In this document: in pieces, positions 1 to 64,000 of the stretch | Layout of the letters: each line of letters opens with the position of its first letter | Position numbering within the stretch: the first letter of the stretch is position 1 | Notes under the pieces: model-generated | The model's input: only the letters and a program-made list of their open reading frames with translations | Told to the model about the DNA's origin: nothing | Databases searched by the model: none | From: Acidobacteriota bacterium | Lineage (GTDB): Bacteria; Acidobacteriota; Blastocatellia; UBA7656 | Direction: 5' to 3' | Length of the DNA: 64,000 nt | Assembly: GCA_040754075.1 (NCBI GenBank) | Contig: JBFMDH010000016.1 | Coordinates: 62,001 to 126,000 of the forward strand | Position numbers and translations under genes: made by a program

Positions 1-312
1 CGGGAAAACGGGCGCAACAATGCGCTTCGCATCAACGGACTCGGCGCGCCGCGCGCCTTTTGGACGCCGCTGCTGCGCCGGTTCGGATTGCCAAATACCA
101 GTTATGGCGAAGACTATGCAACGGCATTGAGGATTTCCAGGCATTATGAAATCGGGCGCATCTACGAGTCGATTTATTATGCGCGACGTTGGGAAGGGAA
201 TTCGGATGCCGCTTTGCCGCTTGCCACAGCGAATCGTTACGACGCTTATAAAGATTATTTGCGAACCATCGAAATACGGGCGCGCATGGAGATGAATCGT
301 ACCAAAATCTGA
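1..312 (+). CDS. Glycosyltransferase family 2-like protein, C-terminal part
   Basis: The frame is open from base 1 to a TGA at 310-312, so this is the last 103 codons of a gene that starts outside the window. The fragment carries a G-E-D-Y motif (residues 37-39 of the fragment) followed about 30 residues later by R-R-W-E. This order resembles the acceptor/catalytic ED and (Q/R)xxRW motifs of processive GT-A family 2 glycosyltransferases. The tail is charged and has no membrane segment, so a soluble or peripheral transferase is likely. The assignment rests on these short motifs only; the donor and acceptor sugars cannot be told. Confidence 0.5.
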   Translation, partial: RENGRNNALRINGLGAPRAFWTPLLRRFGLPNTSYGEDYATALRISRHYEIGRIYESIYYARRWEGNSDAALPLATANRYDAYKDYLRTIEIRARMEMNRTKI

Positions 313-417
313 TGGATTGCTGTTGAATGCGGTCGGGTCTTAACTTCTCGTCAGAACCTTATCAGCTTACCTTTGTGGAATGTGAGAGTTTATCTTAGGA
401 TGAGGCGGAAGAAACAG

Positions 418-450
418 ATTGGGCGGATAAGCTAAATGAATCCGCCCAAT
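418..450. other. Perfect 10-bp hairpin downstream of the partial glycosyltransferase
   Basis: The arms 418-427 and 441-450 are exact reverse complements (attgggcgga and its complement) around a 13-base loop. No T-run follows, so it is at best a weak terminator for the gene ending at 312. I see nothing else in 313-589. Confidence 0.4.
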
Positions 451-589
451 TCGAGAAGCGCATTTTCACTTTTGAGAAAGGGAAATTGACTTCAAGGGTT
501 ACTGCCTGAGTCCGTAAATTTCATTAAGGTCGCCTCCGCATTAAACAAAACCTGTCGCCAAATTTGTATAAACTTGAGAAACTCAATCT

Positions 590-1810
590 ATGCCGTGGGC
601 ACTCAGAATGACATTGATGCTGACTCTCGTGGGGTCGGTTTTACATTTCTATGTTTGGCGTAAAATCGCCAATTCAACTGCTGAATTAAGCGGTTGGCAA
701 AAAAAGCGTGTGGGGTGGATGGTGGCGCTCGTTGCCCTCTGGTGCATTGCCTATCCGGTGCTGGGGGCAATCGGTTATTCGTTCAAATTCACCAATCTTC
801 TGGGATTGATTCAAAGACCGGGCGGCTGGACGAATATCCTGTTGATTTATCCTTTCTGGCTGGGATTGATTTTCGCTGCGCAACTGGCAATGGGATTTTT
901 GCTTATTGATTTTGCCGACCTGTTCCTTTCGCGTATCGATTCCTACCGAAAGTCCTGGATGAAGTATCGTGTGTGGTTGGCGCTTGGACTAAGCTGTATA
1001 GTGATCGTTTATGTTGTCGTTCGAGTGTATCGCGATACCTGGACGGTTCGCACACGCGAGCGCATCGTCGAAATTGCCAATCTGCCTGCCGAGTTAGAAA
1101 ATTTCCGCATCATTCACATTGCCGATTTGCAAGCAGCCAATGAAACCAATGGCTCGAAATTACAAAACTATGTCGATGTGGTAAATCGCCTCAAAGGCGA
1201 TGTGATTTTCTTTAGCGGCGACGTGGTGACATCTGGAACCGAGTTTGTTGAAGCGGGGGCGCAGGCAATGGGAAAAATGACCGCAACGCATGGTATTTAT
1301 GCGGTCGTTGGCGATCATGATTTGTTTGGCGACAAAGCCCTCGTCAAAAGAAAATTGCAGGAAAACGGCATCAACGTTTTGGATAACCTCGCGGCAATTA
1401 TTCCGGTTCAGGCTTCGGCGCTTTCGATAACCGGCGTAACCAATGCCTATCGCGAGCGACCGTCGCAGGCGACGCTTGCGACCATCGAATCGCAACGGCT
1501 CAAAGGTGCAGTCAATATTTTTCTCATTCACCAACCGTCACCCGACCTGGTCGATTTCGCAAAGTCGAAAGGCTATGACCTGTTCCTTGCAGGACATACG
1601 CACGGCGGGCAAATTGTTTTTCCTCTGCCGGGTTTTTTGCTCACCGGCTCATCATTTGAAACGCCGTATGTGACGGGCTTTTACCAGGTCGATAAAATGC
1701 TGGTGAGCGTCAATAACGGATTGGGGCTGACGCTTGCGCCGATTCGCTATCACGCCCCTGCGGAAGTGACATTAATTCGACTCAAACGAGCGAACGATTC
1801 GCAAAATTAA
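590..1810 (+). CDS. Membrane-anchored metallophosphoesterase, YkuE/YaeI-like
   Basis: The 406-residue protein has about four N-terminal membrane helices (roughly residues 5-22, 43-65, 82-112 and 126-148) and then a calcineurin-like phosphoesterase domain from about residue 172. Recognisable motifs are IADLQ (177-181), SGDVV (209-213), GDHD (241-244), a lone His in LIHQP (H314) and GHTHGGQ (335-341). The family hydrolyses phosphoesters with a two-metal centre; YkuE/YaeI-type members are linked to lipid or UDP-sugar-lipid substrates at the membrane. Two metal ligands differ from the consensus: D-x-H reads D-L-Q, and G-N-H-D reads G-D-H-D. The HIT-like gene starts 18 bases downstream, so the two are probably co-transcribed. 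Confidence 0.85.
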   Translation: MPWALRMTLMLTLVGSVLHFYVWRKIANSTAELSGWQKKRVGWMVALVALWCIAYPVLGAIGYSFKFTNLLGLIQRPGGWTNILLIYPFWLGLIFAAQLAMGFLLIDFADLFLSRIDSYRKSWMKYRVWLALGLSCIVIVYVVVRVYRDTWTVRTRERIVEIANLPAELENFRIIHIADLQAANETNGSKLQNYVDVVNRLKGDVIFFSGDVVTSGTEFVEAGAQAMGKMTATHGIYAVVGDHDLFGDKALVKRKLQENGINVLDNLAAIIPVQASALSITGVTNAYRERPSQATLATIESQRLKGAVNIFLIHQPSPDLVDFAKSKGYDLFLAGHTHGGQIVFPLPGFLLTGSSFETPYVTGFYQVDKMLVSVNNGLGLTLAPIRYHAPAEVTLIRLKRANDSQN

Positions 1811-1828
1811 TCGGAGGAGATTTTAGAG

Positions 1829-2875
1829 GTGAACTGGCATGCGCGGATGCTCAATGCGGATGAATTAAAACCCTATCAAAAAAGTCAAAGCGAATACGGT
1901 TTTCGTGACGATGTGGTGGCATTGATTGAACACCAGAAAGAAAACTGGTCGGCGCTCGGCGAAGGGTACGCGGCGCTTTCGCAAATTGAAACCCGCCGTA
2001 TCGAAAGTGACGGCTCAAGCGTTGTCGTGCAGCACAATCCCCGTCGGGTTCGCAGCACTGCCGCCGCCGTTGATCGAGCCTCAATCGAAGCCCGCAAATG
2101 TTTTTTGTGCGCCGACCATTTGCCCGCAGAAGAGAAGGGCATTGCATACGATGAAAATCTCGTCATCCTCTGCAACCCTTTCCCGGTGCTCGATAACCAT
2201 CTGGTCATTACCCATAAAAATCATGTCGAGCAAAAAATTGACGGGCACATCGAGGATTTGCTGGCGCTCGCCTTTGATTTAGGTGAAGCGTTTTTTGTGT
2301 TATACAACGGAGCCGAATGCGGCGCGTCGGCGCCAGACCACTTTCACCTGCAAGCCTGTTCGCGCAAGCTGTTGCCAATTGATGAAGTGTTGAAAAACAC
2401 AGAGCCATCGGCGGATATTGACTGCGATGTCTGTGAAGATTTGGCGCGGCGCGATTTTGAATTGTTCACACTTGGCGATTTCGGGCGCAGCGCCATTGTC
2501 TTTCGCGCCGCTTCGCGCATTGAAATTACCAACTGGGCTTATCAAGTCATTCAGGCATTAGCCGCAGCCACCGGCAAACCTGAGCCGATGATGAATCTCA
2601 TTGCCTATTTCGAGCGCGGCATTTTTACCTTGATTTTATTTCCGCGCGCCCGCCATCGCCCCGCCTGTTTTTACGGTGAAGGTGAAGCGCGAATGATGAT
2701 TAGTCCGGGCGCTGTGGATATGGCTGGAATTCTGGTGATGCCCGAACAGGCGCATTATGAAAAGATTGATGCCGGGCAAATCGAAGCGATTTTTAAGGAA
2801 GTCAGTTTGCCGATTGAACAGGTAGAAGAAATTCTCGAACCGCTTTGTGCCATTCAAACTCCGGTTGGGTTTTGA
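1829..2875 (+). CDS. DUF4922/GalT-like HIT-superfamily protein
   Basis: The 348-residue protein resembles the galactose-1-phosphate uridylyltransferase/Ap4A phosphorylase branch of the HIT fold. It has a C-x-x-C pair (C91, C94) like the GalT zinc site, a segment CNPFPVLDNHLVITHKNH (115-132) typical of the first half-domain, and the nucleotidyl-transfer motif D-H-F-H-L-Q (170-175), where the second His would form the nucleotidyl intermediate. The start is a GTG chosen because a GGAGGA ribosome site lies at 1812-1817. The gene follows the metallophosphoesterase by 18 bases. Substrate unknown; a nucleotide-sugar or dinucleotide phosphorylase role is the family inference. Confidence 0.75.
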   Translation: MNWHARMLNADELKPYQKSQSEYGFRDDVVALIEHQKENWSALGEGYAALSQIETRRIESDGSSVVVQHNPRRVRSTAAAVDRASIEARKCFLCADHLPAEEKGIAYDENLVILCNPFPVLDNHLVITHKNHVEQKIDGHIEDLLALAFDLGEAFFVLYNGAECGASAPDHFHLQACSRKLLPIDEVLKNTEPSADIDCDVCEDLARRDFELFTLGDFGRSAIVFRAASRIEITNWAYQVIQALAAATGKPEPMMNLIAYFERGIFTLILFPRARHRPACFYGEGEARMMISPGAVDMAGILVMPEQAHYEKIDAGQIEAIFKEVSLPIEQVEEILEPLCAIQTPVGF

Positions 2876-2921
2876 TTGGTTCGAGCAGGTTGCGAATGCG
2901 GGTTTAGCGTAACCGTTACGG

Positions 2922-2947
2922 CGCGGTCAAAGACCGCTTGCTTAACC
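2922..2947 (-). repeat. Copy 1 of a 26-bp dispersed repeat
   Basis: Read on the minus strand this is gttaagcaagcggtctt followed by tgaccgcgc. Near-identical copies occur on the plus strand at 43451-43472 and 43512-43537. It lies between two convergent genes. Confidence 0.6.
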
Positions 2948-2988
2948 TCGGTAATGGGTGGTCATGCGCGCCGATAGAATCGTATGAG

Positions 2989-3747
2989 TTAATTGTTTTT
3001 CGGTTGAAATACCGGCGATTGATTAGTAGCGGCTTTGCCCTGTAAATCTTCGCCTTTAAGTATGCCGGTCTGATCAAGATAGAAAGAAATTCTGCCGGTT
3101 TTGCCATACAACTTTGGCGTCGCAGTAACGGCATACGAAGTTTTATCCTCGCTCATGGTCATTGCAAAGAAATAGCCGCTTGATTCACTGTCTGCCATAT
3201 CTTCATTCAATGCCTGTAATTTGACCAACTCCGCAAGCGTCGCATAAGTATTATTGAATTTTTGCGCATAGATGATTTCGGAACTATGAATTCTGGAGAG
3301 CATCAAAATCGCTTCCTGTTCGTTGACGCTGATGCGACTGTTAAAGAAAAAGTTTTTACCCTGCTGGTTGACCATCGTTAAAGATTCCTGGTCGCCAACC
3401 AACCACTCTCCATTGATGCGGATTAAGGTAATTTGCTGAAATTCTTCGATTGCCTCGAACTTTAAAAACACGGTCGCCGTTTCGCCGTTGATCTGTTCGC
3501 CTTTTACATCAATTTTGTCGGGAATTTCGGAAAAGGTTCGGGCAAAATCGGGTTCCAACTCTTTCAATTCCGCAGGTGTGAGTCCTTCGATTGCGCCGCG
3601 ATAAACGGAAACGTGAAATCCTTCAACATATTTTTTATCTTTCAATGCCCGGTAAAATTTAATGACGGTTTCCGAAGGCGATTTTTGCGCGTAGGTGGTA
3701 ACGCCTAATGTGAGTATCAAGCCAATGAAGATGACCAATTTTTTCAT
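2989..3747 (-). CDS. Secreted protein: NTF2-like domain plus pilin-like C-terminal domain
   Basis: The 252-residue protein has a clear Sec signal peptide (residues 1-20, ending T-Y-A-Q). Residues 23-125 look like a secreted NTF2/SnoaL-type cone ('SETVIKFYRALKDKKY', ending with the 'INGEWLVGD' strand). Residues 140-240 resemble the globular half of type II/IV pseudopilins: N-E-Q-E-A opening an amphipathic helix, the 'YAQKFNNTYATLAEL' segment, 'SGYFFAMT', and a closing 'ISFYLDQTGIL'. No pilin cleavage site precedes that domain, so it is not a pilin. The combination suggests an exported binding protein. Function unknown; it appears to be transcribed alone, convergent with the preceding gene. Confidence 0.7.
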   Translation of the reverse strand: MKKLVIFIGLILTLGVTTYAQKSPSETVIKFYRALKDKKYVEGFHVSVYRGAIEGLTPAELKELEPDFARTFSEIPDKIDVKGEQINGETATVFLKFEAIEEFQQITLIRINGEWLVGDQESLTMVNQQGKNFFFNSRISVNEQEAILMLSRIHSSEIIYAQKFNNTYATLAELVKLQALNEDMADSESSGYFFAMTMSEDKTSYAVTATPKLYGKTGRISFYLDQTGILKGEDLQGKAATNQSPVFQPKNN

Positions 3748-4086
3748 TTAAGAATCCTGTGTATGAATTTGCTTGAGCTATCGGGGCTTGGGGTACGGGG
3801 CTGGAAATTAGAGGGAGCGGAAAATTTTCAGGGACGCAGAAAATATACAATGTGAAGGTGGTGTAATCAACAATAATGATGGAAAGGATGTAAGTCAGGG
3901 TGAAAGTCTTTAGAGAGGAATTTGCCCGAATGCTTTCGAGAGGATCTCCGGCATTCGGGCTTTTCGGGTAAAACCGATATGAGGGGTTTCTCCTTTTGAG
4001 GGAATCATTTCCGATTCGTTAATTAACGCAATTATTTTTTTCGGACTCCCTCATTCAGGTGAAAAAAAATTATAAAATATTTTTGC
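3748..4086. other. Intergenic region, 339 bases
   Basis: It lies between two minus-strand genes. It contains the hairpin listed at 3924-3964 and an A/T-rich stretch near 4050-4085. I see no coding frame with family character and no recognised riboswitch. Confidence 0.5.
3924..3964. terminator. Terminator-like hairpin
   Basis: The arms 3924-3933 (gcccgaatgc) and 3951-3960 are perfect reverse complements with a 17-base loop, followed by TTTT on the plus strand. On the minus strand it lies about 125 bases after the stop of the gene at 4087-4545, with only a weak T-tract. It is a plausible stop for that transcript. Confidence 0.45.
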
Positions 4087-4545
4087 TTACGGGTTTTCGG
4101 GCTTCGCCGATTCCCGACGCCGCTCAATCATCTTTTTCATCCACGCCAAACGTTCCTGTGCCGCCGGGTGCGCTTGAATAACTTTATCAATATTACCCAG
4201 GTAAGTTGTAAGTCCCGATAGCTTGCGTAATTCTTCGATGTAATCGCCAATGACTGCCCAGATGGAAATCATTTCGTTGCCGGATTCCAGAAACAAATCG
4301 CCGTTTAAGGTTCCGTGAACCACAAATGACGCTGCCATATCCCAATAAGTGGTCACCATACGGAAATGGGCATTGTGCGGATGTTGCGGATTGAACCAGA
4401 CGGCTCTTACGTCATCGACAGATTGCGGGTTGAATTCAAAAAAATACCAGTTCCGCGCTTTGCGCATTTCATCTTCGCGCCGGAGTTCATATAACTTCAA
4501 AATCAATTGAGCGTCTTCGGTGGTTGCCGGTTTCATGGTACTCAT
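4087..4545 (-). CDS. Conserved hypothetical protein, DUF4760-like
   Basis: About 152 residues, soluble, helix-rich, with Trp/Tyr-rich positions (RNWYFFEFN, DVRAVWFNPQHPHNAHFRMVTTYWDMAASFV) and a basic tail. I do not recognise a catalytic motif; the general pattern recalls DUF4760 proteins. A GTG at 4557 is possible, but AAAGGAG lies directly against it, whereas the same site is properly spaced (about 11 bases) from the ATG at 4545, so 4545 is preferred. The repeat element at 4569-4716 separates it from nadB upstream. Confidence 0.6.
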   Translation of the reverse strand: MSTMKPATTEDAQLILKLYELRREDEMRKARNWYFFEFNPQSVDDVRAVWFNPQHPHNAHFRMVTTYWDMAASFVVHGTLNGDLFLESGNEMISIWAVIGDYIEELRKLSGLTTYLGNIDKVIQAHPAAQERLAWMKKMIERRRESAKPENP

Positions 4546-4568
4546 CGGTTGGTTCACTCCTTTGTCAG

Positions 4569-4716
4569 TAGGATACAGGATTCAGGGAAAGAAAGTATGA
4601 AGTATGAAGTATGAAGTATGAAGTATGAACGAGGAACAAAATGAGGTTTAAGGTTGTTCTTCGTTCATCGTTCCGCTTTCATCGTTTCTTCCCTGAATCC
4701 TACATCCCGAATCCTA
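4569..4716. repeat. Palindromic element with 5 tandem heptamers, ends at the nadB stop codon
   Basis: Positions 4593-4627 hold five perfect copies of aagtatg. Around them the left side (from 4569, taggatacaggattcag...) and the right side (to 4716) form an imperfect inverted repeat; the shared core is caggattcaggga on the left and its complement near 4689-4701. The right arm has the related heptamer unit (cgatgaa, read on the minus strand). The TAG stop of nadB (4714-4716) is the last codon of the right arm. Confidence 0.75.
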
Positions 4717-6276
4717 ATTATTCAATTTCGTACTGGTGCTGACCTGTTGCAGGTCTATACGTTGTTGCAAAGTGTGGGCTTTGAAATGTTCGTCATCGCG
4801 TTCGGGGAAATCGCTGCGATAATGTCCGCCACGCGACTCGCGTCTTGAGAGCGCCGCCTGAGCGATGAGTTTAGCGAGGGTGACGAAATTCCATGACCGC
4901 GTGTTCATTTGTCGCGAGGCAATCTCTTCGAGGGCATCAAGCGCCGCTTTCAACCCTTGTTCATGGCGAACGATGCCGACTTTATCCCACATGATTTTTT
5001 TAACTTCACGTCGTGTGCTATCGCCGATTTGCCAGTCGGTGGTCTCACCGAAATCCCAATCGCGCGGCGCGGCTTCGACAATTTCCGAAGGCGATTCCTG
5101 AATCGCTGCAAACCCTGCGCGCGCGCCAAAGACCAGACCTTCCAACAGTGAATTCGATGCCAGACGATTTGCCCCGTGAACCCCTGTGCAGGAAACTTCG
5201 CCTGCCGCGTACAGCCCGTCAATGGAGGTGCGTCCGTAAGTATCGGTGCGCACCCCGCCCATCGTGTAATGGGCTGCCGGAGAGACCGGAATCAAATCGC
5301 GGGTGATGTCAACGTTGTAAAACAGACAGGTGTCGTAAATTTTCGGAAACCGGTCACGAATGAACTCGCCATCCAGATGGCGCATATCCAGCCAGACATT
5401 CAACGCCTCGTCTTTCTGCATCTCAAAATGAATCGAACGGCTGACAATATCGCGCGGCGCAAGTTCGGCGCGTTCATCATAATTTTTCATGAAGCGTTCG
5501 CCCCTGGCGTTGAGCAAATGCCCGCCTTCGCCGCGCATGGCTTCCGAAAGTAAAAAGCGCGGCGCATTCGCAACCACCAGCGCCGTCGGGTGAAATTGAA
5601 TGAATTCCATATCGGCAAGCACGGCGCCAGCGCGATATGCCATTGCCTGACCGTCGCCGGTTGCCACATCCGGGTTCGTCGTATGCAGGTAAAGTTGCCC
5701 TGCGCCGCCGGTCGCCAGCACCACCGCGCGGGCATAAAGGGCGCGGACTTTGTTGGTGCGAGGTTCGACATAGGTAACCCCTACACAACGATTGTCTTTA
5801 ACGATGAGCGATTGGGTGCAGGCGTGCGGCAGGTATTCAATGTTGGTAAAACTTTTTGACCAGGCAACCAGGGCGCGGACGATTTCGCGCCCGGTCGCGT
5901 CGCCGCTTGCATGCAGAATGCGCGAACGCGAATGTGCGGCTTCGCGTGTGAACAGCAATTCATCGCCAACCTTATCAAATTTCGCGCCGTGTTCAATCAA
6001 TTCGGTGATGTAACGTGGACCTTCTTCGACCAGAACATTGACCGCCTCTTCGTCGCAAAGTCCGGCACCGGCTTCGAGGGTGTCCTGAACGTGCAACTCG
6101 ATTTTGTCGTCGTCGCTTAACACTACCGCGACCCCCCCCTGGGCATATTCGGTGTTTGATTCGCTGACCTTATCTTTAGTTAAAACGGCGACGCGCCCGA
6201 CTTTGGCTAAAGCGACAGCGGCGCGCAGTCCCGCTACACCGCTGCCGACGATGATGAAATCAATTTTATCGTTCAT
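4714..6276 (-). CDS. nadB: L-aspartate oxidase
   Basis: FAD-dependent oxidation of L-aspartate to iminoaspartate, the first step of de novo NAD synthesis in the cytoplasm. The FAD-binding motif is near the N-terminus (IVGSGVAGLRAAVAL), followed by the ESNTEYAQGGVAV block, the active-site region 'PAAHYTMGGVRTDTYG' and the FAD-closing 'GLYAAGEVSCTGVHGANRLASN'. These distinguish NadB from succinate dehydrogenase flavoproteins. Length (about 520 residues) is normal. A TTG at 6297 is also in frame, but the ATG at 6276 gives the usual short N-terminus before the Rossmann strand. nadA and nadC are not in this window. Confidence 0.95.
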   Translation of the reverse strand: MNDKIDFIIVGSGVAGLRAAVALAKVGRVAVLTKDKVSESNTEYAQGGVAVVLSDDDKIELHVQDTLEAGAGLCDEEAVNVLVEEGPRYITELIEHGAKFDKVGDELLFTREAAHSRSRILHASGDATGREIVRALVAWSKSFTNIEYLPHACTQSLIVKDNRCVGVTYVEPRTNKVRALYARAVVLATGGAGQLYLHTTNPDVATGDGQAMAYRAGAVLADMEFIQFHPTALVVANAPRFLLSEAMRGEGGHLLNARGERFMKNYDERAELAPRDIVSRSIHFEMQKDEALNVWLDMRHLDGEFIRDRFPKIYDTCLFYNVDITRDLIPVSPAAHYTMGGVRTDTYGRTSIDGLYAAGEVSCTGVHGANRLASNSLLEGLVFGARAGFAAIQESPSEIVEAAPRDWDFGETTDWQIGDSTRREVKKIMWDKVGIVRHEQGLKAALDALEEIASRQMNTRSWNFVTLAKLIAQAALSRRESRGGHYRSDFPERDDEHFKAHTLQQRIDLQQVSTSTKLNN

Positions 6277-6460
6277 AGTTATTCGAGATTGTAACAAGGC
6301 GAGTTAATGAAGTCACATTTTCCGGTAAAGCGGTGAACAGGTGAAGCGGTGAGAAAACCAGAACTGTAAAAACGCATCCGAGTGTAAGTTATTAACTCCC
6401 ATTATGGCTGTAAAATTTTTAACCCAAACTTTAAGGCAAACTAAAAAGCCAATCACCTCT

Positions 6461-7141
6461 TCATCTCTTCGCGTGGCTTTCAATATATTTGCGGGCAAAT
6501 TCGATTAAATGCGGGCGATTGCGCAGCCCTATTTTGTGGGCTTCTTCGAGCGCCTTTTCAAATGGCAATCCGTCACGCAGGACGCGGCGAATCATCCAGA
6601 AGGCGCTGACGCGAACCGCTGCCGTACAATGAATCAATACCTTTTCGTTTTTAATTTCATCCGTGAGTCTTAAAAACGCATCAACATTTTCGTCTTTCGG
6701 CGCAAGGTAAACCACCGGGATGTTGATATAGCGAAATCCCAATTCTTTGGCTTTTGCTGCCTCTTTTTCGCTTTGATGTTCGCTCGGCGGGCGCAAATTG
6801 ATGATGGTTTTGAAGCCCTCTTTTTTCAGGCTTTCGAGTTGTTCGAGGGTCGGTTGTCCGGCTGTGCAAAAAGTTTCATTGATCCGCGTAAAGGTGAAAA
6901 TCGCATCGACCGTTTTGAGTTTATCGGTCTTTTCCACATAAGCCATTTTGCACAGCGAACAGGTGCCGGCTTCGGTAAAAACTTCGTCATCCTGAGAACA
7001 ACCGCAAGGCGGACAAACATAAAGTTTTTTTGAGGGTTCCTGAGGATGTATCGCTTCGTTTACGAAAGGTAATTTTGAAGATGCTGATGAAACCATCAAC
7101 CAGAAAAGCAATAAGCAAATGGATTTTGAAATCGGGGTCAT
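6461..7141 (-). CDS. Exported heavy-metal-binding domain fused to DSP/DUF442-type phosphatase
   Basis: A signal peptide (1-22) is followed by a small cysteine module with C43, C46, C48, C61 and C64 (YVCPPCGC ... GTCSLCKM). It resembles the heavy-metal-binding domain found on P-type ATPases and efflux proteins. Residues 85-226 form a dual-specificity-phosphatase-like domain: 'FCTAGQPTLEQLESLKKEGF', 'TIINLRPPSE', and the P-loop H171-C172-x4-R177 (HCTAAVRVSAF). The C-x4-R spacing matches the DUF442/beta-lactamase-hydrolase group rather than the classical C-x5-R. A periplasmic phosphatase or rhodanese-like hydrolase sensing metal or thiol is a reasonable inference. The gene is 39 bases downstream of the DUF2268 gene. 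Confidence 0.75.
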   Translation of the reverse strand: MTPISKSICLLLFWLMVSSASSKLPFVNEAIHPQEPSKKLYVCPPCGCSQDDEVFTEAGTCSLCKMAYVEKTDKLKTVDAIFTFTRINETFCTAGQPTLEQLESLKKEGFKTIINLRPPSEHQSEKEAAKAKELGFRYINIPVVYLAPKDENVDAFLRLTDEIKNEKVLIHCTAAVRVSAFWMIRRVLRDGLPFEKALEEAHKIGLRNRPHLIEFARKYIESHAKR

Positions 7142-7180
7142 AGCCTTCTCCTTGGCGGTAGAATCAATCGCCAGGCAATT

Positions 7181-8173
7181 TTATTTCCCGGCGAATTTTT
7201 CTGCGTAGCCGCTGGCTTTAAAAAATTGCTCGAAATCTTTGATGAGCAAAATATCTTTGATGGACTGGCGCTTGTTTCTGGCATTTTTATAATACGACTC
7301 GCAGATTTTATAGCCCATATAATAGCCCAAATCGGCGGGTCGGTCTTTTGCCGCCGTGCCGTTGTAAAGCCACTTTGAATAAACCTTGCCATTCATCTCT
7401 TTTCTGAAATCTTCCCAGAGTTCTTTTTCGCGCGGATTGCCATAACTGTGCAGGTGCGGGTTGATGATTTGTCCGGCAATCAGCTCACCTAAAAAATCCG
7501 CCGCGCCTTCGTTGATGGATTGCGCAAGCAAGGTGTCGGCTCGCGGGGTGTCCTGCTGAATGTGAATCAGTTCATGCGCGACAATCGCCGGCAAGGTCGC
7601 AATCGGTTTGAGAACCGCTTTCAGCCAATCGTTCAATTCATTTTCGGGCGTCGCTTTGCTGCGGCAATACATTTCCGTGCCGATGAGCAGACCGTTTTTT
7701 GAAGTGGTGCCGCCGGTGCTCAATTTGCCAATCATAAAATAGACATCGGGAAAAACGGCATCGGGATAAAGAGCTTTTAATTTCTTAAAACTCCTCCTGA
7801 TTTGGTCTTTCAGGAAATTGACTTTGAGCGATTCCTGACGAATCGAGGCGTAATACTGCGGATGTTTCTCAATCGTTACCACAAAGTTTTCGATTTTACC
7901 GAGGCGCAAGACGATGAAATCTTTTACCCCTTGAGAGCCTCTGTCGTAATACTCGCGCTGGTAAATCGCTTTGCGTTTTTCAAAATCGGGTTCTTTCGCC
8001 GCCAGGTCATAAGCGCGCCAGAAATTATCTATATCCGAAGTGATGAATTGCGCTTTATCCGGGTCAAGATTGGGTTTGCTTGCAGGCGCGGGTTCCTGCT
8101 CTGAGGCAAAATCCATCGACGCAGAAAAAATAAACCACGCCGTTAGCAAAAAAGCGATTTTGGCAATTCGCAT
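7181..8173 (-). CDS. Secreted zinc-dependent protease-like protein (DUF2268/GldB-like)
   Basis: The 330-residue protein has an N-terminal signal peptide (1-24). The zinc motif is H200-E-L-I-H204 and is followed by N-E-G-A-A-D (E222) as probable third ligand, the arrangement of gluzincin-like DUF2268 proteins. The YFMIGKLSTGGTTS segment is also typical of that family. It probably acts in the periplasm. It lies in a same-strand run with the ankyrin lipoprotein upstream (21-base gap) and the metal-binding/phosphatase gene downstream (39 bases), so an operon of exported proteins is likely. Confidence 0.8.
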   Translation of the reverse strand: MRIAKIAFLLTAWFIFSASMDFASEQEPAPASKPNLDPDKAQFITSDIDNFWRAYDLAAKEPDFEKRKAIYQREYYDRGSQGVKDFIVLRLGKIENFVVTIEKHPQYYASIRQESLKVNFLKDQIRRSFKKLKALYPDAVFPDVYFMIGKLSTGGTTSKNGLLIGTEMYCRSKATPENELNDWLKAVLKPIATLPAIVAHELIHIQQDTPRADTLLAQSINEGAADFLGELIAGQIINPHLHSYGNPREKELWEDFRKEMNGKVYSKWLYNGTAAKDRPADLGYYMGYKICESYYKNARNKRQSIKDILLIKDFEQFFKASGYAEKFAGK

Positions 8174-8194
8174 GGTGATACTCCGGGGATTGAT

Positions 8195-8755
8195 TTATTT
8201 AGGTTTTTTCTCTATCGGTTTAGCATCCGACTTGACGGGTTCAGGTTTCGCCGGTTCGCCGGTCTTTTTTCGCAAAATATCGGCAATTTCCTTGTGTTTA
8301 TTGGCATCCGCCCAATCGGCAGCGGTCTTGTTGGAAACATCTTTTACGGTCGCATCCGCGCCGGCTTCCAATAATATTTCAACCACCTCTTTTTGTCCGG
8401 TGAGCGCAGCCTGCATCAGTGGCGTGAAATTTCCCGGCGGTTTGGCGTTTACGTCCCCGCCTTTTTCGATGAGGATTTTAACCAGTTCGGTGTTGCCCAT
8501 TCCTGCGGCAATATGCAGCGGCGTGATGCCGGAATTGGTTTTGGCGTTGACATTGCCGCCGTTTTCAATCGCCTGTTTTGCGCCTTCAACATCGCCGGTT
8601 TTAATGGCATTCATCAGCGGCGTGAAACCTTCGACATCTTTAATGTCGGGGTTAGGTTTTGGGGCGCTGTTGGTGTTGGCGGTTTCACTATTTTTCGAGC
8701 AGGCAGCAAACGCAAACATGAACGCAATAAGAACCATAAGAATTTTTCGTGGCAT
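8195..8755 (-). CDS. Ankyrin-repeat lipoprotein
   Basis: The 186-residue protein starts with a lipoprotein signal peptide and lipobox FAAC (C19). Four ankyrin repeats follow, roughly residues 40-168 ('GFTPLMNAIKTGDVEGAKQ', 'GITPLHIAAGMGNTELVKI', 'NFTPLMQAALTGQKEVVEI', then a divergent fourth). The tail is Lys/Pro-rich. Ankyrin lipoproteins usually bind partner proteins; it heads the operon containing the DUF2268 protein, which is the obvious candidate partner. Confidence 0.85.
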   Translation of the reverse strand: MPRKILMVLIAFMFAFAACSKNSETANTNSAPKPNPDIKDVEGFTPLMNAIKTGDVEGAKQAIENGGNVNAKTNSGITPLHIAAGMGNTELVKILIEKGGDVNAKPPGNFTPLMQAALTGQKEVVEILLEAGADATVKDVSNKTAADWADANKHKEIADILRKKTGEPAKPEPVKSDAKPIEKKPK

Positions 8756-8948
8756 TTATCGTTTCCTCAAATAATGAAATTTGAACGATAGTGTATAGCG
8801 CAACTGAAACATCCGAGACAAGCGAAAAGACAAACTCATAAGAGGCGATTGTGACCTTCACCTTTGGCATTTACCCTGATGGACGTTGTAAAATGGCGCA
8901 CTTGAAAAATTCCCCCTGACTCTGACAGCGATGATGTAGAGATTGACT

Positions 8949-10196
8949 ATGAATATTTTAGTTTTGAATTGTGGCAGTTCAACCGTTAAGTTTCAGATTA
9001 TTCCGACCGACGAAGATGTAATTGCGCGCAATGCCGATCAGCCTTTGGTGCGCGGCACGATTGAACGCATCGGCGGCGAAGCCATTATGGTTTTGCAGGT
9101 AGATAATCAAACGCCGATTCGGTTGACCGCGCCTTTGCATAATATAGGCGAAGCCGTCGGCTATATTCTGCGTTGGATTTCTTCACCGGCTTCAGGGGTT
9201 GAGGCGATAAATTCCATCGCTGATATTCATGCTGTCGGGCATCGCGTGGTTCACGGCGGCGAACGCTTTCAACAATCCGTCATCATTAATGACGAGGTTT
9301 TGCGCAGCATTGAAGATTGCATAGACCTTGCGCCGCTGCATAATCCCGCCAATATCAAAGGCATTCTGGCTGCCCGCGAACAATTCGGCACAGGGGTTCC
9401 GCAGGTTGCCGTATTTGACACCGCCTTTCATCAAACCCTGCCGGAACGCGCTTACCTGTACGCCGTGCCGTATCAACTTTATCGACGTTATAAAGTGCGT
9501 CGTTACGGCTTTCACGGAACCTCGCATCGCTATGTCGCGCAACGTTACCGGCAAATGCTCGACCTCAAACGCGATGAAACCAACATCATCACTTTGCATT
9601 TGGGCAACGGTTGCTCGGCGGCAGCGATTCGCGCCGGCGATTCGATAGATACGTCGATGGGCTTTACGCCGCTTGAAGGGTTAGTGATGGGCACACGTTC
9701 GGGCGACATTGACCCTTCGATAGTTGAATTCATCGGCGCGAAAGAAGGGTTGAACGCCCGCGAAGTTGAAAACCTGCTCAATAAACAATCGGGGTTGCTT
9801 GGCATTTCGGGACTCACGAACGATATGCGAGAACTTTTGGATGAAGCGCACGAGAACAACGACCGACGGGCGCAACTGGCGATTGATATTTTTACCTATC
9901 GGGCGCGCAAATATATCGGCGCATATCTGGCGGCAATGGGTGGCGCGGATGCGGTGGTGTTTACCGGCGGCATCGGCGCAAATTCGGCAGAGGTTCGCGC
10001 GCGTATTTGTGAAGGCTTGCACTGGCTTGGGCTTGACCTCGACGATAAGCGGAACATCGAACACATTGGCGGGCGCGAAGGTTTAATCAGTAAAAAGAGT
10101 TCAAAGCTGAAAGCCTATGTCATCCCGACCGACGAAGAATTGATGATTGCCCGCGATACCTATCGTTGTGTCAGTAAAGAACGCTCAAGCAAGTAG
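8949..10196 (+). CDS. ackA: Acetate kinase
   Basis: It reversibly phosphorylates acetate with ATP to acetyl phosphate in the cytoplasm. The family signature opens the protein ([15 protein letters not shown]). Further motifs are HRVVHGGE, the catalytic Asp in [42 protein letters not shown] and FTGGIGANS. The length of about 415 residues is a little above the usual 400, because of an insert after residue 20. The ATG at 8949 is preferred to an in-frame TTG at 8943. No phosphotransacetylase gene is next to it. Propionate kinase activity cannot be excluded. Confidence 0.93.
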
Positions 10197-10228
10197 GATT
10201 AATTACAGTGGAAACTAAATTTCTTGAG

Positions 10229-10292
10229 GTTCAGAGTAACGCATTTATGCGTGAATCGCTCTTCTCTCACGCCTGAAGGCGTTACTCTGAAC
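10229..10292. repeat. Nested palindrome downstream of ackA
   Basis: The outer arms 10229-10242 (gttcagagtaacgc) and 10279-10292 are perfect reverse complements. A second short stem (gcgtga 10249-10254 with 10267-10272) is nested inside. It lacks a T-run and looks like a repeat unit rather than a terminator. The rest of 10197-10454 shows a small duplication (two copies of 'aactaacttag' near 10305-10340) and no gene. Confidence 0.6.
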
Positions 10293-10454
10293 TCTGAAAA
10301 ATATCAACTAACTTAGGTTCCAATGTACTAACTTAGTTTCCAAGGTATTGAATGCAAACTGAAAATATTTTGATTTCGTTGAGAGTTGGTTAAAGCGCGC
10401 CGTCGGGCGCAAACAGTCTGACAGGAGGATCAAAATTTCGTAAAATCTTTCGCC

Positions 10455-11951
10455 TCAAAATTGCGCTAAGGCTAATCCACGCCCCGGACCTTCATGGACA
10501 ACTTGCCAGTTTCGAGCCTGCGCGCGAAGCTCATCTAAACGCCTCTGGCAATCTTCGTCACTCACGTTTGCCCATAAAACCCAAACGCGCTCTCCCAGTG
10601 GCGGATTCTGCTCTCTGGTTTTAAGAATAATGTTCTCGACGGGCAGAGGGTCAGGCAAACTCCTGACCTGCCCGACAGCGCATGGTTCGACCCAAATGGT
10701 GTTTGCCATCTCAGGTTTGATTAATGGCAAAAGCACGCGGAGATTCTCGCGCGGCTCCTCTCCGATAAATCGAACATATCTATGGACTGAATAAACGGCA
10801 ATGACCGCAATAGAGGCATAAATGAAAATTTGCGCCGCTCTGTGTTTGTTCCATGAACTATGGAGCAATAACACCCCTTCGAGAGCTAAAACCTGTAAAT
10901 GCACTTGCGCAAATAGCAATAGCCGTCCGGCACAGATTGGGTAGTTTACCAGTAGGCTTGCGAGGATGATGCCTGATAATAACGCCAGCGCCCCAAGGCT
11001 TCTCGACCCCCAGTGAGCATCGTCAGGCGCAGCAGTCTTCCATCGGCTTAAAACCCGATATAAGCCGAGAATTTGCAGCGGCACAATTGCCGCCAATACC
11101 AACGGCTGTAAACGACCGCTATGCCAACCCCAAAAGAAATCACCCAACAATCGCAAACTACTGCCGATGCCGTCCCGCAGTTGTGCGTGCAGAATACATT
11201 TGTCCCAGTATAAGTAATAAGCGGCGCTGTCTTTGAAATTAAATTGATAATCGGTTATGTAGATACTGATAAAACCGAGCGCGATGAATCCCAAGAAAAT
11301 AGATACGGCTTTCCCAGACAGTTTCCAGCGCCGTTGACCTGACGGTCGCAGATACCACCCCAAGACGCGAGCCAGTAAAACCAGCGGATAGGTATAAGAA
11401 AAAAAGCCAGGGCAGGTCAGTAAAATGAGTTTCGTTTTATTGCTACCCTGCGACAATCCGGATTCATAAAAATGGTCCGAGAGAAGAAATGGAATCAAGG
11501 CAACCAGAACATCAAGTGAATACGGTTTGAGTTCAATAGCTTGCTCGAGCCAGAAGAATGAGCCGATTAATAAAGACCCGGCTAGCAGATTAGTTGACCG
11601 GAGAGCGCCACAACGTTTCGCCAAAAGCCGCGCCCAAAACATCGTAGCGGTGATAAAGAACAGTGACGGCAGGAGTCGCAGCGCCCATATCCGATAACCG
11701 AGCAATTCTCGTAGTCCGGCTATGACGGATAAATAAAGACGTGGAAAATAAAGCCCTTTGGGTAAGCGGGAAAATATGGATTGCAGTGACGGCTCGCGCA
11801 ACTCAACCGCAATCCAGGCTTCGTCGAGCCAGAAGGACGGAGCCTGCGCAAAACGAATGATGCAGACTAGAATAACCAAAGCCGCTGCAAACCACACAAA
11901 AAGACGACTGTAGACCATTCGCCTGGCAGACCATAGATGCGCTTTTTCCAA
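10455..11951 (-). CDS. GT39/ArnT-like integral membrane glycosyltransferase
   Basis: The 498-residue protein has roughly ten to twelve membrane helices and the GT-C type aspartate/glutamate pair in the first periplasmic loop (FWLDEAW, D43-E44). These enzymes use polyprenyl-phosphate sugars to decorate lipids or proteins in the periplasm. After the helices comes a soluble C-terminal domain of about 100 residues ending in 'VLWANVSDEDCQRRLDEL'. The start ATG is 19 bases from the edge of the IS element, so the native upstream region has probably been displaced. Confidence 0.75.
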   Translation of the reverse strand: MEKAHLWSARRMVYSRLFVWFAAALVILVCIIRFAQAPSFWLDEAWIAVELREPSLQSIFSRLPKGLYFPRLYLSVIAGLRELLGYRIWALRLLPSLFFITATMFWARLLAKRCGALRSTNLLAGSLLIGSFFWLEQAIELKPYSLDVLVALIPFLLSDHFYESGLSQGSNKTKLILLTCPGFFSYTYPLVLLARVLGWYLRPSGQRRWKLSGKAVSIFLGFIALGFISIYITDYQFNFKDSAAYYLYWDKCILHAQLRDGIGSSLRLLGDFFWGWHSGRLQPLVLAAIVPLQILGLYRVLSRWKTAAPDDAHWGSRSLGALALLSGIILASLLVNYPICAGRLLLFAQVHLQVLALEGVLLLHSSWNKHRAAQIFIYASIAVIAVYSVHRYVRFIGEEPRENLRVLLPLIKPEMANTIWVEPCAVGQVRSLPDPLPVENIILKTREQNPPLGERVWVLWANVSDEDCQRRLDELRAQARNWQVVHEGPGRGLALAQF

Positions 11952-11969
11952 TTAAATAGTTTTCCTTTC

Positions 11970-12649
11970 AGAGCGTGTTTTGAAATTAACCTGAAGTTGT
12001 TGGCTTCAAGCGTTTGAGCATTAAATGAATCATCGCCAAGTAAACATAGGCCTCCGAGCTTTCTGTCCGTGCTTCATAATCTTTGCTCAGACGCCGACAG
12101 CGACTGATCCACGCCAGACTGCGTTCCACAACCCAACGACGTGGCAAGACCTCGAAACCAGCAACCTCCTCACGGCGGCGGATAATTTCCAGTACGCACC
12201 GCACTTGCTCTTTGACCCATTCGACCAATTGGCCGCCGTAGGCAGAATCCGCCCAGATTAAGCGCAGGCGGGTGAAGCGCTCGCGCACTTTGGCCAACAC
12301 CAACCTCGCGCCATCACGGTCTTGGATGGCGGCGCTATGCACGACCACCAGCAGCAACAAACCGATGGTGTCGACGAGAATATGGCGTTTGCGCCCGTTG
12401 ATCTTTTTGCCGCCATCGAAGGTGAGAGGTTGCGCCACTGGCAGCCGGTATGGAGTAAATAGAAAATGGCATTCATCACGTCACGCAAATCCACCTTGCG
12501 TTTGCGACCACGAGTCGCAGGAAGTGGTAACATCGGTTTAAGCAGTGGAAACTGCTCATCGGTGAGAGCAGTTCGATACGGTATTTTGTTCATCGCAATA
12601 ACAGTTTACCTGTCGTTGCTGATTCTCACCCAATTTCAAAACACGCTCT
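11970..12649. mobile_element. IS5-family element, internally deleted (680 bp)
   Basis: The terminal inverted repeats are perfect over 18 bp: agagcgtgttttgaaatt at 11970-11987 and its complement at 12632-12649. They enclose two pieces of an IS5-type transposase in different frames. The element is about 250 bases shorter than expected for a full copy, and the central part carrying the first catalytic aspartate is gone. I could not find a convincing target duplication. It sits just upstream of the GT39-like gene. Confidence 0.9.
11986..12593 (-). pseudogene. IS5-family transposase, central deletion and frame change
   Basis: The 5' part (12593 to about 12440) encodes the N-terminal DUF4096-like domain ([22 protein letters not shown], shown as separate short motifs TDEQFPLL and GCQWRNL). 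The 3' part (12438-11986, another frame) resumes in the DDE domain at '[16 protein letters not shown]' and contains the second Asp (WADSAYGG) and the Glu region ([15 protein letters not shown]). The linker and the first Asp, normally in a D-S-Q-S-V-K context, are missing. The fusion point is near 12420-12440. The product cannot be catalytic. The stop codon overlaps the left inverted repeat. Confidence 0.9.
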
Positions 12650-12910
12650 TACTTTAGTTATGCTTACCACAGAGTGAGTTGGAAATGTTTACCGTAATAT
12701 TCTCAATTCAATAGATATTGAGGCAATCGAGATGCCATAGTTGATGTAGCGGTTTGATAATAAAAACGGATGATTGCATACGCTAAAAATACCTGGATAT
12801 TTCTAAACAAAGTAATAATTACAATGTTGTAGCGTAAAAATTTCCATGTATTTAAGTTTGTTATTTGACCTCCAATTTCGGAGGCAGGAAAAGAACATGA
12901 AAATTTATTG

Positions 12911-14683
12911 TTATTCCAGCAGTTTGCTTTTATCGCCGGGCATCAAAGCCTGGCGATAAACCCAGAGCGGTGCCTGTCCGATTGAAAGCAAACGGTCATG
13001 AAATTCCTGCAATGAATAATCCTGTTTGTGAAAGCGCCGGTAATCTTCGCGCAATTTCAAAATCATGAGTTTTCCAACCGTGTAAACCAGATAAGTCGGG
13101 TCAAAAGTTCCGCGCTCGGCTTCAAGGCGCGCAGGCGTTTCACCCATAAAGGCATGCTCCATAAAAAAGCGCGTGCCGTCTTCAATCTTCATACCTTCGG
13201 TGTGCAGGCGTATGCCGACCACGAATCGACAAAGCCTCAAAAGGGCATCCGCGAGTTGTCCGAGTTTGATTTTCGGGTCGCCATTGCCGAAACCCTCTTC
13301 AAGCATCATCTGTTCGGTATAATGCGCCCAGCCTTCAACAAAACTTGCGGGCGCAAACGCCGCAGTCTTGCGCACTTTCGATTGCACCCGCGAAAGATAA
13401 ACGCCTTGCAGGTAATGACCGGGATAGGCTTCGTGAATCGACGTTGACCACAACTGCGGGTAGTTGATGGAGCCGAGATATTCTTCCTGCTGTTTTTCCG
13501 TCCATTTCGGGTCAACGTCGGTGATGAGGTAACGGGATGTGAGAGCGCGCGCTTCAAAGGCTCCGGGCGTCCACATACTCGCGGTTGACCAGCGCATAAA
13601 ATCGGGAGTCGCAGACACTACAGGCGGCACAGCTTGCGGTATGGTGACAAGCTGTTTTTCTTCAATGAATTTTTTCAAGGTGTCGAGTTGCTTCTGCGCT
13701 TCGTCAACCAAGGTTCCGGCTTTCGGATGTTCTCGCTGAACGTCAGCCCAGACCAGTAGAGGGTCGAGTTTGGGGTTGATTTTGGCGCATACCTGGCGGA
13801 ACTCATCTTGGGTTTTGCGAAGTTCGCGGTAAGCGATTTTGAGCAAGGTATCAACCGCGATGTCGATGCCTTCTTCGTAACGCAGCTTGGCTTCAAAATT
13901 GGCTTTGCCAATCGCAAACGCAACCGTGCTGTCCGCTTTGGTTTTTTCGAGATGTTTGATATAGCGACTAATCGCCTCGCTTGCGGTCTTCGTCGATTTT
14001 TTAAATTCGCTTTGTAACTTTGCATCCTTTACCGTAGCGAAGGCTTGCGGCAAATCGTTTTGGATGAAATCGTTGGTGCCTTTGAAATTTTCAATTGCCA
14101 CTTTTAAAAAGACTGCTGGAATGCCATTGATGTTGGCGCGCGCCGCGTCGATTAATTCAGGAATCAACTTCTCTTTGGCGATGAGGTGACGTAGTCGCGA
14201 ATCGGCAGGCGCGTATTCATACATGGCGATTTGCAGAAGCGAGTTGGAAATCGTGTCGCAATAAATTGACGGATTGCGTTTAAAGGATTGAATCTGTTCC
14301 AACTCCAGAAGCCGGGCTTTCATATTCGAGGCGAGGATTTGATAATCGAAAAGATCGGAACTTGAGAGTTGCAACGGTGGAATTTTGGCAAGCCGTTCCT
14401 GAAATTTTTTAATTGCGGAAACCTCGGCATTGATACCTGTATAACTATAATCTTCCAGCCCGCCGTCCCAGGCGTGAATACCACTTGCTGCCGCCAGGGC
14501 AGGATGTCGCGAATGCAAATCGCTTAAATACTCATCGACGAATTTTGGGAAATCGGCTGCTGCCATCGCCGTCTTATCTTCGGTCTTTTGTGCGAGTGTA
14601 ACTGTAGGAGCAAAATTGCCAACCCCTAAGATGATGACAACGAGAATTTCAAAAAGCCTGTAAACACGGGCTTTTTTCTTCAT
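12911..14683 (-). CDS. Secreted DUF885-family protein (putative metallopeptidase)
   Basis: A frame is open to 14779, but the ATG at 14683 gives a normal signal peptide (MKKKARVYRLFEIL ... TLAQ), so that start is chosen; the mature protein is about 560 residues. The DUF885 hallmark HEAYPGHYLQ (H-E-x-x-x-G-H) and a downstream Glu in 'FVEGWAHYTEQMM' are present, consistent with a zinc peptidase of the carboxypeptidase-M32-like fold. Members are probably extracytoplasmic peptidases. The gene stands alone; the 3' neighbour is the IS region. Confidence 0.85.
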   Translation of the reverse strand: MKKKARVYRLFEILVVIILGVGNFAPTVTLAQKTEDKTAMAAADFPKFVDEYLSDLHSRHPALAAASGIHAWDGGLEDYSYTGINAEVSAIKKFQERLAKIPPLQLSSSDLFDYQILASNMKARLLELEQIQSFKRNPSIYCDTISNSLLQIAMYEYAPADSRLRHLIAKEKLIPELIDAARANINGIPAVFLKVAIENFKGTNDFIQNDLPQAFATVKDAKLQSEFKKSTKTASEAISRYIKHLEKTKADSTVAFAIGKANFEAKLRYEEGIDIAVDTLLKIAYRELRKTQDEFRQVCAKINPKLDPLLVWADVQREHPKAGTLVDEAQKQLDTLKKFIEEKQLVTIPQAVPPVVSATPDFMRWSTASMWTPGAFEARALTSRYLITDVDPKWTEKQQEEYLGSINYPQLWSTSIHEAYPGHYLQGVYLSRVQSKVRKTAAFAPASFVEGWAHYTEQMMLEEGFGNGDPKIKLGQLADALLRLCRFVVGIRLHTEGMKIEDGTRFFMEHAFMGETPARLEAERGTFDPTYLVYTVGKLMILKLREDYRRFHKQDYSLQEFHDRLLSIGQAPLWVYRQALMPGDKSKLLE

Positions 14684-15036
14684 TCTCGCTGAATCAGCGT
14701 TTAAGTCAAGACTCTGTTGGTAGATGTTCTTCAGGTTTCGGTTAGTCGTTCGTAAAATCCACGTCGGTTTTTCTATCACCTTAAAATCATATCCTTCGGA
14801 TTTATATTAAACTGCGTGAGGCATTGGAACAATCAGACGAACTAACGAATCCAGGTTGCGAGTAGCCGAGCGCGCTGAAGAGGCAAAGGAAATCAGGCAA
14901 CGGATATTTGCTGTAATGCGCAATTGCCAATGCCCCAAAGGGGCAAAGGAAATTAGCCTGTGGCGCAGCCGCTGGCTAATTTCCGCTACGCCTCCGGCGC
15001 AGTTCAATGAACGAGCAACCTGGATTGACTAATGTT
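14684..15036. other. Intergenic region between proC and the DUF885 gene
   Basis: Both neighbours are on the minus strand. The stretch 14860-15010 has repeated 'ggcaaaggaaat' units on both sides of a short palindrome (aatgccccaaaggggcaaag, 14930-14949). No gene is visible. Confidence 0.4.
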
Positions 15037-15852
15037 TCAAACTTCCAATAATTCTTTGGCGCGATGCGTGGCTTTGACGACCGCTTTAATCAAAGTGACG
15101 CGCAACCCGCCTTCTTCGAGTTCCAGGATGCCGTCAATCGTACAGCCTGCGGGGGTGGTCACGGTGTCTTTTAATTTTGCCGGATGTTCGGCGGTTTCCA
15201 GAACCATCGACCCCGCGCCGACCACGGTTTGCGCCGCAAGCTCTGTCGCGACATCACGCGGCAGACCGACCTTGACACCGGCTTCGGCTAAGGATTCGAT
15301 GATGATGTAAATGAACGCCGGACCCGATGCTGAAAGCCCGGTTATTGCATCCATATGTTTTTCGTCGGCAACCACGCAACGACCCACCGAAGCGAAGATG
15401 AATTTCGCCAGCGCCGTGTGGTCTTTGCTCGTGTGGGTGCCGGGGGCAATACCCGTCATGCCTTTGTTGATTTGCGATGCAGTATTTGGCATCGCGCGAA
15501 TGACCGGCACATCGGCGGCGATATGCTTTTCAATAAACGCGATGCTCACCGATGCGGCTACCGAAATGAGTAATTGCGAAGGTTTCAGTTTATCGCCAAT
15601 CTCTGTGAGCACGGTGGGTACGGTCTGCGGTTTGACACTCAGTAAAATGATGTCGGCGTCGCTTACGGCTTCGACATTTGAGAGGGTGCCGCGAATATTG
15701 AACCGTTCTTTTAACTGTTCAAGTCGTGGCAGGTGAGCAGCCGTGACGGTAACGTTTGCGACATCAATCACACCGGCTTCAAGCAACCCTTTAATTAAGG
15801 TCTCTCCGAGTTTGCCCGCCCCAAGCACTGCCAGCTTTTTCTCTTTTAACAT
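15037..15852 (-). CDS. proC: Pyrroline-5-carboxylate reductase
   Basis: Last step of proline synthesis: NAD(P)H-dependent reduction of pyrroline-5-carboxylate. The 271-residue protein has the dinucleotide fold at 9-27 (VLGAGKLGETLIKGLLEAG), the 'ILLSVKPQ' strand, 'VIRAMPNTASQINKGMTGI' and the P5CR signature 'GLSASGPAFIYIIIESLAE'. The length is normal. It appears monocistronic. Confidence 0.95.
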   Translation of the reverse strand: MLKEKKLAVLGAGKLGETLIKGLLEAGVIDVANVTVTAAHLPRLEQLKERFNIRGTLSNVEAVSDADIILLSVKPQTVPTVLTEIGDKLKPSQLLISVAASVSIAFIEKHIAADVPVIRAMPNTASQINKGMTGIAPGTHTSKDHTALAKFIFASVGRCVVADEKHMDAITGLSASGPAFIYIIIESLAEAGVKVGLPRDVATELAAQTVVGAGSMVLETAEHPAKLKDTVTTPAGCTIDGILELEEGGLRVTLIKAVVKATHRAKELLEV

Positions 15853-15925
15853 AAATCACACTCCAAAATTGTCCGGGGAATAAACCTGAATCATAGCAAG
15901 ACGGATGCTGCGGATAAAAGCTATA

Positions 15926-16137
15926 ACCGCAAATCAGGCACATGGCGGGGTGCGATTAAAAGTATGATTTTTTTTTGGAGTGCGGCGACTGGTCGCCGCT
16001 TTGGCGTAAGTGCTCTGGCAATAATGGCATCCAATCAGCAGGCATACAGCTAATGAAAAGCGATGACAAGTCATCGCACTCCAAAGCCAATCCCAGTTTT
16101 ATGCACCACCATCTATTACCGCAAATCAGGCACATGG
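15926..16137. repeat. Palindromic element between 20-bp direct repeats
   Basis: The 20-bp sequence accgcaaatcaggcacatgg occurs at 15926-15945 and again at 16118-16137. Between them an element has ends tttggagtgcg (15974-15984) and its exact complement (16075-16085). Each end continues into a short hairpin (gcggcgact-ggtcgccgc on the left, gcgatgac-aa-gtcatcgc on the right). There is no coding frame. The region 15853-16247 contains nothing else. Confidence 0.7.
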
Positions 16138-16247
16138 CTTGCACATCTCGGAACTTCGATTCCGCAAATCTGTAACCCGGGTTTGAGTTGAGGAGAATCC
16201 CCCGTTTTTTGGGGAAGATTCACCAATCAACGCCGTTGGAGAGGGAG

Positions 16248-17513
16248 ATGAGCAACGACTCGATTGACCGCAGAGATTTTATCAAGTTGACCACCGCCGC
16301 CATGCTGGCGGTTTTTAGTGAAGAGGAATTATTGGCAAGCGGACTCTATCAGACCCCGCAGATAGCGGGCGCGCCGGTAAAAATCGGCGTCATCGGTATC
16401 GGGCAATGGGGCAAAGAAGTTTTAGCGACTCTGGCGCGTTTGCCAGCCGCTCAGGTCACGGCGATTTGCGACACTTATGAAGCTTATTTGAAACGTGGAC
16501 TGGAGATTGCGCCGAAAGCGGGGTCTTTTTCCGATTATCGAAAAGTGCTGGAATCATCGGATGTCGAAGCCGTGGTCATTTGCACCCCTTCACATCAACA
16601 TAAAGAGATTGCGCTTGCAGCCCTGCAAGCCGGAAAGCACGTCTATTGCGAAGCGCCTCTCGCAAGCACCATCGAAGACGCAAAAGCGATTGCGCTTGTG
16701 GCTTCGCAATCCAGCAAACAGATTTTCCAAGCCGGACTGCAAGGGCGCTCGAATGCGCTCTACAACCACGTTTTGCAATTCGTCAAATCGGGGGTGCTCG
16801 GAACCCCTGCGCAGGTGGTCGCGCAGTGGAATAAGAAACTCAGTTGGCGACGCGCAGCGCCGACGCCCGAACGCGAACGCGAATTGAACTGGCGACTTTA
16901 TAAAACGAGTTCGGCGGGACTTGCAGGCGAAATCGGCGTTCATCAACTCGATTTGGTGAACTGGTATTTAAAAGGCTTGCCAACCGCTGTTGGTGGTTTT
17001 GGTTCGATTATCAATTGGAAAGATGAACGCGAAACTCCCGATACCGTTCAAGGTTTTCTCGAATATCCCAACAACGTGAAATTGATGTTGACCATGACGC
17101 TGGTGAGTTCATTCAGCGAATCCTTCACGCTTTTTCAAGGCAGCAACGCCAGTTTAATGATGCGCGAAAAGCGCGGCTGGATGATGAAAGAAGCCGATTC
17201 GCCGCTTCTCGGTTGGGAAGTTTACGCGAAAAAAGAAGAGGTGCATAACGAATCAACCATCTGCATGGTTGCCGATGCGACAAAGTTATTGGAAGCGGGC
17301 AAGGAACCCGGTAAAGAAGGCGCGCTCGAACCAACGCAGACGGCGATCTATCGCGCTTTTGAAAATTTCGCGCGCAGCATCAGAGAAAATCAGAAGCTTG
17401 CGTGTGGCGCGATGGAGGCTTATCAGGCAACGGTTTTAGCAATCAAAACCAATGAAGCGATTTTGGCGGGGAACCGCCTGGTTTTAGACAAAAGTTTATT
17501 TGAACTCAAATAA
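16248..17513 (+). CDS. Tat-exported Gfo/Idh/MocA-family protein, EKP motif changed
   Basis: The start at 16248 is preferred because GGAGAGGGAG precedes it and it gives a twin-arginine leader (IDRRDFIK, residues 6-13). An N-terminal Rossmann domain follows (GVIGIGQWG, 47-55) and then a C-terminal sugar-binding-type domain. The normally invariant E-K-P reads E-A-P (E135-A136-P137, in VYCEAPLAS), and the Asp of the later D-x-x-x-H pair is Glu (E228, H232). The Lys is the proton-handling residue in this family, so oxidoreductase activity is doubtful. It lies 14 bases upstream of a second member that keeps E-K-P; the two are probably translated from one transcript. Confidence 0.85.
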
Positions 17514-17527
17514 CCTAAGGGAGGGAG

Positions 17528-18835
17528 ATGATGGCAGAGAAGAAGAAAAACTTTGACGATTTAACCCGACGCGATTTTATCAAGGCAACCGGTATCGCAT
17601 CGGCAACGGTGTTTGCGGGCGCAAATCTCAATGCCAAAGCGAGCACCATCAACGCGCCTGCCAATGCGCGCATTCTTGGCGCAAACGGTCGGATTCGCTA
17701 TGGCTTCGTCGGACTCGGAGGGATGGGCAGCAGTCATTTATCGATCATAAAAAGTTTAACCGACAAAGAGAATGTCGAAGTCGTTGCGGTGTGTGATGTG
17801 TTTGAAAAACGTCGTCGTGATAATCAAGCGAAAGTTAGTCTACCTGATAGTTCGGCTTACACCGATTATCGTCGCTTGCTTGAACGCAAAGACATCGATG
17901 TCGTGGTGATTGCCACGCCTGACCACTGGCACGGACAAATCGCTGTCGATGCCTTGGATTCAGGCAAACATATTTATCTGGAAAAACCGATGACGCGGAC
18001 ATTGGATGAAGCCTTCAAAGTTTACGACATGGCAAAGAAGACCAATCGTTTGGTGCAGGTCGGTTCACACGGATGCAGCGACCCGAAATGGCACAAAGCC
18101 CGCGAGGTGATTAAATCAGGCAAACTCGGACGGCTGCTCTGGGCGCAGGCAAGCTATTGCCGCAACAATCCGAAAGGCGAGTGGAATTATGCGCTAGACC
18201 CGGCGGCGACCGAACAGACGGTGGATTGGAAGATGTGGCTCGGCAAAGCGCCGAAACGCGATTGGAGTCCCGAACGCTATTTTCGCTGGCGCAAATATTG
18301 GGATTATGCCAATGGCATTATTGGCGACCTCTGGCCCCATCGCTTGCATCCGTTGATGCTGGCGATGGCGCTCAATGAATTTCCCTCAAGCGTCGCTTGT
18401 CTTGGCGGCATTTTGACTGATTGCGACAAAGGCAATGGCGAACCGCGTGATGTCGCTGATACGACCATGATGATGGTGGAATTTCCGAGCGGCGTGATGA
18501 TTTATGTCGCCGGTTCGACGATTAACGAGCGCGGCGTTGAAGATGTGATTCGCGGGCAAAAAGCCAATCTGCTTTTCGGTGGCGGCAAAGTCGATTTGCA
18601 ACCTGAACGCCCGTTCGTCGATGAGGTCGAAGCGAAGGACGAAACGCCGCCCGATTCGGGTGAAAGCCATCTCAAACATCAGAAAAATTTCATCGACAGT
18701 TTGCGAACCAATACGCCGCCAAGTTGCGACATTGAATTGGCGATTCGTGTGCAAGCGGTGGTTTCGATGGCTGAGATGTCTTATCGCAAAGGCAAGATGT
18801 TGCATTTCGACGCCTCGAATCGAAAGATGAGTTGA
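17528..18835 (+). CDS. Tat-exported Gfo/Idh/MocA-family oxidoreductase
   Basis: The 435-residue protein has a twin-arginine leader ([11 protein letters not shown], 12-22), a Rossmann motif ([11 protein letters not shown], 60-70) and an intact E152-K153-P154 (YLEKPMT). The putative catalytic region '[12 protein letters not shown]' keeps a D...H pair. Such proteins are NAD(P)-dependent sugar or inositol oxidoreductases; exported members often act on glycosides through tightly bound cofactor. A GGGAGGGAG ribosome site precedes the start. It is paired with the E-A-P paralogue upstream. Confidence 0.88.
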
Positions 18836-18859
18836 GAAAAACGGCGAGACGGTTAAACA

Positions 18860-19029
18860 AATAGTGAAACCGCAGCGGTCGCAGTAGGTAGCGCGGAGGA
18901 ACGCGGAGGTTGCATTCTATTCTCTACGTTTCGATTAACACTCGTTGACGCATTCAAGAGCGAGTAAGGGCACCGGGAATAAGCTGCGCCCTCTACGTTA
19001 TCCACTGCGTCCTCTGCGGTTTCATTATT
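18860..19029. repeat. Long imperfect palindrome
   Basis: The ends aatagtgaaaccgcag (18860-18875) and the near-exact complement at 19014-19029 (15 of 16 bases) enclose about 140 bases with repeated 'gcggagg' and 'ctctacg' units. It occupies the space between the Gfo/Idh pair and apbE. Confidence 0.65.
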
Positions 19030-19066
19030 ACTCGCAGGAAAAAAGAAATTGCAATAAGCTAAGCGA

Positions 19067-19987
19067 ATGAATCAACTTTCACCTGTCACCCTGTCACTTC
19101 GCGCGATGGCGACGCGGTTTGAATTGGTGATGTATGGTGAAAATAAGAATCGTCTGGTTGCCGCCGGAGAAGAGGCTTTAGGCGAAATCGAACGGCTCGA
19201 ACAGCAATTGAGCTTTTACGAAAACGCCAGCGAAATCAACTATCTCAACCGCAACGCCGCCAATCATTTCGTAAAAATTGAACCGCGTCTGTTTAAACTC
19301 CTGAAAGATTGCGCCGCGCTTCATCAAAAAACCGATAACGCATTCGATATAACCATCGCCCCGTTGATGCGCGCCTGGCGATTTATTCGCGAGCAAGGCG
19401 GCGTGCCTACTGCTGATGAACTGGAATCGGCGCGACGCCTCACGGGAATGCAGCACCTGGAATTTGATGATGAGACATTCGCCATTCACTTTAAACAGGC
19501 AGGCGTGGAAATTGATTTAGGCGGATTCGGCAAAGGTTACGCGGTGCAATGCGCCATTGATTTGCTCAAAGAAAATGGCATTCAAAGCGCGTTATTGCAT
19601 GGCGGAACCAGTTCGGTGGCGACGATTGGCACGCCGCCTGCTGAAAAATTCTGGCGCATCGAACTCCCTGAACCATTCAAACAGCAAACACCTGTTTACA
19701 TTCATCTGGCGAATCATTGTCTTTCGGTTTCAGCGATTCACGGCAAATCTTTTGTTGTGGATGGAAAGCGATTCGGGCATCTCATCAACCCCGTTACCGG
19801 CGAATCCATTTCCCGGACGCTTGCCGCAGCCGTCGTTGGTCAGGATGCGGCGGTATGCGAAGCCTTAACCAAAGCCTTGATGATTCATTCAAAGAATTGG
19901 TTCGCGACATTTGAAGCGCGATTTCCCGATTATCAAGGGTTGGTGGTTGATGAGATTGACGGAATATTCGGGAACCTGAAAAATTAA
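19067..19987 (+). CDS. apbE: FAD:protein FMN transferase
   Basis: It transfers FMN from FAD to a Thr or Ser of target flavoproteins. The 306-residue protein begins with 'LSLRAMATRFELVMYG', contains 'FDITIAPLMRAWRF', the conserved 'IDLGGFGKGYAVQCAID' and 'HLINPVTGESI'. No signal peptide or lipobox is present, unlike most periplasmic ApbE, so this copy may act in the cytoplasm. A lipoprotein gene follows after 17 bases. No RnfG/NqrC-type target is in the window. Confidence 0.9.
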   Translation: MNQLSPVTLSLRAMATRFELVMYGENKNRLVAAGEEALGEIERLEQQLSFYENASEINYLNRNAANHFVKIEPRLFKLLKDCAALHQKTDNAFDITIAPLMRAWRFIREQGGVPTADELESARRLTGMQHLEFDDETFAIHFKQAGVEIDLGGFGKGYAVQCAIDLLKENGIQSALLHGGTSSVATIGTPPAEKFWRIELPEPFKQQTPVYIHLANHCLSVSAIHGKSFVVDGKRFGHLINPVTGESISRTLAAAVVGQDAAVCEALTKALMIHSKNWFATFEARFPDYQGLVVDEIDGIFGNLKN

Positions 19988-20004
19988 GCGGTGTTAAAAC
20001 GGAT

Positions 20005-20871
20005 ATGAAAAGCTTGCCGATAATCTTTGCCCTCTGCCTTGCGCTTGCGGCGATACTCAATTGCCAATCAAATCGCAACACCACTTTACCGGCAAGCGCC
20101 GCAACGACTGCGACAGATTCATCAACGCCTGCGAACCCTCAGCCGCGCGCCGCAAAAACGCATTCGGGCAAAGTGATTCACCTATTGGTTGCCTTGTGTG
20201 ACAACGTCAATCAAGGCATTGTGCCGGTGCCTGCGCGTTTGGGAAATGGTGAGGATTTGCAGAATAACCTTTACTGGGGCGCGGCTTTTGGTGTGAAAGC
20301 CTTTTTCAAAAATCAAAGTTCTTCGTGGAAACTTATCTCATCTACCTTAAACCCGAATGAAGTTATTTTGGAGCGATGCGTTTTCAAACATAAAACCAGA
20401 GAGGTCTATCTCATCGCTGATGCCTATCGCGGCAGCGAGATTAAACAATGCATCGTTGATTTTTTTAATTATGCAGCCGGTGATAAACGCGACACGACCG
20501 TTTATCAAGATACGGCAATCAACGTGGGCGGCAACGCCGATTTAATCGCTTATGTCGGGCACGATGGTTTGATGGATTTCAACCTTGAATCTTTTCCGAA
20601 AAAACAGAACGACAAACGCCGCGACGCCTTGATGCTTTGTTGTATCAGTAAAAATTATTTCGCTGCGCCGCTTCGGGCATCGGGCGCAAATCCGCTGCTA
20701 TGGACGACGGGACTGATGGCTCCTGAAAGTTACATTTTGCGCAGCGCAATTGATGGGTGGCTGGCTGAGGAGAGCGGCGAACAGATTCGCGAACGCGCCG
20801 CCCAAGCCTACAATCAATATCAACGTTGTGGGTTGAAAGCCGCCAGAAACCTGTTTGCCACCGGTTGGTGA
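20005..20871 (+). CDS. Conserved lipoprotein of unknown function, possible caspase-like fold
   Basis: The 288-residue protein has a lipoprotein leader ending L-N-C (C20) and a Ser/Thr/Pro-rich linker to about residue 52. The folded part opens with a hydrophobic strand (IHLLVALCDN), then 'GIVPVPARLGNGEDLQNNLYWG', a hydrophobic strand before H186 (IAYVGHDG), and another before C212-C213 (ALMLCCISKNYF). The order strand-His-x-Gly ... strand-Cys recalls clan CD cysteine peptidases (legumain/caspase), but that is an inference. It is probably in an operon with apbE. Confidence 0.65.
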   Translation: MKSLPIIFALCLALAAILNCQSNRNTTLPASAATTATDSSTPANPQPRAAKTHSGKVIHLLVALCDNVNQGIVPVPARLGNGEDLQNNLYWGAAFGVKAFFKNQSSSWKLISSTLNPNEVILERCVFKHKTREVYLIADAYRGSEIKQCIVDFFNYAAGDKRDTTVYQDTAINVGGNADLIAYVGHDGLMDFNLESFPKKQNDKRRDALMLCCISKNYFAAPLRASGANPLLWTTGLMAPESYILRSAIDGWLAEESGEQIRERAAQAYNQYQRCGLKAARNLFATGW

Positions 20872-20970
20872 TTTTTCACCTTCGGCAACTGATGACTTGC
20901 TGATGAACCGCTTTGCCTTTCGCCTTTTCTCTCAGCTATTCTTCACAGCGAATCGTGGAGGAATCATTGA

Positions 20971-21918
20971 ATGTCTGAGAGACCAAAAATTTGTAACAGC
21001 ATACTTGAAACCATCGGACACACCCCTTTAGTTCGCCTCAACCGTTTGCCCGCAGCAAACTCAGCCGAAGTTTTAGTCAAACTCGAATCCTTCAACCCGA
21101 TGCGCAGCGTCAAAGACCGCATCGCCTGTGCGATGATTGATGCGGCGGAACGCGAAGGCAAAATTGCGCCCGGAAAAACTACCCTTGTCGAACCGACTTC
21201 GGGGAACACCGGCATCGGGCTGGCGATGACCGCGGCAGCGAAAGGCTACCGCTTGATTTTAACCATGCCCGATTCGATGAGCGTCGAACGCACCAGAGTT
21301 TTACGGGCGCTCGGCGCGGAAATCATCCTGACGCCGAAAGCTTTGGATATGAAAGGCGCGATTGATAAAGCGCAAGAGTTGTTAAACGAATTGCCCGACA
21401 GTTTTATGCCGATGCAATTTTCCAATGAATCCAATCCGGCGATTCATCGTTGCACGACGGCTCAGGAAATCATTGAAGACACTGGCGCGATGCTTGACGC
21501 ATTCGTTGCCGGCGTTGGCACCGGCGGAACCATCACAGGGGTTGGCGAAGTTTTAAAAGAACGTCTGCGCAATGTCAAAATCGTTGCCGTCGAGCCAAAA
21601 GATTCGCCGGTGCTTTCGGGCGGCATCGCCCAGCCGCATTTGCTGCAAGGCATCGGCGCGGGATTTGTGCCGCCGGTTTTGAATACTGAAATCATTGACC
21701 GGATTATTCCGGTTGAGTACGAAGATTCAAAACAGATTGCCAGACGGTTGGCGCGTGAAGAAGGGATTATGTGCGGCATTTCATCGGGCGCAATTTTATG
21801 GGCGGCATTGAAGGTTGCAAATGAACTCGGAAGCGGCAAGCGCGTCGTTGCTTTACTGCCGGATTTAGGCGAGCGTTATCTTTCCACAGATTTTTTTGCC
21901 TGCGAAGAAGAGGGGTAA
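20971..21918 (+). CDS. cysK: Cysteine synthase A
   Basis: PLP-dependent synthesis of cysteine from O-acetylserine and sulfide. The 315-residue protein has the PLP lysine in 'NPMRSVKDRIA' (K48), the substrate loop 'PTSGNTGIGLAM', and the phosphate-cup Gly-rich segment 'GVGTGGTITGVG'. The late 'GISSGA' motif is also present. A GGAGGA site precedes the start by about 10 bases. The TAA stop overlaps the left arm of the heptamer palindrome at 21917-22028. No serine acetyltransferase gene is adjacent. Confidence 0.94.
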   Translation: MSERPKICNSILETIGHTPLVRLNRLPAANSAEVLVKLESFNPMRSVKDRIACAMIDAAEREGKIAPGKTTLVEPTSGNTGIGLAMTAAAKGYRLILTMPDSMSVERTRVLRALGAEIILTPKALDMKGAIDKAQELLNELPDSFMPMQFSNESNPAIHRCTTAQEIIEDTGAMLDAFVAGVGTGGTITGVGEVLKERLRNVKIVAVEPKDSPVLSGGIAQPHLLQGIGAGFVPPVLNTEIIDRIIPVEYEDSKQIARRLAREEGIMCGISSGAILWAALKVANELGSGKRVVALLPDLGERYLSTDFFACEEEG

Positions 21919-22028
21919 GAAACGATGAACGATGAAGTCGGAACGATGAACTAAAGAGCGAATTTTTGCCATGAAGCCTGTTACCTTGAATTTGTTCATC
22001 GTTCATCGTTCCGACTTCATCGTTTCTT
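21917..22028. repeat. Heptamer-based palindrome overlapping the cysK stop codon
   Basis: Left arm 21917-21951 and right arm 21994-22028 are each 35 bases. Both consist of acgatga heptamers around agtcgga, but the extra heptamer copy lies on the outer side in the left arm and on the inner side in the right arm. The left arm contains the last two bases of the cysK TAA; the right arm ends three bases before the ribosome site of the next gene. Confidence 0.8.
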
Positions 22029-22041
22029 TTAAGGAGGAACC

Positions 22042-22440
22042 ATGCCAGCGCGTTGGACACACATTACGGCGGTTGTCAGTGACCTTGAACGTTCCATTCA
22101 ATTTTATACATCTTTTTGCGGACTCCAACTCTTGCTTGACCGGCGTAAACAAGGTGGTTCAACGGTGTGGCTCGGTTATGAACCGGCGGAAGGTGAATAC
22201 CCGACATTCATACTGGTATTGATGCAAGGCGAAGTGAAAAATCTTTTGGAGCATCTCGGTTTTCAATGCGAGTCGAAAGAACAGGTTGATGAGATAGCAG
22301 AAACGGCTCGCCAACAAGACATACTGGTTGAGCCGCCGACCTTCACAGGCGGCGCAGTCGGTTATTGGACAGTTGTGCGCGACCCCGACGGGCATCAAGT
22401 CGAATTCACCTTCGGGCAACCGCTAAAAGGGTTGGGTTAA
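22042..22440 (+). CDS. VOC-family (glyoxalase/dioxygenase-like) protein
   Basis: The 132-residue protein has one vicinal-oxygen-chelate domain: 'HITAVVSDLERSIQFYTSFCGLQ' at the N-terminus (H at residue 7 as first metal ligand) and 'YWTVVRDPDGHQVEFTFG' at the end, with the usual terminal Glu ligand. It has AAGGAGG eight bases before the ATG. The family contains glyoxalase I, fosfomycin-resistance enzymes and ring-cleaving dioxygenases; the substrate cannot be told. Downstream, 22441-22646 has only a diffuse imperfect palindrome. Confidence 0.85.
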   Translation: MPARWTHITAVVSDLERSIQFYTSFCGLQLLLDRRKQGGSTVWLGYEPAEGEYPTFILVLMQGEVKNLLEHLGFQCESKEQVDEIAETARQQDILVEPPTFTGGAVGYWTVVRDPDGHQVEFTFGQPLKGLG

Positions 22441-22646
22441 ATCAACGGAGATTCAATCAGAAGATAGCCGGGATAGAGAAAAAGTGATATGTGAAATTAC
22501 CTCATTTTGAATCCCTCGACCGCGCACGGTTTGATCGTTTATAAAGTCATCAAGGCTATTCGGTCAGTGCAAGTGTGGCTTCAATACGATATTGAATCAC
22601 GTCCGAAAAAAATCCTGTTCATCCTGTCTATCCCTGTTAATTTTTT

Positions 22647-24599
22647 ATGCGACACGAAATGCAAAACCCTGACTTTCCATTTGCGGCAATCGTTGGCAAC
22701 GAACAAGCAAAGCTTGCATTGATCTTGCTTGCGATTGACCGGCGTTTGAAAGGGGTTTTGATTTCTGCGCCGTTTGGTTCGGGAAAAAGTTTGCTGGCGC
22801 GAACTGCGCGAATGATTTTTGCCGATTCAATATCTCAACGCCTGCCGTTTATCGAAATCCCGAATGGCGTCACCGAAGACCGTTTGCTCGGCGGGTTGGA
22901 TTTTGAGCGCACCCTGAAAACCGGAAAAAAAATATTCTCGAAAGGATTACTTGCGCAGGCTGATAGCGGAATTTTATACGCCGATGATGCGGCGATGCTT
23001 GAGGCGAAGGTGATAGATAAAATCGCTGCTGCGCTGGACACGCAGGCGGTGAATGTCGAACGCGATGGCTTGAGTCTGGCTACAGCAGCCAGTTTCGTGT
23101 TCATCGGCGCTTACTGCGCTCAAGAACGCGCGGTCAGTTCGTTGCTTCGTGAGCGGGTCGGATTGATTGTTGAAACCGATGGGGGAAATTCATTCGATGA
23201 GCGCCTCGAAATCACCAAACGGGTTTTGCATTTTGAAAAAACGGCGAAGCATTTTACCGGAGAATTTAAAGATGAGATGCGCGCTTTGCGAAGGCAAATA
23301 ACGCAGGCAAAAAAGCTGCTGCCGGAAATTTCACTTTCGCGAGAAGGTATTGAACGTTTGTCTGCGGCTGCTTTGCGTCTTGGAATCGCAGGCAATCAGG
23401 CGGATATTTTTGCGTCGCGAGCGGCAATGGCGCACGCCGCACTCAAAAATCGACAATCTGTAAATGATGAAGATTTGATTGCGGCAATTCAACTGGTTCT
23501 ATTGCCCCGTGCCCGGCGTTTACCGGATTTTGATGAGCGTTTGGAACAGTCAAATTCTGATTCCGAGAATCAATCAATTGGTGAGCAAAACCTGAATGGG
23601 CTTGAACAGACTTTAGCGCAAAATCACAGGGACTCGCCTTCAAATTCTCAAAACTCAGCAGGCTCCAACCCGATTGAAAATTTAATCATTCAGGCAATGG
23701 ATGCCTTTTTGCCAAAAGATTTTTTGGCGGCGCTGTCAACCAATCAACAGCAACCGATTCGCAGACAAAAAGCTACTACGGGAAAACGCGGCGAAAAAAA
23801 TAATCTGATGCGCGGGCGCAGCAATCGCGCGTTTGCTAAAAAAACACCGACGAAAAAAATTGCGGTTGCCGCGACCATTCGCGCCGCCGCTGCCTGGCAA
23901 AAGCGTCGGGCTGAAGTTGAGAAGACAGCAGCGAACGCCAAAATTAAAATCACTGCGGCAGATTTGCGTTTCAAGCGGTTCAAACAAAAATCCGGAATCC
24001 TGTTTATTTTCGCGGTTGATGCAAGTGGCAGCATGGCTTTAAATCGCCTGGCACAGGCTAAAGGCGCGATGACCCATTTATTGCAAGAAGCTTATATTCA
24101 CCGCGACAAGGTTGCGATGCTCACTTTTCGCGGCAATCAGGCTGATGTGGTTTTGCCGCCGACGCGCAGCGTTGAATTAGCCAAGCGGGCTGTTGATGCC
24201 ATCCCGACAGGTGGTAGCACACCGCTCGCCGCCGCTTTGATTAAAGCGATAGAGGTTGCCGGGCAGGCGCACTCGCAAGAGATTTCGCAGGCTGTTTTGT
24301 TGCTGTTTACGGATGGCAGAGCCAATATCGGTTTGGGTAAGAGAAATGAAAAATCAAAAAACAGTTCGGCTTTACTTCAAGAAGAACTTGGTCAACTCGG
24401 TCTGCTGTTAAAAGAGACCTTTATCACGTCTGTGGTTATCGACACCCGCGCGAATTATTTAGCAAACAATGACGGGCGAAATTTAGCCGCGACGCTTGCC
24501 GCTCAGTACATCTATTTACCACGCGCTGAAGGACGACATATTTATGAGAATATCAGTTCATTTACGAATAGATTACGGCAGGTTGAAACGCTAGGCTGA
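22647..24599 (+). CDS. BchD/ChlD-like magnesium-chelatase-type AAA+ and VWA protein
   Basis: The 650-residue protein has an AAA+ domain (about 1-290), a basic Lys/Arg/Gln-rich linker (about 300-440) and a C-terminal VWA domain. The P-loop is degenerate at its first position (APFGSGKS, 41-48) and Walker B reads Y-A-D-D (111-114). The VWA MIDAS is D-A-S-G-S-M with a later 'LFTDGRANIG'. This order matches the D subunit of Mg/Co chelatases, which forms a hexameric platform with the I subunit. No bchI, bchH or pigment gene is in the window. It could serve bacteriochlorophyll, cobalamin, or a non-pigment MoxR/VWA-type role. Confidence 0.8.
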   Translation: MRHEMQNPDFPFAAIVGNEQAKLALILLAIDRRLKGVLISAPFGSGKSLLARTARMIFADSISQRLPFIEIPNGVTEDRLLGGLDFERTLKTGKKIFSKGLLAQADSGILYADDAAMLEAKVIDKIAAALDTQAVNVERDGLSLATAASFVFIGAYCAQERAVSSLLRERVGLIVETDGGNSFDERLEITKRVLHFEKTAKHFTGEFKDEMRALRRQITQAKKLLPEISLSREGIERLSAAALRLGIAGNQADIFASRAAMAHAALKNRQSVNDEDLIAAIQLVLLPRARRLPDFDERLEQSNSDSENQSIGEQNLNGLEQTLAQNHRDSPSNSQNSAGSNPIENLIIQAMDAFLPKDFLAALSTNQQQPIRRQKATTGKRGEKNNLMRGRSNRAFAKKTPTKKIAVAATIRAAAAWQKRRAEVEKTAANAKIKITAADLRFKRFKQKSGILFIFAVDASGSMALNRLAQAKGAMTHLLQEAYIHRDKVAMLTFRGNQADVVLPPTRSVELAKRAVDAIPTGGSTPLAAALIKAIEVAGQAHSQEISQAVLLLFTDGRANIGLGKRNEKSKNSSALLQEELGQLGLLLKETFITSVVIDTRANYLANNDGRNLAATLAAQYIYLPRAEGRHIYENISSFTNRLRQVETLG

Positions 24600-24624
24600 G
24601 AGAGCCGTGAAATTTTAAAGTGAA

Positions 24625-24653
24625 CGAGGCTTTAGTGATTAGCTAAAGCCTCG
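24625..24653. terminator. Bidirectional terminator between convergent genes
   Basis: The arms 24625-24635 (cgaggctttag) and 24643-24653 are perfect reverse complements with a 7-base loop. It lies between the convergent BchD-like and DUF6600 genes. Flanks are A/T-rich, but a strict T-run is missing. Confidence 0.65.
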
Positions 24654-24666
24654 TATTGATTCATTA

Positions 24667-27030
24667 TCAGTTACCTTTTCCGCTGGCTTTACGTTGGGAT
24701 TTGTCAACTTGACGTTGCGCCTTTGTCGGATTTTGCGTGGTAACCGGCGGTCCCTTGTATTCAGCGCGCGGATTCACTTGTTGCCGAGGCATTACCATCG
24801 GTTGAACCTGACGTTGTGGCGTCGGCATTTGCTGAACCGGCGGCTTCACCCGTCGCTGCGGCGCGGGCTTTGGCTGACGCGGCATCTGCTGTTGCATTTG
24901 TTGTTGACGCCGCGCCTTCATTTGCTGCTGCATCTGCCGTTGTTGCAATTGCTGCGGTTGTTTCATCTGCTGCCGGTGAATTTGTTGTTGCTGAATCTGC
25001 GGTTGGCGTTGTTTTTGAGCCTGCCGTTGAACTCTGGCTGCTGCCGCTGCATTGGGTGGTTGCTTGATAACCATCTGCTGGCGCTCAACACGTTTTTGCG
25101 CTTTCATCTGTTGCCGGTTGTAATCCGGTTGAATTTGTGGTCGCCTAATCGGTTTTTGCATTTTACGTTCATTGTTTGGCGATTGCCGAACCGTCGATTC
25201 TCGCCGTTGAACGACTGGCGGCTTTGGTTTTTGAGCCGGCGGTATCATTTGAAGGTTATTTCCAACACCTTGCTGGCGGCGCATCCGTTTTAACTCACGC
25301 CTGGCATTTTGATCACCTTGCCTTGCTTGTGATTTCAGTTGCGCCATGCGTTGTTCACGTTCCGCGATGGCAGGCGCATTCGCCTGACGATTCATCATCG
25401 GATTAGCGCGCCTCGGTTGAGTAATCGCTACTTCAGGATTTCGTTGCGCCTTCAGTTCACGTTTACGTTGTCTTTCAGGCAACGTCGCGACATGAAACTT
25501 TTCAACTGTATTGGCGCGACCCGGCAACGCCATCGGTTCAGTGCTGGTAATCACCGGTCGTTCAAAAACCTGCTGTTTGATGGCTCGCTCCATTTTGAAT
25601 TTACGCACAGGGCTTTCATTGCTTAAAGCCACCTGACGAAAACCTTCAATGGTGTAGGGATCAAGCGTGGGCTGCACCTGCGCGATAGATTGCGAATTCA
25701 CCTGTACAACGGTCTGCGGTTCGATGACTTGCGTGAATCGTTGAAAAGGCACCACGGTTATCGCTTGTGGATAACTGGTGTTGATAAAGGTACGCTGAAC
25801 CGAAATAACCTCTGTGACCACTTCCGGTGAAGCGAAATAACGCGGATGAAAGTCCGCATCATAATACCTCGGAAGATACGGTTCACCCGGCGCGAGCGGC
25901 ACCCAACCGATTTGATTGACCTGATGTAAAGGCACAACAGCAACCAATGCCGGCGCATAAATCGGTCTGCTGATGCGTTCAGGCACCCACACCCACTGGA
26001 CATTGTTTACACAAGCCCAACGACCATAGTGATAAGGTGTCCAGCCCCAAGGTTCATAAGAAATCCAGGTTGGCCCATAAAGGTTAGCCACATCCCAATA
26101 GCCATAGCGATAAGGCGCCCAACCTGCGTCCACACGCGGAACCCAGCAATGTCCGTAATCATCGAAATCCTGCCAGTACCCATACTCATCCAGGTCGTAT
26201 AAACCCGGCAGGTTATAATCCAAATAATCGTAACTCACCGAGTGGTAATCGTCGTAATAATCCGGGTCATCCAGATAGGCTGAATAAGTACGATAGCGAT
26301 GATCATAAACTTTCGGATAGCGGTAACTATAATAATCATCAACTACGCTGCCGGCATCATCCGGCGCAAGATTGCCAATCGAAGCCTCTGTCACGCCTTG
26401 ACTGCCGAAGTTGAATATTTCGCCGGATTCAATTTCGCCTGACCCGCCAAGTCCGACGACTTGCGCCAGCCCGCTTAATACCGATACCCAGGCATTGCCA
26501 TCATCGCCGATGCCGACTTGATACAAACCGGGTTCGGTAAAATCCACGGCTCCGTTGGCAGTTGCCACTTCAAATAATTCATCACTTTCTAATTCGCCTA
26601 AATCAAAAAGCGCCGTACCGTCACGCAGAGCCAATTGTGTACGGTTGTCCGCAAGAGTTAAAACATCCAGGGCTGTACCGGCATCCAACCGCGCATAATT
26701 GCGACCGGTAAAAGCGACCATGGCATTTGAACCTTCGCGCGCATAAATTCGATTCCCGGCAACCAGAGGCGTATTGCGTGTGACTTCCTGCCATTCCAGT
26801 TGCGCATTGTCTTGATTATTTAAAACGCTGGCAATGCCGACGCTGCCGTTGACCTGTTCGATTCGCGCCGCATACGGGGTCGTGCTGGCTTCGGTTTTAG
26901 GCTGTGAACCTGATTTGAAATAAACCACTCCGGCAGCTAAGGCTGCTGTAATGACTAAACCAACTAATGCGGTTCGTAGAGAAATTCGTGATAATTGTCT
27001 CGACAAATAATGTGTAAAATTCTCAGCCAT
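24667..27030 (-). CDS. Membrane-anchored FecR-like/DUF6600 protein with Gln/Arg-rich tail
   Basis: The ATG at 27030 is chosen because CCTCCTT (complement of AAGGAGG) lies at 27039-27045; an upstream TTG-type extension to 27099 has no such site. The protein (about 787 residues) has a basic N-terminus and one membrane helix (about 21-38). A FecR-like domain follows ('RIEQVNGSVGIASVL', 'AREGSNAMVAFTGRNYARLDAGT'). Next comes a Tyr/Asp/Trp-rich stretch typical of DUF6600 ('GYWDVANLYGPTW', 'WGWTPYHYGRW'). About 250 residues at the end are low-complexity Gln/Arg/Pro. It probably sits at the inner membrane facing the periplasm. Function unknown. Confidence 0.8.
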   Translation of the reverse strand: MAENFTHYLSRQLSRISLRTALVGLVITAALAAGVVYFKSGSQPKTEASTTPYAARIEQVNGSVGIASVLNNQDNAQLEWQEVTRNTPLVAGNRIYAREGSNAMVAFTGRNYARLDAGTALDVLTLADNRTQLALRDGTALFDLGELESDELFEVATANGAVDFTEPGLYQVGIGDDGNAWVSVLSGLAQVVGLGGSGEIESGEIFNFGSQGVTEASIGNLAPDDAGSVVDDYYSYRYPKVYDHRYRTYSAYLDDPDYYDDYHSVSYDYLDYNLPGLYDLDEYGYWQDFDDYGHCWVPRVDAGWAPYRYGYWDVANLYGPTWISYEPWGWTPYHYGRWACVNNVQWVWVPERISRPIYAPALVAVVPLHQVNQIGWVPLAPGEPYLPRYYDADFHPRYFASPEVVTEVISVQRTFINTSYPQAITVVPFQRFTQVIEPQTVVQVNSQSIAQVQPTLDPYTIEGFRQVALSNESPVRKFKMERAIKQQVFERPVITSTEPMALPGRANTVEKFHVATLPERQRKRELKAQRNPEVAITQPRRANPMMNRQANAPAIAEREQRMAQLKSQARQGDQNARRELKRMRRQQGVGNNLQMIPPAQKPKPPVVQRRESTVRQSPNNERKMQKPIRRPQIQPDYNRQQMKAQKRVERQQMVIKQPPNAAAAARVQRQAQKQRQPQIQQQQIHRQQMKQPQQLQQRQMQQQMKARRQQQMQQQMPRQPKPAPQRRVKPPVQQMPTPQRQVQPMVMPRQQVNPRAEYKGPPVTTQNPTKAQRQVDKSQRKASGKGN

Positions 27031-27045
27031 TTTTGAAACCTCCTT

Positions 27046-27575
27046 GTCGACTTTGTCTTGGTGAGGTGCGACAAACCAATTTAGAAAGGCAAGAATCATG
27101 CCTCAAAGGTTGCAATATTAATGGTTCGGATTAACCCGGTAATAAGAGAAGTTACCGGCGAAGATAAAAGCCATTGTATGAATCGCAGACGCGCTTTGCA
27201 GAGCCTTTTCACCCCATATCGTGCCCATTCTTTACGATAACGAATTGCGAAGGGCTTGCAGATTGTATTGAATGATTGCAATGAAGAAACCATAGAAATG
27301 GCTACTGTAGCCATTTCTATGGTGATGATTGGTTAAAGCGAGGAGGTCATGTGCGGCGGCATAAACGCCTGCCATTCGCGAATAGAGTTTCGCGCCGCCT
27401 TTCATTGCCAGCACATCATAGACTACTTCGGCTTTAGAGCGGTTTGCGATTGAGTTTACTCGCCGCTTCGTTTTGCAAACGGCTATAGGGTTATGTATTT
27501 GCTCTTCGCGGGCATTGAGCCTGGCAATTAAGCTCTCGGAATCTTTGATTAATTGTGCTGTTTGAACGGAACTGC
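27046..27575. other. Intergenic region with hairpin, possibly a degraded small gene
   Basis: Between the DUF6600 and kynU-like genes there is no convincing gene. A minus-strand frame of 124 codons (27606-27232, TTG start) exists, but its start lies inside the terminator at 27576-27613 and it shows no family motif. The perfect hairpin at 27289-27323 is listed separately. Confidence 0.4.
27289..27323. repeat. Perfect 16-bp hairpin with 3-base loop
   Basis: The arms accatagaaatggcta (27289-27304) and the exact complement (27308-27323) are separated by three bases. No T-run follows on either strand. It could be a small palindromic insertion or an RNA stem. Confidence 0.6.
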
Positions 27576-27613
27576 AAAAAATAAGAAAGGGCGAGTCGAA
27601 ATTCAACTCGCCC
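27576..27613 (-). terminator. Rho-independent terminator of the kynurenine cluster
   Basis: On the minus strand an 8-bp stem (gggcgagt, 27606-27613 with 27589-27596) is followed by a T-rich tract (complement of 27576-27588: tttcttatttttt). It lies 31 bases after the stop of the kynU-like gene. Confidence 0.8.
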
Positions 27614-27643
27614 GCCTATTGAAAAATTATTGGTGATGGCACG

Positions 27644-28822
27644 TCAACCGGCTACGGCTTTGTGTTGTTCGTAAGCGCGGGTTTCGAGAATCGTTTGAAT
27701 CTCTCGGATGATTAACTCCAACTCTTCATCTTTGGTGTAAAAATGTGGCGCGATGCGAATGCCTGCGCCGGGTCTGTAGTCTGCCAGGAAATCTCTGCGC
27801 GAAAGTTCTTTGTTCACTTCGTAGCCGTTCGGCACATCAACAACCACCGTGCCGCCGCGACTCGCAGCCGCTTGCGGGCTGTTGAGTTTGAAGCCAGCGG
27901 CAGTTGCGAGTTCGATTAACCGCTCGGTTTGTCTGAGTGATTTCGCGCGAATTTTATCTACGCCGACTTCGGCGATGATTTCGTAACCCGACATCGCCGC
28001 ATACATCGCAGGAATTGCCGGTGAGCCATGCGCAAAGCGAAAGATGTCATCGGCATATTCGATTTCGCCAATGTTGAATTGAAACGGTTGTTTGTGCGCC
28101 ACCCAGCCGGTCATGCGCGGTTCGAGTTTGTCCCACAAATCGCGCCGCACATATAAATACCCTGCGCCCGGTCCGCCGCATAACCATTTCACCGAACCGC
28201 CGGTTGCGAAATCTAAATTTAATTCGCGCACATTCACGGGGACGGTTCCCGCCGATTGATACAGGTCGGCGCACACCAACGCGCCGACTTGGTGAGCGCG
28301 TTCGACAATCGCTTTGAGGTCTTGAATGAACGAACTGCGAAACAAGACGTGCGACACCGAAACGATTAAAGTTTCTTCATCGATTGCCGCAAGCATTTTT
28401 TCAAGCGGCACCGTGACATTGTCTTCGGAATTGACGGTGACCAGCCGCGCGCCCAGGCGTTCGGCGGCGTGAAAGATGTAAATGTTTGAAGAGAAATTAA
28501 AATCTTCGGAAACGATTTTGTTGCGTTTGCCGGAAAAATCAAGACACGACAGAATGAGCGATTGGCATACCGAAACATTCTGATGCATGATGACTTCGCC
28601 TTCACCCGCGCCAATGATTTTGCCGATGAGATTGCCCACTGAACGCGGCATCTCCCACCAACCTTCTTCCCAGGCGCGAATGCTGCGCGTCGCCCAAAGG
28701 TCAGCGTATTCATTCAAACGGTCGCGGGTGCGGCGCGGCATTGCGCCGAGTGAATGCGAAATCATATACACAGTATGTTCAAGTGTCGGAAACTCTTTCC
28801 GCCATTCAAGCAATTCGTCCAT
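27644..28822 (-). CDS. kynU: Kynureninase-like PLP enzyme (aminotransferase class V)
   Basis: Kynureninase cleaves kynurenine or 3-hydroxykynurenine to anthranilate or 3-hydroxyanthranilate plus alanine. The 392-residue protein has the fold-type I pattern: 'NVSVCQSLILSCL' for phosphate binding, the cofactor Asp in 'CADLYQSAGTVPV' (D186) and the Schiff-base lysine in 'TGGSVKWLCGGPG' (K212). The 'WWEMPRSVG' and 'RIAPHFYTKDEEL' segments also fit kynureninase. AAGGAGAG precedes the ATG. It shares the strand with kynA and an unknown gene upstream. Another class V enzyme is possible, but the context supports kynureninase. Confidence 0.82.
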   Translation of the reverse strand: MDELLEWRKEFPTLEHTVYMISHSLGAMPRRTRDRLNEYADLWATRSIRAWEEGWWEMPRSVGNLIGKIIGAGEGEVIMHQNVSVCQSLILSCLDFSGKRNKIVSEDFNFSSNIYIFHAAERLGARLVTVNSEDNVTVPLEKMLAAIDEETLIVSVSHVLFRSSFIQDLKAIVERAHQVGALVCADLYQSAGTVPVNVRELNLDFATGGSVKWLCGGPGAGYLYVRRDLWDKLEPRMTGWVAHKQPFQFNIGEIEYADDIFRFAHGSPAIPAMYAAMSGYEIIAEVGVDKIRAKSLRQTERLIELATAAGFKLNSPQAAASRGGTVVVDVPNGYEVNKELSRRDFLADYRPGAGIRIAPHFYTKDEELELIIREIQTILETRAYEQHKAVAG

Positions 28823-28890
28823 AAAACTCTCCTTAGTTTAAGTGCCAGGCTTCAACGGTAATGCGCAAGGTTGAAACTGTCAAAGTTTTT

Positions 28891-29002
28891 TACCACAGGG
28901 ATAAGAAGAAAGGGAGAGAGGGAGACGGGGAGAAGGAGAATGATGAACTTCTCCCGTCCCCCTCTCTTTTTCTTCCTCTGTGTCTCCGTGTCTCTGTGGT
29001 TA
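28891..29002. repeat. Polypurine/polypyrimidine palindrome overlapping a stop codon
   Basis: A purine-rich left part (28896-28940, ggggagaagg-type units) pairs imperfectly with a pyrimidine-rich right part (28948-29000). The right edge contains the TAA stop (29000-29002) of the neighbouring gene. On the minus strand the right edge reads taaccacagagacacgga, a simple periodic sequence. Confidence 0.7.
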
Positions 29003-29743
29003 TCCAAATTTCTTTTTCGTTTGCGATAAGGTGAGCGCAAGACCCGCATTGCGGCTGAGTCCCATCGGCGCGTAACCGAGCGCTTTCGCCGCTTCATCGC
29101 CGAATAAACAGGTGAGCAAGATTGGATAATCTTTGCTGTCAAGAAACGGCGAAATGATTTCTTCGGTGTAGGCGAGATCGTCCGCATCGAGGGTTGGCGT
29201 TTGGCAATTCGCCATTGCCATCGCGTAACCTTCCTGTGCGAGTAAGCCTCCAAGCGTCGTTGCAAAGCCGTGCGCAACGATGTGCGCGCCGCGATAAACC
29301 GTAATTAAAACTTCACGGCGAACCAATTCAGGTGTTGGCTGCAAACTTGTCCAGAGCATTCCGGTAAACCAGCCGCGCTTGAAATAGGCTGCGCTGCCTG
29401 AACGATGACCGAACTCTACCGTATAACGATTCGTCCATCCGCCCATCAAATCATCTGAAAGCACAAGCGTCACTTTGAATTTGCCGTCTATGTTCGTAAG
29501 GTTCGCTTCGGCTTCTTCGACAGATTGAGCCGCGAGTTCATCGGCATGAAAAGCCAGATATTCATCCAGTAATTTCGGCAAATGGTCTTTGCCCATCGGG
29601 TTCATTGATGACAGAGGCAATTTGAGGTCGCGAGTCTCTGCATCCACCATCGTTTTAATGTACGCCTCGAATCGCTCCATCCCGCGAGGCGATTCATATA
29701 ACTCGCGTTGAATTTTTAGCAGTGGGACGTATTCAAGTTGCAT
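29000..29743 (-). CDS. Conserved protein of unknown function in the tryptophan-degradation cluster
   Basis: The 247-residue soluble protein has no signal peptide. I do not recognise the family. Visible features are a charged N-terminal half, 'VTLVLSDDLMGGWTNRYTVEFGHR' (quoted as LSDDLMGGWTNRY), and a hydrophobic core segment with two histidines, 'YRGAHIVAHGFATTLGGLL'. An acidic loop follows (TPTLDADDLAYT). It sits 23 bases after kynA and upstream of the kynU-like gene, so a role in tryptophan or kynurenine handling is plausible. It does not show the H-G-T-H-M-D motif of KynB formamidase. Confidence 0.7.
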   Translation of the reverse strand: MQLEYVPLLKIQRELYESPRGMERFEAYIKTMVDAETRDLKLPLSSMNPMGKDHLPKLLDEYLAFHADELAAQSVEEAEANLTNIDGKFKVTLVLSDDLMGGWTNRYTVEFGHRSGSAAYFKRGWFTGMLWTSLQPTPELVRREVLITVYRGAHIVAHGFATTLGGLLAQEGYAMAMANCQTPTLDADDLAYTEEIISPFLDSKDYPILLTCLFGDEAAKALGYAPMGLSRNAGLALTLSQTKKKFG

Positions 29744-29766
29744 TATTGTTTATCGCCGATGATTGA

Positions 29767-30624
29767 TTAGCTCGACGTTGAACCATGCATCGGGCAGCCG
29801 CCGGTTGCATTGCTCAAATAGGTTCTCAACTCCCAGAGTTCGGGAAAGAATTTTTGCGTCGTGGTGGATTGCAAATATGCGACGCCTTCGCTGCCGCCGG
29901 TGCCGATTTTGCTGCCAATCATACGCTCTGCCATCTTTGTGTGACGGAATCGCCACAAAATCACCGCTTCATCAAATTCAATCAAACTCTCTGCGAGTAA
30001 AAACAGATCGTAATGTTTATCGGCTTCCTGATAAATTCGCATCATCTCTTTAACACGGGCGTGATAGGCTTCCGCGGCTTCGCCTTCACGCTTTTCGCCG
30101 ACCTCGAAACCGCGACGATTGAGTAAAGCAAAAAAGGCATCGGGCAGAGACGGGTTTTGCAAACGCTTTTGCAAACGCTTTCGCTCTTCGGTTCCTTCAT
30201 CAAAGAAATTCAGGAAACTCGCATCTTTGATTCCGCAGGCAAATTCAAACTCGCGAAATTGTGTTGATTGAAAGCCGCTCGCGGGCATCAGGTTATCGCG
30301 AAACGCCAGAAAATCCATCGGCGTCATGGTTTCAAGTACCGCCACTTGCGAAACCAAGACGCGCTGAATTTCAATGCACCGGCGAATCAAACGAATCGCG
30401 CCAAGCACATCGCCGTTATTGAATTTTTCAACCACCGTGTCGAGTTCATGAAGCATCTGTTTGAACCAGAGTTCGTAAACCTGATGAATGATAATGAACA
30501 ACGTTTCGTCGTGTTGCGCCGGTTCGGAAAGCAAATTTTGCAGATTGAGCAATTCATTGACCTTCAAATAACCGCCATAGGTCAATTGCCCTTCCAGTTT
30601 ATTAATCGGTAATCCAAATCGCAT
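29767..30624 (-). CDS. kynA: Tryptophan 2,3-dioxygenase
   Basis: Haem-dependent oxidation of L-tryptophan to N-formylkynurenine. The 285-residue protein has the family opening 'LTYGGYLKVNELLNLQ', the substrate-pocket 'HDETLFIIIHQVYELWFKQ', 'SGFQSTQFREFEFACG', the haem-ligand region 'WRFRHTKMAERMIG' and the closing 'GTGGSEGVAYLQST'. The length is typical. TAAGGAG lies 6 bases before the ATG. It is first gene of the kynA-orf-kynU run. Confidence 0.96.
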   Translation of the reverse strand: MRFGLPINKLEGQLTYGGYLKVNELLNLQNLLSEPAQHDETLFIIIHQVYELWFKQMLHELDTVVEKFNNGDVLGAIRLIRRCIEIQRVLVSQVAVLETMTPMDFLAFRDNLMPASGFQSTQFREFEFACGIKDASFLNFFDEGTEERKRLQKRLQNPSLPDAFFALLNRRGFEVGEKREGEAAEAYHARVKEMMRIYQEADKHYDLFLLAESLIEFDEAVILWRFRHTKMAERMIGSKIGTGGSEGVAYLQSTTTQKFFPELWELRTYLSNATGGCPMHGSTSS

Positions 30625-30685
30625 GAAGACTCCTTATGAAAATCTATAATTCAATCAATATTGTACCCCCAAACGAAACTCGAAA

Positions 30686-30840
30686 AAAGAAGGGGAGAAA
30701 GGGAGAAGGGGAGCTTAAAATATATCTCCCCTTGGTTTTCGCTGATTGATTAAAAATTCCAGGTTGGTTGAGCATTGAAGCCGAATGTCTCCCCTTCTCC
30801 CTCTCTCCCTTTCTCCCCTTCTCCCCTTCTCCCCTTCTTA
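30686..30840. repeat. Polypurine repeat pair overlapping the OYE stop codon
   Basis: The left part (30686-30713) consists of aaggggag-type units; the right part (30788-30840) is the complementary pyrimidine series (ccccttct repeated three to four times). They can pair across about 75 bases. The right edge contains the TAA stop (30838-30840) of the Old Yellow Enzyme gene. Confidence 0.7.
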
Positions 30841-32277
30841 GGCATTAGCCGTTTCGCCGACTCGCGGAACGCGCAAAGTCGTAACGTTCGAGTCTTGCGA
30901 ACGATTGCCGGCGTAATCATAAGCCCGGATGAAGTAGGCATAAGTGCGACCGCCGACCACCGACATATCGTAAAAATGCGTGCGTTTGATGGCATGCAGG
31001 CGTTTGAACGGGCTGTCATCTTCGCTGCGGAAAATCTCATATCCGTAAATGCCTTCGTTATCCGTAGCCTCTTCCCACTCCAGATAAATCTGCCCGGTCT
31101 TTAACTCACCTGTGAGTTTCGCGCCATCGGCTTTCCAACTCGGGGCAATCGTGTCATCGGAAAGCGGCGCTTGCAATGTGCCTTTGTCCCATAACACACA
31201 GACCACGCGTTTAAAATTTTCATCCAGGTTTTTACAGATGTTGCCGTAAACGCATTTGATGACTTTGTGTTCTTCGCCGAGTCGGACTTTGCGCGGCAAA
31301 TCTGGGTCGGCAAGCAGGGCACGCGCCATGCCGATTAAATCTGCGCGTTCCGTTTGCAAAATAGTTTCGGCGAGTTCCGAATGGACGATTTTGCCCGTTG
31401 TCACGACCGGCGTGTGATAGCCTCGGTCGTTGATGTATTGCTTGATGGCATCAGCGATATAGACATTCGCGCCGTCCGCGTAAGAAGCGCCGGGCATACA
31501 ACGGTCGCCCGAATAGCCTGTGTAAGGGTAGAGCGGTTCGCCGGGTTTATGAATCGCGTCCTCGAATTTGCCGCCCGCCGAAATCGAAATGTAATCGACG
31601 CCGAGTTCCGCCATTCGCAAAGCGATTTCCCGCGAATCAACTGTCGTGTAACCGTTCTTGATGTACTCTTCGCCATCAAAACGCACACCGATGGGAAAAT
31701 CTTTGCCGACACGCTCGCGGACTTTCAGAATCACTTCGCTCATCAAACGCATACGGTTTTCCAGAGTTTTGCCGTATTCATCCGCGCGTTTATTCATGCG
31801 TGAAAGAAACGACGACATGGTGTAAGCGTGCGCCATGTGCAGTTCGACGCCATCGAATTCGGCAAGGCGCGCGCGCGCCGCCGCCGCGCCGTATTCCTCG
31901 ATGATTTGTTTGATGTCCGTAGTTGTTAGGTCGGTGATTTTCTGTCGCCAGCCGGAACGCGCGATTTTCAAAAAGTGAATGATTTGCGGGACGATTTTCG
32001 AGGGGGAAATATCGTGAACTTCGCGCGCCAAATTGCGGAGTCCCGGAATGAACTCATCGGCGCAGAGTCTGAGGAGGGGACCCGATTTCGCCTGATGCAC
32101 CGCCATTGCTTCGACCACGATGAGTCCCGGTTCGCCTTTGGCAAAACGAATGTAACGGTCGTGAATGTCTTGATTGACAAAGCCGTCTTCACCGGAAAGC
32201 CGCGTCACCATTGCGGTCAGCACAATGCGATTTTCCAGCCGCATCGAATTGATTTGTATCGGTTCAAAGAGTTTCAT
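30838..32277 (-). CDS. Old Yellow Enzyme-type NADH:flavin oxidoreductase fused to an FnIII-like domain
   Basis: Residues 1-340 form the FMN-binding TIM barrel of the OYE/2,4-dienoyl-CoA reductase family: 'LENRIVLTAMVTRLS', 'EFDGVELHMAHAYTMSSFLSR' (short motif HMAHAYTMSSFLS), 'GVRFDGEEY' and 'IGMARALLADPDLP'. Three cysteines follow (C342, C348, C360) where 2,4-dienoyl-CoA reductases carry an iron-sulfur cluster, but the spacing differs and the Rossmann FAD/NAD domain is absent. Residues 385-475 instead look like a fibronectin type III domain ('IYLEWEEATDNEGIYGYEIFRS', quoted as GYEIFRSED; 'YFIRAYDYAGNRS'). No signal peptide. The fusion is unusual. Confidence 0.85.
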   Translation of the reverse strand: MKLFEPIQINSMRLENRIVLTAMVTRLSGEDGFVNQDIHDRYIRFAKGEPGLIVVEAMAVHQAKSGPLLRLCADEFIPGLRNLAREVHDISPSKIVPQIIHFLKIARSGWRQKITDLTTTDIKQIIEEYGAAAARARLAEFDGVELHMAHAYTMSSFLSRMNKRADEYGKTLENRMRLMSEVILKVRERVGKDFPIGVRFDGEEYIKNGYTTVDSREIALRMAELGVDYISISAGGKFEDAIHKPGEPLYPYTGYSGDRCMPGASYADGANVYIADAIKQYINDRGYHTPVVTTGKIVHSELAETILQTERADLIGMARALLADPDLPRKVRLGEEHKVIKCVYGNICKNLDENFKRVVCVLWDKGTLQAPLSDDTIAPSWKADGAKLTGELKTGQIYLEWEEATDNEGIYGYEIFRSEDDSPFKRLHAIKRTHFYDMSVVGGRTYAYFIRAYDYAGNRSQDSNVTTLRVPRVGETANA

Positions 32278-32382
32278 TGGTTTGATGAAAAAAGGTTGTT
32301 TGAAATTTTAAATTATGGAATTCAAGTTGCTGTAATATTCAAGCAATTTTTGCCAGCGCGGTCTCGCCCTCTTTTGAGAGAT

Positions 32383-32410
32383 TAACCGGCATAAAGAAAT
32401 TTGCCGGTTA
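32383..32410 (-). terminator. Hairpin at the stop of the small antitoxin-like gene
   Basis: The arms taaccggca (32383-32391) and its complement (32402-32410) are perfect; the second arm includes the TAA stop of the 84-codon gene. No T-run, so termination is only possible. Confidence 0.4.
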
Positions 32411-32662
32411 AATAGCGGATTCCCCGCCTTCATCAATCACGCGCACCAAATCATTATCAGCAATGGTAATCTCATAAAATTTTCGCGGCACGAGCAATTC
32501 CGGGTCATCGGTGTTCAGGCAGATAGCAAAAGTTTTCACCGGTTTTTTGCCTCGCGCGGGAACTTCATAACTAAACACTCTTGAGGCTTCGCGTTTTCCC
32601 CTGATGGCATCGCCGACTTCTACAATGCTCTTTTTTAATCGCTCGAATTCTGATTTTTTCAT
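32408..32662 (-). CDS. Small protein, HigA-like N-terminus joined to another small domain
   Basis: The 84-residue protein starts 'MKKSEFERLKKSI' and 'GDAIRGKREASRVF', which resembles the first 35 residues of XRE-type HigA antitoxins. The helix-turn-helix expected next is missing. Instead residues 36-84 ('VKTFAICLNTDDPELLVPRK', 'VRVIDEGGESA') look like a different small conserved protein. The ATG overlaps the last codon of the decayed toxin gene by four bases (ATGA). I read it as the surviving, possibly chimeric, partner of a dead toxin-antitoxin pair; whether it is expressed is unknown. Confidence 0.5.
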   Translation of the reverse strand: MKKSEFERLKKSIVEVGDAIRGKREASRVFSYEVPARGKKPVKTFAICLNTDDPELLVPRKFYEITIADNDLVRVIDEGGESAI

Positions 32663-32976
32663 TTCAACCAGGTCTCCACTAATCGCTTTAAAACTTTCAA
32701 TTCATCGGAGTTCAAATCTGGTTATTCATTTTTAGGAAATATTGAGCATGAAAATTTGTCCCGTGAATCCGCCCAATAATAAATCACTCTCAGCCCACCG
32801 CGCTTGCCTCGCCCGCTACCTGCCTGGCGAATTTTTCTGATACCGCCGCTTCCTGCAATCAGATCACCGGCATCCGGTTAAAAACCATTGTCATTTCGTA
32901 TACTCTTCGTCGGAGAGGAATTTTAACACACGGTCTGTATAGCTGTTGATTCAATAAAACTTCAAAGCTTTTTCAT
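32659..32976 (-). pseudogene. RelE/HigB-type toxin, inactivated
   Basis: Translating across several frames recovers nearly a whole RelE/HigB-like toxin: 'TDRVLKFLSDEEYTK', a stop, 'QWFL', a frame change, then 'PDAGDLIAGSGGIRKIR', 'GSGRGKRGGLRVIYYW', 'FPKNE', a TAA stop, and 'PDLNSDELKVLKRLVE'. I count at least two nonsense codons (TGA and TAA), a further early stop after M-K-K-L, and two or more frameshifts. Total length (about 105 codons) matches the family. The final stop overlaps the start of the downstream small gene, the arrangement of a toxin-first TA operon. Confidence 0.8.
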
Positions 32977-33007
32977 GACCTGTATCTTCCAAACCGCGAT
33001 ATTGCTG

Positions 33008-33538
33008 CTATGGCGCTTTCTGGTAAGTCAATAAATATTTCCCGTATATCAATTTTTTCGGCACGGTTCCGAATTGACGACTGTCGTTTGAAGCATCGCG
33101 GTTATCCCCCATCACAAAATAATGATCAGGAGGAATTTTTAGTTCCGGCGTTTTTCTGGGATGTTGATAAAAGTCAGGTGATATATATGGTTCATCAACC
33201 GGACTGCCATTGATGATGAGTTTTCCATTGGCGTCAATACTCAATGTTTCATTGGGTAAACCAACGATGCGTTTAATAAAACTTTGAGATGGGTTAGGCG
33301 GATAGTGAAGCACAACGATGTCACCTCGGTTTAATGTAGCCACACTTTTTCTGAGTAATATTTTATCGCCATTTCTAATCGTCGGTAACATTCCGGTTCC
33401 TTCATTTCTAACTGGTTGAACCACAAAAGCCACCAGAAGAATTGAAAGCAATGGAGGAAAGAGGACGCTTGCAACAATAATCAGCGCCAGTTTTTTGCGA
33501 CTGAATTTTGGCTTTTGTATCACATTCTCAGGGTACAT
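33008..33538 (-). CDS. Signal peptidase I-like protein without the canonical serine
   Basis: The 176-residue protein has one N-terminal membrane helix (about 17-40) and the S26 peptidase fold. The general-base lysine box is present (SFIKRIVGLPNE, K89), as is 'VMGDNRDASNDSR' (box E). Box B, normally E-G-x-S-M-x-P-T, reads E-G-T-G-M-L-P-T, with Gly49 (codon GGA) at the position of the nucleophilic serine. It would normally cleave Sec/Tat leaders at the outer face of the inner membrane. Either it is catalytically dead, or it uses another residue such as T48. Confidence 0.85.
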   Translation of the reverse strand: MYPENVIQKPKFSRKKLALIIVASVLFPPLLSILLVAFVVQPVRNEGTGMLPTIRNGDKILLRKSVATLNRGDIVVLHYPPNPSQSFIKRIVGLPNETLSIDANGKLIINGSPVDEPYISPDFYQHPRKTPELKIPPDHYFVMGDNRDASNDSRQFGTVPKKLIYGKYLLTYQKAP

Positions 33539-33573
33539 AGTTGAAAGGGATTTAACTCCAACGATGTTTTTAT

Positions 33574-34380
33574 CTAACCTTGATTAAACTTCGGTGCGCG
33601 TTTTTCAACGAAGGCTTGATAGGCTTCTTTGAAATCGGGATTGAGCATGCAAATCGCTTGAGCGGCAGCTTCGGCATCGAGCGCCTGTTCCAAACTCATG
33701 TGCAGTTCGCGGTTCAAAGCGTCTTTGGTCATCGCCAGTCCAAATGCCGGTCCCGCTGCCAGCTTACTGGCGAGTTCCATCGAGGCGCTTTCCAACTCTT
33801 CGGCTTTGACCACTTGATTATAAAGACCAATTTGTAAAGCATCAGCGGCGCTCACAAAATCGCCGGTGTAGAGCATCTCTGTCGCTTTGCTGAGTCCAAC
33901 GACTCGCGGCAACAGAAACGCCGCGCCCATGTCTGCGCCTGCAAGCCCGACTTTGGTGAATAAAAAGGCAATCTTTGCCGATTCCGCCGCAAGGCGTAAA
34001 TCACAAGCCAAAGCAATGACTGCGCCTGCGCCCGCGACCGTCCCATTCAACGCGGCAATCACCGGCTTTCGCAGCAGGCGGATATTTTTAATCAACTCGC
34101 AGGTCATGCGGGTGAATTCCAAAAGCCCCTGCATATCGCGACTGAAGAGTTCGCCGATGATGTCTTTGACATCGCCGCCCGAACAGAAGCCTTTGCCGGT
34201 TCCGGTGATGACCACCACGCGAACCTCTTTTCGGTGTTCAAGCGCGGCAAATGTGTCTGTGAGTTCGCGGTAAACTTCAAAGGTCAAGGAATTCAACTTA
34301 TCCGGGCGATTAAAGGTGATGATGGCTACGGCATCGCGTTCTTCGTAAAGAAAACTTTGTGGATTCGGTTTGTTTAGCAT
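33574..34380 (-). CDS. Enoyl-CoA hydratase/isomerase (crotonase) family protein
   Basis: The 268-residue protein has the crotonase fold: 'VAIITFNRPDKLNSL', the oxyanion-hole segments 'GKGFCSGGDVKDI' and 'ALNGTVAGAGAVIALACDLRLAA' (short motif NGTVAGAGAVIALACD). The two catalytic glutamates of classical enoyl-CoA hydratase are not obvious: the first aligned position is Val, and the second region reads 'FTKVGLAGADMGA'. This suggests an isomerase or another crotonase activity. A heptamer hairpin (34387-34439) separates it from the Rid gene upstream. Confidence 0.88.
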   Translation of the reverse strand: MLNKPNPQSFLYEERDAVAIITFNRPDKLNSLTFEVYRELTDTFAALEHRKEVRVVVITGTGKGFCSGGDVKDIIGELFSRDMQGLLEFTRMTCELIKNIRLLRKPVIAALNGTVAGAGAVIALACDLRLAAESAKIAFLFTKVGLAGADMGAAFLLPRVVGLSKATEMLYTGDFVSAADALQIGLYNQVVKAEELESASMELASKLAAGPAFGLAMTKDALNRELHMSLEQALDAEAAAQAICMLNPDFKEAYQAFVEKRAPKFNQG

Positions 34381-34386
34381 GATTTT

Positions 34387-34439
34387 AGTGATGAGTGATG
34401 AGTAATGAGTGAATTATTTATCACTCATTACTCATCACT
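34387..34439. repeat. Heptamer hairpin between Rid and crotonase genes
   Basis: Units agtgatg, agtgatg and agtaatg run from 34387. Positions 34394-34412 pair perfectly (19 bp) with 34421-34439 around an 8-base A/T loop. The right arm ends one base before the stop codon of the Rid gene (34440-34442). A stem of this length would act as a strong RNA hairpin. Confidence 0.8.
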
Positions 34440-34835
34440 TTATAAAACTGCGATGGCTTCGATTTCGATCTTCGCGCCTTCGTCAACCAGGCTGGTAACT
34501 TCAACCAGGGTCATTGCCGGAAAATGTTTGCCCATCAGTTGCCGGTAAGCTTCACCGAGCGCTTTAAGGCTTGCGAGATACTCGCGTTTATCGGTGACAA
34601 AAATCAACAGTCTGGTGATATTCGTGGGTTCGCCTCCGGCTTCGCGTACCACGGTGATGACGTTTTCGAGTGCCTGCGTAAACTGCGAAGCGAAATCATC
34701 GCTCACAATCACCTGATTGTGATTCCAGCCGATTTGACCTGCGACAAACAACAAATTGCCGCCCGCGACCTTAACACCGTTGTTGTAACCGCGCGGTCTT
34801 CCCAATGCTTCAGGGTTAATAAATTCTGTTGTCAT
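34440..34835 (-). CDS. Rid (YjgF/YER057c/UK114) family protein lacking the RidA arginine
   Basis: The ATG at 34835 is used; AAGGTGAGG lies just upstream. The protein (131 residues) has the Rid fold: 'GGNLLFVAGQIGWN', 'FTQALENVITVVREAG', 'LLIFVTDKREY' and the C-terminal 'KIEIEAIAVL'. The RidA imine-deaminase arginine, in a P-A-R-S context, is replaced: the sequence reads F-P-A-M-T-L-V-E-V. By the published subfamily rules this is a non-deaminase Rid member, probably an enzyme or binder of another small molecule. Confidence 0.9.
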   Translation of the reverse strand: MTTEFINPEALGRPRGYNNGVKVAGGNLLFVAGQIGWNHNQVIVSDDFASQFTQALENVITVVREAGGEPTNITRLLIFVTDKREYLASLKALGEAYRQLMGKHFPAMTLVEVTSLVDEGAKIEIEAIAVL

Positions 34836-34851
34836 AACCTCACCTTGCAAT

Positions 34852-34881
34852 AAAAAAGCCCCGTCATTACAGGGCTTTTTT
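34852..34881. terminator. Bidirectional rho-independent terminator
   Basis: aaaaaagccc (34852-34861) and gggctttttt (34872-34881) pair perfectly with a 10-base loop and have A/T-runs at both sides. It ends the minus-strand lipoprotein gene at 34891-35691. Confidence 0.9.
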
Positions 34882-34890
34882 ATTTTTAAT

Positions 34891-35691
34891 TTATTTCTCA
34901 ACAACCGATTTGGGGTCGGGTTGCAAACCGGCATACTCTTTCATCTCCCAGTTGGTGCCTTCTTTGGAAGCGCGTTTTACGAGTCCCAGACCTTTAACGT
35001 AATAATCATAAACTTCGGCTTCTTTGATTTTTCTCGCGACGCGCCAGGCTTTAAAGGTTCCGGCGGGAGTTTTGATTTCCTCTTCGCCCTGCGATTCAAA
35101 GTTAATAATAATTGGTTCAGCCGGGTTCATCGGCGGTTGATCGCCAACGCTGATGGTCTGGGTAAATGATACTGTCCAGGTCGAACCTTTTTTCTCTAAG
35201 GCTGACGGGTCAACCAGCAAATAAGGCACGCCCCGGAATTTATGCTCAAAGACGGATGCCTGCCCCTGAATTTTATTTTCGGTCTTCTCCGATAGAATTT
35301 TAATACGTCCGTCCTCGCAGATATATTTTCGTGTCGATAATTCGTTTTTCTCGTAGCCGCCGCTTTTATCGACAATCTGGGTTCGTTCGATAAAAACCTT
35401 CTGTCCGTTTTCCTCGGCGGCGTCTGTGACCACCGTAACCTCTGCAACCAACGGGCTGGAATATTGCAGCGTGTATTTGACCGAGGTTCCGGGTCTCAAG
35501 GGAAAATAGGGATTGCAGGATTTGGAATTCGGGTCAAAGGATGAAGTATTTTTAACCGGCGTTATGTTCTCATTCAAAGAAGGGGTGCGACTATTGGAAT
35601 TAGTTGGCGTGGTATTTTTATTGACCGTATCATCGGCACAGGCGCTAAAAAACAGCGCGCCGAACAGTAATATAAAAAGCGTTTTTCGCAT
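34891..35691 (-). CDS. Lipoprotein of unknown function
   Basis: The 266-residue protein has a lipoprotein leader with lipobox F-S-A-C (C18) and an Asn/Thr/Ser-rich linker to about residue 55. The folded part is all-beta in character: 'YFPLRPGTSVKYTLQYSS', 'EKNELSTRKYICEDGRI', 'IKTPAGTFKAWRVARKI', 'DYYVKGLGLVKRAS'. The last segments resemble those of outer-membrane-associated beta-sheet proteins that measure cleavage or turnover of substrates (DUF3108-like pattern). No enzyme motif is seen. It is monocistronic, ended by the terminator at 34852-34881. Confidence 0.75.
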   Translation of the reverse strand: MRKTLFILLFGALFFSACADDTVNKNTTPTNSNSRTPSLNENITPVKNTSSFDPNSKSCNPYFPLRPGTSVKYTLQYSSPLVAEVTVVTDAAEENGQKVFIERTQIVDKSGGYEKNELSTRKYICEDGRIKILSEKTENKIQGQASVFEHKFRGVPYLLVDPSALEKKGSTWTVSFTQTISVGDQPPMNPAEPIIINFESQGEEEIKTPAGTFKAWRVARKIKEAEVYDYYVKGLGLVKRASKEGTNWEMKEYAGLQPDPKSVVEK

Positions 35692-35869
35692 TAAAGAGCA
35701 TTCCTTTCAATTGGTAAAAATCTGGTCATAGCGGTCACGATAATTAAACAAAGTTATTAACATCTTCATCAATCGCTTGGCAAGCAAGCCGCCAGCCTCT
35801 TTGATAAAGCGGTGAGCGGTGTTATAAAACTTCGGCGCGCGCGCTATTTCAACTGCGACTGCAAACTTG

Positions 35870-36781
35870 ATGACTCGCTCTCAATCCTCAGACCAAACTC
35901 CGAACCCTTCCGGCGCGATGGTGTTTATCGCGATGAGTCTGGGAATGGTGTCACTGTCGTTCGCTTCAATTTTTATTACACACCTGGAACGCTCGGAAGT
36001 TCCACCATTAATCATCGCCTTTTATCGAATGGCAATCGCCACCCTGCTGTTGTTTCCGGCGGCAGTGGCTTGCAAACGTCAGGAACTGGCGACATTGACG
36101 CGCAAAGATATTTTATGGCTTATCGTCAGCGGCTTGTTTCTGGCGCTGCATTTCGGCGCGTGGATTACCTCACTCAAATATATTTCGATTGCCGCATCCG
36201 CAGTGCTGGTCAATACTCATCCGTTTTTCGTGGTGATTGCGGCTTTGCTCTTTTTAAAAGAAAAGCCCAACCGATTCAGTTTAATGGGCACCAGCATCGG
36301 TTTAATCGGCATGTTGGTCATTGCCTGGAATAGTCTGGCGGATGCCGAGTTCGCTTTAAAAGGAAATTTGCTGGCGGTACTCGGCGCGCTGGCGGTTGTC
36401 GGGTATTTCATCATCGGGCGCAAGGTGCGCGAAGGTGTGAGCCTCTTAGGTTATGTCACGCCGGTTTATGCGGCGTGTTCGGCGTTTTTATTGATTTGGG
36501 CAAGCTCACTCGGCAATTCGCTTTATCCTTATCCGGCGAGTTCCTGGGGCTATTTTTTTGCCTTGGCGATTGTGCCGACGATCTTAGGGCACACGGTTTT
36601 TAACTGGGCATTGAAACACGTCAGACCCGCAACCGTGTCACTGGCGTTTTTAGGTGAACCGGTCATCGCTTCGATACTGGCGTATTTCTTTTTCAACCAA
36701 CGCCCGACGCTTTCAATATTGGCGGGCGGTCTGTTGGTGCTTGCCGGTGTCTGGTTGACGATGCAACGCTCTAACTCATAA
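35870..36781 (+). CDS. DMT-superfamily (EamA) transporter
   Basis: The protein of about 303 residues has ten predicted membrane helices in two EamA repeats (about 15-140 and 160-300), with 'AIVPTILGHTVFNWALKHVRPATVSL' (quoted as PTILGHTVFNWAL) and 'EPVIASILAYFFF' typical of the second repeat. These carriers export or exchange amino acids and other metabolites. The ATG at 35870 follows an in-frame TTG. The substrate cannot be predicted. Confidence 0.88.
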   Translation: MTRSQSSDQTPNPSGAMVFIAMSLGMVSLSFASIFITHLERSEVPPLIIAFYRMAIATLLLFPAAVACKRQELATLTRKDILWLIVSGLFLALHFGAWITSLKYISIAASAVLVNTHPFFVVIAALLFLKEKPNRFSLMGTSIGLIGMLVIAWNSLADAEFALKGNLLAVLGALAVVGYFIIGRKVREGVSLLGYVTPVYAACSAFLLIWASSLGNSLYPYPASSWGYFFALAIVPTILGHTVFNWALKHVRPATVSLAFLGEPVIASILAYFFFNQRPTLSILAGGLLVLAGVWLTMQRSNS

Positions 36782-36819
36782 GCTGAAAAATCAAATTCGC
36801 GTGACTTGAGGACATTAAA

Positions 36820-37005
36820 ATGGCATCTGAAGATTTGACTAAATTACACGAAGTTTTGCGTTCGACGATTATCGAAGTCGAAATCGCCCTGGATACAGCG
36901 ACCTACCCGGACTGGGCGGATACCAAAGAGAACCTGCTCAAAGCGGTTGAGTTGGTTCGCAAACTCGAACGCGATCAGATGTGGTCGCGGTTGTCGAAAA
37001 AGTAG
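36820..37005 (+). CDS. Small conserved helical protein
   Basis: 61 residues, acidic N-terminus and one long amphipathic helix region ('LHEVLRSTIIEVEIALD', 'LLKAVELVRKLERDQMW'). A GAGG site precedes the ATG. It lies 12 bases upstream of the pyroglutamyl-peptidase start and is probably in the same transcript. Function unknown. Confidence 0.6.
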   Translation: MASEDLTKLHEVLRSTIIEVEIALDTATYPDWADTKENLLKAVELVRKLERDQMWSRLSKK

Positions 37006-37017
37006 AAAATGGAATTT

Positions 37018-37635
37018 ATGAAAAAAGTTTTACTGACAGCATTTGAAGCTTTTGACGGAGAGACGATCAACCCTTCGATGGAGGCTTTGCTGGCGATTAA
37101 AAAAATCAGTTTCGATGGCGTCACAATTGATGTGTTGGAACTGCCGGTTGATCGCTTCGTGGCGCTTGCGATGGTCTTGGAGCGATTACGAGAAACCCGT
37201 CCTGATGTTGTCATCATGTTGGGTGAAGCCGGGCGGCGGTATCGCGTGACGCCTGAACGTGTGGCGATTAACGTAGATGATTTTCGCATTCCCGATAATG
37301 TCGGCAACCAACCGAAAGGCGAAGCGATAGTCGAAGGCGCACCCGTCGCCTATTTTTCGACGCTGCCGATTTATGAAATTGTTGATGGGTTGAAAGCGGT
37401 CAATATTCCGGCGGCGATTTCCAATTCGGCAGGAACTTATCTTTGCAACCGGATTTTTTATGCGGTGATGCATCATCTGGCGGAAAATCAATTGACCACC
37501 CGCGCCGGTTTCATTCATCTGCCCTACATTCACGAACAAGTGATCGACAAGAAATATGACTTTCCGAGCCTGTCACGCGAAACCGTCATCGCGGCGGTGC
37601 GAATCGCGATTGAAGCTTCAATTGCAAGGGAGTAG
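37018..37635 (+). CDS. pcp: Pyroglutamyl-peptidase I (peptidase family C15)
   Basis: It removes N-terminal pyroglutamate from peptides in the cytoplasm. The 205-residue protein has all three active-site regions: Glu in 'GEAGRRYRVTPERVAIN', Cys in 'ISNSAGTYLCN' and His in 'FIHLPY'. The N-terminus 'MKKVLLTAFEAFDGETINPS' is a variant of the usual TGFEPFGG-type motif. The ATG at 37018 is preferred to one at 37009, since it gives the standard N-terminus. Confidence 0.92.
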   Translation: MKKVLLTAFEAFDGETINPSMEALLAIKKISFDGVTIDVLELPVDRFVALAMVLERLRETRPDVVIMLGEAGRRYRVTPERVAINVDDFRIPDNVGNQPKGEAIVEGAPVAYFSTLPIYEIVDGLKAVNIPAAISNSAGTYLCNRIFYAVMHHLAENQLTTRAGFIHLPYIHEQVIDKKYDFPSLSRETVIAAVRIAIEASIARE

Positions 37636-37638
37636 CAA

Positions 37639-38085
37639 ATGAAAAGTATCACTGTCTTGTTAATAATGTTCTTGCTTGCTTCAGCTAGAGTAACCTTCTC
37701 CAACCAGGAAGATGAGCGGGTAATAAAAGCGTTGGAAAAAATTTCTAACATCACTCCAGAAGGTCGTGAAGTGTTAAAACAGGTTCATGAAATGAGACCT
37801 TTAATCAATGATTGCCCAGCGACAAAATCACTTATCGACATTGTACAGGAACACATTTCCAACAAAGGTGCGTACAATATCTTTCCGATAGGTTGGTATG
37901 CACAAAAGAAAAAAACTTCGGGCAATTGGAAAATAGCGCTCTACCACAAGGATTATCAGAAAAATTACCAGACTGCCGAGTGGGAATATAACCCCAAAAC
38001 AAAAGAACTTTACTCATTTGAATTTTTAAATGCGCCAACATTTTGGACTGAAGAAGGTAGAAAGAAACCTTGCGTGAATAGATAA
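37639..38085 (+). CDS. Secreted protein of unknown function
   Basis: The 148-residue protein has a signal peptide (about 1-21) and a mature domain with C-terminal pattern 'GWYAQKKKTSGNWKIALYHK', 'YQTAEWEYNPKTKELYSFEF'. This recalls small beta-sheet domains with an amyloid-precursor-like repeat. Two cysteines (in NDCPAT and KKPCVNR) could form a disulfide. Codons are visibly more A/T-rich than in pcp, three bases upstream, so it may be a later arrival. Family not recognised. Confidence 0.65.
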   Translation: MKSITVLLIMFLLASARVTFSNQEDERVIKALEKISNITPEGREVLKQVHEMRPLINDCPATKSLIDIVQEHISNKGAYNIFPIGWYAQKKKTSGNWKIALYHKDYQKNYQTAEWEYNPKTKELYSFEFLNAPTFWTEEGRKKPCVNR

Positions 38086-38289
38086 GTTCGCTCAGATAAA
38101 CAATCTTCAAGTTATCATTGAGCCTATTCAACTTCTTGACACTCCACGCATTTCAGGTTACCCCACCCCATCTATAAAAAATATTTTTCTATCAGTGATT
38201 GGATTCACCGAATTTTTGCGCGTTAGTTAAATGAAGGCTTTCGATGGTGAGCGGCAAATCATCATCCGATTTAGAAAGGAGAGTATTTT

Positions 38290-38733
38290 ATGGGTAGTAA
38301 ATTATTTAAAAAAATCTTCAGTTCCATAACCGTATTGAGCTTTGTATGGGCAATGGCAGCAACCACAACAATGGCGCAGGTGCAGGAGACTTGCACCGTC
38401 AACGTGCCTTTCCAGTTCTCCGTCGGCAAACGCGCGCTTCCGGCTGGCGAGTACACCATCAAAACCATTTCCGATACCAGTAAATTTCAAAAACTTTTAA
38501 TTACCAGTCGCGATGGCAAGACCAGCGTCATCGTGCCGACGCTTTCAACCCCGTCAGCGAAATATCGCGCAAAAACTCAGGTGAATTTTAATAAATATGC
38601 CGACCGGTATTTTCTGAGTTCGATTTCCAATTTTCAGAATGAAGTCGATTTGAAATTTCAGAAATCAAAAGCCGAAAAATCAATTTCACAAAATGCGGGG
38701 GCTACGGAAATCGTCACCGTCGCCAGCGAATAA
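38290..38733 (+). CDS. Small secreted beta-rich protein (acidobacterial type)
   Basis: The 147-residue protein has a signal peptide (about 1-29, ending T-M-A-Q) and a mature part with 'CTVNVPFQFSVGKRALPAGEYTI' (quoted as VPFQFSVGKRALPAGEYTI), 'KLLITSRDGKTSVIVPTL' and 'YFLSSISNF'. I know this pattern as a common short exported protein of Acidobacteriota; its function is not established. AAAGGAGAG precedes the ATG, and a strong terminator follows. Confidence 0.75.
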   Translation: MGSKLFKKIFSSITVLSFVWAMAATTTMAQVQETCTVNVPFQFSVGKRALPAGEYTIKTISDTSKFQKLLITSRDGKTSVIVPTLSTPSAKYRAKTQVNFNKYADRYFLSSISNFQNEVDLKFQKSKAEKSISQNAGATEIVTVASE

Positions 38734-38760
38734 AATTTCAATCACCGAAACCCACAAATG

Positions 38761-38797
38761 AAAAAGCGCGAGTGAGTTGCTCGCGCTTTTTCATTTT
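38761..38797 (+). terminator. Rho-independent terminator
   Basis: aaaaagcgcgag (38761-38772) and its complement (38780-38791) form a 12-bp stem with a 7-base loop, followed by a T-rich tract. It ends the secreted-protein gene. Confidence 0.9.
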
Positions 38798-38873
38798 TTG
38801 AATGCCGGTTTTTGACGGCGTGTGGTTAATTGAACCGGTAATCCCGCCTAGGCTTTAATCGATTGCGCGAATT

Positions 38874-39362
38874 TTATCCGAGATATTTTTTAATCTGATT
38901 TCTAAAGCCCGCATAATAAGCTGCGCCCCAGACGGGAGTTTTTTCAAAATAATAAAGCCCGTGACGCGGCGCATCGTAACAGACGCGCATTTCACCGGCT
39001 GACCAGTGTTTTGGCGGGTCTTCGGTCTTGAGGATTTGCGCCGTCATATCATCGACGTTATGCGAAATCGCTACTGCAAAACACCAGACGCTTTCAAAAA
39101 ATCCGCAAGGCAGCGGATTGGTCTTCAATTTCATCGCGTGATTGAAAGCATCTGCGGAAAATCGGCGAATTAAATTGGCATCGGTGTAATCGAATTCATG
39201 AAAGATGAAAAAGGTTTCTGCGTTGCCGAACTTCGAGAGTTCAAACCCTGAACGATGCGCCACCATTTTAAAGGTGTTATCGGGTAAAAATGTAAACCTG
39301 TCGGCTTGCAGTCGTTGAATTGCGGTCTGCACCCAGTAATCTTTTCGCGGTGTGTAATCCAT
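38874..39362 (-). CDS. Conserved hypothetical protein
   Basis: The 162-residue soluble protein has no signal peptide. It has a regular N-terminus ('DYWVQTAIQRLQADRFTFLPDN'; quoted as YWVQTAIQRLQADRF), an aromatic middle ('FFIFHEFDYTDANLI'), and a conserved-looking 'CGFFESVWCFAVAISHNVDD'. The family is not recognised. It follows the PQQ dehydrogenase by 40 bases on the same strand and may be co-transcribed. Confidence 0.6.
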   Translation of the reverse strand: MDYTPRKDYWVQTAIQRLQADRFTFLPDNTFKMVAHRSGFELSKFGNAETFFIFHEFDYTDANLIRRFSADAFNHAMKLKTNPLPCGFFESVWCFAVAISHNVDDMTAQILKTEDPPKHWSAGEMRVCYDAPRHGLYYFEKTPVWGAAYYAGFRNQIKKYLG

Positions 39363-39402
39363 TTCCTTCTCCCTGAAAAATCAAAATTTAAATGCAAAAA
39401 AT

Positions 39403-41547
39403 TTATTGCGAGTTTTTCGGCAATGCGAATGCAACATAAGTTCCGCCCGCCGGGTCTTTTGATTTGCCGCCACCCGCGGCAATTACGATGAACTGTCTGC
39501 CATTCACTTCATAGGTCGCGGGGGTGGCGTTACCGGCAGCAGGCAGCAGGGTTTCCCACAACAGTTTGCCAGTGATTTTATCGAAGACGCGGAATTTTTT
39601 GTCGTAATTGGTCGCGCCGATAAATAACAAGCCATTTGCCGTGACAATCGCGCCGCCATAATTTTCGCTGCCGGTATTTTTCATTCCCCTTGCCACCAGT
39701 TCAGGATATTCGCCCAAAGGAATCTGCCAGACGATTTTTCCGGCGTTCAAGTCAATCGCGGTCAAGGTGCCCCAGGGCGGTTCGACCGCAGGATAGCCAT
39801 CGGGGTCTAAAAATTTGTTGTAGCCATCAATCGTATATTTCAAATCAATCGGCGAAGGCGCAACCTGATACGCAATGCCTTCACGATTTTCGCCGGTCGC
39901 AAGGTAATGTGTGATGGCTTGAATCGCATTTTCACCGAGGCGCGCAAATCCCGGCATGCGTCCCGCGCCTTTGCTGATAACCTTGGCGATTTCCGCTTCC
40001 TGATATTTTTTGTTGATGCTGATGAGAGAAGGGAATTCGGGAGGCGTGCCGCGCAAATCGCTGCGGTGACAACTGGCACAATTGCTTTCGTATAAATTTT
40101 TCGCGCTGGTGACTGTTTGCGGACGTCGCTTCTCGACCAATCGTAAAATCCAAGGCATTTCGTTGGCGTTCACATAAAGCCAGTTGGTTTCGGGATCGAA
40201 TGCCGCGCCGCCCCATTCCGCGCCGCCATCAAACCCCGGAAAGACGATGGTGCCGGCAAAACTCGGCGGTTCAAATTGCCCGCGACTGCGGAGATTGCGA
40301 AAGCGTTCAAGCGCCGCCGCGTGGGCTTCGGGAGTGCGGCGCGTGAGCATCTCTTCGGTGAGTTGTTGTCTCGAAAACGGTGGCGGCGTGATGGGCAACG
40401 GTTGTGTCTCAGCGAGTTTTTCGCCATCAGCGCCTGCGGTTGATACTTTGCGATATTCAATCGGGAAAAGCGGCTTGCCGGTGGCGCGTTCAAAAACAAA
40501 GAGGTGTCCCGATTTGGTGATTTGCGCGACCGCGTCAATCATGCGCCCGTGGCGTTTGACGCGCACCAGACTCGGCGCGCTCGGCAAATCTCTATCCCAG
40601 ACATCGTGTTTAACGAATTGAAAATGCCAGAGGCGTTTGCCGGTTGATGCATTCAAACAGATGAGCGAATTGGCGAACAGATTATCGCCGTGCCGGTTGG
40701 CTCCGTAAAAATCGAATGCCGCCGAACCCGTAGGCACGAAGACCAAGCCGCGCGCTTCGTCCAATGTCATGCCGCACCAGTTGTTCGCGCCGCCGATATA
40801 TTGATAAGCATCTTTGGGCCAGGTTTGATAACCATATTCGCCGGGTTGCGGAATGGTGTGAAAAATCCATTGCAGATTGCCGGTGCGCGTATCGTAAGCG
40901 CGAATATGACCGGGCGCGGCGGGCAAGCCTTCGCTGACGAGGCTGCCGATAATCAACAGGTTTCTATAAATCACGCCGGGGGTGGTGAGGGTGATGGCGA
41001 GATTGGTCTCCTGGTCGCGTCCAAGCCCGGCGCGTAAATCGATGCGCCCCTTACTGCCGAACGCTTGCGCAGGTTTTCCGGTTTTCGCATCCAGCGCATA
41101 AAGCCAGTTTCGATAGCCAAAAAAAATCCGTTTGGTTTCGCCGCTTTGCCAGTAATTCAAACCGCGATTGCGCATTTTGCCGACCGGTTTTTTCTCTTCG
41201 TTGGGGTCGAAACTCCAGAGCAAGTTGCCGGTCTCGGCATCAAGCGCAATGACGCGAACTTTGGGCGTGGTCGCGTACATCACGCCATCAACAATAATCG
41301 GATTGCACTGCATCTCGGAACCCGCGAAGGCATCGCCCGTGTCATACGTCCAGGCGACTTCGAGTTTGTTTAGGTTGTCGCGAGTGATTTGGTCGAGCGT
41401 CGAGTAATGAATATTTTCCGCGCCGCCACCAAACGTTTTCCATTCGCGATATTTTTTAGCGGATGGTTTTTGTGCTGCGGAAGTGAAGGAAGAATACAGA
41501 GAAAACAAAACTAAAAAAATTGCGAAGACCAATTTCCATTGTTTCAT
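39403..41547 (-). CDS. Periplasmic PQQ-dependent dehydrogenase with a cytochrome c domain
   Basis: The ATG at 41547 gives a proper signal peptide ([15 protein letters not shown] ... SAAQ), about 714 residues in total. The sequence is a PQQ beta-propeller of the glucose/alcohol dehydrogenase type: '[19 protein letters not shown]', '[13 protein letters not shown]'-like Trp docking strand, '[14 protein letters not shown]', and the C-terminal '[26 protein letters not shown]' (quoted as [17 protein letters not shown]). A haem c site ([10 protein letters not shown]) lies inside the second half, between propeller blades. It would oxidise sugars or alcohols in the periplasm and pass electrons to the haem. 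PQQ synthesis genes are not in the window. Confidence 0.9.
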
Positions 41548-41648
41548 AAATTCAAACCTGGTTTGAAATTTTTGGACGGTGACTTCCAGCAAATTTGTTC
41601 AACTTCATTTGTCTGATGGAAAATCATCGGGCTGGTCTTGCAATTCTG

Positions 41649-41761
41649 ATTTCCCAGCGGATGCGGCGGATGGCGCGGATAAGAACGGATTTTTATGAAC
41701 TACAGCTATGCGCAACTGGTAAACCTTTATTCGCTCAAATCCGCCGCATCCGCTGGGAAAT
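41649..41761. repeat. Perfect 23-bp inverted repeat
   Basis: atttcccagcggatgcgg... at 41649-41671 and the exact complement at 41739-41761, separated by 67 bases that themselves contain 'gcggat' units. It fills most of the space between serA and the PQQ dehydrogenase gene. Confidence 0.75.
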
Positions 41762-41817
41762 TGACCTTGATAAAGCGCCCGATGATTTTCCGTACCAACC
41801 TGATAGCCAAAGAGAAT

Positions 41818-43398
41818 TTATAACTTTACCTGTTGAACCGAAATCACATTGGGCAATGCTTCTAAACCGCTTAACTGCGCTTCGCTCATCGCTTCGTCAA
41901 TTTGAATCAATGCGAGCGCGTTTTCACCAACCACTTTGCGACCGAGATACAACCGCCCGATGTTGATGTTCTGGCTGCCAATGTAAGATGCGATGTTGCC
42001 AAGCACGCCCGGCACGTCGCGATTGAATAAAAACAAAATCACGCCTCGCGGAATGGCTTCGAGATTGAATCCATTGACGCGAACAATTCGCGCATCACTG
42101 CGTCCGAAGAGTGCGCCTGCGACTTCGCTTTCCTGTTTAGTGGTGACGGCGCGCACGCGAATCATGCTGGCGAAATCGCGCGCCTTTCTTGAAAGCGATT
42201 CGCGCACCTTGATGCCGCGCTCTTCGGCAACCAGGGCGGCATTGACCATATTGACGCGGGTGATGACCGGCGATAGAAAGCCCGCAAGAATCGCTTGAGT
42301 AATCGGCTTCACATCGTAATCGGCAACATCGCCGGAATATTCGATTTCAACTTCCTGCAAATCGTGCCCGAATACCTGCCCTTGAAATGAGCCGAGCTTT
42401 TCACCAAGTGTGATGTATGGGCCGATGACTGCCATGAGTTCCGCGCTCACCGCCGGCATATTGACTGCGCCGCGCACCGCACCGCTTTGCAGATAATCGC
42501 TGACCTGTTCGGCGATGATGGTTGCCACCCCGAGCTGCGCCTCCTGAGTTGATGCGCCGAGGTGCGGTGTGCAAATCACTTTATCGAGCGCAAGCAACGG
42601 ATTATCGGCATTGATGGGTTCCTGTTCAAAAACATCGAGCGCCGCGCCCGCGACTTTGCCCGCTTGAACGGCTTCGGCGAGCGCCAGTTCATCGACGAGA
42701 CCGCCGCGCGCGCAATTGATGATGCGCACACCATCTTTCATCCTGGCAATCGAAGCGGCATTGATGATGCCGCGGGTTTCTTCGGTGAGCGGCGTGTGCA
42801 GAGTGATGAAATCGGCGCGCGCATAAATTTCATCAAGGGTTGACATTTCTATTCCCAGTTCGCGAGCGGCTTCTTTAGTGAAGTACGGGTCAAAGGCGAG
42901 CACCGTCATTCCGAAAGCGCGGGCGCGATTAGCAACGGTTGAGCCGATGCGCCCAAGCCCGATGATGCCAAGGGTTTTGCTTAAAAGTTCAACCCCTAAA
43001 AATTTATTCTTTTCCCACTTGCCCGATTTGGTCGAGGCGACGGCTTGGGGAATCCGCCTGGCGAGCGCCATCAGCATTGCCCAGGTATGTTCAGCGGTGG
43101 TCACCGTGTTACCCGCAGCGGCGTTCATGACGACGATGCCGCGCCGGGTGGCGGCGGCTACGTCAATGTTATCAACGCCGGTGCCGGCGCGACCGATGAC
43201 CCGCATTTTTGCGGCGCGTTCGATTAATTCGCGAGTGACCTGGGTCTTTGAGCGCACGATTAAGCCATCGTAATCGCCAATGATTTCGGCGATTTCGCCG
43301 GGCTTGATGTTGGGACGTTCATCAACGGTAACATTTTCAAGAGCCGCTAAAATCTCGACTCCGGTTTTTTCCAATCCATCACACACCAGTATTTTCAT
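41818..43398 (-). CDS. serA: D-3-phosphoglycerate dehydrogenase
   Basis: First step of serine synthesis: NAD-dependent oxidation of 3-phosphoglycerate. The 526-residue protein has the long (type 1) architecture: substrate domain, NAD domain ('GRAGTGVDNIDV', 'GLGRIGSTVANRA'), catalytic 'INCARGGLVDE' and 'CTPHLGASTQEAQ', then an allosteric substrate-binding domain and a C-terminal ACT domain ('NRDVPGVLGNIASYIGSQNINIG', quoted as DVPGVLGNIASYIG). Feedback control by serine through the ACT domain is the family expectation. It appears monocistronic. Confidence 0.95.
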   Translation of the reverse strand: MKILVCDGLEKTGVEILAALENVTVDERPNIKPGEIAEIIGDYDGLIVRSKTQVTRELIERAAKMRVIGRAGTGVDNIDVAAATRRGIVVMNAAAGNTVTTAEHTWAMLMALARRIPQAVASTKSGKWEKNKFLGVELLSKTLGIIGLGRIGSTVANRARAFGMTVLAFDPYFTKEAARELGIEMSTLDEIYARADFITLHTPLTEETRGIINAASIARMKDGVRIINCARGGLVDELALAEAVQAGKVAGAALDVFEQEPINADNPLLALDKVICTPHLGASTQEAQLGVATIIAEQVSDYLQSGAVRGAVNMPAVSAELMAVIGPYITLGEKLGSFQGQVFGHDLQEVEIEYSGDVADYDVKPITQAILAGFLSPVITRVNMVNAALVAEERGIKVRESLSRKARDFASMIRVRAVTTKQESEVAGALFGRSDARIVRVNGFNLEAIPRGVILFLFNRDVPGVLGNIASYIGSQNINIGRLYLGRKVVGENALALIQIDEAMSEAQLSGLEALPNVISVQQVKL

Positions 43399-43797
43399 AT
43401 CAGTTCTCGGCTATCTATGGGTTTTAGTTTGTAAAGCGACGCATAGTTTAGTTGAACAAGCGGTTTATGACCTGAAAATTGAAAAGCCGTCAAGCCTGCC
43501 GCTCTCCTCAAGTTGAGCAAGCGGTCTATGACCGCGCATTCGTTTTACATTCAATGGTCATACACCTGCGAACACCATTTATGATTCGTTTTAAACTTGG
43601 CATTGTAACGGTTGGCGAAAGCGTCGGCAAAGCGCGGCGAGAAATGTAAGAAAAGAAAAATTTATTTGCCGATTAATGAATTTCTACAATGGGCATCTGA
43701 TGTATTGATAGGCTGGGTATCCAAAGTACCTAAAGTGAGCAGTGATTTTGATGAGCCTTCGCAAATTCATAGCATAGGTTTTCCAAGTGCAAATTAA
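43399..43797. other. Intergenic region upstream of serA
   Basis: About 400 bases. It holds two copies of the 22-26-bp dispersed repeat (43451-43537). A plus-strand frame of 61 codons near 43612 is not convincing. A promoter for serA should lie here, but I cannot place it with confidence. Confidence 0.4.
43451..43537 (+). repeat. Copies 2 and 3 of a dispersed repeat
   Basis: gttgaacaagcggtttat... (43451-43472) and gttgagcaagcggtctat... (43512-43537) differ by two bases over the shared 22. The second copy matches the copy at 2922-2947 (minus strand) over 26 positions with two differences. Confidence 0.65.
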
Positions 43798-44301
43798 TTA
43801 ATATTTTGGAGAGGAAAGTATAGTGGATAGCAAATCTCGCCCTCCTGAAATAAAGACCCCGATACCCATAACCGTCAGCAACCATTTGACGATACCGGTT
43901 TTTACCAATGCAAAACCTGTTGGTTGCCGAAGCCAAATAAAGACTTCTGGTAATAAATAAGCTAGAAATACACCATAAGTAATTCCCATTACTGCATGAG
44001 TTATCCGCTCTCCGGCAGGAAGTTTTCGAGTGCAATCCTCCTCGACAAAATCCCAAAGTGTGATAATGATTTCAGCCAAAAGCAGGAGGATGAGAAGCCA
44101 GGCAAATTTTCCATTCCAAGCAACCCAGCCAAGGGTGCAGAAAACGATGGCGTAAATAAAATCTCTTGCTGAATGAAGCCACAATTCGACCTTTGCTTCC
44201 GCTTTAGATGGGAGCCGTGCTATTAGCTCGTGGTAATAAATTGTGTCAAAGGCTCCTAATACTCCTTGTAGAGCCAAGATATATAACCCTAATTCAAACA
44301 T
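43798..44301 (-). CDS. Conserved integral membrane protein
   Basis: The 167-residue protein has about five membrane helices. The conserved part is 'ARDFIYAIVFCTLGWVAWNG' and 'IIITLWDFVEEDCTRKLPAGERITHAVMG' (quoted as ITLWDFVEEDCTRKLPAGER). I know the pattern as an uncharacterised bacterial membrane family but cannot name it. It is in the accessory block next to the Rhs region. Confidence 0.7.
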   Translation of the reverse strand: MFELGLYILALQGVLGAFDTIYYHELIARLPSKAEAKVELWLHSARDFIYAIVFCTLGWVAWNGKFAWLLILLLLAEIIITLWDFVEEDCTRKLPAGERITHAVMGITYGVFLAYLLPEVFIWLRQPTGFALVKTGIVKWLLTVMGIGVFISGGRDLLSTILSSPKY

Positions 44302-44326
44302 CGAAAAGTTATCCTATTCAAAAACG

Positions 44327-44486
44327 GGGTTGTAACAAAGTCTGGGGCAAATCCAAAAGTACTTCTCTATGAGGAATCAGAAAACTTTTTAACTGGGAAT
44401 GCGGACGTCCACGTCCGCAGCCGTGAAGTCGGCGGAGGTGGACGTCCGCGTTCCCAGTATCACGGCTTCCGACTTTGTTACAGCCC
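44327..44486. repeat. MITE-like nested palindrome, about 160 bp
   Basis: The outer ends gggttgtaacaaagtc (44328-44343) and its complement at 44471-44486 match at 15 of 16 bases. An inner pair, actgggaatgcggacgtcc... (44392-44412) and 44438-44458, matches at 20 of 21. No coding frame lies inside. The shape, short length and clean ends suggest a non-autonomous mobile element or repeat-family member. Confidence 0.75.
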
Positions 44487-44582
44487 TGATTCAAAAATGG
44501 GCAAAAGAGAGTACACCCGGAAAAGCAATTGCTGTGAGAATCAACCTCAAAACCTTTTAATAATGAGATAGTGCTCTCCTTC

Positions 44583-45065
44583 TTATTGGAGTTCTTTAGC
44601 CATCCTTTTTCTTCGCTTTATTGATTCGTTTGTAAGAAGAACCGCTATACAGAATAAGTCAATAGCCCAACCTTCGATGGTTTGTTGAATTGTGATAATT
44701 AGCACAGGTAGTATTAAATAACCGCCCAGAATACTTTCCAATTGTTCCAAAAAACTTAAAGGAACAGGTTTAGGGTAATAAATGGTGGAAACCAATGGAA
44801 AGTAAATTGGCAAGAAAGCGATTGTCCCAAGTAATAGATTGAGGCTCAATGGCGTTTTCCTTTGCTTGCTTAATTCGTAGTTGTGCCAGATTAACATCAA
44901 TATGATTGCAGAAAAAAGACTCCAAAGAATAAAAAAGATTGAAAGATTGCGGGAGAAATAGGTGTATATCGCAACACCGATATAGAAGAACAAACCAGCG
45001 CTGAAAATCTGCGCCAAACTTCGGGATATCGGATATTCTTTACCACCTCTTTTAAAAATATCCAT
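44583..45065 (-). CDS. Membrane protein of unknown function
   Basis: The ATG at 45065 has AGGAGA about nine bases upstream, so it is preferred to the start at 45086. The protein (160 residues) has a basic N-terminus, four to five membrane helices and a basic C-terminal tail (IKRRKRMAKELQ). No family recognised. It lies 165 bases downstream of the Rhs fragment, where an immunity-type gene would be expected. Confidence 0.6.
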   Translation of the reverse strand: MDIFKRGGKEYPISRSLAQIFSAGLFFYIGVAIYTYFSRNLSIFFILWSLFSAIILMLIWHNYELSKQRKTPLSLNLLLGTIAFLPIYFPLVSTIYYPKPVPLSFLEQLESILGGYLILPVLIITIQQTIEGWAIDLFCIAVLLTNESIKRRKRMAKELQ

Positions 45066-45230
45066 AATTGATGTTCTCCTAAGCAATGAAGTGAGCTTGA
45101 AATAATTCCTGCTGTGCTCACTATATGCATTTCAAAAGGAATTATGCTTATGTAGGTTGTATTCTCAGGTTCGGCTCACCTTCGGCGAAGTTTCAAAAGC
45201 GAAGGCTTATCAAACGCTTTCACGATACCT

Positions 45231-45672
45231 TTAATAACCGGTCGAATAATTTTTGCCTTCGATGTTGTAAGCAAGAGATTGCAGGTTGAGGCGGTCGCCA
45301 CCATTGCCGCCGTTACCTTGTCCAATGTTGGAATAGGTATAAGTTTCCGAATACCCTGTGCCTACCGTGACCGAGAGCAACAAGCCTTTGAAGATGCTGG
45401 TTTGGTTGTTGTCATAATTGTAAGTGACCGTTGGCGTCGAAGCTACACCTGACGCGCCCGCCGTGTTGTAGCTGATGCTGGTTAAACGATTCAACGTGTC
45501 ATAGGAATATGTGGTGATGACGCCTCTGGCATCGGTGCGGGTTGCGACCGCACCGAAATCGGTGTAGGAGTATTTCATCGTCCACAGCGTCCCCGTGCCG
45601 TCATTGATGGTCGCCGTCTGTTCAGGGATTTTCTCGAATAGCAACCTGCCCGCCGCGTCGTACTTGAAGGAT
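45231..45672 (-). pseudogene. Duplicated fragment of the Rhs gene
   Basis: About 440 bases match 48611-49052 at a constant offset of 3,380 with no indel; I count about 25-30 base differences by eye. The frame is open but has no ribosome site or ATG: it begins right after a TAA ('SFKYDAAGRLLFEKIPEQ') and ends 'NIEGKNYSTGY' plus TAA. It encodes two to three YD-repeat units corresponding to the middle of the large Rhs protein. It is a remnant, not a complete gene. Confidence 0.85.
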
Positions 45673-45684
45673 TAGCTATCGGGT

Positions 45685-46158
45685 TCACATTGAATTCCGC
45701 GACTTACCCAAAAAACTGGTTAGTTTGGATAATGATATTAAAGCAAGATGAACCAATGTGGTTATCACTATCGCTCCTAATGTTCCCTTGTGGGTTGCCA
45801 GTATAGGTGTGAATATAGGAAACAGCAATGTCCCCAAAAATACAACCCTCAATCCCTCGGAACTTGTGAAACCTCCCCCCAAAAAACTTGCTTCAACCAT
45901 CATGTAAAGCGGGCCTAATATCCATATTCCAAGAAGCAGGAAGATTGCTCGAATTTCAAAGGGAAACTCAAGACTCTTCCAAAATTTTAAAATAACCACG
46001 TAGCTTAACAGGGTAGTAACAGGCAAAATAGCAGTAAGAAGAAGTACGTCCATCCCGGAAAAATTATTTCCTCTAGCAAGATGCAATAAAATACTAGGAA
46101 GCCAGAAAACGAGTCCCCCAATTCCAAAATGTTTTACCAATGCTATTAATTTAGCCAT
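45685..46158 (-). CDS. Small membrane protein, paralogue A
   Basis: The 157-residue protein has about five membrane helices and is clearly related to the gene at 46286-46750: both share 'WLPS/WIPS..LH..RGN.FS', 'LLGIWILGP' and 'GGGF'. An AAGGAAGG site precedes the ATG. Its stop lies only 12 bases from the end of the Rhs fragment. Candidate immunity protein; no known family recognised. Confidence 0.7.
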   Translation of the reverse strand: MAKLIALVKHFGIGGLVFWLPSILLHLARGNNFSGMDVLLLTAILPVTTLLSYVVILKFWKSLEFPFEIRAIFLLLGIWILGPLYMMVEASFLGGGFTSSEGLRVVFLGTLLFPIFTPILATHKGTLGAIVITTLVHLALISLSKLTSFLGKSRNSM

Positions 46159-46285
46159 GTTTACTTACCTTCCTTTACTCTCTTAAGCAGAAATACAGTA
46201 TAAGAGGATTAAACGAATAGCGAATCCTTGGTATGTTAATCACCACTACACGATAAGCATGACAAAAAGCACTTGGCATGAGTCT

Positions 46286-46750
46286 TTATTTTAATTCTCC
46301 TTTAATAAAAAGGAGTTGTGGAAACGTGGATGTTAAAATCAGGACAGCGGTAATAATTAAGAGGGCATATAATGTTCCGTCGAAAACTGACATCGAAAAT
46401 GTAGTGATAGGAAAGACAAGAGTTCCAAATAGTAACCTAACCCATGCTCCGCTTTGAGCAAAACCACCGCCTGTATAACTGGCGCTTATGAACATAAAAA
46501 AAGGACCTAAAATCCATATCCCTAATAGAATTGAAATGGAGAATAATCGTTTGCTTATACCCCAATATTTCAACCAACGATATACTAATACCAAGATGCC
46601 CGCAATTAATGAAGGCATAAAATATGTAAGGAAAATTTCATCTCTTCTAGAAAACTCATTCCCCCTGATTGCATGAAGAAACACGCTCGGAATCCAATAT
46701 ATGCTCCCTCCTATGACTGTATTAGCTAAAGCTACCTTATGGATTTTCAT
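46286..46750 (-). CDS. Small membrane protein, paralogue B
   Basis: The ATG at 46750 is chosen because GGAGG lies at 46762-46766; it also matches the length of paralogue A (154 against 157 residues). There are about five membrane helices, with 'SILLGIWILGPFFMFISASYTGGGF' (quoted as LLGIWILGPFFMF) as the most conserved part. It is the first gene downstream of the Rhs protein (216-base gap), the usual position of the cognate immunity gene of a polymorphic toxin. Confidence 0.7.
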   Translation of the reverse strand: MKIHKVALANTVIGGSIYWIPSVFLHAIRGNEFSRRDEIFLTYFMPSLIAGILVLVYRWLKYWGISKRLFSISILLGIWILGPFFMFISASYTGGGFAQSGAWVRLLFGTLVFPITTFSMSVFDGTLYALLIITAVLILTSTFPQLLFIKGELK

Positions 46751-46966
46751 GTCTTTAATTACCTCCAACTTTTTAACTTTCTTTACATAACGCAATAGTT
46801 CGGACACGGTTTACTGGGCGACCTGCTGTAAGGTATAGATTTTTGTAGGCGGTTGAATTTCTTCATAGTTAGAGGTTGTCTAAACTTGCAAAAAAATCAT
46901 CTTTGAACCTACCGCTTATTGATTCTAAAGAACTTTTTGTCTATAAAAACTGTCCGAAGTAGTGTT

Positions 46967-49900
46967 CTATGGAAGATTGCAAAAAGAATTACAAATCTCA
47001 AATGCTGTAATATGGGCAGCAGTTTGACAAGCATAAAATGCTTCTGCTGATGGGGAAATACTACAGGCATAAGCAGTATCCATTAATTGAATATAAAACC
47101 TCCTACAATTATTGGTGCAGGTGTTTGAAGCAGCTCTGCATACTATTTGTGCCCCTACGCAATAATATGATACCTGTCCTGCGCCCGATGCTGTTTTGCA
47201 TTTCTTTCTATAATAATTGCAACTGGTAGTTCCCGGACAACTACAACCGCCTCCACCACCGAAGGCACTTCCATCAGCATCAATGGGATTCCCACAACGG
47301 TCAAACTCACAGCTTGAAAATTCCGGCGGACAATAAAACGGCACATTCGGGCTTTGGCAAGGACCTTGGGCATTCAAGCCGCGTGGGTCAGTTAACAGAA
47401 TCGGGTCATTGACGACATAGCTGTAGCGGCTCAACTTCTGCGGTTGCTGGTAATGATTATTCCCTTTGTTCCCGCCACAAGTCATTCTTTTTGCGGCTTT
47501 GAATCCCTTATCAAGCAGTGGGTCAACGGTCTCGAATCTGCCGATTGCTAAGCTGTAATAGCGATTAACGGCATAATCCAAGCCAATCTCTGAGTCGCGT
47601 TCATAACTGGTGAAGCGATGCTTGTCTGATTCGCCGCTCACGCCCAACTCTTCACCAAACGGCAAATGGGCTTGTCTGCCGACGACTGTGCCACTCGCAT
47701 CCAACACCACTCTCGCGCTCAACCGGTCACTCAAAAAATAGCGGGTGTTGCCATTTTCGATTTTGGCAATCAACTTGCTCCCCGTGTTGATGTATCGGGT
47801 GATGACCGCGCCGGTCGCGCCGTTGTGTTCGGCAAGTACCTGAAAGCCTTCCCAGACATAATGGGTAATGGTCGCGCCAACGGTTTTTTTCACCCTGCGG
47901 TTCTTGTGGTCGTAAGCATAGACACTCGCGCCGCTATCGGCTGCGACGATGCGGTTTTCAGCGTCAAACACATAGCTGTGCTGTCCGTCGCTGGTGACAT
48001 TGCCCGCGTTGTCGTAAGTGTAATTCAACGTCGCGCCTTGCGTGACCGAAGTGATGCGATTAGTCGCGGTTCCGCCTGATTGTTGCAAGGTGATGGATTG
48101 GATTTGATTGCCGCCTGTGGTGGCATCCCACATTCCTGTGCGATTGCCCCAGCGGTCATAGGCAAAGCGGCGTTGGGCTGATGTTGCATTGGTCGTTTGA
48201 TAGGAGGTGACTAACCGACTCAATAAATCATAAGTGTAACTGGCGCTCTCGGTCGTTGAGTTAATCGTGCCGCTGATGCTCATCAATTGCCCGCTATTAC
48301 CGGCGGTTGAGCCGACGCCATTTTGTCCGGCGGCGGCGGCATAGTTGTAGGTCAAATTCAGCAAACTGGTCGCCCCCTTGGTTGCCGTTTGCGAGGTCAG
48401 TTGCATTCGATTGGTGTCATAGCCGAAGGTTTCGTTGATTACTGTGCCACTGGTGTTCAAGGTATCGCCGGTCACTTGCCCCGCATTGTTGTAGGCTACG
48501 TTGCTCAACCACGCCACGCCTGAAGAGTTCTTCAACTTCAACAAGCGCCCTTTGTTGTCGTACTCAGGATAGAGGTGCCCGATTTGTGTGCGTTGATTGG
48601 CTTGGTTGTATTGATAACTGGTCGAATAATTTTTGCCTTCGATGTTGTAAGCAAGAGATTGCAGATTGAGGCGGTCGCCACCATTCGCGCCGTTACCTTG
48701 TCCAATGTTGGAATAGGTATAAGTTTCCGAATACCCTGTGCCTACCGTGACCGAGAGCAACAAGCCTTTGAAGATGCTGGTTTGATTGTTGTCATAAGTG
48801 TAAGTGATGGTTGGCGTCGCTGCCACCCCCGATGCCCCGCTGGTGTTGTAGCTGATGCTGGTTAAACGATTCAAGCTGTCATAGGAATAGGTGGTGATGA
48901 CGCCTCTGGCATCGGTGCGGGTTGCGACTGCACCGAAATCGGTGTAGGCGTATTTCATCGTCCACAGCGTTCCCGTGCCGTCATTGATGGTCGCCGTCTG
49001 TTCGGGGATTTTTTCATAAAGCAAATGTCCTGCCGCGTCATATTTGAACGAGCGAATCTGTCCGCCCTGATTGACCTGCGTCAGACGGTCAGCCATATCA
49101 TAAGTGTAAGCGGTCTCCTGCGAGAGCGCGCCGGTCGTGACCTCTTGCTCCGTGACTTTAATGAGCCTGCCCAAGCTGTCCACCTCGCGTTTAATTTTCC
49201 GATTCACTTGATCGGTGACGGTTGTGATTTTGCCATTGTAAGCCGTTGTCACGGTGTTGCTATCAGGCGTCGTAATCACTGTGCCGCGACCGAGGGTGTC
49301 GTATTGATAAGTGGTCGCCGGAGCCGGAGTGCCGCCCGCTTGAAAGGGATGGGTGCGGCTGGTCATTCTGCCCAGGTTGTTGTAAGCCATGTTGACTTGC
49401 CCGCCGTGTTCATTGATTTCCTGAATCGCTTGTCCCCAGCCATCATAGACCGTCGAGGTGGTGATGGTTTTAGTCACCCCACCTTCAACATACTGCTGCG
49501 TCGTTGAACTCGGCAAGCCCCAGCCATTATAACTCGTTGAATTGGTCGCACCTGTCGGGCTGGTCGTTCCAGTCAACAGATTGCCTGAGCCGTAGCTATA
49601 CGCGGTGATTTGTCCGTTCGGGTCAGTGTTAGTTTGCAGGTTGCCGCTATTGAAACTGTAGCTCATCGCGTCGGTCAAATAGATACCACTGGTATTGCCG
49701 CGTGTCGCTTGTTCGGCTTTCGACCAATAGGTGTTCTGTCCGAAGGTGTAGCTCTTTTCGTTGCAACACGAAATCTGCTCTTTCACGCGATTGCCGAACA
49801 TATCGTAATTTCTGGTGTGAGTGTCAAACGTATTGCTCGAAATATTTGTCCACTCTTTGACCGTCGTTGGATTACCGTGCGTCGTGCCGTTGTAACTGGC

Positions 49901-50890
49901 AATATAGCCCGGCGGGTTGGCTCCCGAATAAGTCGTCACCGTCGTGTTGTCATATTGATATTCGGTCTTGGCTATCAACACATCATCGCCGTCATTGGTG
50001 TTCTCCTGTGCGTCGTAAATCTCGACCGTCTGCAACAGGCTTCTCAGATAGGCATCAACATACTGTTGATAAGGAACGTAGGTATTGTGGGTTCGCCTGC
50101 GGACTTTCCATTGCCCGCCGATTTGATTGCCGTATTCGCGTTTGTCGGTGATGTTGCCGTATTGGTCATAACTGAAATCCACTTTGCTGGCGGTGTTGGT
50201 GTCGTCATAACTGGTGATCGTTTGCACCTGTGGTTGTCCGCCCGCGTCGTTGGCATAAGTGTACACGGTTTTCGCTACGGTCGTGCCGCCGCTGGTGCGA
50301 ATTTCCGATTGCGTGATGCCGAGGCTGCCGGGCGTCAGTCGCAAAGTCGAATTATCCGGGCGAGTGATGACATAAACACCTGAACTGGTCGAATAAGCAT
50401 AGGTCGCGTTCGGCGCGTTGGTCGCGGTCTCTGTGCGTTGGGTAAAGGTAGGTCCTCCATAAATCGCTTCGCCTTGTGCTGCACCCGCTCGACAGATGAG
50501 ACGAGCTTGTCCAGGCTGTAAAAAAGTAGCGCGCCCGGTGTCATCAATGGTGAGGATGTTGCGGTCGGAAGTTTCCCATGAGAACTTCGCGCCGTGAACG
50601 ATTTCCCCATTTGCATCAACACCCAAAGCGGTGAAAATTTGCGCTTCGTTGAGGTAGCCAACGAATTTGAATGGCGATATACGAATCCGCGACACGCGAT
50701 TATTGCGTTCAGTCATCGTTTCTTGCCTGGGTAATTTGGCTTTTGTATTGAATAACCATTTGATGAAGTCGGGTAATAATTTGAATGATGAAGCGCTCAC
50801 GTTGGCGGCTCCACTCCAAGTTGTAGAGGCAAACGCCTTCGCGCCTTCGATAAAAGAATGCTGAACCGGAAAAATTAACAAGCTCAACAT
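46967..50890 (-). CDS. Rhs/YD-repeat protein with a cysteine-rich C-terminal tip
   Basis: About 1,307 residues. A short hydrophobic N-terminus (1-23) may be a leader; the frame is open further upstream without a better start. Residues 70-140 resemble a BIG2-like domain. Then follow many YD repeats ('YTYDMADRLTQVNQGGQIRS'-type units), the Rhs-core end 'RFETVDPLLDKGF' and the plug motif 'SRYSYVVNDPILLTDPRGLN'. Rhs shells encapsulate a variable C-terminal toxin. Here the tip is about 135 residues with 16 cysteines and several C-x3-6-C pairs; I recognise no toxin family. Two membrane-protein paralogues downstream are candidate immunity genes. Confidence 0.88.
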   Translation of the reverse strand: MLSLLIFPVQHSFIEGAKAFASTTWSGAANVSASSFKLLPDFIKWLFNTKAKLPRQETMTERNNRVSRIRISPFKFVGYLNEAQIFTALGVDANGEIVHGAKFSWETSDRNILTIDDTGRATFLQPGQARLICRAGAAQGEAIYGGPTFTQRTETATNAPNATYAYSTSSGVYVITRPDNSTLRLTPGSLGITQSEIRTSGGTTVAKTVYTYANDAGGQPQVQTITSYDDTNTASKVDFSYDQYGNITDKREYGNQIGGQWKVRRRTHNTYVPYQQYVDAYLRSLLQTVEIYDAQENTNDGDDVLIAKTEYQYDNTTVTTYSGANPPGYIASYNGTTHGNPTTVKEWTNISSNTFDTHTRNYDMFGNRVKEQISCCNEKSYTFGQNTYWSKAEQATRGNTSGIYLTDAMSYSFNSGNLQTNTDPNGQITAYSYGSGNLLTGTTSPTGATNSTSYNGWGLPSSTTQQYVEGGVTKTITTSTVYDGWGQAIQEINEHGGQVNMAYNNLGRMTSRTHPFQAGGTPAPATTYQYDTLGRGTVITTPDSNTVTTAYNGKITTVTDQVNRKIKREVDSLGRLIKVTEQEVTTGALSQETAYTYDMADRLTQVNQGGQIRSFKYDAAGHLLYEKIPEQTATINDGTGTLWTMKYAYTDFGAVATRTDARGVITTYSYDSLNRLTSISYNTSGASGVAATPTITYTYDNNQTSIFKGLLLSVTVGTGYSETYTYSNIGQGNGANGGDRLNLQSLAYNIEGKNYSTSYQYNQANQRTQIGHLYPEYDNKGRLLKLKNSSGVAWLSNVAYNNAGQVTGDTLNTSGTVINETFGYDTNRMQLTSQTATKGATSLLNLTYNYAAAAGQNGVGSTAGNSGQLMSISGTINSTTESASYTYDLLSRLVTSYQTTNATSAQRRFAYDRWGNRTGMWDATTGGNQIQSITLQQSGGTATNRITSVTQGATLNYTYDNAGNVTSDGQHSYVFDAENRIVAADSGASVYAYDHKNRRVKKTVGATITHYVWEGFQVLAEHNGATGAVITRYINTGSKLIAKIENGNTRYFLSDRLSARVVLDASGTVVGRQAHLPFGEELGVSGESDKHRFTSYERDSEIGLDYAVNRYYSLAIGRFETVDPLLDKGFKAAKRMTCGGNKGNNHYQQPQKLSRYSYVVNDPILLTDPRGLNAQGPCQSPNVPFYCPPEFSSCEFDRCGNPIDADGSAFGGGGGCSCPGTTSCNYYRKKCKTASGAGQVSYYCVGAQIVCRAASNTCTNNCRRFYIQLMDTAYACSISPSAEAFYACQTAAHITAFEICNSFCNLP

Positions 50891-50893
50891 CAA

Positions 50894-51300
50894 TATCAGA
50901 CAGAGCGGGATTCGGATAAATTTAGATTTGCCAATTAAGGCATGAAACTTGCGATGCGATTTTATGCAGGATTAAATGTCTCTCGGAATTCATCACTATC
51001 TCCTTTCCGGTTATCCCCGTCTTCGGCTATTGTGGCGCAATGTTTCCGGTCACGCGCAAGATTTTCTGAGCCTATGCGCGGCGATGAAAACTGCGCGCTG
51101 AGGTAAACAAATCCCTAACTCGAAACTTTTTCGATTTGGGAAACGCTTTGGTATCTGTTGACGAAAAAGATTTCATTTGCGATGCAACTTTGGAAACTAT
51201 TTTAAAATTTTTTCGGAGCGATATTGAGGAAATAATGAGCAATAGCTCGGTCGTAAGAGAGCGCCTGCTTGCTTGACTCGCGCCCTCTCTTACGGTCGGG
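50894..51300. other. Intergenic region upstream of the Rhs gene
   Basis: About 400 bases between two minus-strand genes. It contains the hairpin at 51253-51293 and otherwise no gene. Residual sense in the Rhs frame continues upstream of the start (residues reading '...KFHALIGKSKFIRIPLC') without an ATG, GTG or TTG in good context, so the true N-terminus may be altered. Confidence 0.4.
51253..51293. repeat. Hairpin next to the HD-GYP stop codon
   Basis: gtaagagagcgc (51253-51264) pairs with gcgccctctcttac (51280-51293) with a two-base bulge. On the minus strand it follows the TAG stop (51301-51303) by eight bases and could also act as the terminator. Confidence 0.6.
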
Positions 51301-52557
51301 CTACTGACAGGAGATGGTTAGGTCAAATCGGTCTATCATATCGCGCAATTTTTCGACAATCGCTTCGCGGTCAAATTGCAAGCCGATTTTTGAAATGAAC
51401 ACCCGTTCACGGATGATGCCGTTAATCTCTTTGAGTAGCAGACGACAAAACGCCGTAATCACTCCGGCATCGAATTGGCTGTTGGTATGTTTTTCGAGTT
51501 CGCCAAGCGCCACTTCCAGCGGCAATCGTTTGCGATACGGTCTATCGGTCATCATCGCGTCAAAGGAATCGGCAAACGTCACAATGCGTGAGCCGAGCGG
51601 AATTTCATCGCCGCGCAGTCCGTTCGGATAACCCGTGCCATCGACTCTTTCGTGATGGCATTTGGTCATATAAGCGATGTCCTGCCACGGGCGGCGAATG
51701 TGCGACAGGATTTCATATCCCGCCATCGGGTGTTTGTTCAACTCTTTGAATTCGCGTTCACTGAGCGGTTGCGGATTGTTGATGATGCTGCGGTCAACCG
51801 TGATTTTGCCGATGTCGTGCAGGTAGCCGGCGACGCTGATGTATTCCAACTCGTCGCCGGTGACGCCCATCTCTTTGGCGATGGCTTCCGAATACCTGGC
51901 AACCCGTTCGGAATGCCCGCTGGTGTAGGCATCTTTCAAATCGATTGCTGCGCCAAATGCCGCCACCGTGTCTTTATAAACCGAATGCATTTCGCGGTAG
52001 AGGCGACGATTTTCCTCGGCGCGGCGTTTGAGCGAAATAATCAACCTCTGATTATAAAGCGCCAGCCCAATGTGGCGCGCAATGGTGTTGATGATTTCCA
52101 AATCTTCATCTTGAAATGGTTCGCCTGAGATTTTTTCCGAAAGGTAGATGACGCCCATCAATTCGCTTCTGACGGTCATCGGAACGATTAAATCGGCGCG
52201 AAGCTTTTTAAACATTTCCCCATGACGACGAACGAAATGCGCCAATCCGTTGCGCTCTGCGTGTAAGTTAATCGGTTTCAGGCAACCGGCGATTTTTTCG
52301 GCTTCATCGCCTCCGAGTTCGATTTTTTGCCCGACTGCGCCATGCAACCCTTTCGCGGCGATGATTTTCAGTTGTCGCGGTTTTTCGCTGAATCGCGCAA
52401 TTGCGCCTTTGGGAATCGCCATCGTGCCCAGACAGGTATGCAGGGAAGCGCGCATCAGTTCATCGAAATTTTCCTGTGAGGTGATTTCAGCGCCTAAATC
52501 GGTGAGCGCGCCGAGTGTATGCAGCATTTTTCTGACGGTTAGATTATTCGGACTCAT
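51301..52557 (-). CDS. GAF-HD-GYP protein, probable c-di-GMP phosphodiesterase
   Basis: The ATG at 52557 has GGAGGAGGGG just upstream. The protein (418 residues) has a GAF domain (about 25-175) and an HD-GYP domain (about 205-370): 'YTSGHSERVARYS', 'GYLHDIGKI', 'HHERVDGTGYPNG', 'DSFDAMMTDRPYRK'. All key residues (H, HD, K, HH, GYP) are present, so c-di-GMP hydrolysis is expected. The C-terminal 60 residues are a separate helical tail. It ends the minus-strand signalling block with STAS, ATPase and GGDEF genes. Confidence 0.9.
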   Translation of the reverse strand: MSPNNLTVRKMLHTLGALTDLGAEITSQENFDELMRASLHTCLGTMAIPKGAIARFSEKPRQLKIIAAKGLHGAVGQKIELGGDEAEKIAGCLKPINLHAERNGLAHFVRRHGEMFKKLRADLIVPMTVRSELMGVIYLSEKISGEPFQDEDLEIINTIARHIGLALYNQRLIISLKRRAEENRRLYREMHSVYKDTVAAFGAAIDLKDAYTSGHSERVARYSEAIAKEMGVTGDELEYISVAGYLHDIGKITVDRSIINNPQPLSEREFKELNKHPMAGYEILSHIRRPWQDIAYMTKCHHERVDGTGYPNGLRGDEIPLGSRIVTFADSFDAMMTDRPYRKRLPLEVALGELEKHTNSQFDAGVITAFCRLLLKEINGIIRERVFISKIGLQFDREAIVEKLRDMIDRFDLTISCQ

Positions 52558-52682
52558 ACCCCTCCTCCAAAATAATTCCTGTCCGTTCGGTTGACAGAAC
52601 CAATCCCTCACTTTTACGGCAGCCCCGTAAAAAGTTTTAGCCAGTTCTTATGCAGATGTGTCCTGTAGCCAGCGTTCAGATT

Positions 52683-53039
52683 TTACGATGCATAGGCATA
52701 CAATTTTGCTAAAGCGATTTGTTCCGTCTCTTCGACATAAACGTGTGACATCAACCCCAGCATTTCAAACAACTCGCGGTTTGAATCGTTGAGGTTTGAA
52801 AGCAGCAAGGTGCCCTTTGCCGCTTTGATGGTTTCCATCACTTCCAGCAGAATTGAAATGCCGATGCTGTTAATCAACTCGGTTTCCTCGAAATTAATTA
52901 CCAGACGTTTTACACCATTGCCTAAAAATTCTTTGCATTGATGTTCGATGACTTCACCGCGCAATTGATTGAGATAGGCGCCGGGATAGATGATGGCTGC
53001 GCCATTAACCAGTTTCGATTTTATTGTTACCGTCTTCAT
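52683..53039 (-). CDS. STAS-domain anti-sigma-factor antagonist-like protein
   Basis: The 118-residue protein is a single STAS domain of the SpoIIAA/RsbV type: 'VKRLVINFEETELINSIGISILLEVME' (quoted as VINFEETELINSIGISIL). A serine is retained at residue 58, in the loop that is phosphorylated in SpoIIAA (N-S-I-G here, D-S-S/T-G usual). The cognate kinase is probably the RsbW-like domain of the ATPase encoded immediately upstream. A GAGGGG site precedes the ATG. Confidence 0.88.
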   Translation of the reverse strand: MKTVTIKSKLVNGAAIIYPGAYLNQLRGEVIEHQCKEFLGNGVKRLVINFEETELINSIGISILLEVMETIKAAKGTLLLSNLNDSNRELFEMLGLMSHVYVEETEQIALAKLYAYAS

Positions 53040-53290
53040 TCAAATCCCCTCTTAAAACCTTTTCAGCATCCCAAGCCAGAACCTGATTCGTCCAAGCAGA
53101 ACGATGTTTTTTTCGTGGTGAGGCCATTCAGCATTGCCAAAAAGTTTAATTGATTCAGACAGCGCTTTTGCCCTGCAATGATTTTGCAAAGTTCGTGGGG
53201 GTATCCGCTCAAATGTTGGGGCAAGCGAGAAAATGCGACTTTAGATTTTACCGGGATGTGTTTGCTCTTTCGTTATTAACCGGCGACATC

Positions 53291-55636
53291 TTACCCGCTT
53301 TGGGGGCGGTTTAGCAACTTCGCCATGATTAAATTTGTGCCATCATCGGCGCGCTCGAATTTTACTTCGTCCATCAGGGCGCGAATAATTTTTAAACCGC
53401 GCCCGCGCGTGCCCACCGTGGCGTCGGATACCATACCGCTGGTTTCGAGAATTCCGCCAAATGATTTGCCTTTGTTGGCAACTGAAATCATCAAGCGGTC
53501 TTCTTCGAGAATAAATCGTAGATAGATTTTCCGGTCGGGGCTGTTGCTATGTTCTGCGGCATTGATACAGGCTTCAATCAAAGCGGTTTTAATCTGATTG
53601 ATGGATTCTTTATCAAATTCCGCGCTGCGGGCAATCTGTTCAACGGTGCGCGCGGCAATCAACTCGGCTTCATCATCAAACGGAATAATCAATTCAACTT
53701 CATTAGCGGCGCGGCGCTCTGTAGGTTGGGCTTCGCTTTTTTGCAGAAATTCATGCAGCGCGTCCAGTTGATTATAGTTTGAATGATAAGCCTGCAAACT
53801 TTTTAATAATTCAATGGCTTCTTTGGTGAACCCTTCTTTGCTGATATACCAGCGGGTCGCGTTGGCGAAATTTCCGAACAACACATTGCGCGAAGCCACT
53901 TCAAATTTCAGTTCGGTTTGTTCGATGGTTTTTACATCCAGCGGCTCTTTTGAATTAAATAGCCCAATCAACCACAGCGCTTCATTGGTTTCGCTATAGA
54001 TTCCGCCTTCAAAACCGCTGGCAGTAAATAATCGCAGGCTTAGCGATTCGCCTTCACTCTCTTTTACGTCGTTGACTAAAACGATTTGCGGCAATCGCAG
54101 GCGTTCTTTCTCCGCTTCGATTGCCTGACGCGCCTGGGCGCGGCTCAAGCCGCGATAAAGGTTTTCAAAAAGGTTTTCGTCAAACAGGCTCATGGGGATA
54201 GCCTGAAAATCGAAATGCGACAGGGTGTCAACCAGTTGGGATTCAATAGAGCGATGATAGCGCGACATCATCAGGCGATAGGAATCTTTGAGTTTTTCGC
54301 CCAGCAACGCTTCACCGGCAATCGGGCGGCGTGCTCCTTCAACTTCAAAACGGTACTTGGCGCGAACATAATCGGCAAGCGTCGCGTCATCTGATGCGGC
54401 GACGAATCCATAACTGATATGCAGCAGTTCGCGCTGATGCATACGCGCAAGCAGAACTTCCGGCTCATCTGTGAATTTACGCAGGCGTTCGATTACCGAG
54501 GTGATGGGAATGGTTTCACCGGCTTCGATGGCAACGGTCAAACCTTCGATGCAGGCGCGTCTCGCGAGCGAATCCCCGGCAATGTCACGCAAAACCGCAT
54601 CGAAATAATAGCTGATGCGTCCTTGCAGAATTTCTTCCGTGTAGATGCGCTCAAATTCCATGAATGATTTCAGGCGTGAGGATTGTGCCGCCGCCGCATC
54701 CAGCAAAGCCCGTAGGTAAAACAGGTCGCTCCCGAGTTGTTGCAACATCAACTCGACCGTTGATTCGCTGATTTCAATCCCCAGTTGTTCGGCGTGCGCG
54801 CCAATCATGCGTTCGGCAGGTTCTTCTGCAAGCGGTTCCAGACGAAGCAGGTGCAGCCGTTCAAAGAAGGCTTCATCGGCAGGGATGATTTCAGTAATCA
54901 TTCGCTGCAAGCCGCACATTAAATAATTAACTGTGGTTTTTTTATCAACGCTTGAAAGTTTATATGAAAGGTCATCCTGATTGATGGCACGGAACATTTC
55001 GACACGCAGGTTGATGCCATCGCGATTATCCTCAGTGGCTTTCGCCAGCCAGTGAAAATTGTCGAGCATCACAAAAGGCGAAAGTTGGGTGTGCGCGGCG
55101 ATAACCATTGGCGCAGCCAGCGCGCAGCGCACAGCGCCAAGCAGATCACCGGCTTTTTTCGCCTGTAAAAAATGGTCAAGCAGATTCGTCACCCACGGGC
55201 GGTCATCAAGTGACGCTTTATCTATGATGTCGGTAAAAGTTGCCGTCGCCAGTGCTAAAAATTTAGCATCCTGATGGCGGAACGCCAGAAACTGCGCCAG
55301 CACCCGTGACAGGTACTCTTTGGCAAACTGTTCGGGTTCGAGGTGGTACGGGCGAAAAGCAAAATAGACGGGCAATACCTGCCCAGAGGCGAGAAAAAGT
55401 CTATCGAAAGTTTTTCTCAACGTTTCGGTTTTACCGATGCGGGGTGCGCCAAGTAGCAAGGCAATAGCGCCGGTCTCTTTCGCTTGATAAGGAAAAGCTT
55501 TTTGTGCTGCCGCGTTTTTAAAAAGCGTCAATTGTCTGGGTTTGAGGTAGCCGAAAGTGGCAAGCGCGATAAGTTGGGCAATGTCATCTTCGCGGTCGAA
55601 AAATTCCAAGTCTGTGAGGCGACTGAGTATCTGCAT
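53291..55636 (-). CDS. Large ATPase with C-terminal RsbW-like kinase domain
   Basis: The 781-residue protein has a STAND/AAA-like NTPase at the N-terminus: P-loop GAPRIGKT (63-70), Walker B-like 'FVMLDNFHWL', and a long helical middle like the winged-helix and sensor parts of STAND proteins. The C-terminal 140 residues form a GHKL/HATPase_c domain of the RsbW type: N-box 'IEACINAAEHSNS', 'VANKGKSFGG' and 'GTRGRGLKII'. It probably phosphorylates the STAS protein encoded 251 bases downstream, under control of the NTPase. The architecture is uncommon. Confidence 0.85.
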   Translation of the reverse strand: MQILSRLTDLEFFDREDDIAQLIALATFGYLKPRQLTLFKNAAAQKAFPYQAKETGAIALLLGAPRIGKTETLRKTFDRLFLASGQVLPVYFAFRPYHLEPEQFAKEYLSRVLAQFLAFRHQDAKFLALATATFTDIIDKASLDDRPWVTNLLDHFLQAKKAGDLLGAVRCALAAPMVIAAHTQLSPFVMLDNFHWLAKATEDNRDGINLRVEMFRAINQDDLSYKLSSVDKKTTVNYLMCGLQRMITEIIPADEAFFERLHLLRLEPLAEEPAERMIGAHAEQLGIEISESTVELMLQQLGSDLFYLRALLDAAAAQSSRLKSFMEFERIYTEEILQGRISYYFDAVLRDIAGDSLARRACIEGLTVAIEAGETIPITSVIERLRKFTDEPEVLLARMHQRELLHISYGFVAASDDATLADYVRAKYRFEVEGARRPIAGEALLGEKLKDSYRLMMSRYHRSIESQLVDTLSHFDFQAIPMSLFDENLFENLYRGLSRAQARQAIEAEKERLRLPQIVLVNDVKESEGESLSLRLFTASGFEGGIYSETNEALWLIGLFNSKEPLDVKTIEQTELKFEVASRNVLFGNFANATRWYISKEGFTKEAIELLKSLQAYHSNYNQLDALHEFLQKSEAQPTERRAANEVELIIPFDDEAELIAARTVEQIARSAEFDKESINQIKTALIEACINAAEHSNSPDRKIYLRFILEEDRLMISVANKGKSFGGILETSGMVSDATVGTRGRGLKIIRALMDEVKFERADDGTNLIMAKLLNRPQSG

Positions 55637-55693
55637 ATTAAAAAGGTGTTCCCACGAAAAAAGAAAATGACGAATCCGCGTTTAATCCAAATA

Positions 55694-57331
55694 TTATTCT
55701 TCAAAAATCGCCACCTGGTCGCGTCCGCGAGCTTTTGCTTCGTAAAGCGCCGCGTCCGCCGATTGAATGATGAGATGTGGCGAGTTGATGGATTTACTGA
55801 ATGACGAAACCCCAATGCTTAGGGTGACGCGGTTCATCTCACCACCCTGTTCGGTGGCGAGTTCGATTTGCCGAACCTCTTTGCACAACCGTTCGGCTAT
55901 ACGCGAAGCGGAGGCTAAATCGGTTTCCGGTAAAATAATGCAAAACTCATCACCGGCAAATCGCGCAGGCATATCGATGGTGCGAATCGAGCGTCGGAAA
56001 ATATTGGCAACCTGAATCAACATGCGGTCGGCATTGGTGTGCCCGTAAAGATCGTTGTAGCTTTTAAAATAATCAATGTCGATCAACATGAATGCCAGCG
56101 GGGTGTTATGGCGTTTGGAACGCTCGACCTCTTCAAACAGTCGTTCTTCAAGATAACGACGATTCGGCAATCCCGTCAGTTCATCGGTCAATGACATCTG
56201 CTGATACTGTTCAGCCTTTTTATACCACTCAGTTCGATCAATGATGAGGGCAATCTGCGGGGCAATCATATCGAGAATCAACAGGTCTTGCTTATCGTAA
56301 GCGGTTCCGTCTTTGCGGTCGGTTAAATTCAAGACCCCGAATTTGCGACTGCCCAGGGTGATGGGGTAGCTGATAAACGATTTGGTCTTATAATTCGCCG
56401 CGCGGCTGCTTCGCACACGTCGGTCTGTATCCACATTGTGAACCAGCAGCGGCAGACCGCTGTAGAGCACCGCGCCGGAAATCCCTTCGCCGAGTTTGAC
56501 GCGAATTTTACTTAATGACTCGAAATCGGCTCCCACCGCCGCTTCCAGAGAAAGTTCAGCAGTTTCCGGGTTATAAAGCATCAGCGAACCGCGCTCGGCT
56601 TTCATGATTTCATTGAACTTTTTCAAAATGTCCAGATAAACCGATTGCGAATCCAGGGTCGGCGCGACATCACGCAGAAAATCCTGAAATTGCACCAATG
56701 CCCGATTTTTATTTTCGAGTTCATCGGAAAGTCGAATGATTTCCAGGTGCGCATCCAGAAGATTAGGAGCGTTTTCGAGTTCATTGATTGACGATAAGCT
56801 GGAGTGCTCTCGCGCAAAGTGGGCATTTGCGGTTGAGGAAACGACCTCTGCAATCTCCGCAAGTTCAAACGGGTCATTGAACTTGATGTTTTGCAAAGCC
56901 GCGCCGGTTTCGACAGGTTGATAATCCTGATAACGATTTAAAAATTTTGAATAATTTGCCGATGAGGTAAAAGTTCTGCCTCCGAGAATAACCAGTGGTT
57001 TCGGGTGATTATGCGCCGCAAAGGCAAAACACTTTAGCCCGACGTGACAGGTATATTCGATTTTTCCGACCGCACGGATTGCCCGCTGGTAAGCTGTCCC
57101 ACAATCGGCGTCACAACGGTTGGCGTGAACCGGAGATTTCTGCATCGCCTGACAGATGCTATTTTCGTTCGCGGTTTCTCCAACATAAATATTGCTTTCA
57201 TCAAGCGTCGTCAGGGCAATATTATTTTTTTCCGCCAGCGATTGCTGTATAGGCAACCACGCCGAAAGCGGCGTGTCCGGTGAAGGCGTGTGATTGGATG
57301 GTAAAGAATTTTTCACGAGTTCCGGTAGCAA
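55694..57331 (-). CDS. PocR-GAF-GGDEF diguanylate cyclase
   Basis: The 545-residue protein has a PocR sensory domain (about 20-165) with C60, C73, C77, C95 and C101, a GAF domain (about 215-370) and a C-terminal GGDEF domain. The active site reads A-G-D-E-F and the inhibitory site R-x-x-D is at its usual distance (RTIDMPARFAGDEF). Both are compatible with an active, product-inhibited c-di-GMP synthase. PocR domains are thought to bind small hydrocarbons or metals. The start is uncertain (TTG 57331; a GTG at 57316 is also possible). It is first in the signalling block. Confidence 0.9.
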   Translation of the reverse strand: MLPELVKNSLPSNHTPSPDTPLSAWLPIQQSLAEKNNIALTTLDESNIYVGETANENSICQAMQKSPVHANRCDADCGTAYQRAIRAVGKIEYTCHVGLKCFAFAAHNHPKPLVILGGRTFTSSANYSKFLNRYQDYQPVETGAALQNIKFNDPFELAEIAEVVSSTANAHFAREHSSLSSINELENAPNLLDAHLEIIRLSDELENKNRALVQFQDFLRDVAPTLDSQSVYLDILKKFNEIMKAERGSLMLYNPETAELSLEAAVGADFESLSKIRVKLGEGISGAVLYSGLPLLVHNVDTDRRVRSSRAANYKTKSFISYPITLGSRKFGVLNLTDRKDGTAYDKQDLLILDMIAPQIALIIDRTEWYKKAEQYQQMSLTDELTGLPNRRYLEERLFEEVERSKRHNTPLAFMLIDIDYFKSYNDLYGHTNADRMLIQVANIFRRSIRTIDMPARFAGDEFCIILPETDLASASRIAERLCKEVRQIELATEQGGEMNRVTLSIGVSSFSKSINSPHLIIQSADAALYEAKARGRDQVAIFEE

Positions 57332-57960
57332 GCTGATTTAGAAAGCCCTCGAAGAGCTTTTCCCTCCCAAGCCTATTCGCTTTAGATGAAGTTGTTTTGG
57401 TTCTTTGGAGACAAACAGGAACCTATGAGCTGTAAAGGTGTAGTAAATGTCCCCCGCTCTAACCAAGTCGCGTTGATGTAGCGAAGAAATGCTTCCCCGA
57501 ATCGCATTTCGTGGTGAAACTATCATATGGGTTATCGCTTTGCAATCACCCAACCGATTACCTGCTCAGGTAATATTAATTTCACTGAATCAAACAAATA
57601 TCTGCCTGTTGGCTTTAGCATTTTGATGAACCAACTCGGGAAAAACAGAGGACCGTGAATCGAAATTTTTTCACTCAAAGCTTACTTGAAACCTGCCTAA
57701 TCCCCGGTTCCCTTGTTCATTCACCATTTTCTCAACCCCGATTTTTTCGTTCTACAGGGGCAAGCATTCATCTTTCGATTCTCTCCATCAAAATAGTCAA
57801 TAGGAAAATTTTTCCAAAAAAAAGGTTTCTATACCCTGTTAAGGGGAGCGCACAGCGATTTATAAAAAAATTGTTCAAAAGGGAAGAATTGAAAAGGTAT
57901 TTAAATGGGGCTTGCACAGAAACCCCGGATGCTGATAACCGGGCAAGGCGGCTTTCGCGA
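57332..57960. other. Long intergenic region, 629 bases
   Basis: No convincing gene on either strand. The stretch 57780-57900 is A/T-rich (gaaaatttttccaaaaaa). It should hold the promoter of the signalling block (minus strand, near 57332-57600), but no strong -10/-35 pair stands out. Confidence 0.4.
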
Positions 57961-58977
57961 TTAATGCGAATAAAAGAGCGCCAATTGCCCGCCGGTATGC
58001 CAGAACAACACGGTATCGTGGCGAGTGAGCCGTCCCTGCTTTATCCAATCCAACATTCCGGCAAAGGCTTTTGCGGTATAAACCGGGTCGAGGATGATGC
58101 CTTCGGTGCGCGCCAGATTTTTCAGTGCTGCCGATGATGCAGCCGACGCGATGCCATAGCCTTCGCCGATATAGTCATCAAGCACGACGGCTTCCTGATG
58201 CAATGATGCCTCGGATATTTCAAGCAGAGCTTTTAATCCGTTGATGACTTGGGAAACTTCAGCGGCAATCGCTTCACTGGGGTCATCAGGACTGACGCCA
58301 ATGATTTTTGCTTCACTCAACGGACAAAGCGCCGCCCCAACTATTAACCCGGCTTGCGTGCCTCCCGAAGAACTCGAATGAAACATATGGGTCACCCGCA
58401 CATTCATCGCTTCAAGTTGCGCAGCGGCTTCCTGTGCGGCTTGAACATAACCGAGCGCGCCCAGCGGCATCGATGCCCCAAGCGGAATTTCTAAAACTCG
58501 CTTGCCCGTGCTCCTTAAATCTTCGGCTAACGAGTGCATCGTGGTTTGACGGGATTCGCGGTTATCGACCAGATGAACCTTAGCGCCAACCAGTTCATCA
58601 ACAACCAGACTTGCGGGCTTCCACTCATCTGCGGTTTGCGAACTGCGGTTAAGAATCAGCACACAATCCAAACCCACGCGCGCGCACATGGCTGCGGTCG
58701 CCCGGCAATGATTGGATTTTTCTCCGCCGATGGTGAGAACCGTATCAACGCCATCACGGATTGCCTGAGCTAAAACATAATCGAGTTTGCGAACTTTATT
58801 GCCGCCAAATCCTGCGCCGGTGTAATCATCGCGTTTGATAAAAATGCGCGGCGCGTTTTCGCCCAGCGTTTGTTGAAATCGCCGGAGTTCTTCAATCGGC
58901 GTCGGGTGAACGCCGATGTTCAAACGCGGTGTGTCGGCGAGTTTGGCAAGAGCTTTTTTCTGCAACGCTTCGTTCAT
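57961..58977 (-). CDS. D-cysteine desulfhydrase/ACC-deaminase family PLP enzyme
   Basis: The 338-residue protein is a fold-type II PLP enzyme: 'PTPIEELRRFQ', the PLP lysine in 'GFGGNKVRKLDYVLA', 'TIGGEKSNHCRATAAMC', and the phosphate loop 'SSSSGGTQAGLIVG'. The family includes D-cysteine desulfhydrase and ACC deaminase; the 'GGEKSNHCRATAA' and late 'FWHTGGQLALF' segments fit the former better. It starts one base after the serine hydrolase stop, so the two genes form an operon. Confidence 0.85.
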   Translation of the reverse strand: MNEALQKKALAKLADTPRLNIGVHPTPIEELRRFQQTLGENAPRIFIKRDDYTGAGFGGNKVRKLDYVLAQAIRDGVDTVLTIGGEKSNHCRATAAMCARVGLDCVLILNRSSQTADEWKPASLVVDELVGAKVHLVDNRESRQTTMHSLAEDLRSTGKRVLEIPLGASMPLGALGYVQAAQEAAAQLEAMNVRVTHMFHSSSSGGTQAGLIVGAALCPLSEAKIIGVSPDDPSEAIAAEVSQVINGLKALLEISEASLHQEAVVLDDYIGEGYGIASAASSAALKNLARTEGIILDPVYTAKAFAGMLDWIKQGRLTRHDTVLFWHTGGQLALFYSH

Positions 58978-58978
58978 C

Positions 58979-60217
58979 TTATTCCGGTTTCTGATTGCTG
59001 GTTTCCGATTTTTTAAACAACGGAAAGATATTCTTAAACAAATATTCTTTAATCACCCGGTCGGCTTCGCGGGTATTTTTACTGGCATCTTTTTCGGTTG
59101 GTATGGCGTGGGTATTGAATGCCACGATGTAAGCCGCGCGATTATCCGGGCGCACATAAAAGTGCAGGATGAAGCCGTTCTGGCTGCCGCTATGCCCGAT
59201 GAAATGCTGCCCGAAATTGTCTTCAATAAAATAGGTCAGCCCCATCGCATCTTTACGGTTTTCACCGTCTGCAACCTGCGGCTCGATGTTGATTTGCGCT
59301 TGCCACATCGCTTCAAGCGATGCGCGCTTTAAAACGCCATCATAGATTGCCTGTTTTTTCGCGTCGCCCATCAGGAAATTAATATATTTCGCCATATCGG
59401 TGAGCGGCGCATTGAGTCCGCCGTTTGACACTGTGATGCCGGTATCGACATCAAACCGCGCCGGCGTGAGTTTTCCATCTTGCAGGTAATAACTGTGCGA
59501 GCGATAGTTGAGTAAATGATAAGGGGTGGCGTCGAAATAGCTGCGATACATCTCCAAAGGCTTGAAAATATTTTTATCGACATAAACTTCAAAATCGTCA
59601 TGGGTGATGATTTCAATAACCCGACCTAAAAAAATAATCGCCGGATTGGAATAACTCCACTTGGAGCCGGGTTTAAATTGAATCTCTGTGTAAGGCAGCA
59701 TGGCGACAATTTGCGACCAGTGTTGCGGTTCGTGCGGATGCCAATCTTTGTCGCCGCCCCAGGGCCAGGTCGCATCACGAAACCCGGCGCTATGCGACAT
59801 CAACTGACGCAAGGTGATTTCACTCATATCGCCGAACGGATTATGCACAGCGCGCAGTTCGGGCAGGTATTTGATAATCGGGTCGTCGAGTTTCAGCAAA
59901 CCTCTGTCGCGAAGTTGCATGATGGCAATGCCCGTGAAGGTTTTGGTAATCGATGCCCAATGATAAATCGTGTCTTCATCGACGACTTGATTCTTTTCAA
60001 GATTGGCCTTGCCATAAAACTCTCTGGCGATGATTTGATTATCGTGAATCAGAAAAAAACTGCTGCCGATGATGCCATGTTTTTTGAGCTGTTGTTCGTA
60101 AACCGTTTTGAAACCTTGATAGGCTTGATTGAAATTCTGGGAAGTTTGAGCGTTTACGGTTGTCATAAGCCATGCAAGAGCGCACATCACCGAACAAAGT
60201 CGCGTTACTTGATTCAT
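58979..60217 (-). CDS. Secreted serine hydrolase, beta-lactamase family (class C type)
   Basis: The ATG at 60217 gives a signal peptide (to about residue 23, V-N-A-Q). The motifs are S-x-x-K in 'HWASITKTFTG', the Tyr of 'KWSYSNPAIIFLG' (Y-x-N) and a late 'GHSGSQNGFI' (H-S-G). The length (412 residues) fits. Such proteins are DD-peptidases, esterases or D-aminopeptidases rather than true beta-lactamases in most cases. It is co-transcribed with the desulfhydrase-like gene. Confidence 0.88.
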   Translation of the reverse strand: MNQVTRLCSVMCALAWLMTTVNAQTSQNFNQAYQGFKTVYEQQLKKHGIIGSSFFLIHDNQIIAREFYGKANLEKNQVVDEDTIYHWASITKTFTGIAIMQLRDRGLLKLDDPIIKYLPELRAVHNPFGDMSEITLRQLMSHSAGFRDATWPWGGDKDWHPHEPQHWSQIVAMLPYTEIQFKPGSKWSYSNPAIIFLGRVIEIITHDDFEVYVDKNIFKPLEMYRSYFDATPYHLLNYRSHSYYLQDGKLTPARFDVDTGITVSNGGLNAPLTDMAKYINFLMGDAKKQAIYDGVLKRASLEAMWQAQINIEPQVADGENRKDAMGLTYFIEDNFGQHFIGHSGSQNGFILHFYVRPDNRAAYIVAFNTHAIPTEKDASKNTREADRVIKEYLFKNIFPLFKKSETSNQKPE

Positions 60218-60426
60218 CGTTATCTTGCTCCTATTTTCAAGCAACCGGAGTTTGCCTGAACCTTGCTTTCTTATTCAAGACGAAATCAACCAGGCTATGG
60301 CTTCGCCGGTCAGGCAACAGATTTGATAGATTTATCAATGTAAAAGAGCCGACCGGTCAAACCGATTCAAACAACGTGTATAAAAATAGAGGGAATAATT
60401 AACGGTTGATTGATTGCCACTCGAAA

Positions 60427-60762
60427 TCAACTGAAAAGCCAGATATTCGCTACTTCTTGAGTCGCAACCACGCGAATCATCGGGTGCGATGCATGCTCAT
60501 AAGCCAACTCGCTGAATCGTTCGCCGAAGCGTTCCGGGTTTGGCAGCACAATCGCTGCGCGAATGCGATAGTTCACTAACTTTTGAAAAAATTCTCCGGC
60601 GATGCCGCTACGCAGGTCGAAAAACTCTTGCCCCAATTCGTTTTCGGTGAGCATCAGCCCTTCAGCGCCAAGCGCCGCAGCAATCGCATCCGAAATATCG
60701 CCAACCGTCCGTATGAAAATGCCAACGTCCGAAGCCTTGATGATTTTAGGTTCCTCACTCAT
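60427..60762 (-). CDS. DUF4180-family protein
   Basis: The ATG at 60762 overlaps the stop of the L,D-transpeptidase gene by four bases (ATGA). The 111-residue protein matches the DUF4180 pattern: 'EFFDLRSGIAGEFFQKLVNY', 'RIRAAIVLPNPERFGERF' and 'ELAYEHASHPMIRVVATQEVANIWL' (quoted as ASHPMIRVVATQEVA). It is a small cytoplasmic protein of unknown role, translationally coupled to the upstream gene. Confidence 0.8.
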   Translation of the reverse strand: MSEEPKIIKASDVGIFIRTVGDISDAIAAALGAEGLMLTENELGQEFFDLRSGIAGEFFQKLVNYRIRAAIVLPNPERFGERFSELAYEHASHPMIRVVATQEVANIWLFS

Positions 60763-61460
60763 TGCTGCTTTGCCTGATTGAGAAATTTGGAAGTGGAAAG
60801 CCAATGTTTGTCCGGGTAATAAGCAAAGATCAAATTGCCGTCTTTGAGGGTGTCAATCAACGGTTTGACAACCGAATTTTCCACCGCCGGACAGCCAAGG
60901 CTGCGCCCCAACCGTTGATATTGGGCAATCATATTTTTGCTGACGTACCACGCGCCGTGCAAAACGATGGCGCGCGGTTTGGCTTGATCGTTGATTCCCG
61001 GTTCCAGCCCCGCAAGCCTTAAAGAATAGCCATGTTCGCCTTCATAGGTTGACTGTGTAACATAGAGACCGAGACTTGATTGCGAACTTCCCGGTCGATT
61101 GGAAAATGAGGTGGCAAAGTTTTCGCCGCTGCCTTTGCCATGTGCGACCAACTCATAAAAAAGCACCCGCTTTGCCTGCGTATCCAGTACCCAGAATCGT
61201 CGTTTGGTGCTTGGCAAAGAAAAATCGATAATTCCCAGAATTCTGCCGTTGGCGATGCCTTGTTTGGTTGCCGTTTGCGCGGCTTCTAAAGCCAACCGCA
61301 ACACATTGGGCGACAACGCTTCGACCTCCCAGGGCGTTGCGGCTTTGGTCGATGGGTTGGCGACAGACCCGGTAGCCGAGACACTGAGGAGTAAAAACAA
61401 AACCGTCAGCAGGGATTTGAGATAAGGTGAAAACGAAGAACGACTGCTAATAAACTTCAT
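60759..61460 (-). CDS. Murein L,D-transpeptidase catalytic-domain family protein
   Basis: The 233-residue protein has a signal peptide (about 1-35) and the YkuD-like catalytic core of the 'murein L,D-transpeptidase catalytic domain' group: 'IIDFSLPSTKRRFWVLD', 'LHGAWYVSK' (catalytic His) and 'RLGRSLGCPAVE' (catalytic Cys in S-x-G-C-P). It acts in the periplasm on peptidoglycan cross-links or anchors. It is followed by the DUF4180 gene with a four-base overlap. Confidence 0.9.
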   Translation of the reverse strand: MKFISSRSSFSPYLKSLLTVLFLLLSVSATGSVANPSTKAATPWEVEALSPNVLRLALEAAQTATKQGIANGRILGIIDFSLPSTKRRFWVLDTQAKRVLFYELVAHGKGSGENFATSFSNRPGSSQSSLGLYVTQSTYEGEHGYSLRLAGLEPGINDQAKPRAIVLHGAWYVSKNMIAQYQRLGRSLGCPAVENSVVKPLIDTLKDGNLIFAYYPDKHWLSTSKFLNQAKQQ

Positions 61461-61753
61461 AAAATTCTTTATTGTTGATTCTTAATGCGTGCGTTGACAC
61501 GAGAATATAAATTAAACCTGCAAATTTGCATACATTCAAGCAATGAATGCAAAACTCGGCATGATTTATAACCGAAGTGTTGGTCAAAGCGAGTGAAGAC
61601 TGTATTGCAAGTTTGCTGAGACGCGACTATGCCATAAGTCGTGGCAAATCACATACGAATATCACCAAAGCCCGAATAAACCTCACTGCCGCTGTTGCTC
61701 GTTTGAGCTTGGCGCATTAGGTTGATTCATTTTGACGTTTTTCGGATTTTACT

Positions 61754-61950
61754 TTAAAAACGAAATCCTACGCTGACGCTATATTGAGCGTTATGGCTTG
61801 TGCCGCCTCCGAACTGCGAAGGGATAAACCCCGGCAAGCTGTAAAAACCAAACTCACATCAACTTTGGATTGAGCAGTCTGCGCCTGTGCCGTTAGAGAA
61901 TAGCCAATCAATAAAAGTGCTGAAAACAACATCAACTTTTTTAGCGACAT
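61754..61950 (-). pseudogene. Remnant of an outer-membrane beta-barrel protein
   Basis: The first 23 residues are a signal peptide ('MSLKKLMLFSALLLIG', 'TAQAQ'). After 'SKVDVSLVF' the open frame goes out of phase at a T-run; restoring one T gives 'YSLPGFIPSQFGGGTSHNAQ', then 'YSVSVGFRF' and a TAA (61754-61756). That final pattern, alternating and ending in Phe, is the C-terminal strand signal of outer-membrane barrels. Only signal and last strand are left, so a large in-gene deletion plus a one-base frameshift are inferred. The flanking 61461-61750 and 61951-62141 hold no gene. Confidence 0.65.
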
Positions 61951-62141
61951 AAGGTACTCCTGTCTGAAAAGTTTGCTGGTGAGAGAACTCAGCGGTGAGC
62001 CATTTTTGCACCTTGATTGATTAACCCATCAGATCAAAGAAAAGCGCCAACGATGGTTAAAAAGCGCCAGAATTTTTCGGGCTTTAAGGCTTTGTGGCAC
62101 TTGAAAGGAAATCGTTTTTTGAAGTTTGCCAAATTAAATTT

Positions 62142-63104
62142 TTACCAGAAATCATTGCCGCCGATGCGAACTTCGTTGATCCCTAAAATGCGCGAACCAT
62201 GACGATTCGAGCGAAATTCGATATAGGGTTTGCGTTTGATTGGCGTGGTCACCATTCGCGTGAGCGCATCTTTGGCAGCTTCCCAACGCTTGAAATTGCG
62301 TTCCTGATCTTTGGGATTTTGTGTCGCGAAGTTTTGATAATCGCCGTGGCCTTTTTCATAGCCGAGATATTGACCGGAAGCTTTGACAATGTCGGACAGG
62401 GTAATCTGGTCGCGGGTTCTGGCGGTTGCGCCAAGATAGGATTCGGCAGTGACCTTTTCGGAATACGCCTGGTTCATTTTTTTCTGCGCCGCGCCGAGAT
62501 TTTCTGTCGCCCGGTCATAAGCCGCTTTAGCCGCGCTTACTGCGGATTGATATTTTTCCGCGCCCATCTCTTTCTGATATTTGCTTGGTTGTTTGGTTAA
62601 ATCTTCATAAGTTTTGGTTGCTTCATCGCGCGTCGCGCGGGCATTTTCCAGAAGTCTTTGCGACAGCAAATCGCGATAATTTTTGCGGGCTTTTTCAATC
62701 AAGCTTTTGCGGTTGAGAATGGTTGACGCGACGGCTTCGGCTTCTTCCGTAAGCCCCGGGGCGATTTCCGCAGATTGCTCACCAAACACCGTAAACAGAG
62801 CGTCGTTTAATTCATTAACGCTATATTCAGCCAACGGATTGGTGAACAAAATCAAGGTTTTCGGCAAATCGGAGGCATATTGCAGGTCGCCTGCGACAAA
62901 GCCTTGACGACCGGCAGGCGAATTTGGCGCAATCGGTTTTTTGACATCCGGGGTCGCGCCGAGCGGTTGCGGGCTGCGGGTTCTGCCAGGTCCGCCGCCC
63001 CCTTGCGGCGCATTCGGATGGGTTTCGTTGCCGCTCCAGCCGGAATATTCGTCGCTTTGTGAGCCAAGTCCTGCATCGGGTTTATCGGAATCGTTTGCTG
63101 CCAT
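62142..63104 (-). CDS. SleB-like hydrolase-type protein interrupted by a coiled coil
   Basis: The 320-residue protein has a disordered Gly/Pro-rich N-terminus (1-70) with no signal peptide. The first piece of a SleB/cell-wall-hydrolase-2-like domain follows: 'EEAEAVASTILNRKS', where the first Glu is the usual catalytic position. An alanine/glutamine-rich coiled coil of about 95 residues (135-230) comes next, and then the rest of the domain ('ITLSDIVKASGQYLGYEKG', 'WEAAKDALTRMV', 'EFRSNRHG'). The canonical G-G-N-x-F-Y end is altered (G-G-N-D-F-W). An AAAGGA site precedes the ATG. Function is inferred only. Confidence 0.65.
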   Translation of the reverse strand: MAANDSDKPDAGLGSQSDEYSGWSGNETHPNAPQGGGGPGRTRSPQPLGATPDVKKPIAPNSPAGRQGFVAGDLQYASDLPKTLILFTNPLAEYSVNELNDALFTVFGEQSAEIAPGLTEEAEAVASTILNRKSLIEKARKNYRDLLSQRLLENARATRDEATKTYEDLTKQPSKYQKEMGAEKYQSAVSAAKAAYDRATENLGAAQKKMNQAYSEKVTAESYLGATARTRDQITLSDIVKASGQYLGYEKGHGDYQNFATQNPKDQERNFKRWEAAKDALTRMVTTPIKRKPYIEFRSNRHGSRILGINEVRIGGNDFW

Positions 63105-63124
63105 TTTTGCATCCTTTCAAATCG

Positions 63125-63814
63125 CTAATGCGAAAGTTTGACGGCTTCTTCGATTAAGCTGTCAGCTTCTCTATCACCGATGAACCGGTGAATCAAATGG
63201 TGCGTGAGATAAATCAGCGGGGTGAGGCTAACGGCAATCAGCAGTTTATATGAATAATTGGTGAAGGCGAGTCCGAGAAAATCTCTAGTCTTTAATTTGC
63301 CCGGCAACCAGAAAGCAATTGCCAGGATGACAAACGTATCAACAAACTGAGAGAAAATCGTTGAGCCGGTTGACCTCAGCCACAGATGCCTGCCGCCGGT
63401 TTGGTCGCGAAAGCGCCAGAATACGAAAACATCCAAAAGCTGACTGATGATGAATGCAATGATGCTGCCGACGATAATCCACAGCGATTGTCCAAGCACT
63501 TGATTGAACGCTTCATCGCTTACCGGCGAAACCGGCGCTGCCGGAATGTTGATTGCAATAAAAATGAGGGCAAAGGCAAACAAAATGAGTCCGACCGTTA
63601 TAAAGGTTAAATGCCTGACGCCATCGCGCCCGAAATATTCATTGATTAAATCGGTGGTTAAAAAAACGACAGGCCAGGGAACGACGCCCATGCTCATCAC
63701 ATAGGTCCCGACTTGAATCAATTTGCCGCCGAGGATTTCCGCCAGCAAAGCATTGGTTACGAAAAAGCCCGCGAGAAGCAGGTATACCAGGTCTTTCCGA
63801 TTATTGAAGCTCAA
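63125..63814 (-). CDS. yhhQ: Queuosine precursor transporter (YhhQ/VUT family)
   Basis: The 229-residue protein has six to seven membrane helices and the family motifs 'AEILGGKLIQVG', 'FLTTDLINEYFGRDGVRH' and 'QLLDVFVFWRFRDQTGGRHLWLRSTGST' (quoted as QLLDVFVFWRFRDQTGG). These import queuine precursors (preQ0/preQ1) for tRNA modification. The start is TTG with AAAGGA about nine bases upstream. No preQ1 riboswitch could be recognised in 63815-63960. Confidence 0.9.
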   Translation of the reverse strand: MSFNNRKDLVYLLLAGFFVTNALLAEILGGKLIQVGTYVMSMGVVPWPVVFLTTDLINEYFGRDGVRHLTFITVGLILFAFALIFIAINIPAAPVSPVSDEAFNQVLGQSLWIIVGSIIAFIISQLLDVFVFWRFRDQTGGRHLWLRSTGSTIFSQFVDTFVILAIAFWLPGKLKTRDFLGLAFTNYSYKLLIAVSLTPLIYLTHHLIHRFIGDREADSLIEEAVKLSH

Positions 63815-63963
63815 CCACTCATCCTTTCACTCAGTAACGTTCTGTTAAACATATAAAAGAAATCAGCCGTGATGAGCAAGCATCTGAGGGGTTGAGCCGT
63901 AAGTTAAATTGTAAAAAACCGGTTTTGCTTCACAGGTGGCAAACAAAATATTTGCTTCACGCC

Positions 63964-64000
63964 TTATTTGTTCGCCGCGCTTTTGGCAATTTCAGCCGCA
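63964..64000 (-). CDS. C-terminal end of an unidentified gene
   Basis: On the minus strand the frame entering from the window edge reads A-A-E-I-A-K-S-A-A-N-K and stops at TAA (63964-63966). It is too short to identify; the position after a 150-base gap suggests a real gene end. Confidence 0.35.
   Translation of the reverse strand, partial: AAEIAKSAANK

Follow-up and report, generated by a model that had tools for sequence, protein, structure and literature searches.

Our analysis supports, with moderate confidence, a model in which four adjacent genes on the - strand of the window (the whole 64,000-nucleotide stretch of DNA that was analysed) constitute one signalling module that would set c-di-GMP by means of a modified partner switch, its output being c-di-GMP and not a sigma factor. 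The block lies at C16:113301-119331 on contig C16 and encodes, in order, a PocR-GAF-GGDEF cyclase, a 781-aa NTPase/RsbW fusion, a STAS protein and a GAF-HD-GYP phosphodiesterase; the initial annotation had reported four such same-strand genes, and they are present at that place, with Pfam backing each protein. The link that it drew between c-di-GMP turnover and a partner-switch pair also holds, the order being conserved and the catalytic signatures invariant.

Partner switching is a textbook means of controlling sigma factors, and a few bacteria use it on diguanylate cyclases. What is new here is that both synthesis and breakdown of c-di-GMP are joined to such a switch, and that the kinase-like domain is fused to a STAND-like NTPase, is without the adenine-reading Asp and is without a neighbouring phosphatase. 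If confirmed, this would be a phosphorylation switch rewired into a second-messenger switch, and the module yields a concrete prediction as to which nucleotide the RsbW domain reads.

Conservation of the gene order

Gene order was compared in 80 related loci, kept by the scan from 105 relatives. The cyclase gene lies upstream of the fusion gene in 65 of the 67 loci with room for it, and the STAS gene comes next after the fusion within 300 nt in 46/67 loci with room, followed by the HD-GYP gene in 45 of these 46; where both are seen, STAS and HD-GYP genes are always neighbours (51/51). In 39 of the 59 loci with room on both sides the whole block is intact, its four genes adjoining one another in this order, which is far above chance. 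The order across Acidobacteriota, which had been proposed as a check, proved to be conserved. Scattering of the genes in relatives, which the initial annotation had named as counter-evidence, was not found; some genomes carry the block as two separate pairs, cyclase-fusion and STAS-HD-GYP. Fourteen genomes in which the latter pair had not been seen next to the fusion gene were searched for it (13 of the 21 loci with room and no STAS gene within 300 nt, plus L088 on a short contig), and in 12 of them STAS and HD-GYP genes are side by side elsewhere, in L126 at a point 7.5 kb further along the contig that carries the fusion, while this search gave no match in L123 and a partial match only in L088. 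Among the other eight loci, L082 and L108 have the pair 2.0 and 2.9 kb further along the same contig. Module-bearing genomes include Blastocatellia such as Pyrinomonas methylaliphatogenes K22.

The split halves, together with the altered Walker A and G1 sites described below, would fit genes that are co-located but independent, that is, a cyclase and a phosphodiesterase merely co-transcribed with a vestigial partner switch. We consider this very improbable, given that both Acidobacteriota and a clade labelled Deltaproteobacteria/Brocadiaceae have retained the four genes, either as one block or as two pairs, and that the STAS loop N-S-[IV]-[GA]-[IV]-S is kept in 57/57 homologues. The gap between the NTPase and STAS genes is 251 nt, and a promoter within it is therefore possible; no structured RNA in the window reached Rfam gathering scores.

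Predicted enzymes of c-di-GMP turnover

All feature coordinates are window positions on the - strand. The predicted diguanylate cyclase (545 aa, 55694..57331) has the Pfam domains PocR (residues 26-170), GAF_2 (226-365) and GGDEF (381-539, E 3.3e-48); in a domain scan that included it, PocR was found in 51/53 cyclases, and GAF and GGDEF in 53/53. Its active-site motif A-G-D-E-F (residues 459-463, 55943..55957) is of the GG(D/E)EF type asked of an active diguanylate cyclase, and [G/A]-G-[D/E]-E-F is present in 68/68 homologues, as are the Arg and Asp of the RxxD motif (R450 and D453, 55973..55984), presumably the product-inhibition site. Motif sets were restricted by length floors of 450 aa for the cyclase, 600 for the fusion, 90 for the STAS protein and 300 for the HD-GYP protein, and alignments A2, A5 and A6 comprised 53, 53 and 43 chosen rows. 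Two apparent fusions of cyclase and fusion genes were rejected. In L084 a single ORF covers both, with the GGDEF part in another frame, which we therefore read as a frameshift and left out as evidence; in L116 we take two profile matches (41 and 47 bits) to be cross-matching, the protein being PocR-GAF-GGDEF by Pfam.

The predicted GAF-HD-GYP phosphodiesterase occupies 51301..52557, in a frame open up to a GTG at 52611, and matches GAF and HD_5 (HD_5 E about 1e-35). The ATG at 52557, which has GGAGG just upstream, is more likely than the GTG to be its true start. The H, D, HHE and D-G-x-G-Y elements of the HD-GYP phosphodiesterase signature are present in 50/50 homologues, and Pro329 is invariant across all 43 rows of alignment A6.

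Architecture of the fusion protein

The 781-aa protein encoded at 53291..55636 is predicted to combine a STAND-like NTPase, a middle domain and an RsbW domain, as judged from an AlphaFold2 model (mean pLDDT 88.3, pTM 0.71) and its fold matches. The STAND/archaeal-ATPase likeness of the NTPase, the separate middle domain, and a GAF domain that the HD-GYP protein has in common with some phosphatases go beyond the initial annotation. Residues 1-440 (54317..55636) are predicted to be a STAND/archaeal-ATPase-type NTPase: residues 5-426 best match 2qen (Z 24.1, rmsd 3.8 over 327), followed by 2fna (Z 23.6), NRC4 (19.4), ORC2 (19.0), CED-4 (17.6) and Apaf-1 (14.8). The predicted fold has the AAA-type core and helical/winged-helix region that mark STAND proteins, but ORC2 also scores Z 19.0. 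No Pfam family matched the NTPase part of the window protein at E <= 0.01, and the assignment rests on its P-loop, on the predicted fold and on the Pfam matches of its relatives (AAA_16 in 16/53, ATPase_2 in 12/53, NPHP3_N in 5/53, nSTAND1 in 2/53). The Walker A motif GAPRIGKT (residues 63-70, 55427..55450) retains its Lys in the window protein and in 17/81 rows, with another residue in 62 and a gap in 2. STAND NTPases and archaeal ATPases such as 2qen and 2fna have a predicted fold in common with residues 1-440, whereas the C-terminal part of the fusion is an RsbW domain and the Walker A Lys is replaced in most relatives.

The middle domain (residues 437-640, 53717..54328; model pLDDT 92.7) may have a PD-(D/E)XK fold. 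Nuclease-fold chains come first among its structure matches, with AF1548 (Z 8.9) the sole chain at 8 or above and EndoMS (7.8), RPB5 (7.8) and FokI (7.6) below; Foldseek matches are all weak (E >= 8.5e-3), and a profile search of the sequences of solved structures gave 0 matches at E <= 1. At the (D/E)xK position the window protein has N561-S-K563, and nuclease activity is not favoured for it; Asp or Glu at 561 with K563 occurs in 62/81 rows, and in these relatives such activity is possible.

The RsbW/SpoIIAB-like HATPase domain comprises residues 641-781 (53294..53716). HATPase_c_2 matches residues 661-773 (Pfam E 6.2e-18), phmmer relates the domain to RsbW (E 1.6e-10), and the predicted model has the RsbW/SpoIIAB fold (Z 19.4 against RsbW 6m36_C, rmsd 1.4 over 105 residues). 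The domain falls below the NCBIfam cut-offs for anti-sigma B factor RsbW (NF003144, 57.4 versus 145 bits; TIGR01924, 52.2 versus 155.05 bits).

A putative modified partner switch

In domains of this kind the N-box Glu is catalytic, the N-box Asn binds Mg and the G1-box Asp contacts adenine. The N box of the fusion (EACINAAEH, residues 688-696, 53549..53575) has its Glu688 and Asn692 in 81/81 homologues. At the G1 box, the residue aligned with the RsbW and SpoIIAB Asp is Asn721 (53474..53476), and this Asp is found in 0/81 fusion homologues (Asn in 50, Ser in 29, other residues in 2; the alignment is unsure at this position for L123 and L133) and in 26/26 ordinary RsbW comparators. A tree of these 26 rows and 36 of 78 fusion rows (thinned, with L123 and L133 excluded beforehand) is consistent with a single loss of the Asp, so that the link between the lost Asp and the missing phosphatase counts as one event and not as a repeated pattern. 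In L049 a second ORF (121 aa) that matches RsbW weakly (22 bits) was left out of the RsbW count.

In the RsbW-STAS operons used for comparison a PP2C gene lies downstream of STAS in 25/25 cases; for 11 of these loci the main PP2C protein was scanned, and Pfam confirmed SpoIIE in each. None of the ORFs in the 80 module loci had PP2C as its best profile match (DNA up to 8 kb on each side, often less), and SpoIIE had no match on contig C16. Beside STAS, the HD-GYP gene occupies the position that PP2C has in the related operons. The GAF domain of the HD-GYP protein matches the first GAF of the phosphatases in 8 of the 25 comparator operons at 111-132 bits, and any other non-HD-GYP protein searched at 49 bits at most; the GAF phosphatase lies one gene further from STAS in three of these eight operons, and the phosphatases of the other 17 operons give no sign of this related GAF. 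Of the RsbW-like kinase named in the initial annotation, then, the fold and the N box stand, and the ordinary kinase does not, for the G1 Asp is absent in 81/81 and no PP2C is nearby; phosphorylation of the STAS protein is therefore uncertain. Taken together, the RsbW domain without its adenine-contacting Asp, the lack of the usual phosphatase and the HD-GYP protein in the PP2C place make a cycle of ATP-dependent kinase and PP2C most likely absent, and the partner switch of the module is perhaps phosphorylation-independent.

The STAS protein (118 aa, 52683..53039; Pfam STAS E 3.7e-9) resembles anti-sigma-factor antagonists, with a profile match to SpoIIAA 1th8_B at E 4.2e-9. Its Ser58 (codon 52866..52868), invariant in 57/57, aligns to the phosphorylatable Ser of SpoIIAA, which we take to be the SpoIIAA phosphosite, and a STAS domain with Ser at this site is what is expected of an antagonist. 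Its scores lie below the NCBIfam antagonist cut-offs (TIGR00377, 35 versus 53.45 bits; TIGR02886, 35.9 versus 114.75 bits), and a Pfam scan at E <= 0.01 named STAS families only and no DUF1987 of the SiaC type.

The invariance of this Ser and of the N-box Glu and Asn is an observation that runs counter to our mechanism, being what is expected if phosphorylation persists. It would suit an ordinary switch, in which the RsbW domain phosphorylates Ser58 with ATP, a distant PP2C dephosphorylates it and the phosphorylation state picks the c-di-GMP enzyme that is bound. Four strong SpoIIE domains are encoded elsewhere in the genome and could act on the module in trans. Against such a switch are the missing G1 Asp, a residue without which other GHKL proteins fail to bind ATP, the replaced Walker A Lys of the NTPase (62/81) and the lack of any PP2C-labelled ORF in the 80 loci. 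Binding of STAS or STAS-like proteins to a cyclase in a phosphorylation-dependent manner, as for SiaC-SiaD and HsbA-HsbD, is described in two reports (PMC8457831, PMC5085249); on balance we hold the ordinary switch to be the less probable reading, albeit one to be taken seriously.

Output of the module

The altered ATP site and the lack of a phosphatase beside the switch suggest that the module probably steers c-di-GMP and not sigma factors. In line with the initial annotation, which had seen no sigma factor nearby, Sigma70_r2 had no match in the window; the nearest match on the contig (C16:10667-11564) is about 100 kb from the operon, and on the other side there is none to the contig end, about 34 kb away. 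From this Sigma70_r2 family search we reject a sigma-factor output as a cis arrangement. The direction of signalling might instead be reversed, c-di-GMP being the input and the RsbW/STAS pair relaying it to a target elsewhere, for instance a sigma factor, an anti-sigma factor or a further RsbW. Sigma70_r2 matches number 42 in the genome, which also has other RsbW-like and STAS genes, and the upstream gene of the related RsbW-STAS-PP2C operons was a GAF-sigma54 activator in 3/3 scanned; the module itself, however, is without a Sigma70_r2 or sigma54-activator gene, and Pfam scans of the fusion and the STAS protein named no c-di-GMP-binding domain, which leaves this reversal unlikely.

In our model of a switch acting on c-di-GMP, the PocR-GAF-GGDEF protein would make c-di-GMP upon ligand sensing by its PocR/GAF part and the GAF-HD-GYP protein would remove it. 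The STAS protein would be the moving part, with two alternative docking sites: the RsbW domain of the STAND-like fusion, which would serve as a hub and may be oligomeric, and a GAF-carrying enzyme, for which the HD-GYP protein is the likeliest candidate. The docking choice would shift the balance of synthesis and breakdown, and the switch may be either binding-only or run by another nucleotide. Covariation of evolutionary rates gives only a hint of these contacts and does not single out the HD-GYP GAF: partial r with the STAS protein (42 loci/37 loci without the Deltaproteobacteria-labelled clade; pairs are non-independent and no significance was computed) was 0.33/0.36 for the HD-GYP GAF, 0.41/0.35 for the fusion middle domain, 0.26/-0.07 for the RsbW domain and -0.37/-0.32 for the cyclase GAF. 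It is tempting to speculate, at long range, that Asn or Ser at G1 has changed the ligand of the RsbW domain from ATP to GTP, c-di-GMP or a breakdown product. Free of phosphorylation, STAS would then stay on the STAND-RsbW hub or pass to the HD-GYP protein according to the product or substrate of the flanking enzymes, a self-contained c-di-GMP feedback switch that would have evolved when HD-GYP took the place of PP2C after a GAF of one kind.

Relation to known systems

Partner switching onto cyclases is already known from SiaABCD, HsbA-HsbD and Bgr. The SiaA phosphatase is PP2C-type and SiaC is a DUF1987 protein, whereas the module has no PP2C, its small protein carries a Pfam STAS domain, it includes an HD-GYP enzyme, and its RsbW domain is part of an NTPase fusion. 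According to PMC8457831, SiaC of Pseudomonas aeruginosa, a small STAS-related protein, and the kinase SiaB set the activity of the cyclase SiaD; SiaABCD and the module are both four-gene units combining a small STAS-related protein with a kinase (here a kinase-like domain) and a diguanylate cyclase. We found no mention of the G1 Asp of SiaB in PMC7647112. In the HptB-HsbR-HsbA-HsbD system of P. aeruginosa, the STAS anti-anti-sigma factor HsbA binds the cyclase HsbD in a Ser56-dependent manner (PMC5085249); unlike in the module, HsbR is at once kinase and phosphatase, FlgM is a further target of HsbA, and no phosphodiesterase partner is seen in the accessible text. The BgrSTUWV/BgrR partner switch of Sinorhizobium meliloti, in which the STAS protein BgrV controls the cyclase BgrR, is cited in PMC8457831, the accessible part of which mentions no phosphodiesterase or NTPase fusion for Bgr. 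As cited in PMC12143880, an RsbT-type protein controls the GGDEF protein MtG, the stressosome-controlled cyclase of Moorella thermoacetica, with RsbT acting via an RsbU N-terminal domain on the cyclase, whereas the module has an RsbW-type domain and a STAS partner. Among the matches listed for open-licence papers searched by title and start of abstract, none described this module.

A further comparison is with the RsbW/STAS/PP2C operons of other Acidobacteriota, the fetched stretches of which carry no cyclase or HD-GYP label. Their RsbW is free-standing and has the G1 Asp, and they have PP2C in place of HD-GYP and no NTPase fusion; like the module, they have a related RsbW and the STAS motif N-S-I-G (25/25), and in 8/25 a related phosphatase GAF.

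Organization and conservation of the gene block

The block comprises four genes on the - strand. By Pfam, the first in transcription order encodes a PocR-GAF-GGDEF cyclase of 545 aa (57331-55694), followed by a 781-aa fusion protein with an RsbW-type HATPase at its C-terminal end (55636-53291), a 118-aa STAS protein (53039-52683) and a GAF-HD-GYP protein, the open frame of which runs from 52611 to 51301 and the true start of which is probably the ATG at 52557, with GGAGG just ahead of it. The intergenic gaps are, in order, 57, 251 and 71 nt, the last becoming 125 nt if the HD-GYP gene starts at 52557. The window's parent is contig 16 of a 7.58-Mb genome. Downstream of the block lies a gene for a 1308-aa RHS-repeat protein (46967-50893, -), and upstream are genes for a PALP enzyme, a beta-lactamase-fold protein and a DUF4180 protein (57961-60804, -).

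A first search took in 39 genomes, the one that holds the window and 38 relatives. All six further members of the window's family and all eight genomes sampled from family f3 match the fusion along most of its length, and the uninterrupted, ordered four-gene run occurs in 6/6 and 4/8 of them, respectively. Among the remaining f3 genomes, one carries two inserted genes ahead of the STAS gene and three lack the STAS and HD-GYP genes beside the fusion. Phylum-wide, 55 of 396 genomes gave fusion matches at E <= 1e-25, comprising 30 whole-fusion matches, which are confined to families f1 and f3, and 25 restricted to the RsbW domain. A scan of genome contigs yielded 80 loci (80 of 105 relatives kept), among them a clade of nine titled Deltaproteobacteria, uncultured bacterium or Brocadiaceae; most loci were recovered from metagenome bins, in part on short contigs, and their genes, as those of the comparators described below, carry labels from profiles built in this analysis rather than curated annotation. 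By these labels, the cyclase lies upstream of the fusion at 65 of the 67 loci having at least 1.5 kb upstream, the exceptions being L130 and L084, the latter with a broken cyclase frame. A STAS gene follows the fusion within 300 nt at 46 of the 67 loci having at least 2 kb downstream, with HD-GYP next in 45 of the 46, and the complete block is in order at 39 of 59 loci with room on both sides. The STAS and HD-GYP genes are adjacent at every locus that shows both (51/51). Where this pair had not turned up next to the fusion, 14 genomes were searched, and 12 of them carry it elsewhere, with a STAS gene of this subfamily and HD-GYP directly after; in one of the 12 (L126) the pair lies 7.5 kb further down the same contig as the fusion. 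The other two gave a partial STAS match (L088) and no STAS match of this subfamily in the genome (L123). Because the pair is kept together elsewhere, and given the neighbour counts, the block is best described as two pairs, cyclase–fusion and STAS–HD-GYP, that are usually joined.

Individual loci show further arrangements. FGE-sulfatase/zinc-ribbon and PEGA-type genes lie between fusion and STAS at L045:10708-13370, an FGE-sulfatase gene follows the fusion at L046:5413-6789, and an FHA-GGDEF protein is encoded directly downstream of the fusion at L132:10097-11065, where STAS–HD-GYP is not adjacent.

Conserved and lost residues

The signature residues of both c-di-GMP enzymes are invariant, namely RxxD and the active-site loop of the cyclase (68/68) and, in HD-GYP, the HD, HHE and D-G-x-G-Y positions that were checked (50/50). 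A PocR domain is present in 51 of 53 cyclases scanned, and its nearly invariant Cys60, Cys73 and Cys95 (cyclase at 55694-57331 in the window) are possibly a metal or redox site. In the STAS protein, Asn57, Ser58 and Ser62 are conserved in 57/57 sequences, Ser58 aligning with the serine that is phosphorylated in SpoIIAA. The RsbW domain of the fusion retains the N-box residues Glu688 and Asn692 in 81/81 rows, and the G1-box Asp is found in none of the 81 (Asn in 50, Ser in 29, other residues in two); in the alignment, Asn721 of the window's protein occupies the position of the RsbW and SpoIIAB Asp. The Walker A Lys of the fusion is kept in 17 of 81 rows, replaced in 62 and in a gap in two, the 17 being the window, L054-L058, L123, L133 and all nine loci in the clade labelled Deltaproteobacteria/Brocadiaceae.

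Predicted architecture of the fusion protein

The fusion was modeled on a 53-sequence alignment (pLDDT 88.3). Residues 1-440 best match the archaeal AAA+ ATPases 2qen (Z 24.1) and 2fna (Z 23.6), followed by NLR, ORC2, CED-4 and Apaf-1 chains at Z of about 15-19; with ORC and other AAA chains among the matches, the STAND label therefore rests on the matches to archaeal ATPases taken together with those to NLR chains. Residues 645-775 superimpose on RsbW 6m36_C (Z 19.4, rmsd 1.4). When modeled by itself (pLDDT 92.7), the middle domain matches mainly proteins of the PD-(D/E)XK fold, with AF1548 at Z 8.9, EndoMS at 7.8, RPB5 at 7.8 and FokI at 7.6, although only one chain reaches Z 8; Foldseek gave weak matches, with Avs3 on top (E 8.5e-3) and tyrosine phosphatases lower in the list. 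Because the (D/E)xK site reads N-S-K in the window, whereas 62 of 81 rows carry D/E together with K there, the middle domain is likely a scaffold in the window's fusion and may be a nuclease in relatives.

Comparison with ordinary RsbW-STAS-PP2C operons

As comparators we used 25 loci of free-standing RsbW in the phylum, with their surroundings, and the RsbW/RsbV pair of the window's own genome (L053:6038-6832, on contig G000:C24). The G1 Asp is intact in all 26, including the genome's own pair, and the STAS motif is N-S-I-G in 25/25 comparator loci and D-S-S-G in that pair. Downstream of STAS, a PP2C-profile ORF scoring above 100 bits is present at 25/25 comparator loci, and none was found at the own pair; neither HD-GYP nor a cyclase was labelled in the fetched comparator stretches. 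All 11 main PP2C proteins scanned (L050 and ten more) are SpoIIE with GAF by Pfam, and the upstream gene encodes a GAF-sigma54 activator in the three comparators scanned (L173:6627-8102, L167:3446-4975, L170:7103-8596). At L164:2938-5250 and L165:4676-7309, HAMP-SpoIIE phosphatases lie between STAS and the GAF-SpoIIE phosphatase, so that each of these operons has two phosphatases; the HAMP-SpoIIE copy of L164 is cut short. The window's genome also holds a second switch (G000:C13:139041-140443), in which SpoIIE and HATPase_c_2 share one 722-aa frame adjoining a STAS gene.

In the tree, the fusion RsbW domains fall on one side of a branch with support 96/76. This fits a single loss of the Asp before the split of the Blastocatellia and Deltaproteobacteria-labelled lineages, and its coincidence with the missing phosphatase therefore counts as one event.

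A profile of the GAF region of the HD-GYP protein recognizes the first GAF of eight comparator phosphatases (L048-L052, L164, L165, L169) at 111-132 bits; five of the eight adjoin STAS directly and three are one gene further. Among the other proteins searched, HD-GYP proteins aside, none exceeds 49 bits, and cyclase GAFs stay at or below 40; with this profile, the phosphatases of the other 17 comparator loci showed no related GAF. PP2C and HD-GYP, each joined to a related GAF and with related STAS proteins alongside, fit the pattern expected from output-domain exchange. Exchange of sensor domains among phosphatases, histidine kinases and cyclases has recently been proposed (PMC12143880), in a paper whose main text does not contain the word "phosphodiesterase".

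A proposed model for the switch

In our model, the STAS protein would shuttle between two partners, the RsbW domain of the STAND-like fusion, which would serve as a hub, and one of the c-di-GMP enzymes that carry a GAF. The second partner would most likely be the HD-GYP protein, because it is the constant neighbour of STAS and because some related operons have its kind of GAF on their phosphatases. Rate covariation gives a weak hint of this STAS-GAF(HD-GYP) pairing, and points equally to the middle domain of the fusion. In known systems, a STAS or STAS-like protein can bind and control a cyclase (SiaC-SiaD, HsbA-HsbD, BgrV-BgrR; PMC8457831, PMC5085249), and in Streptomyces a phosphodiesterase can antagonise an anti-sigma factor (PMC13232838). 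Phosphorylation may or may not still be part of the switch: the invariant N box and STAS Ser speak for it, the lost Asp and the absent phosphatase against it. The window's genome totals 12 GGDEF, six HD-GYP and ten PilZ matches, and the module is therefore one among several c-di-GMP inputs.
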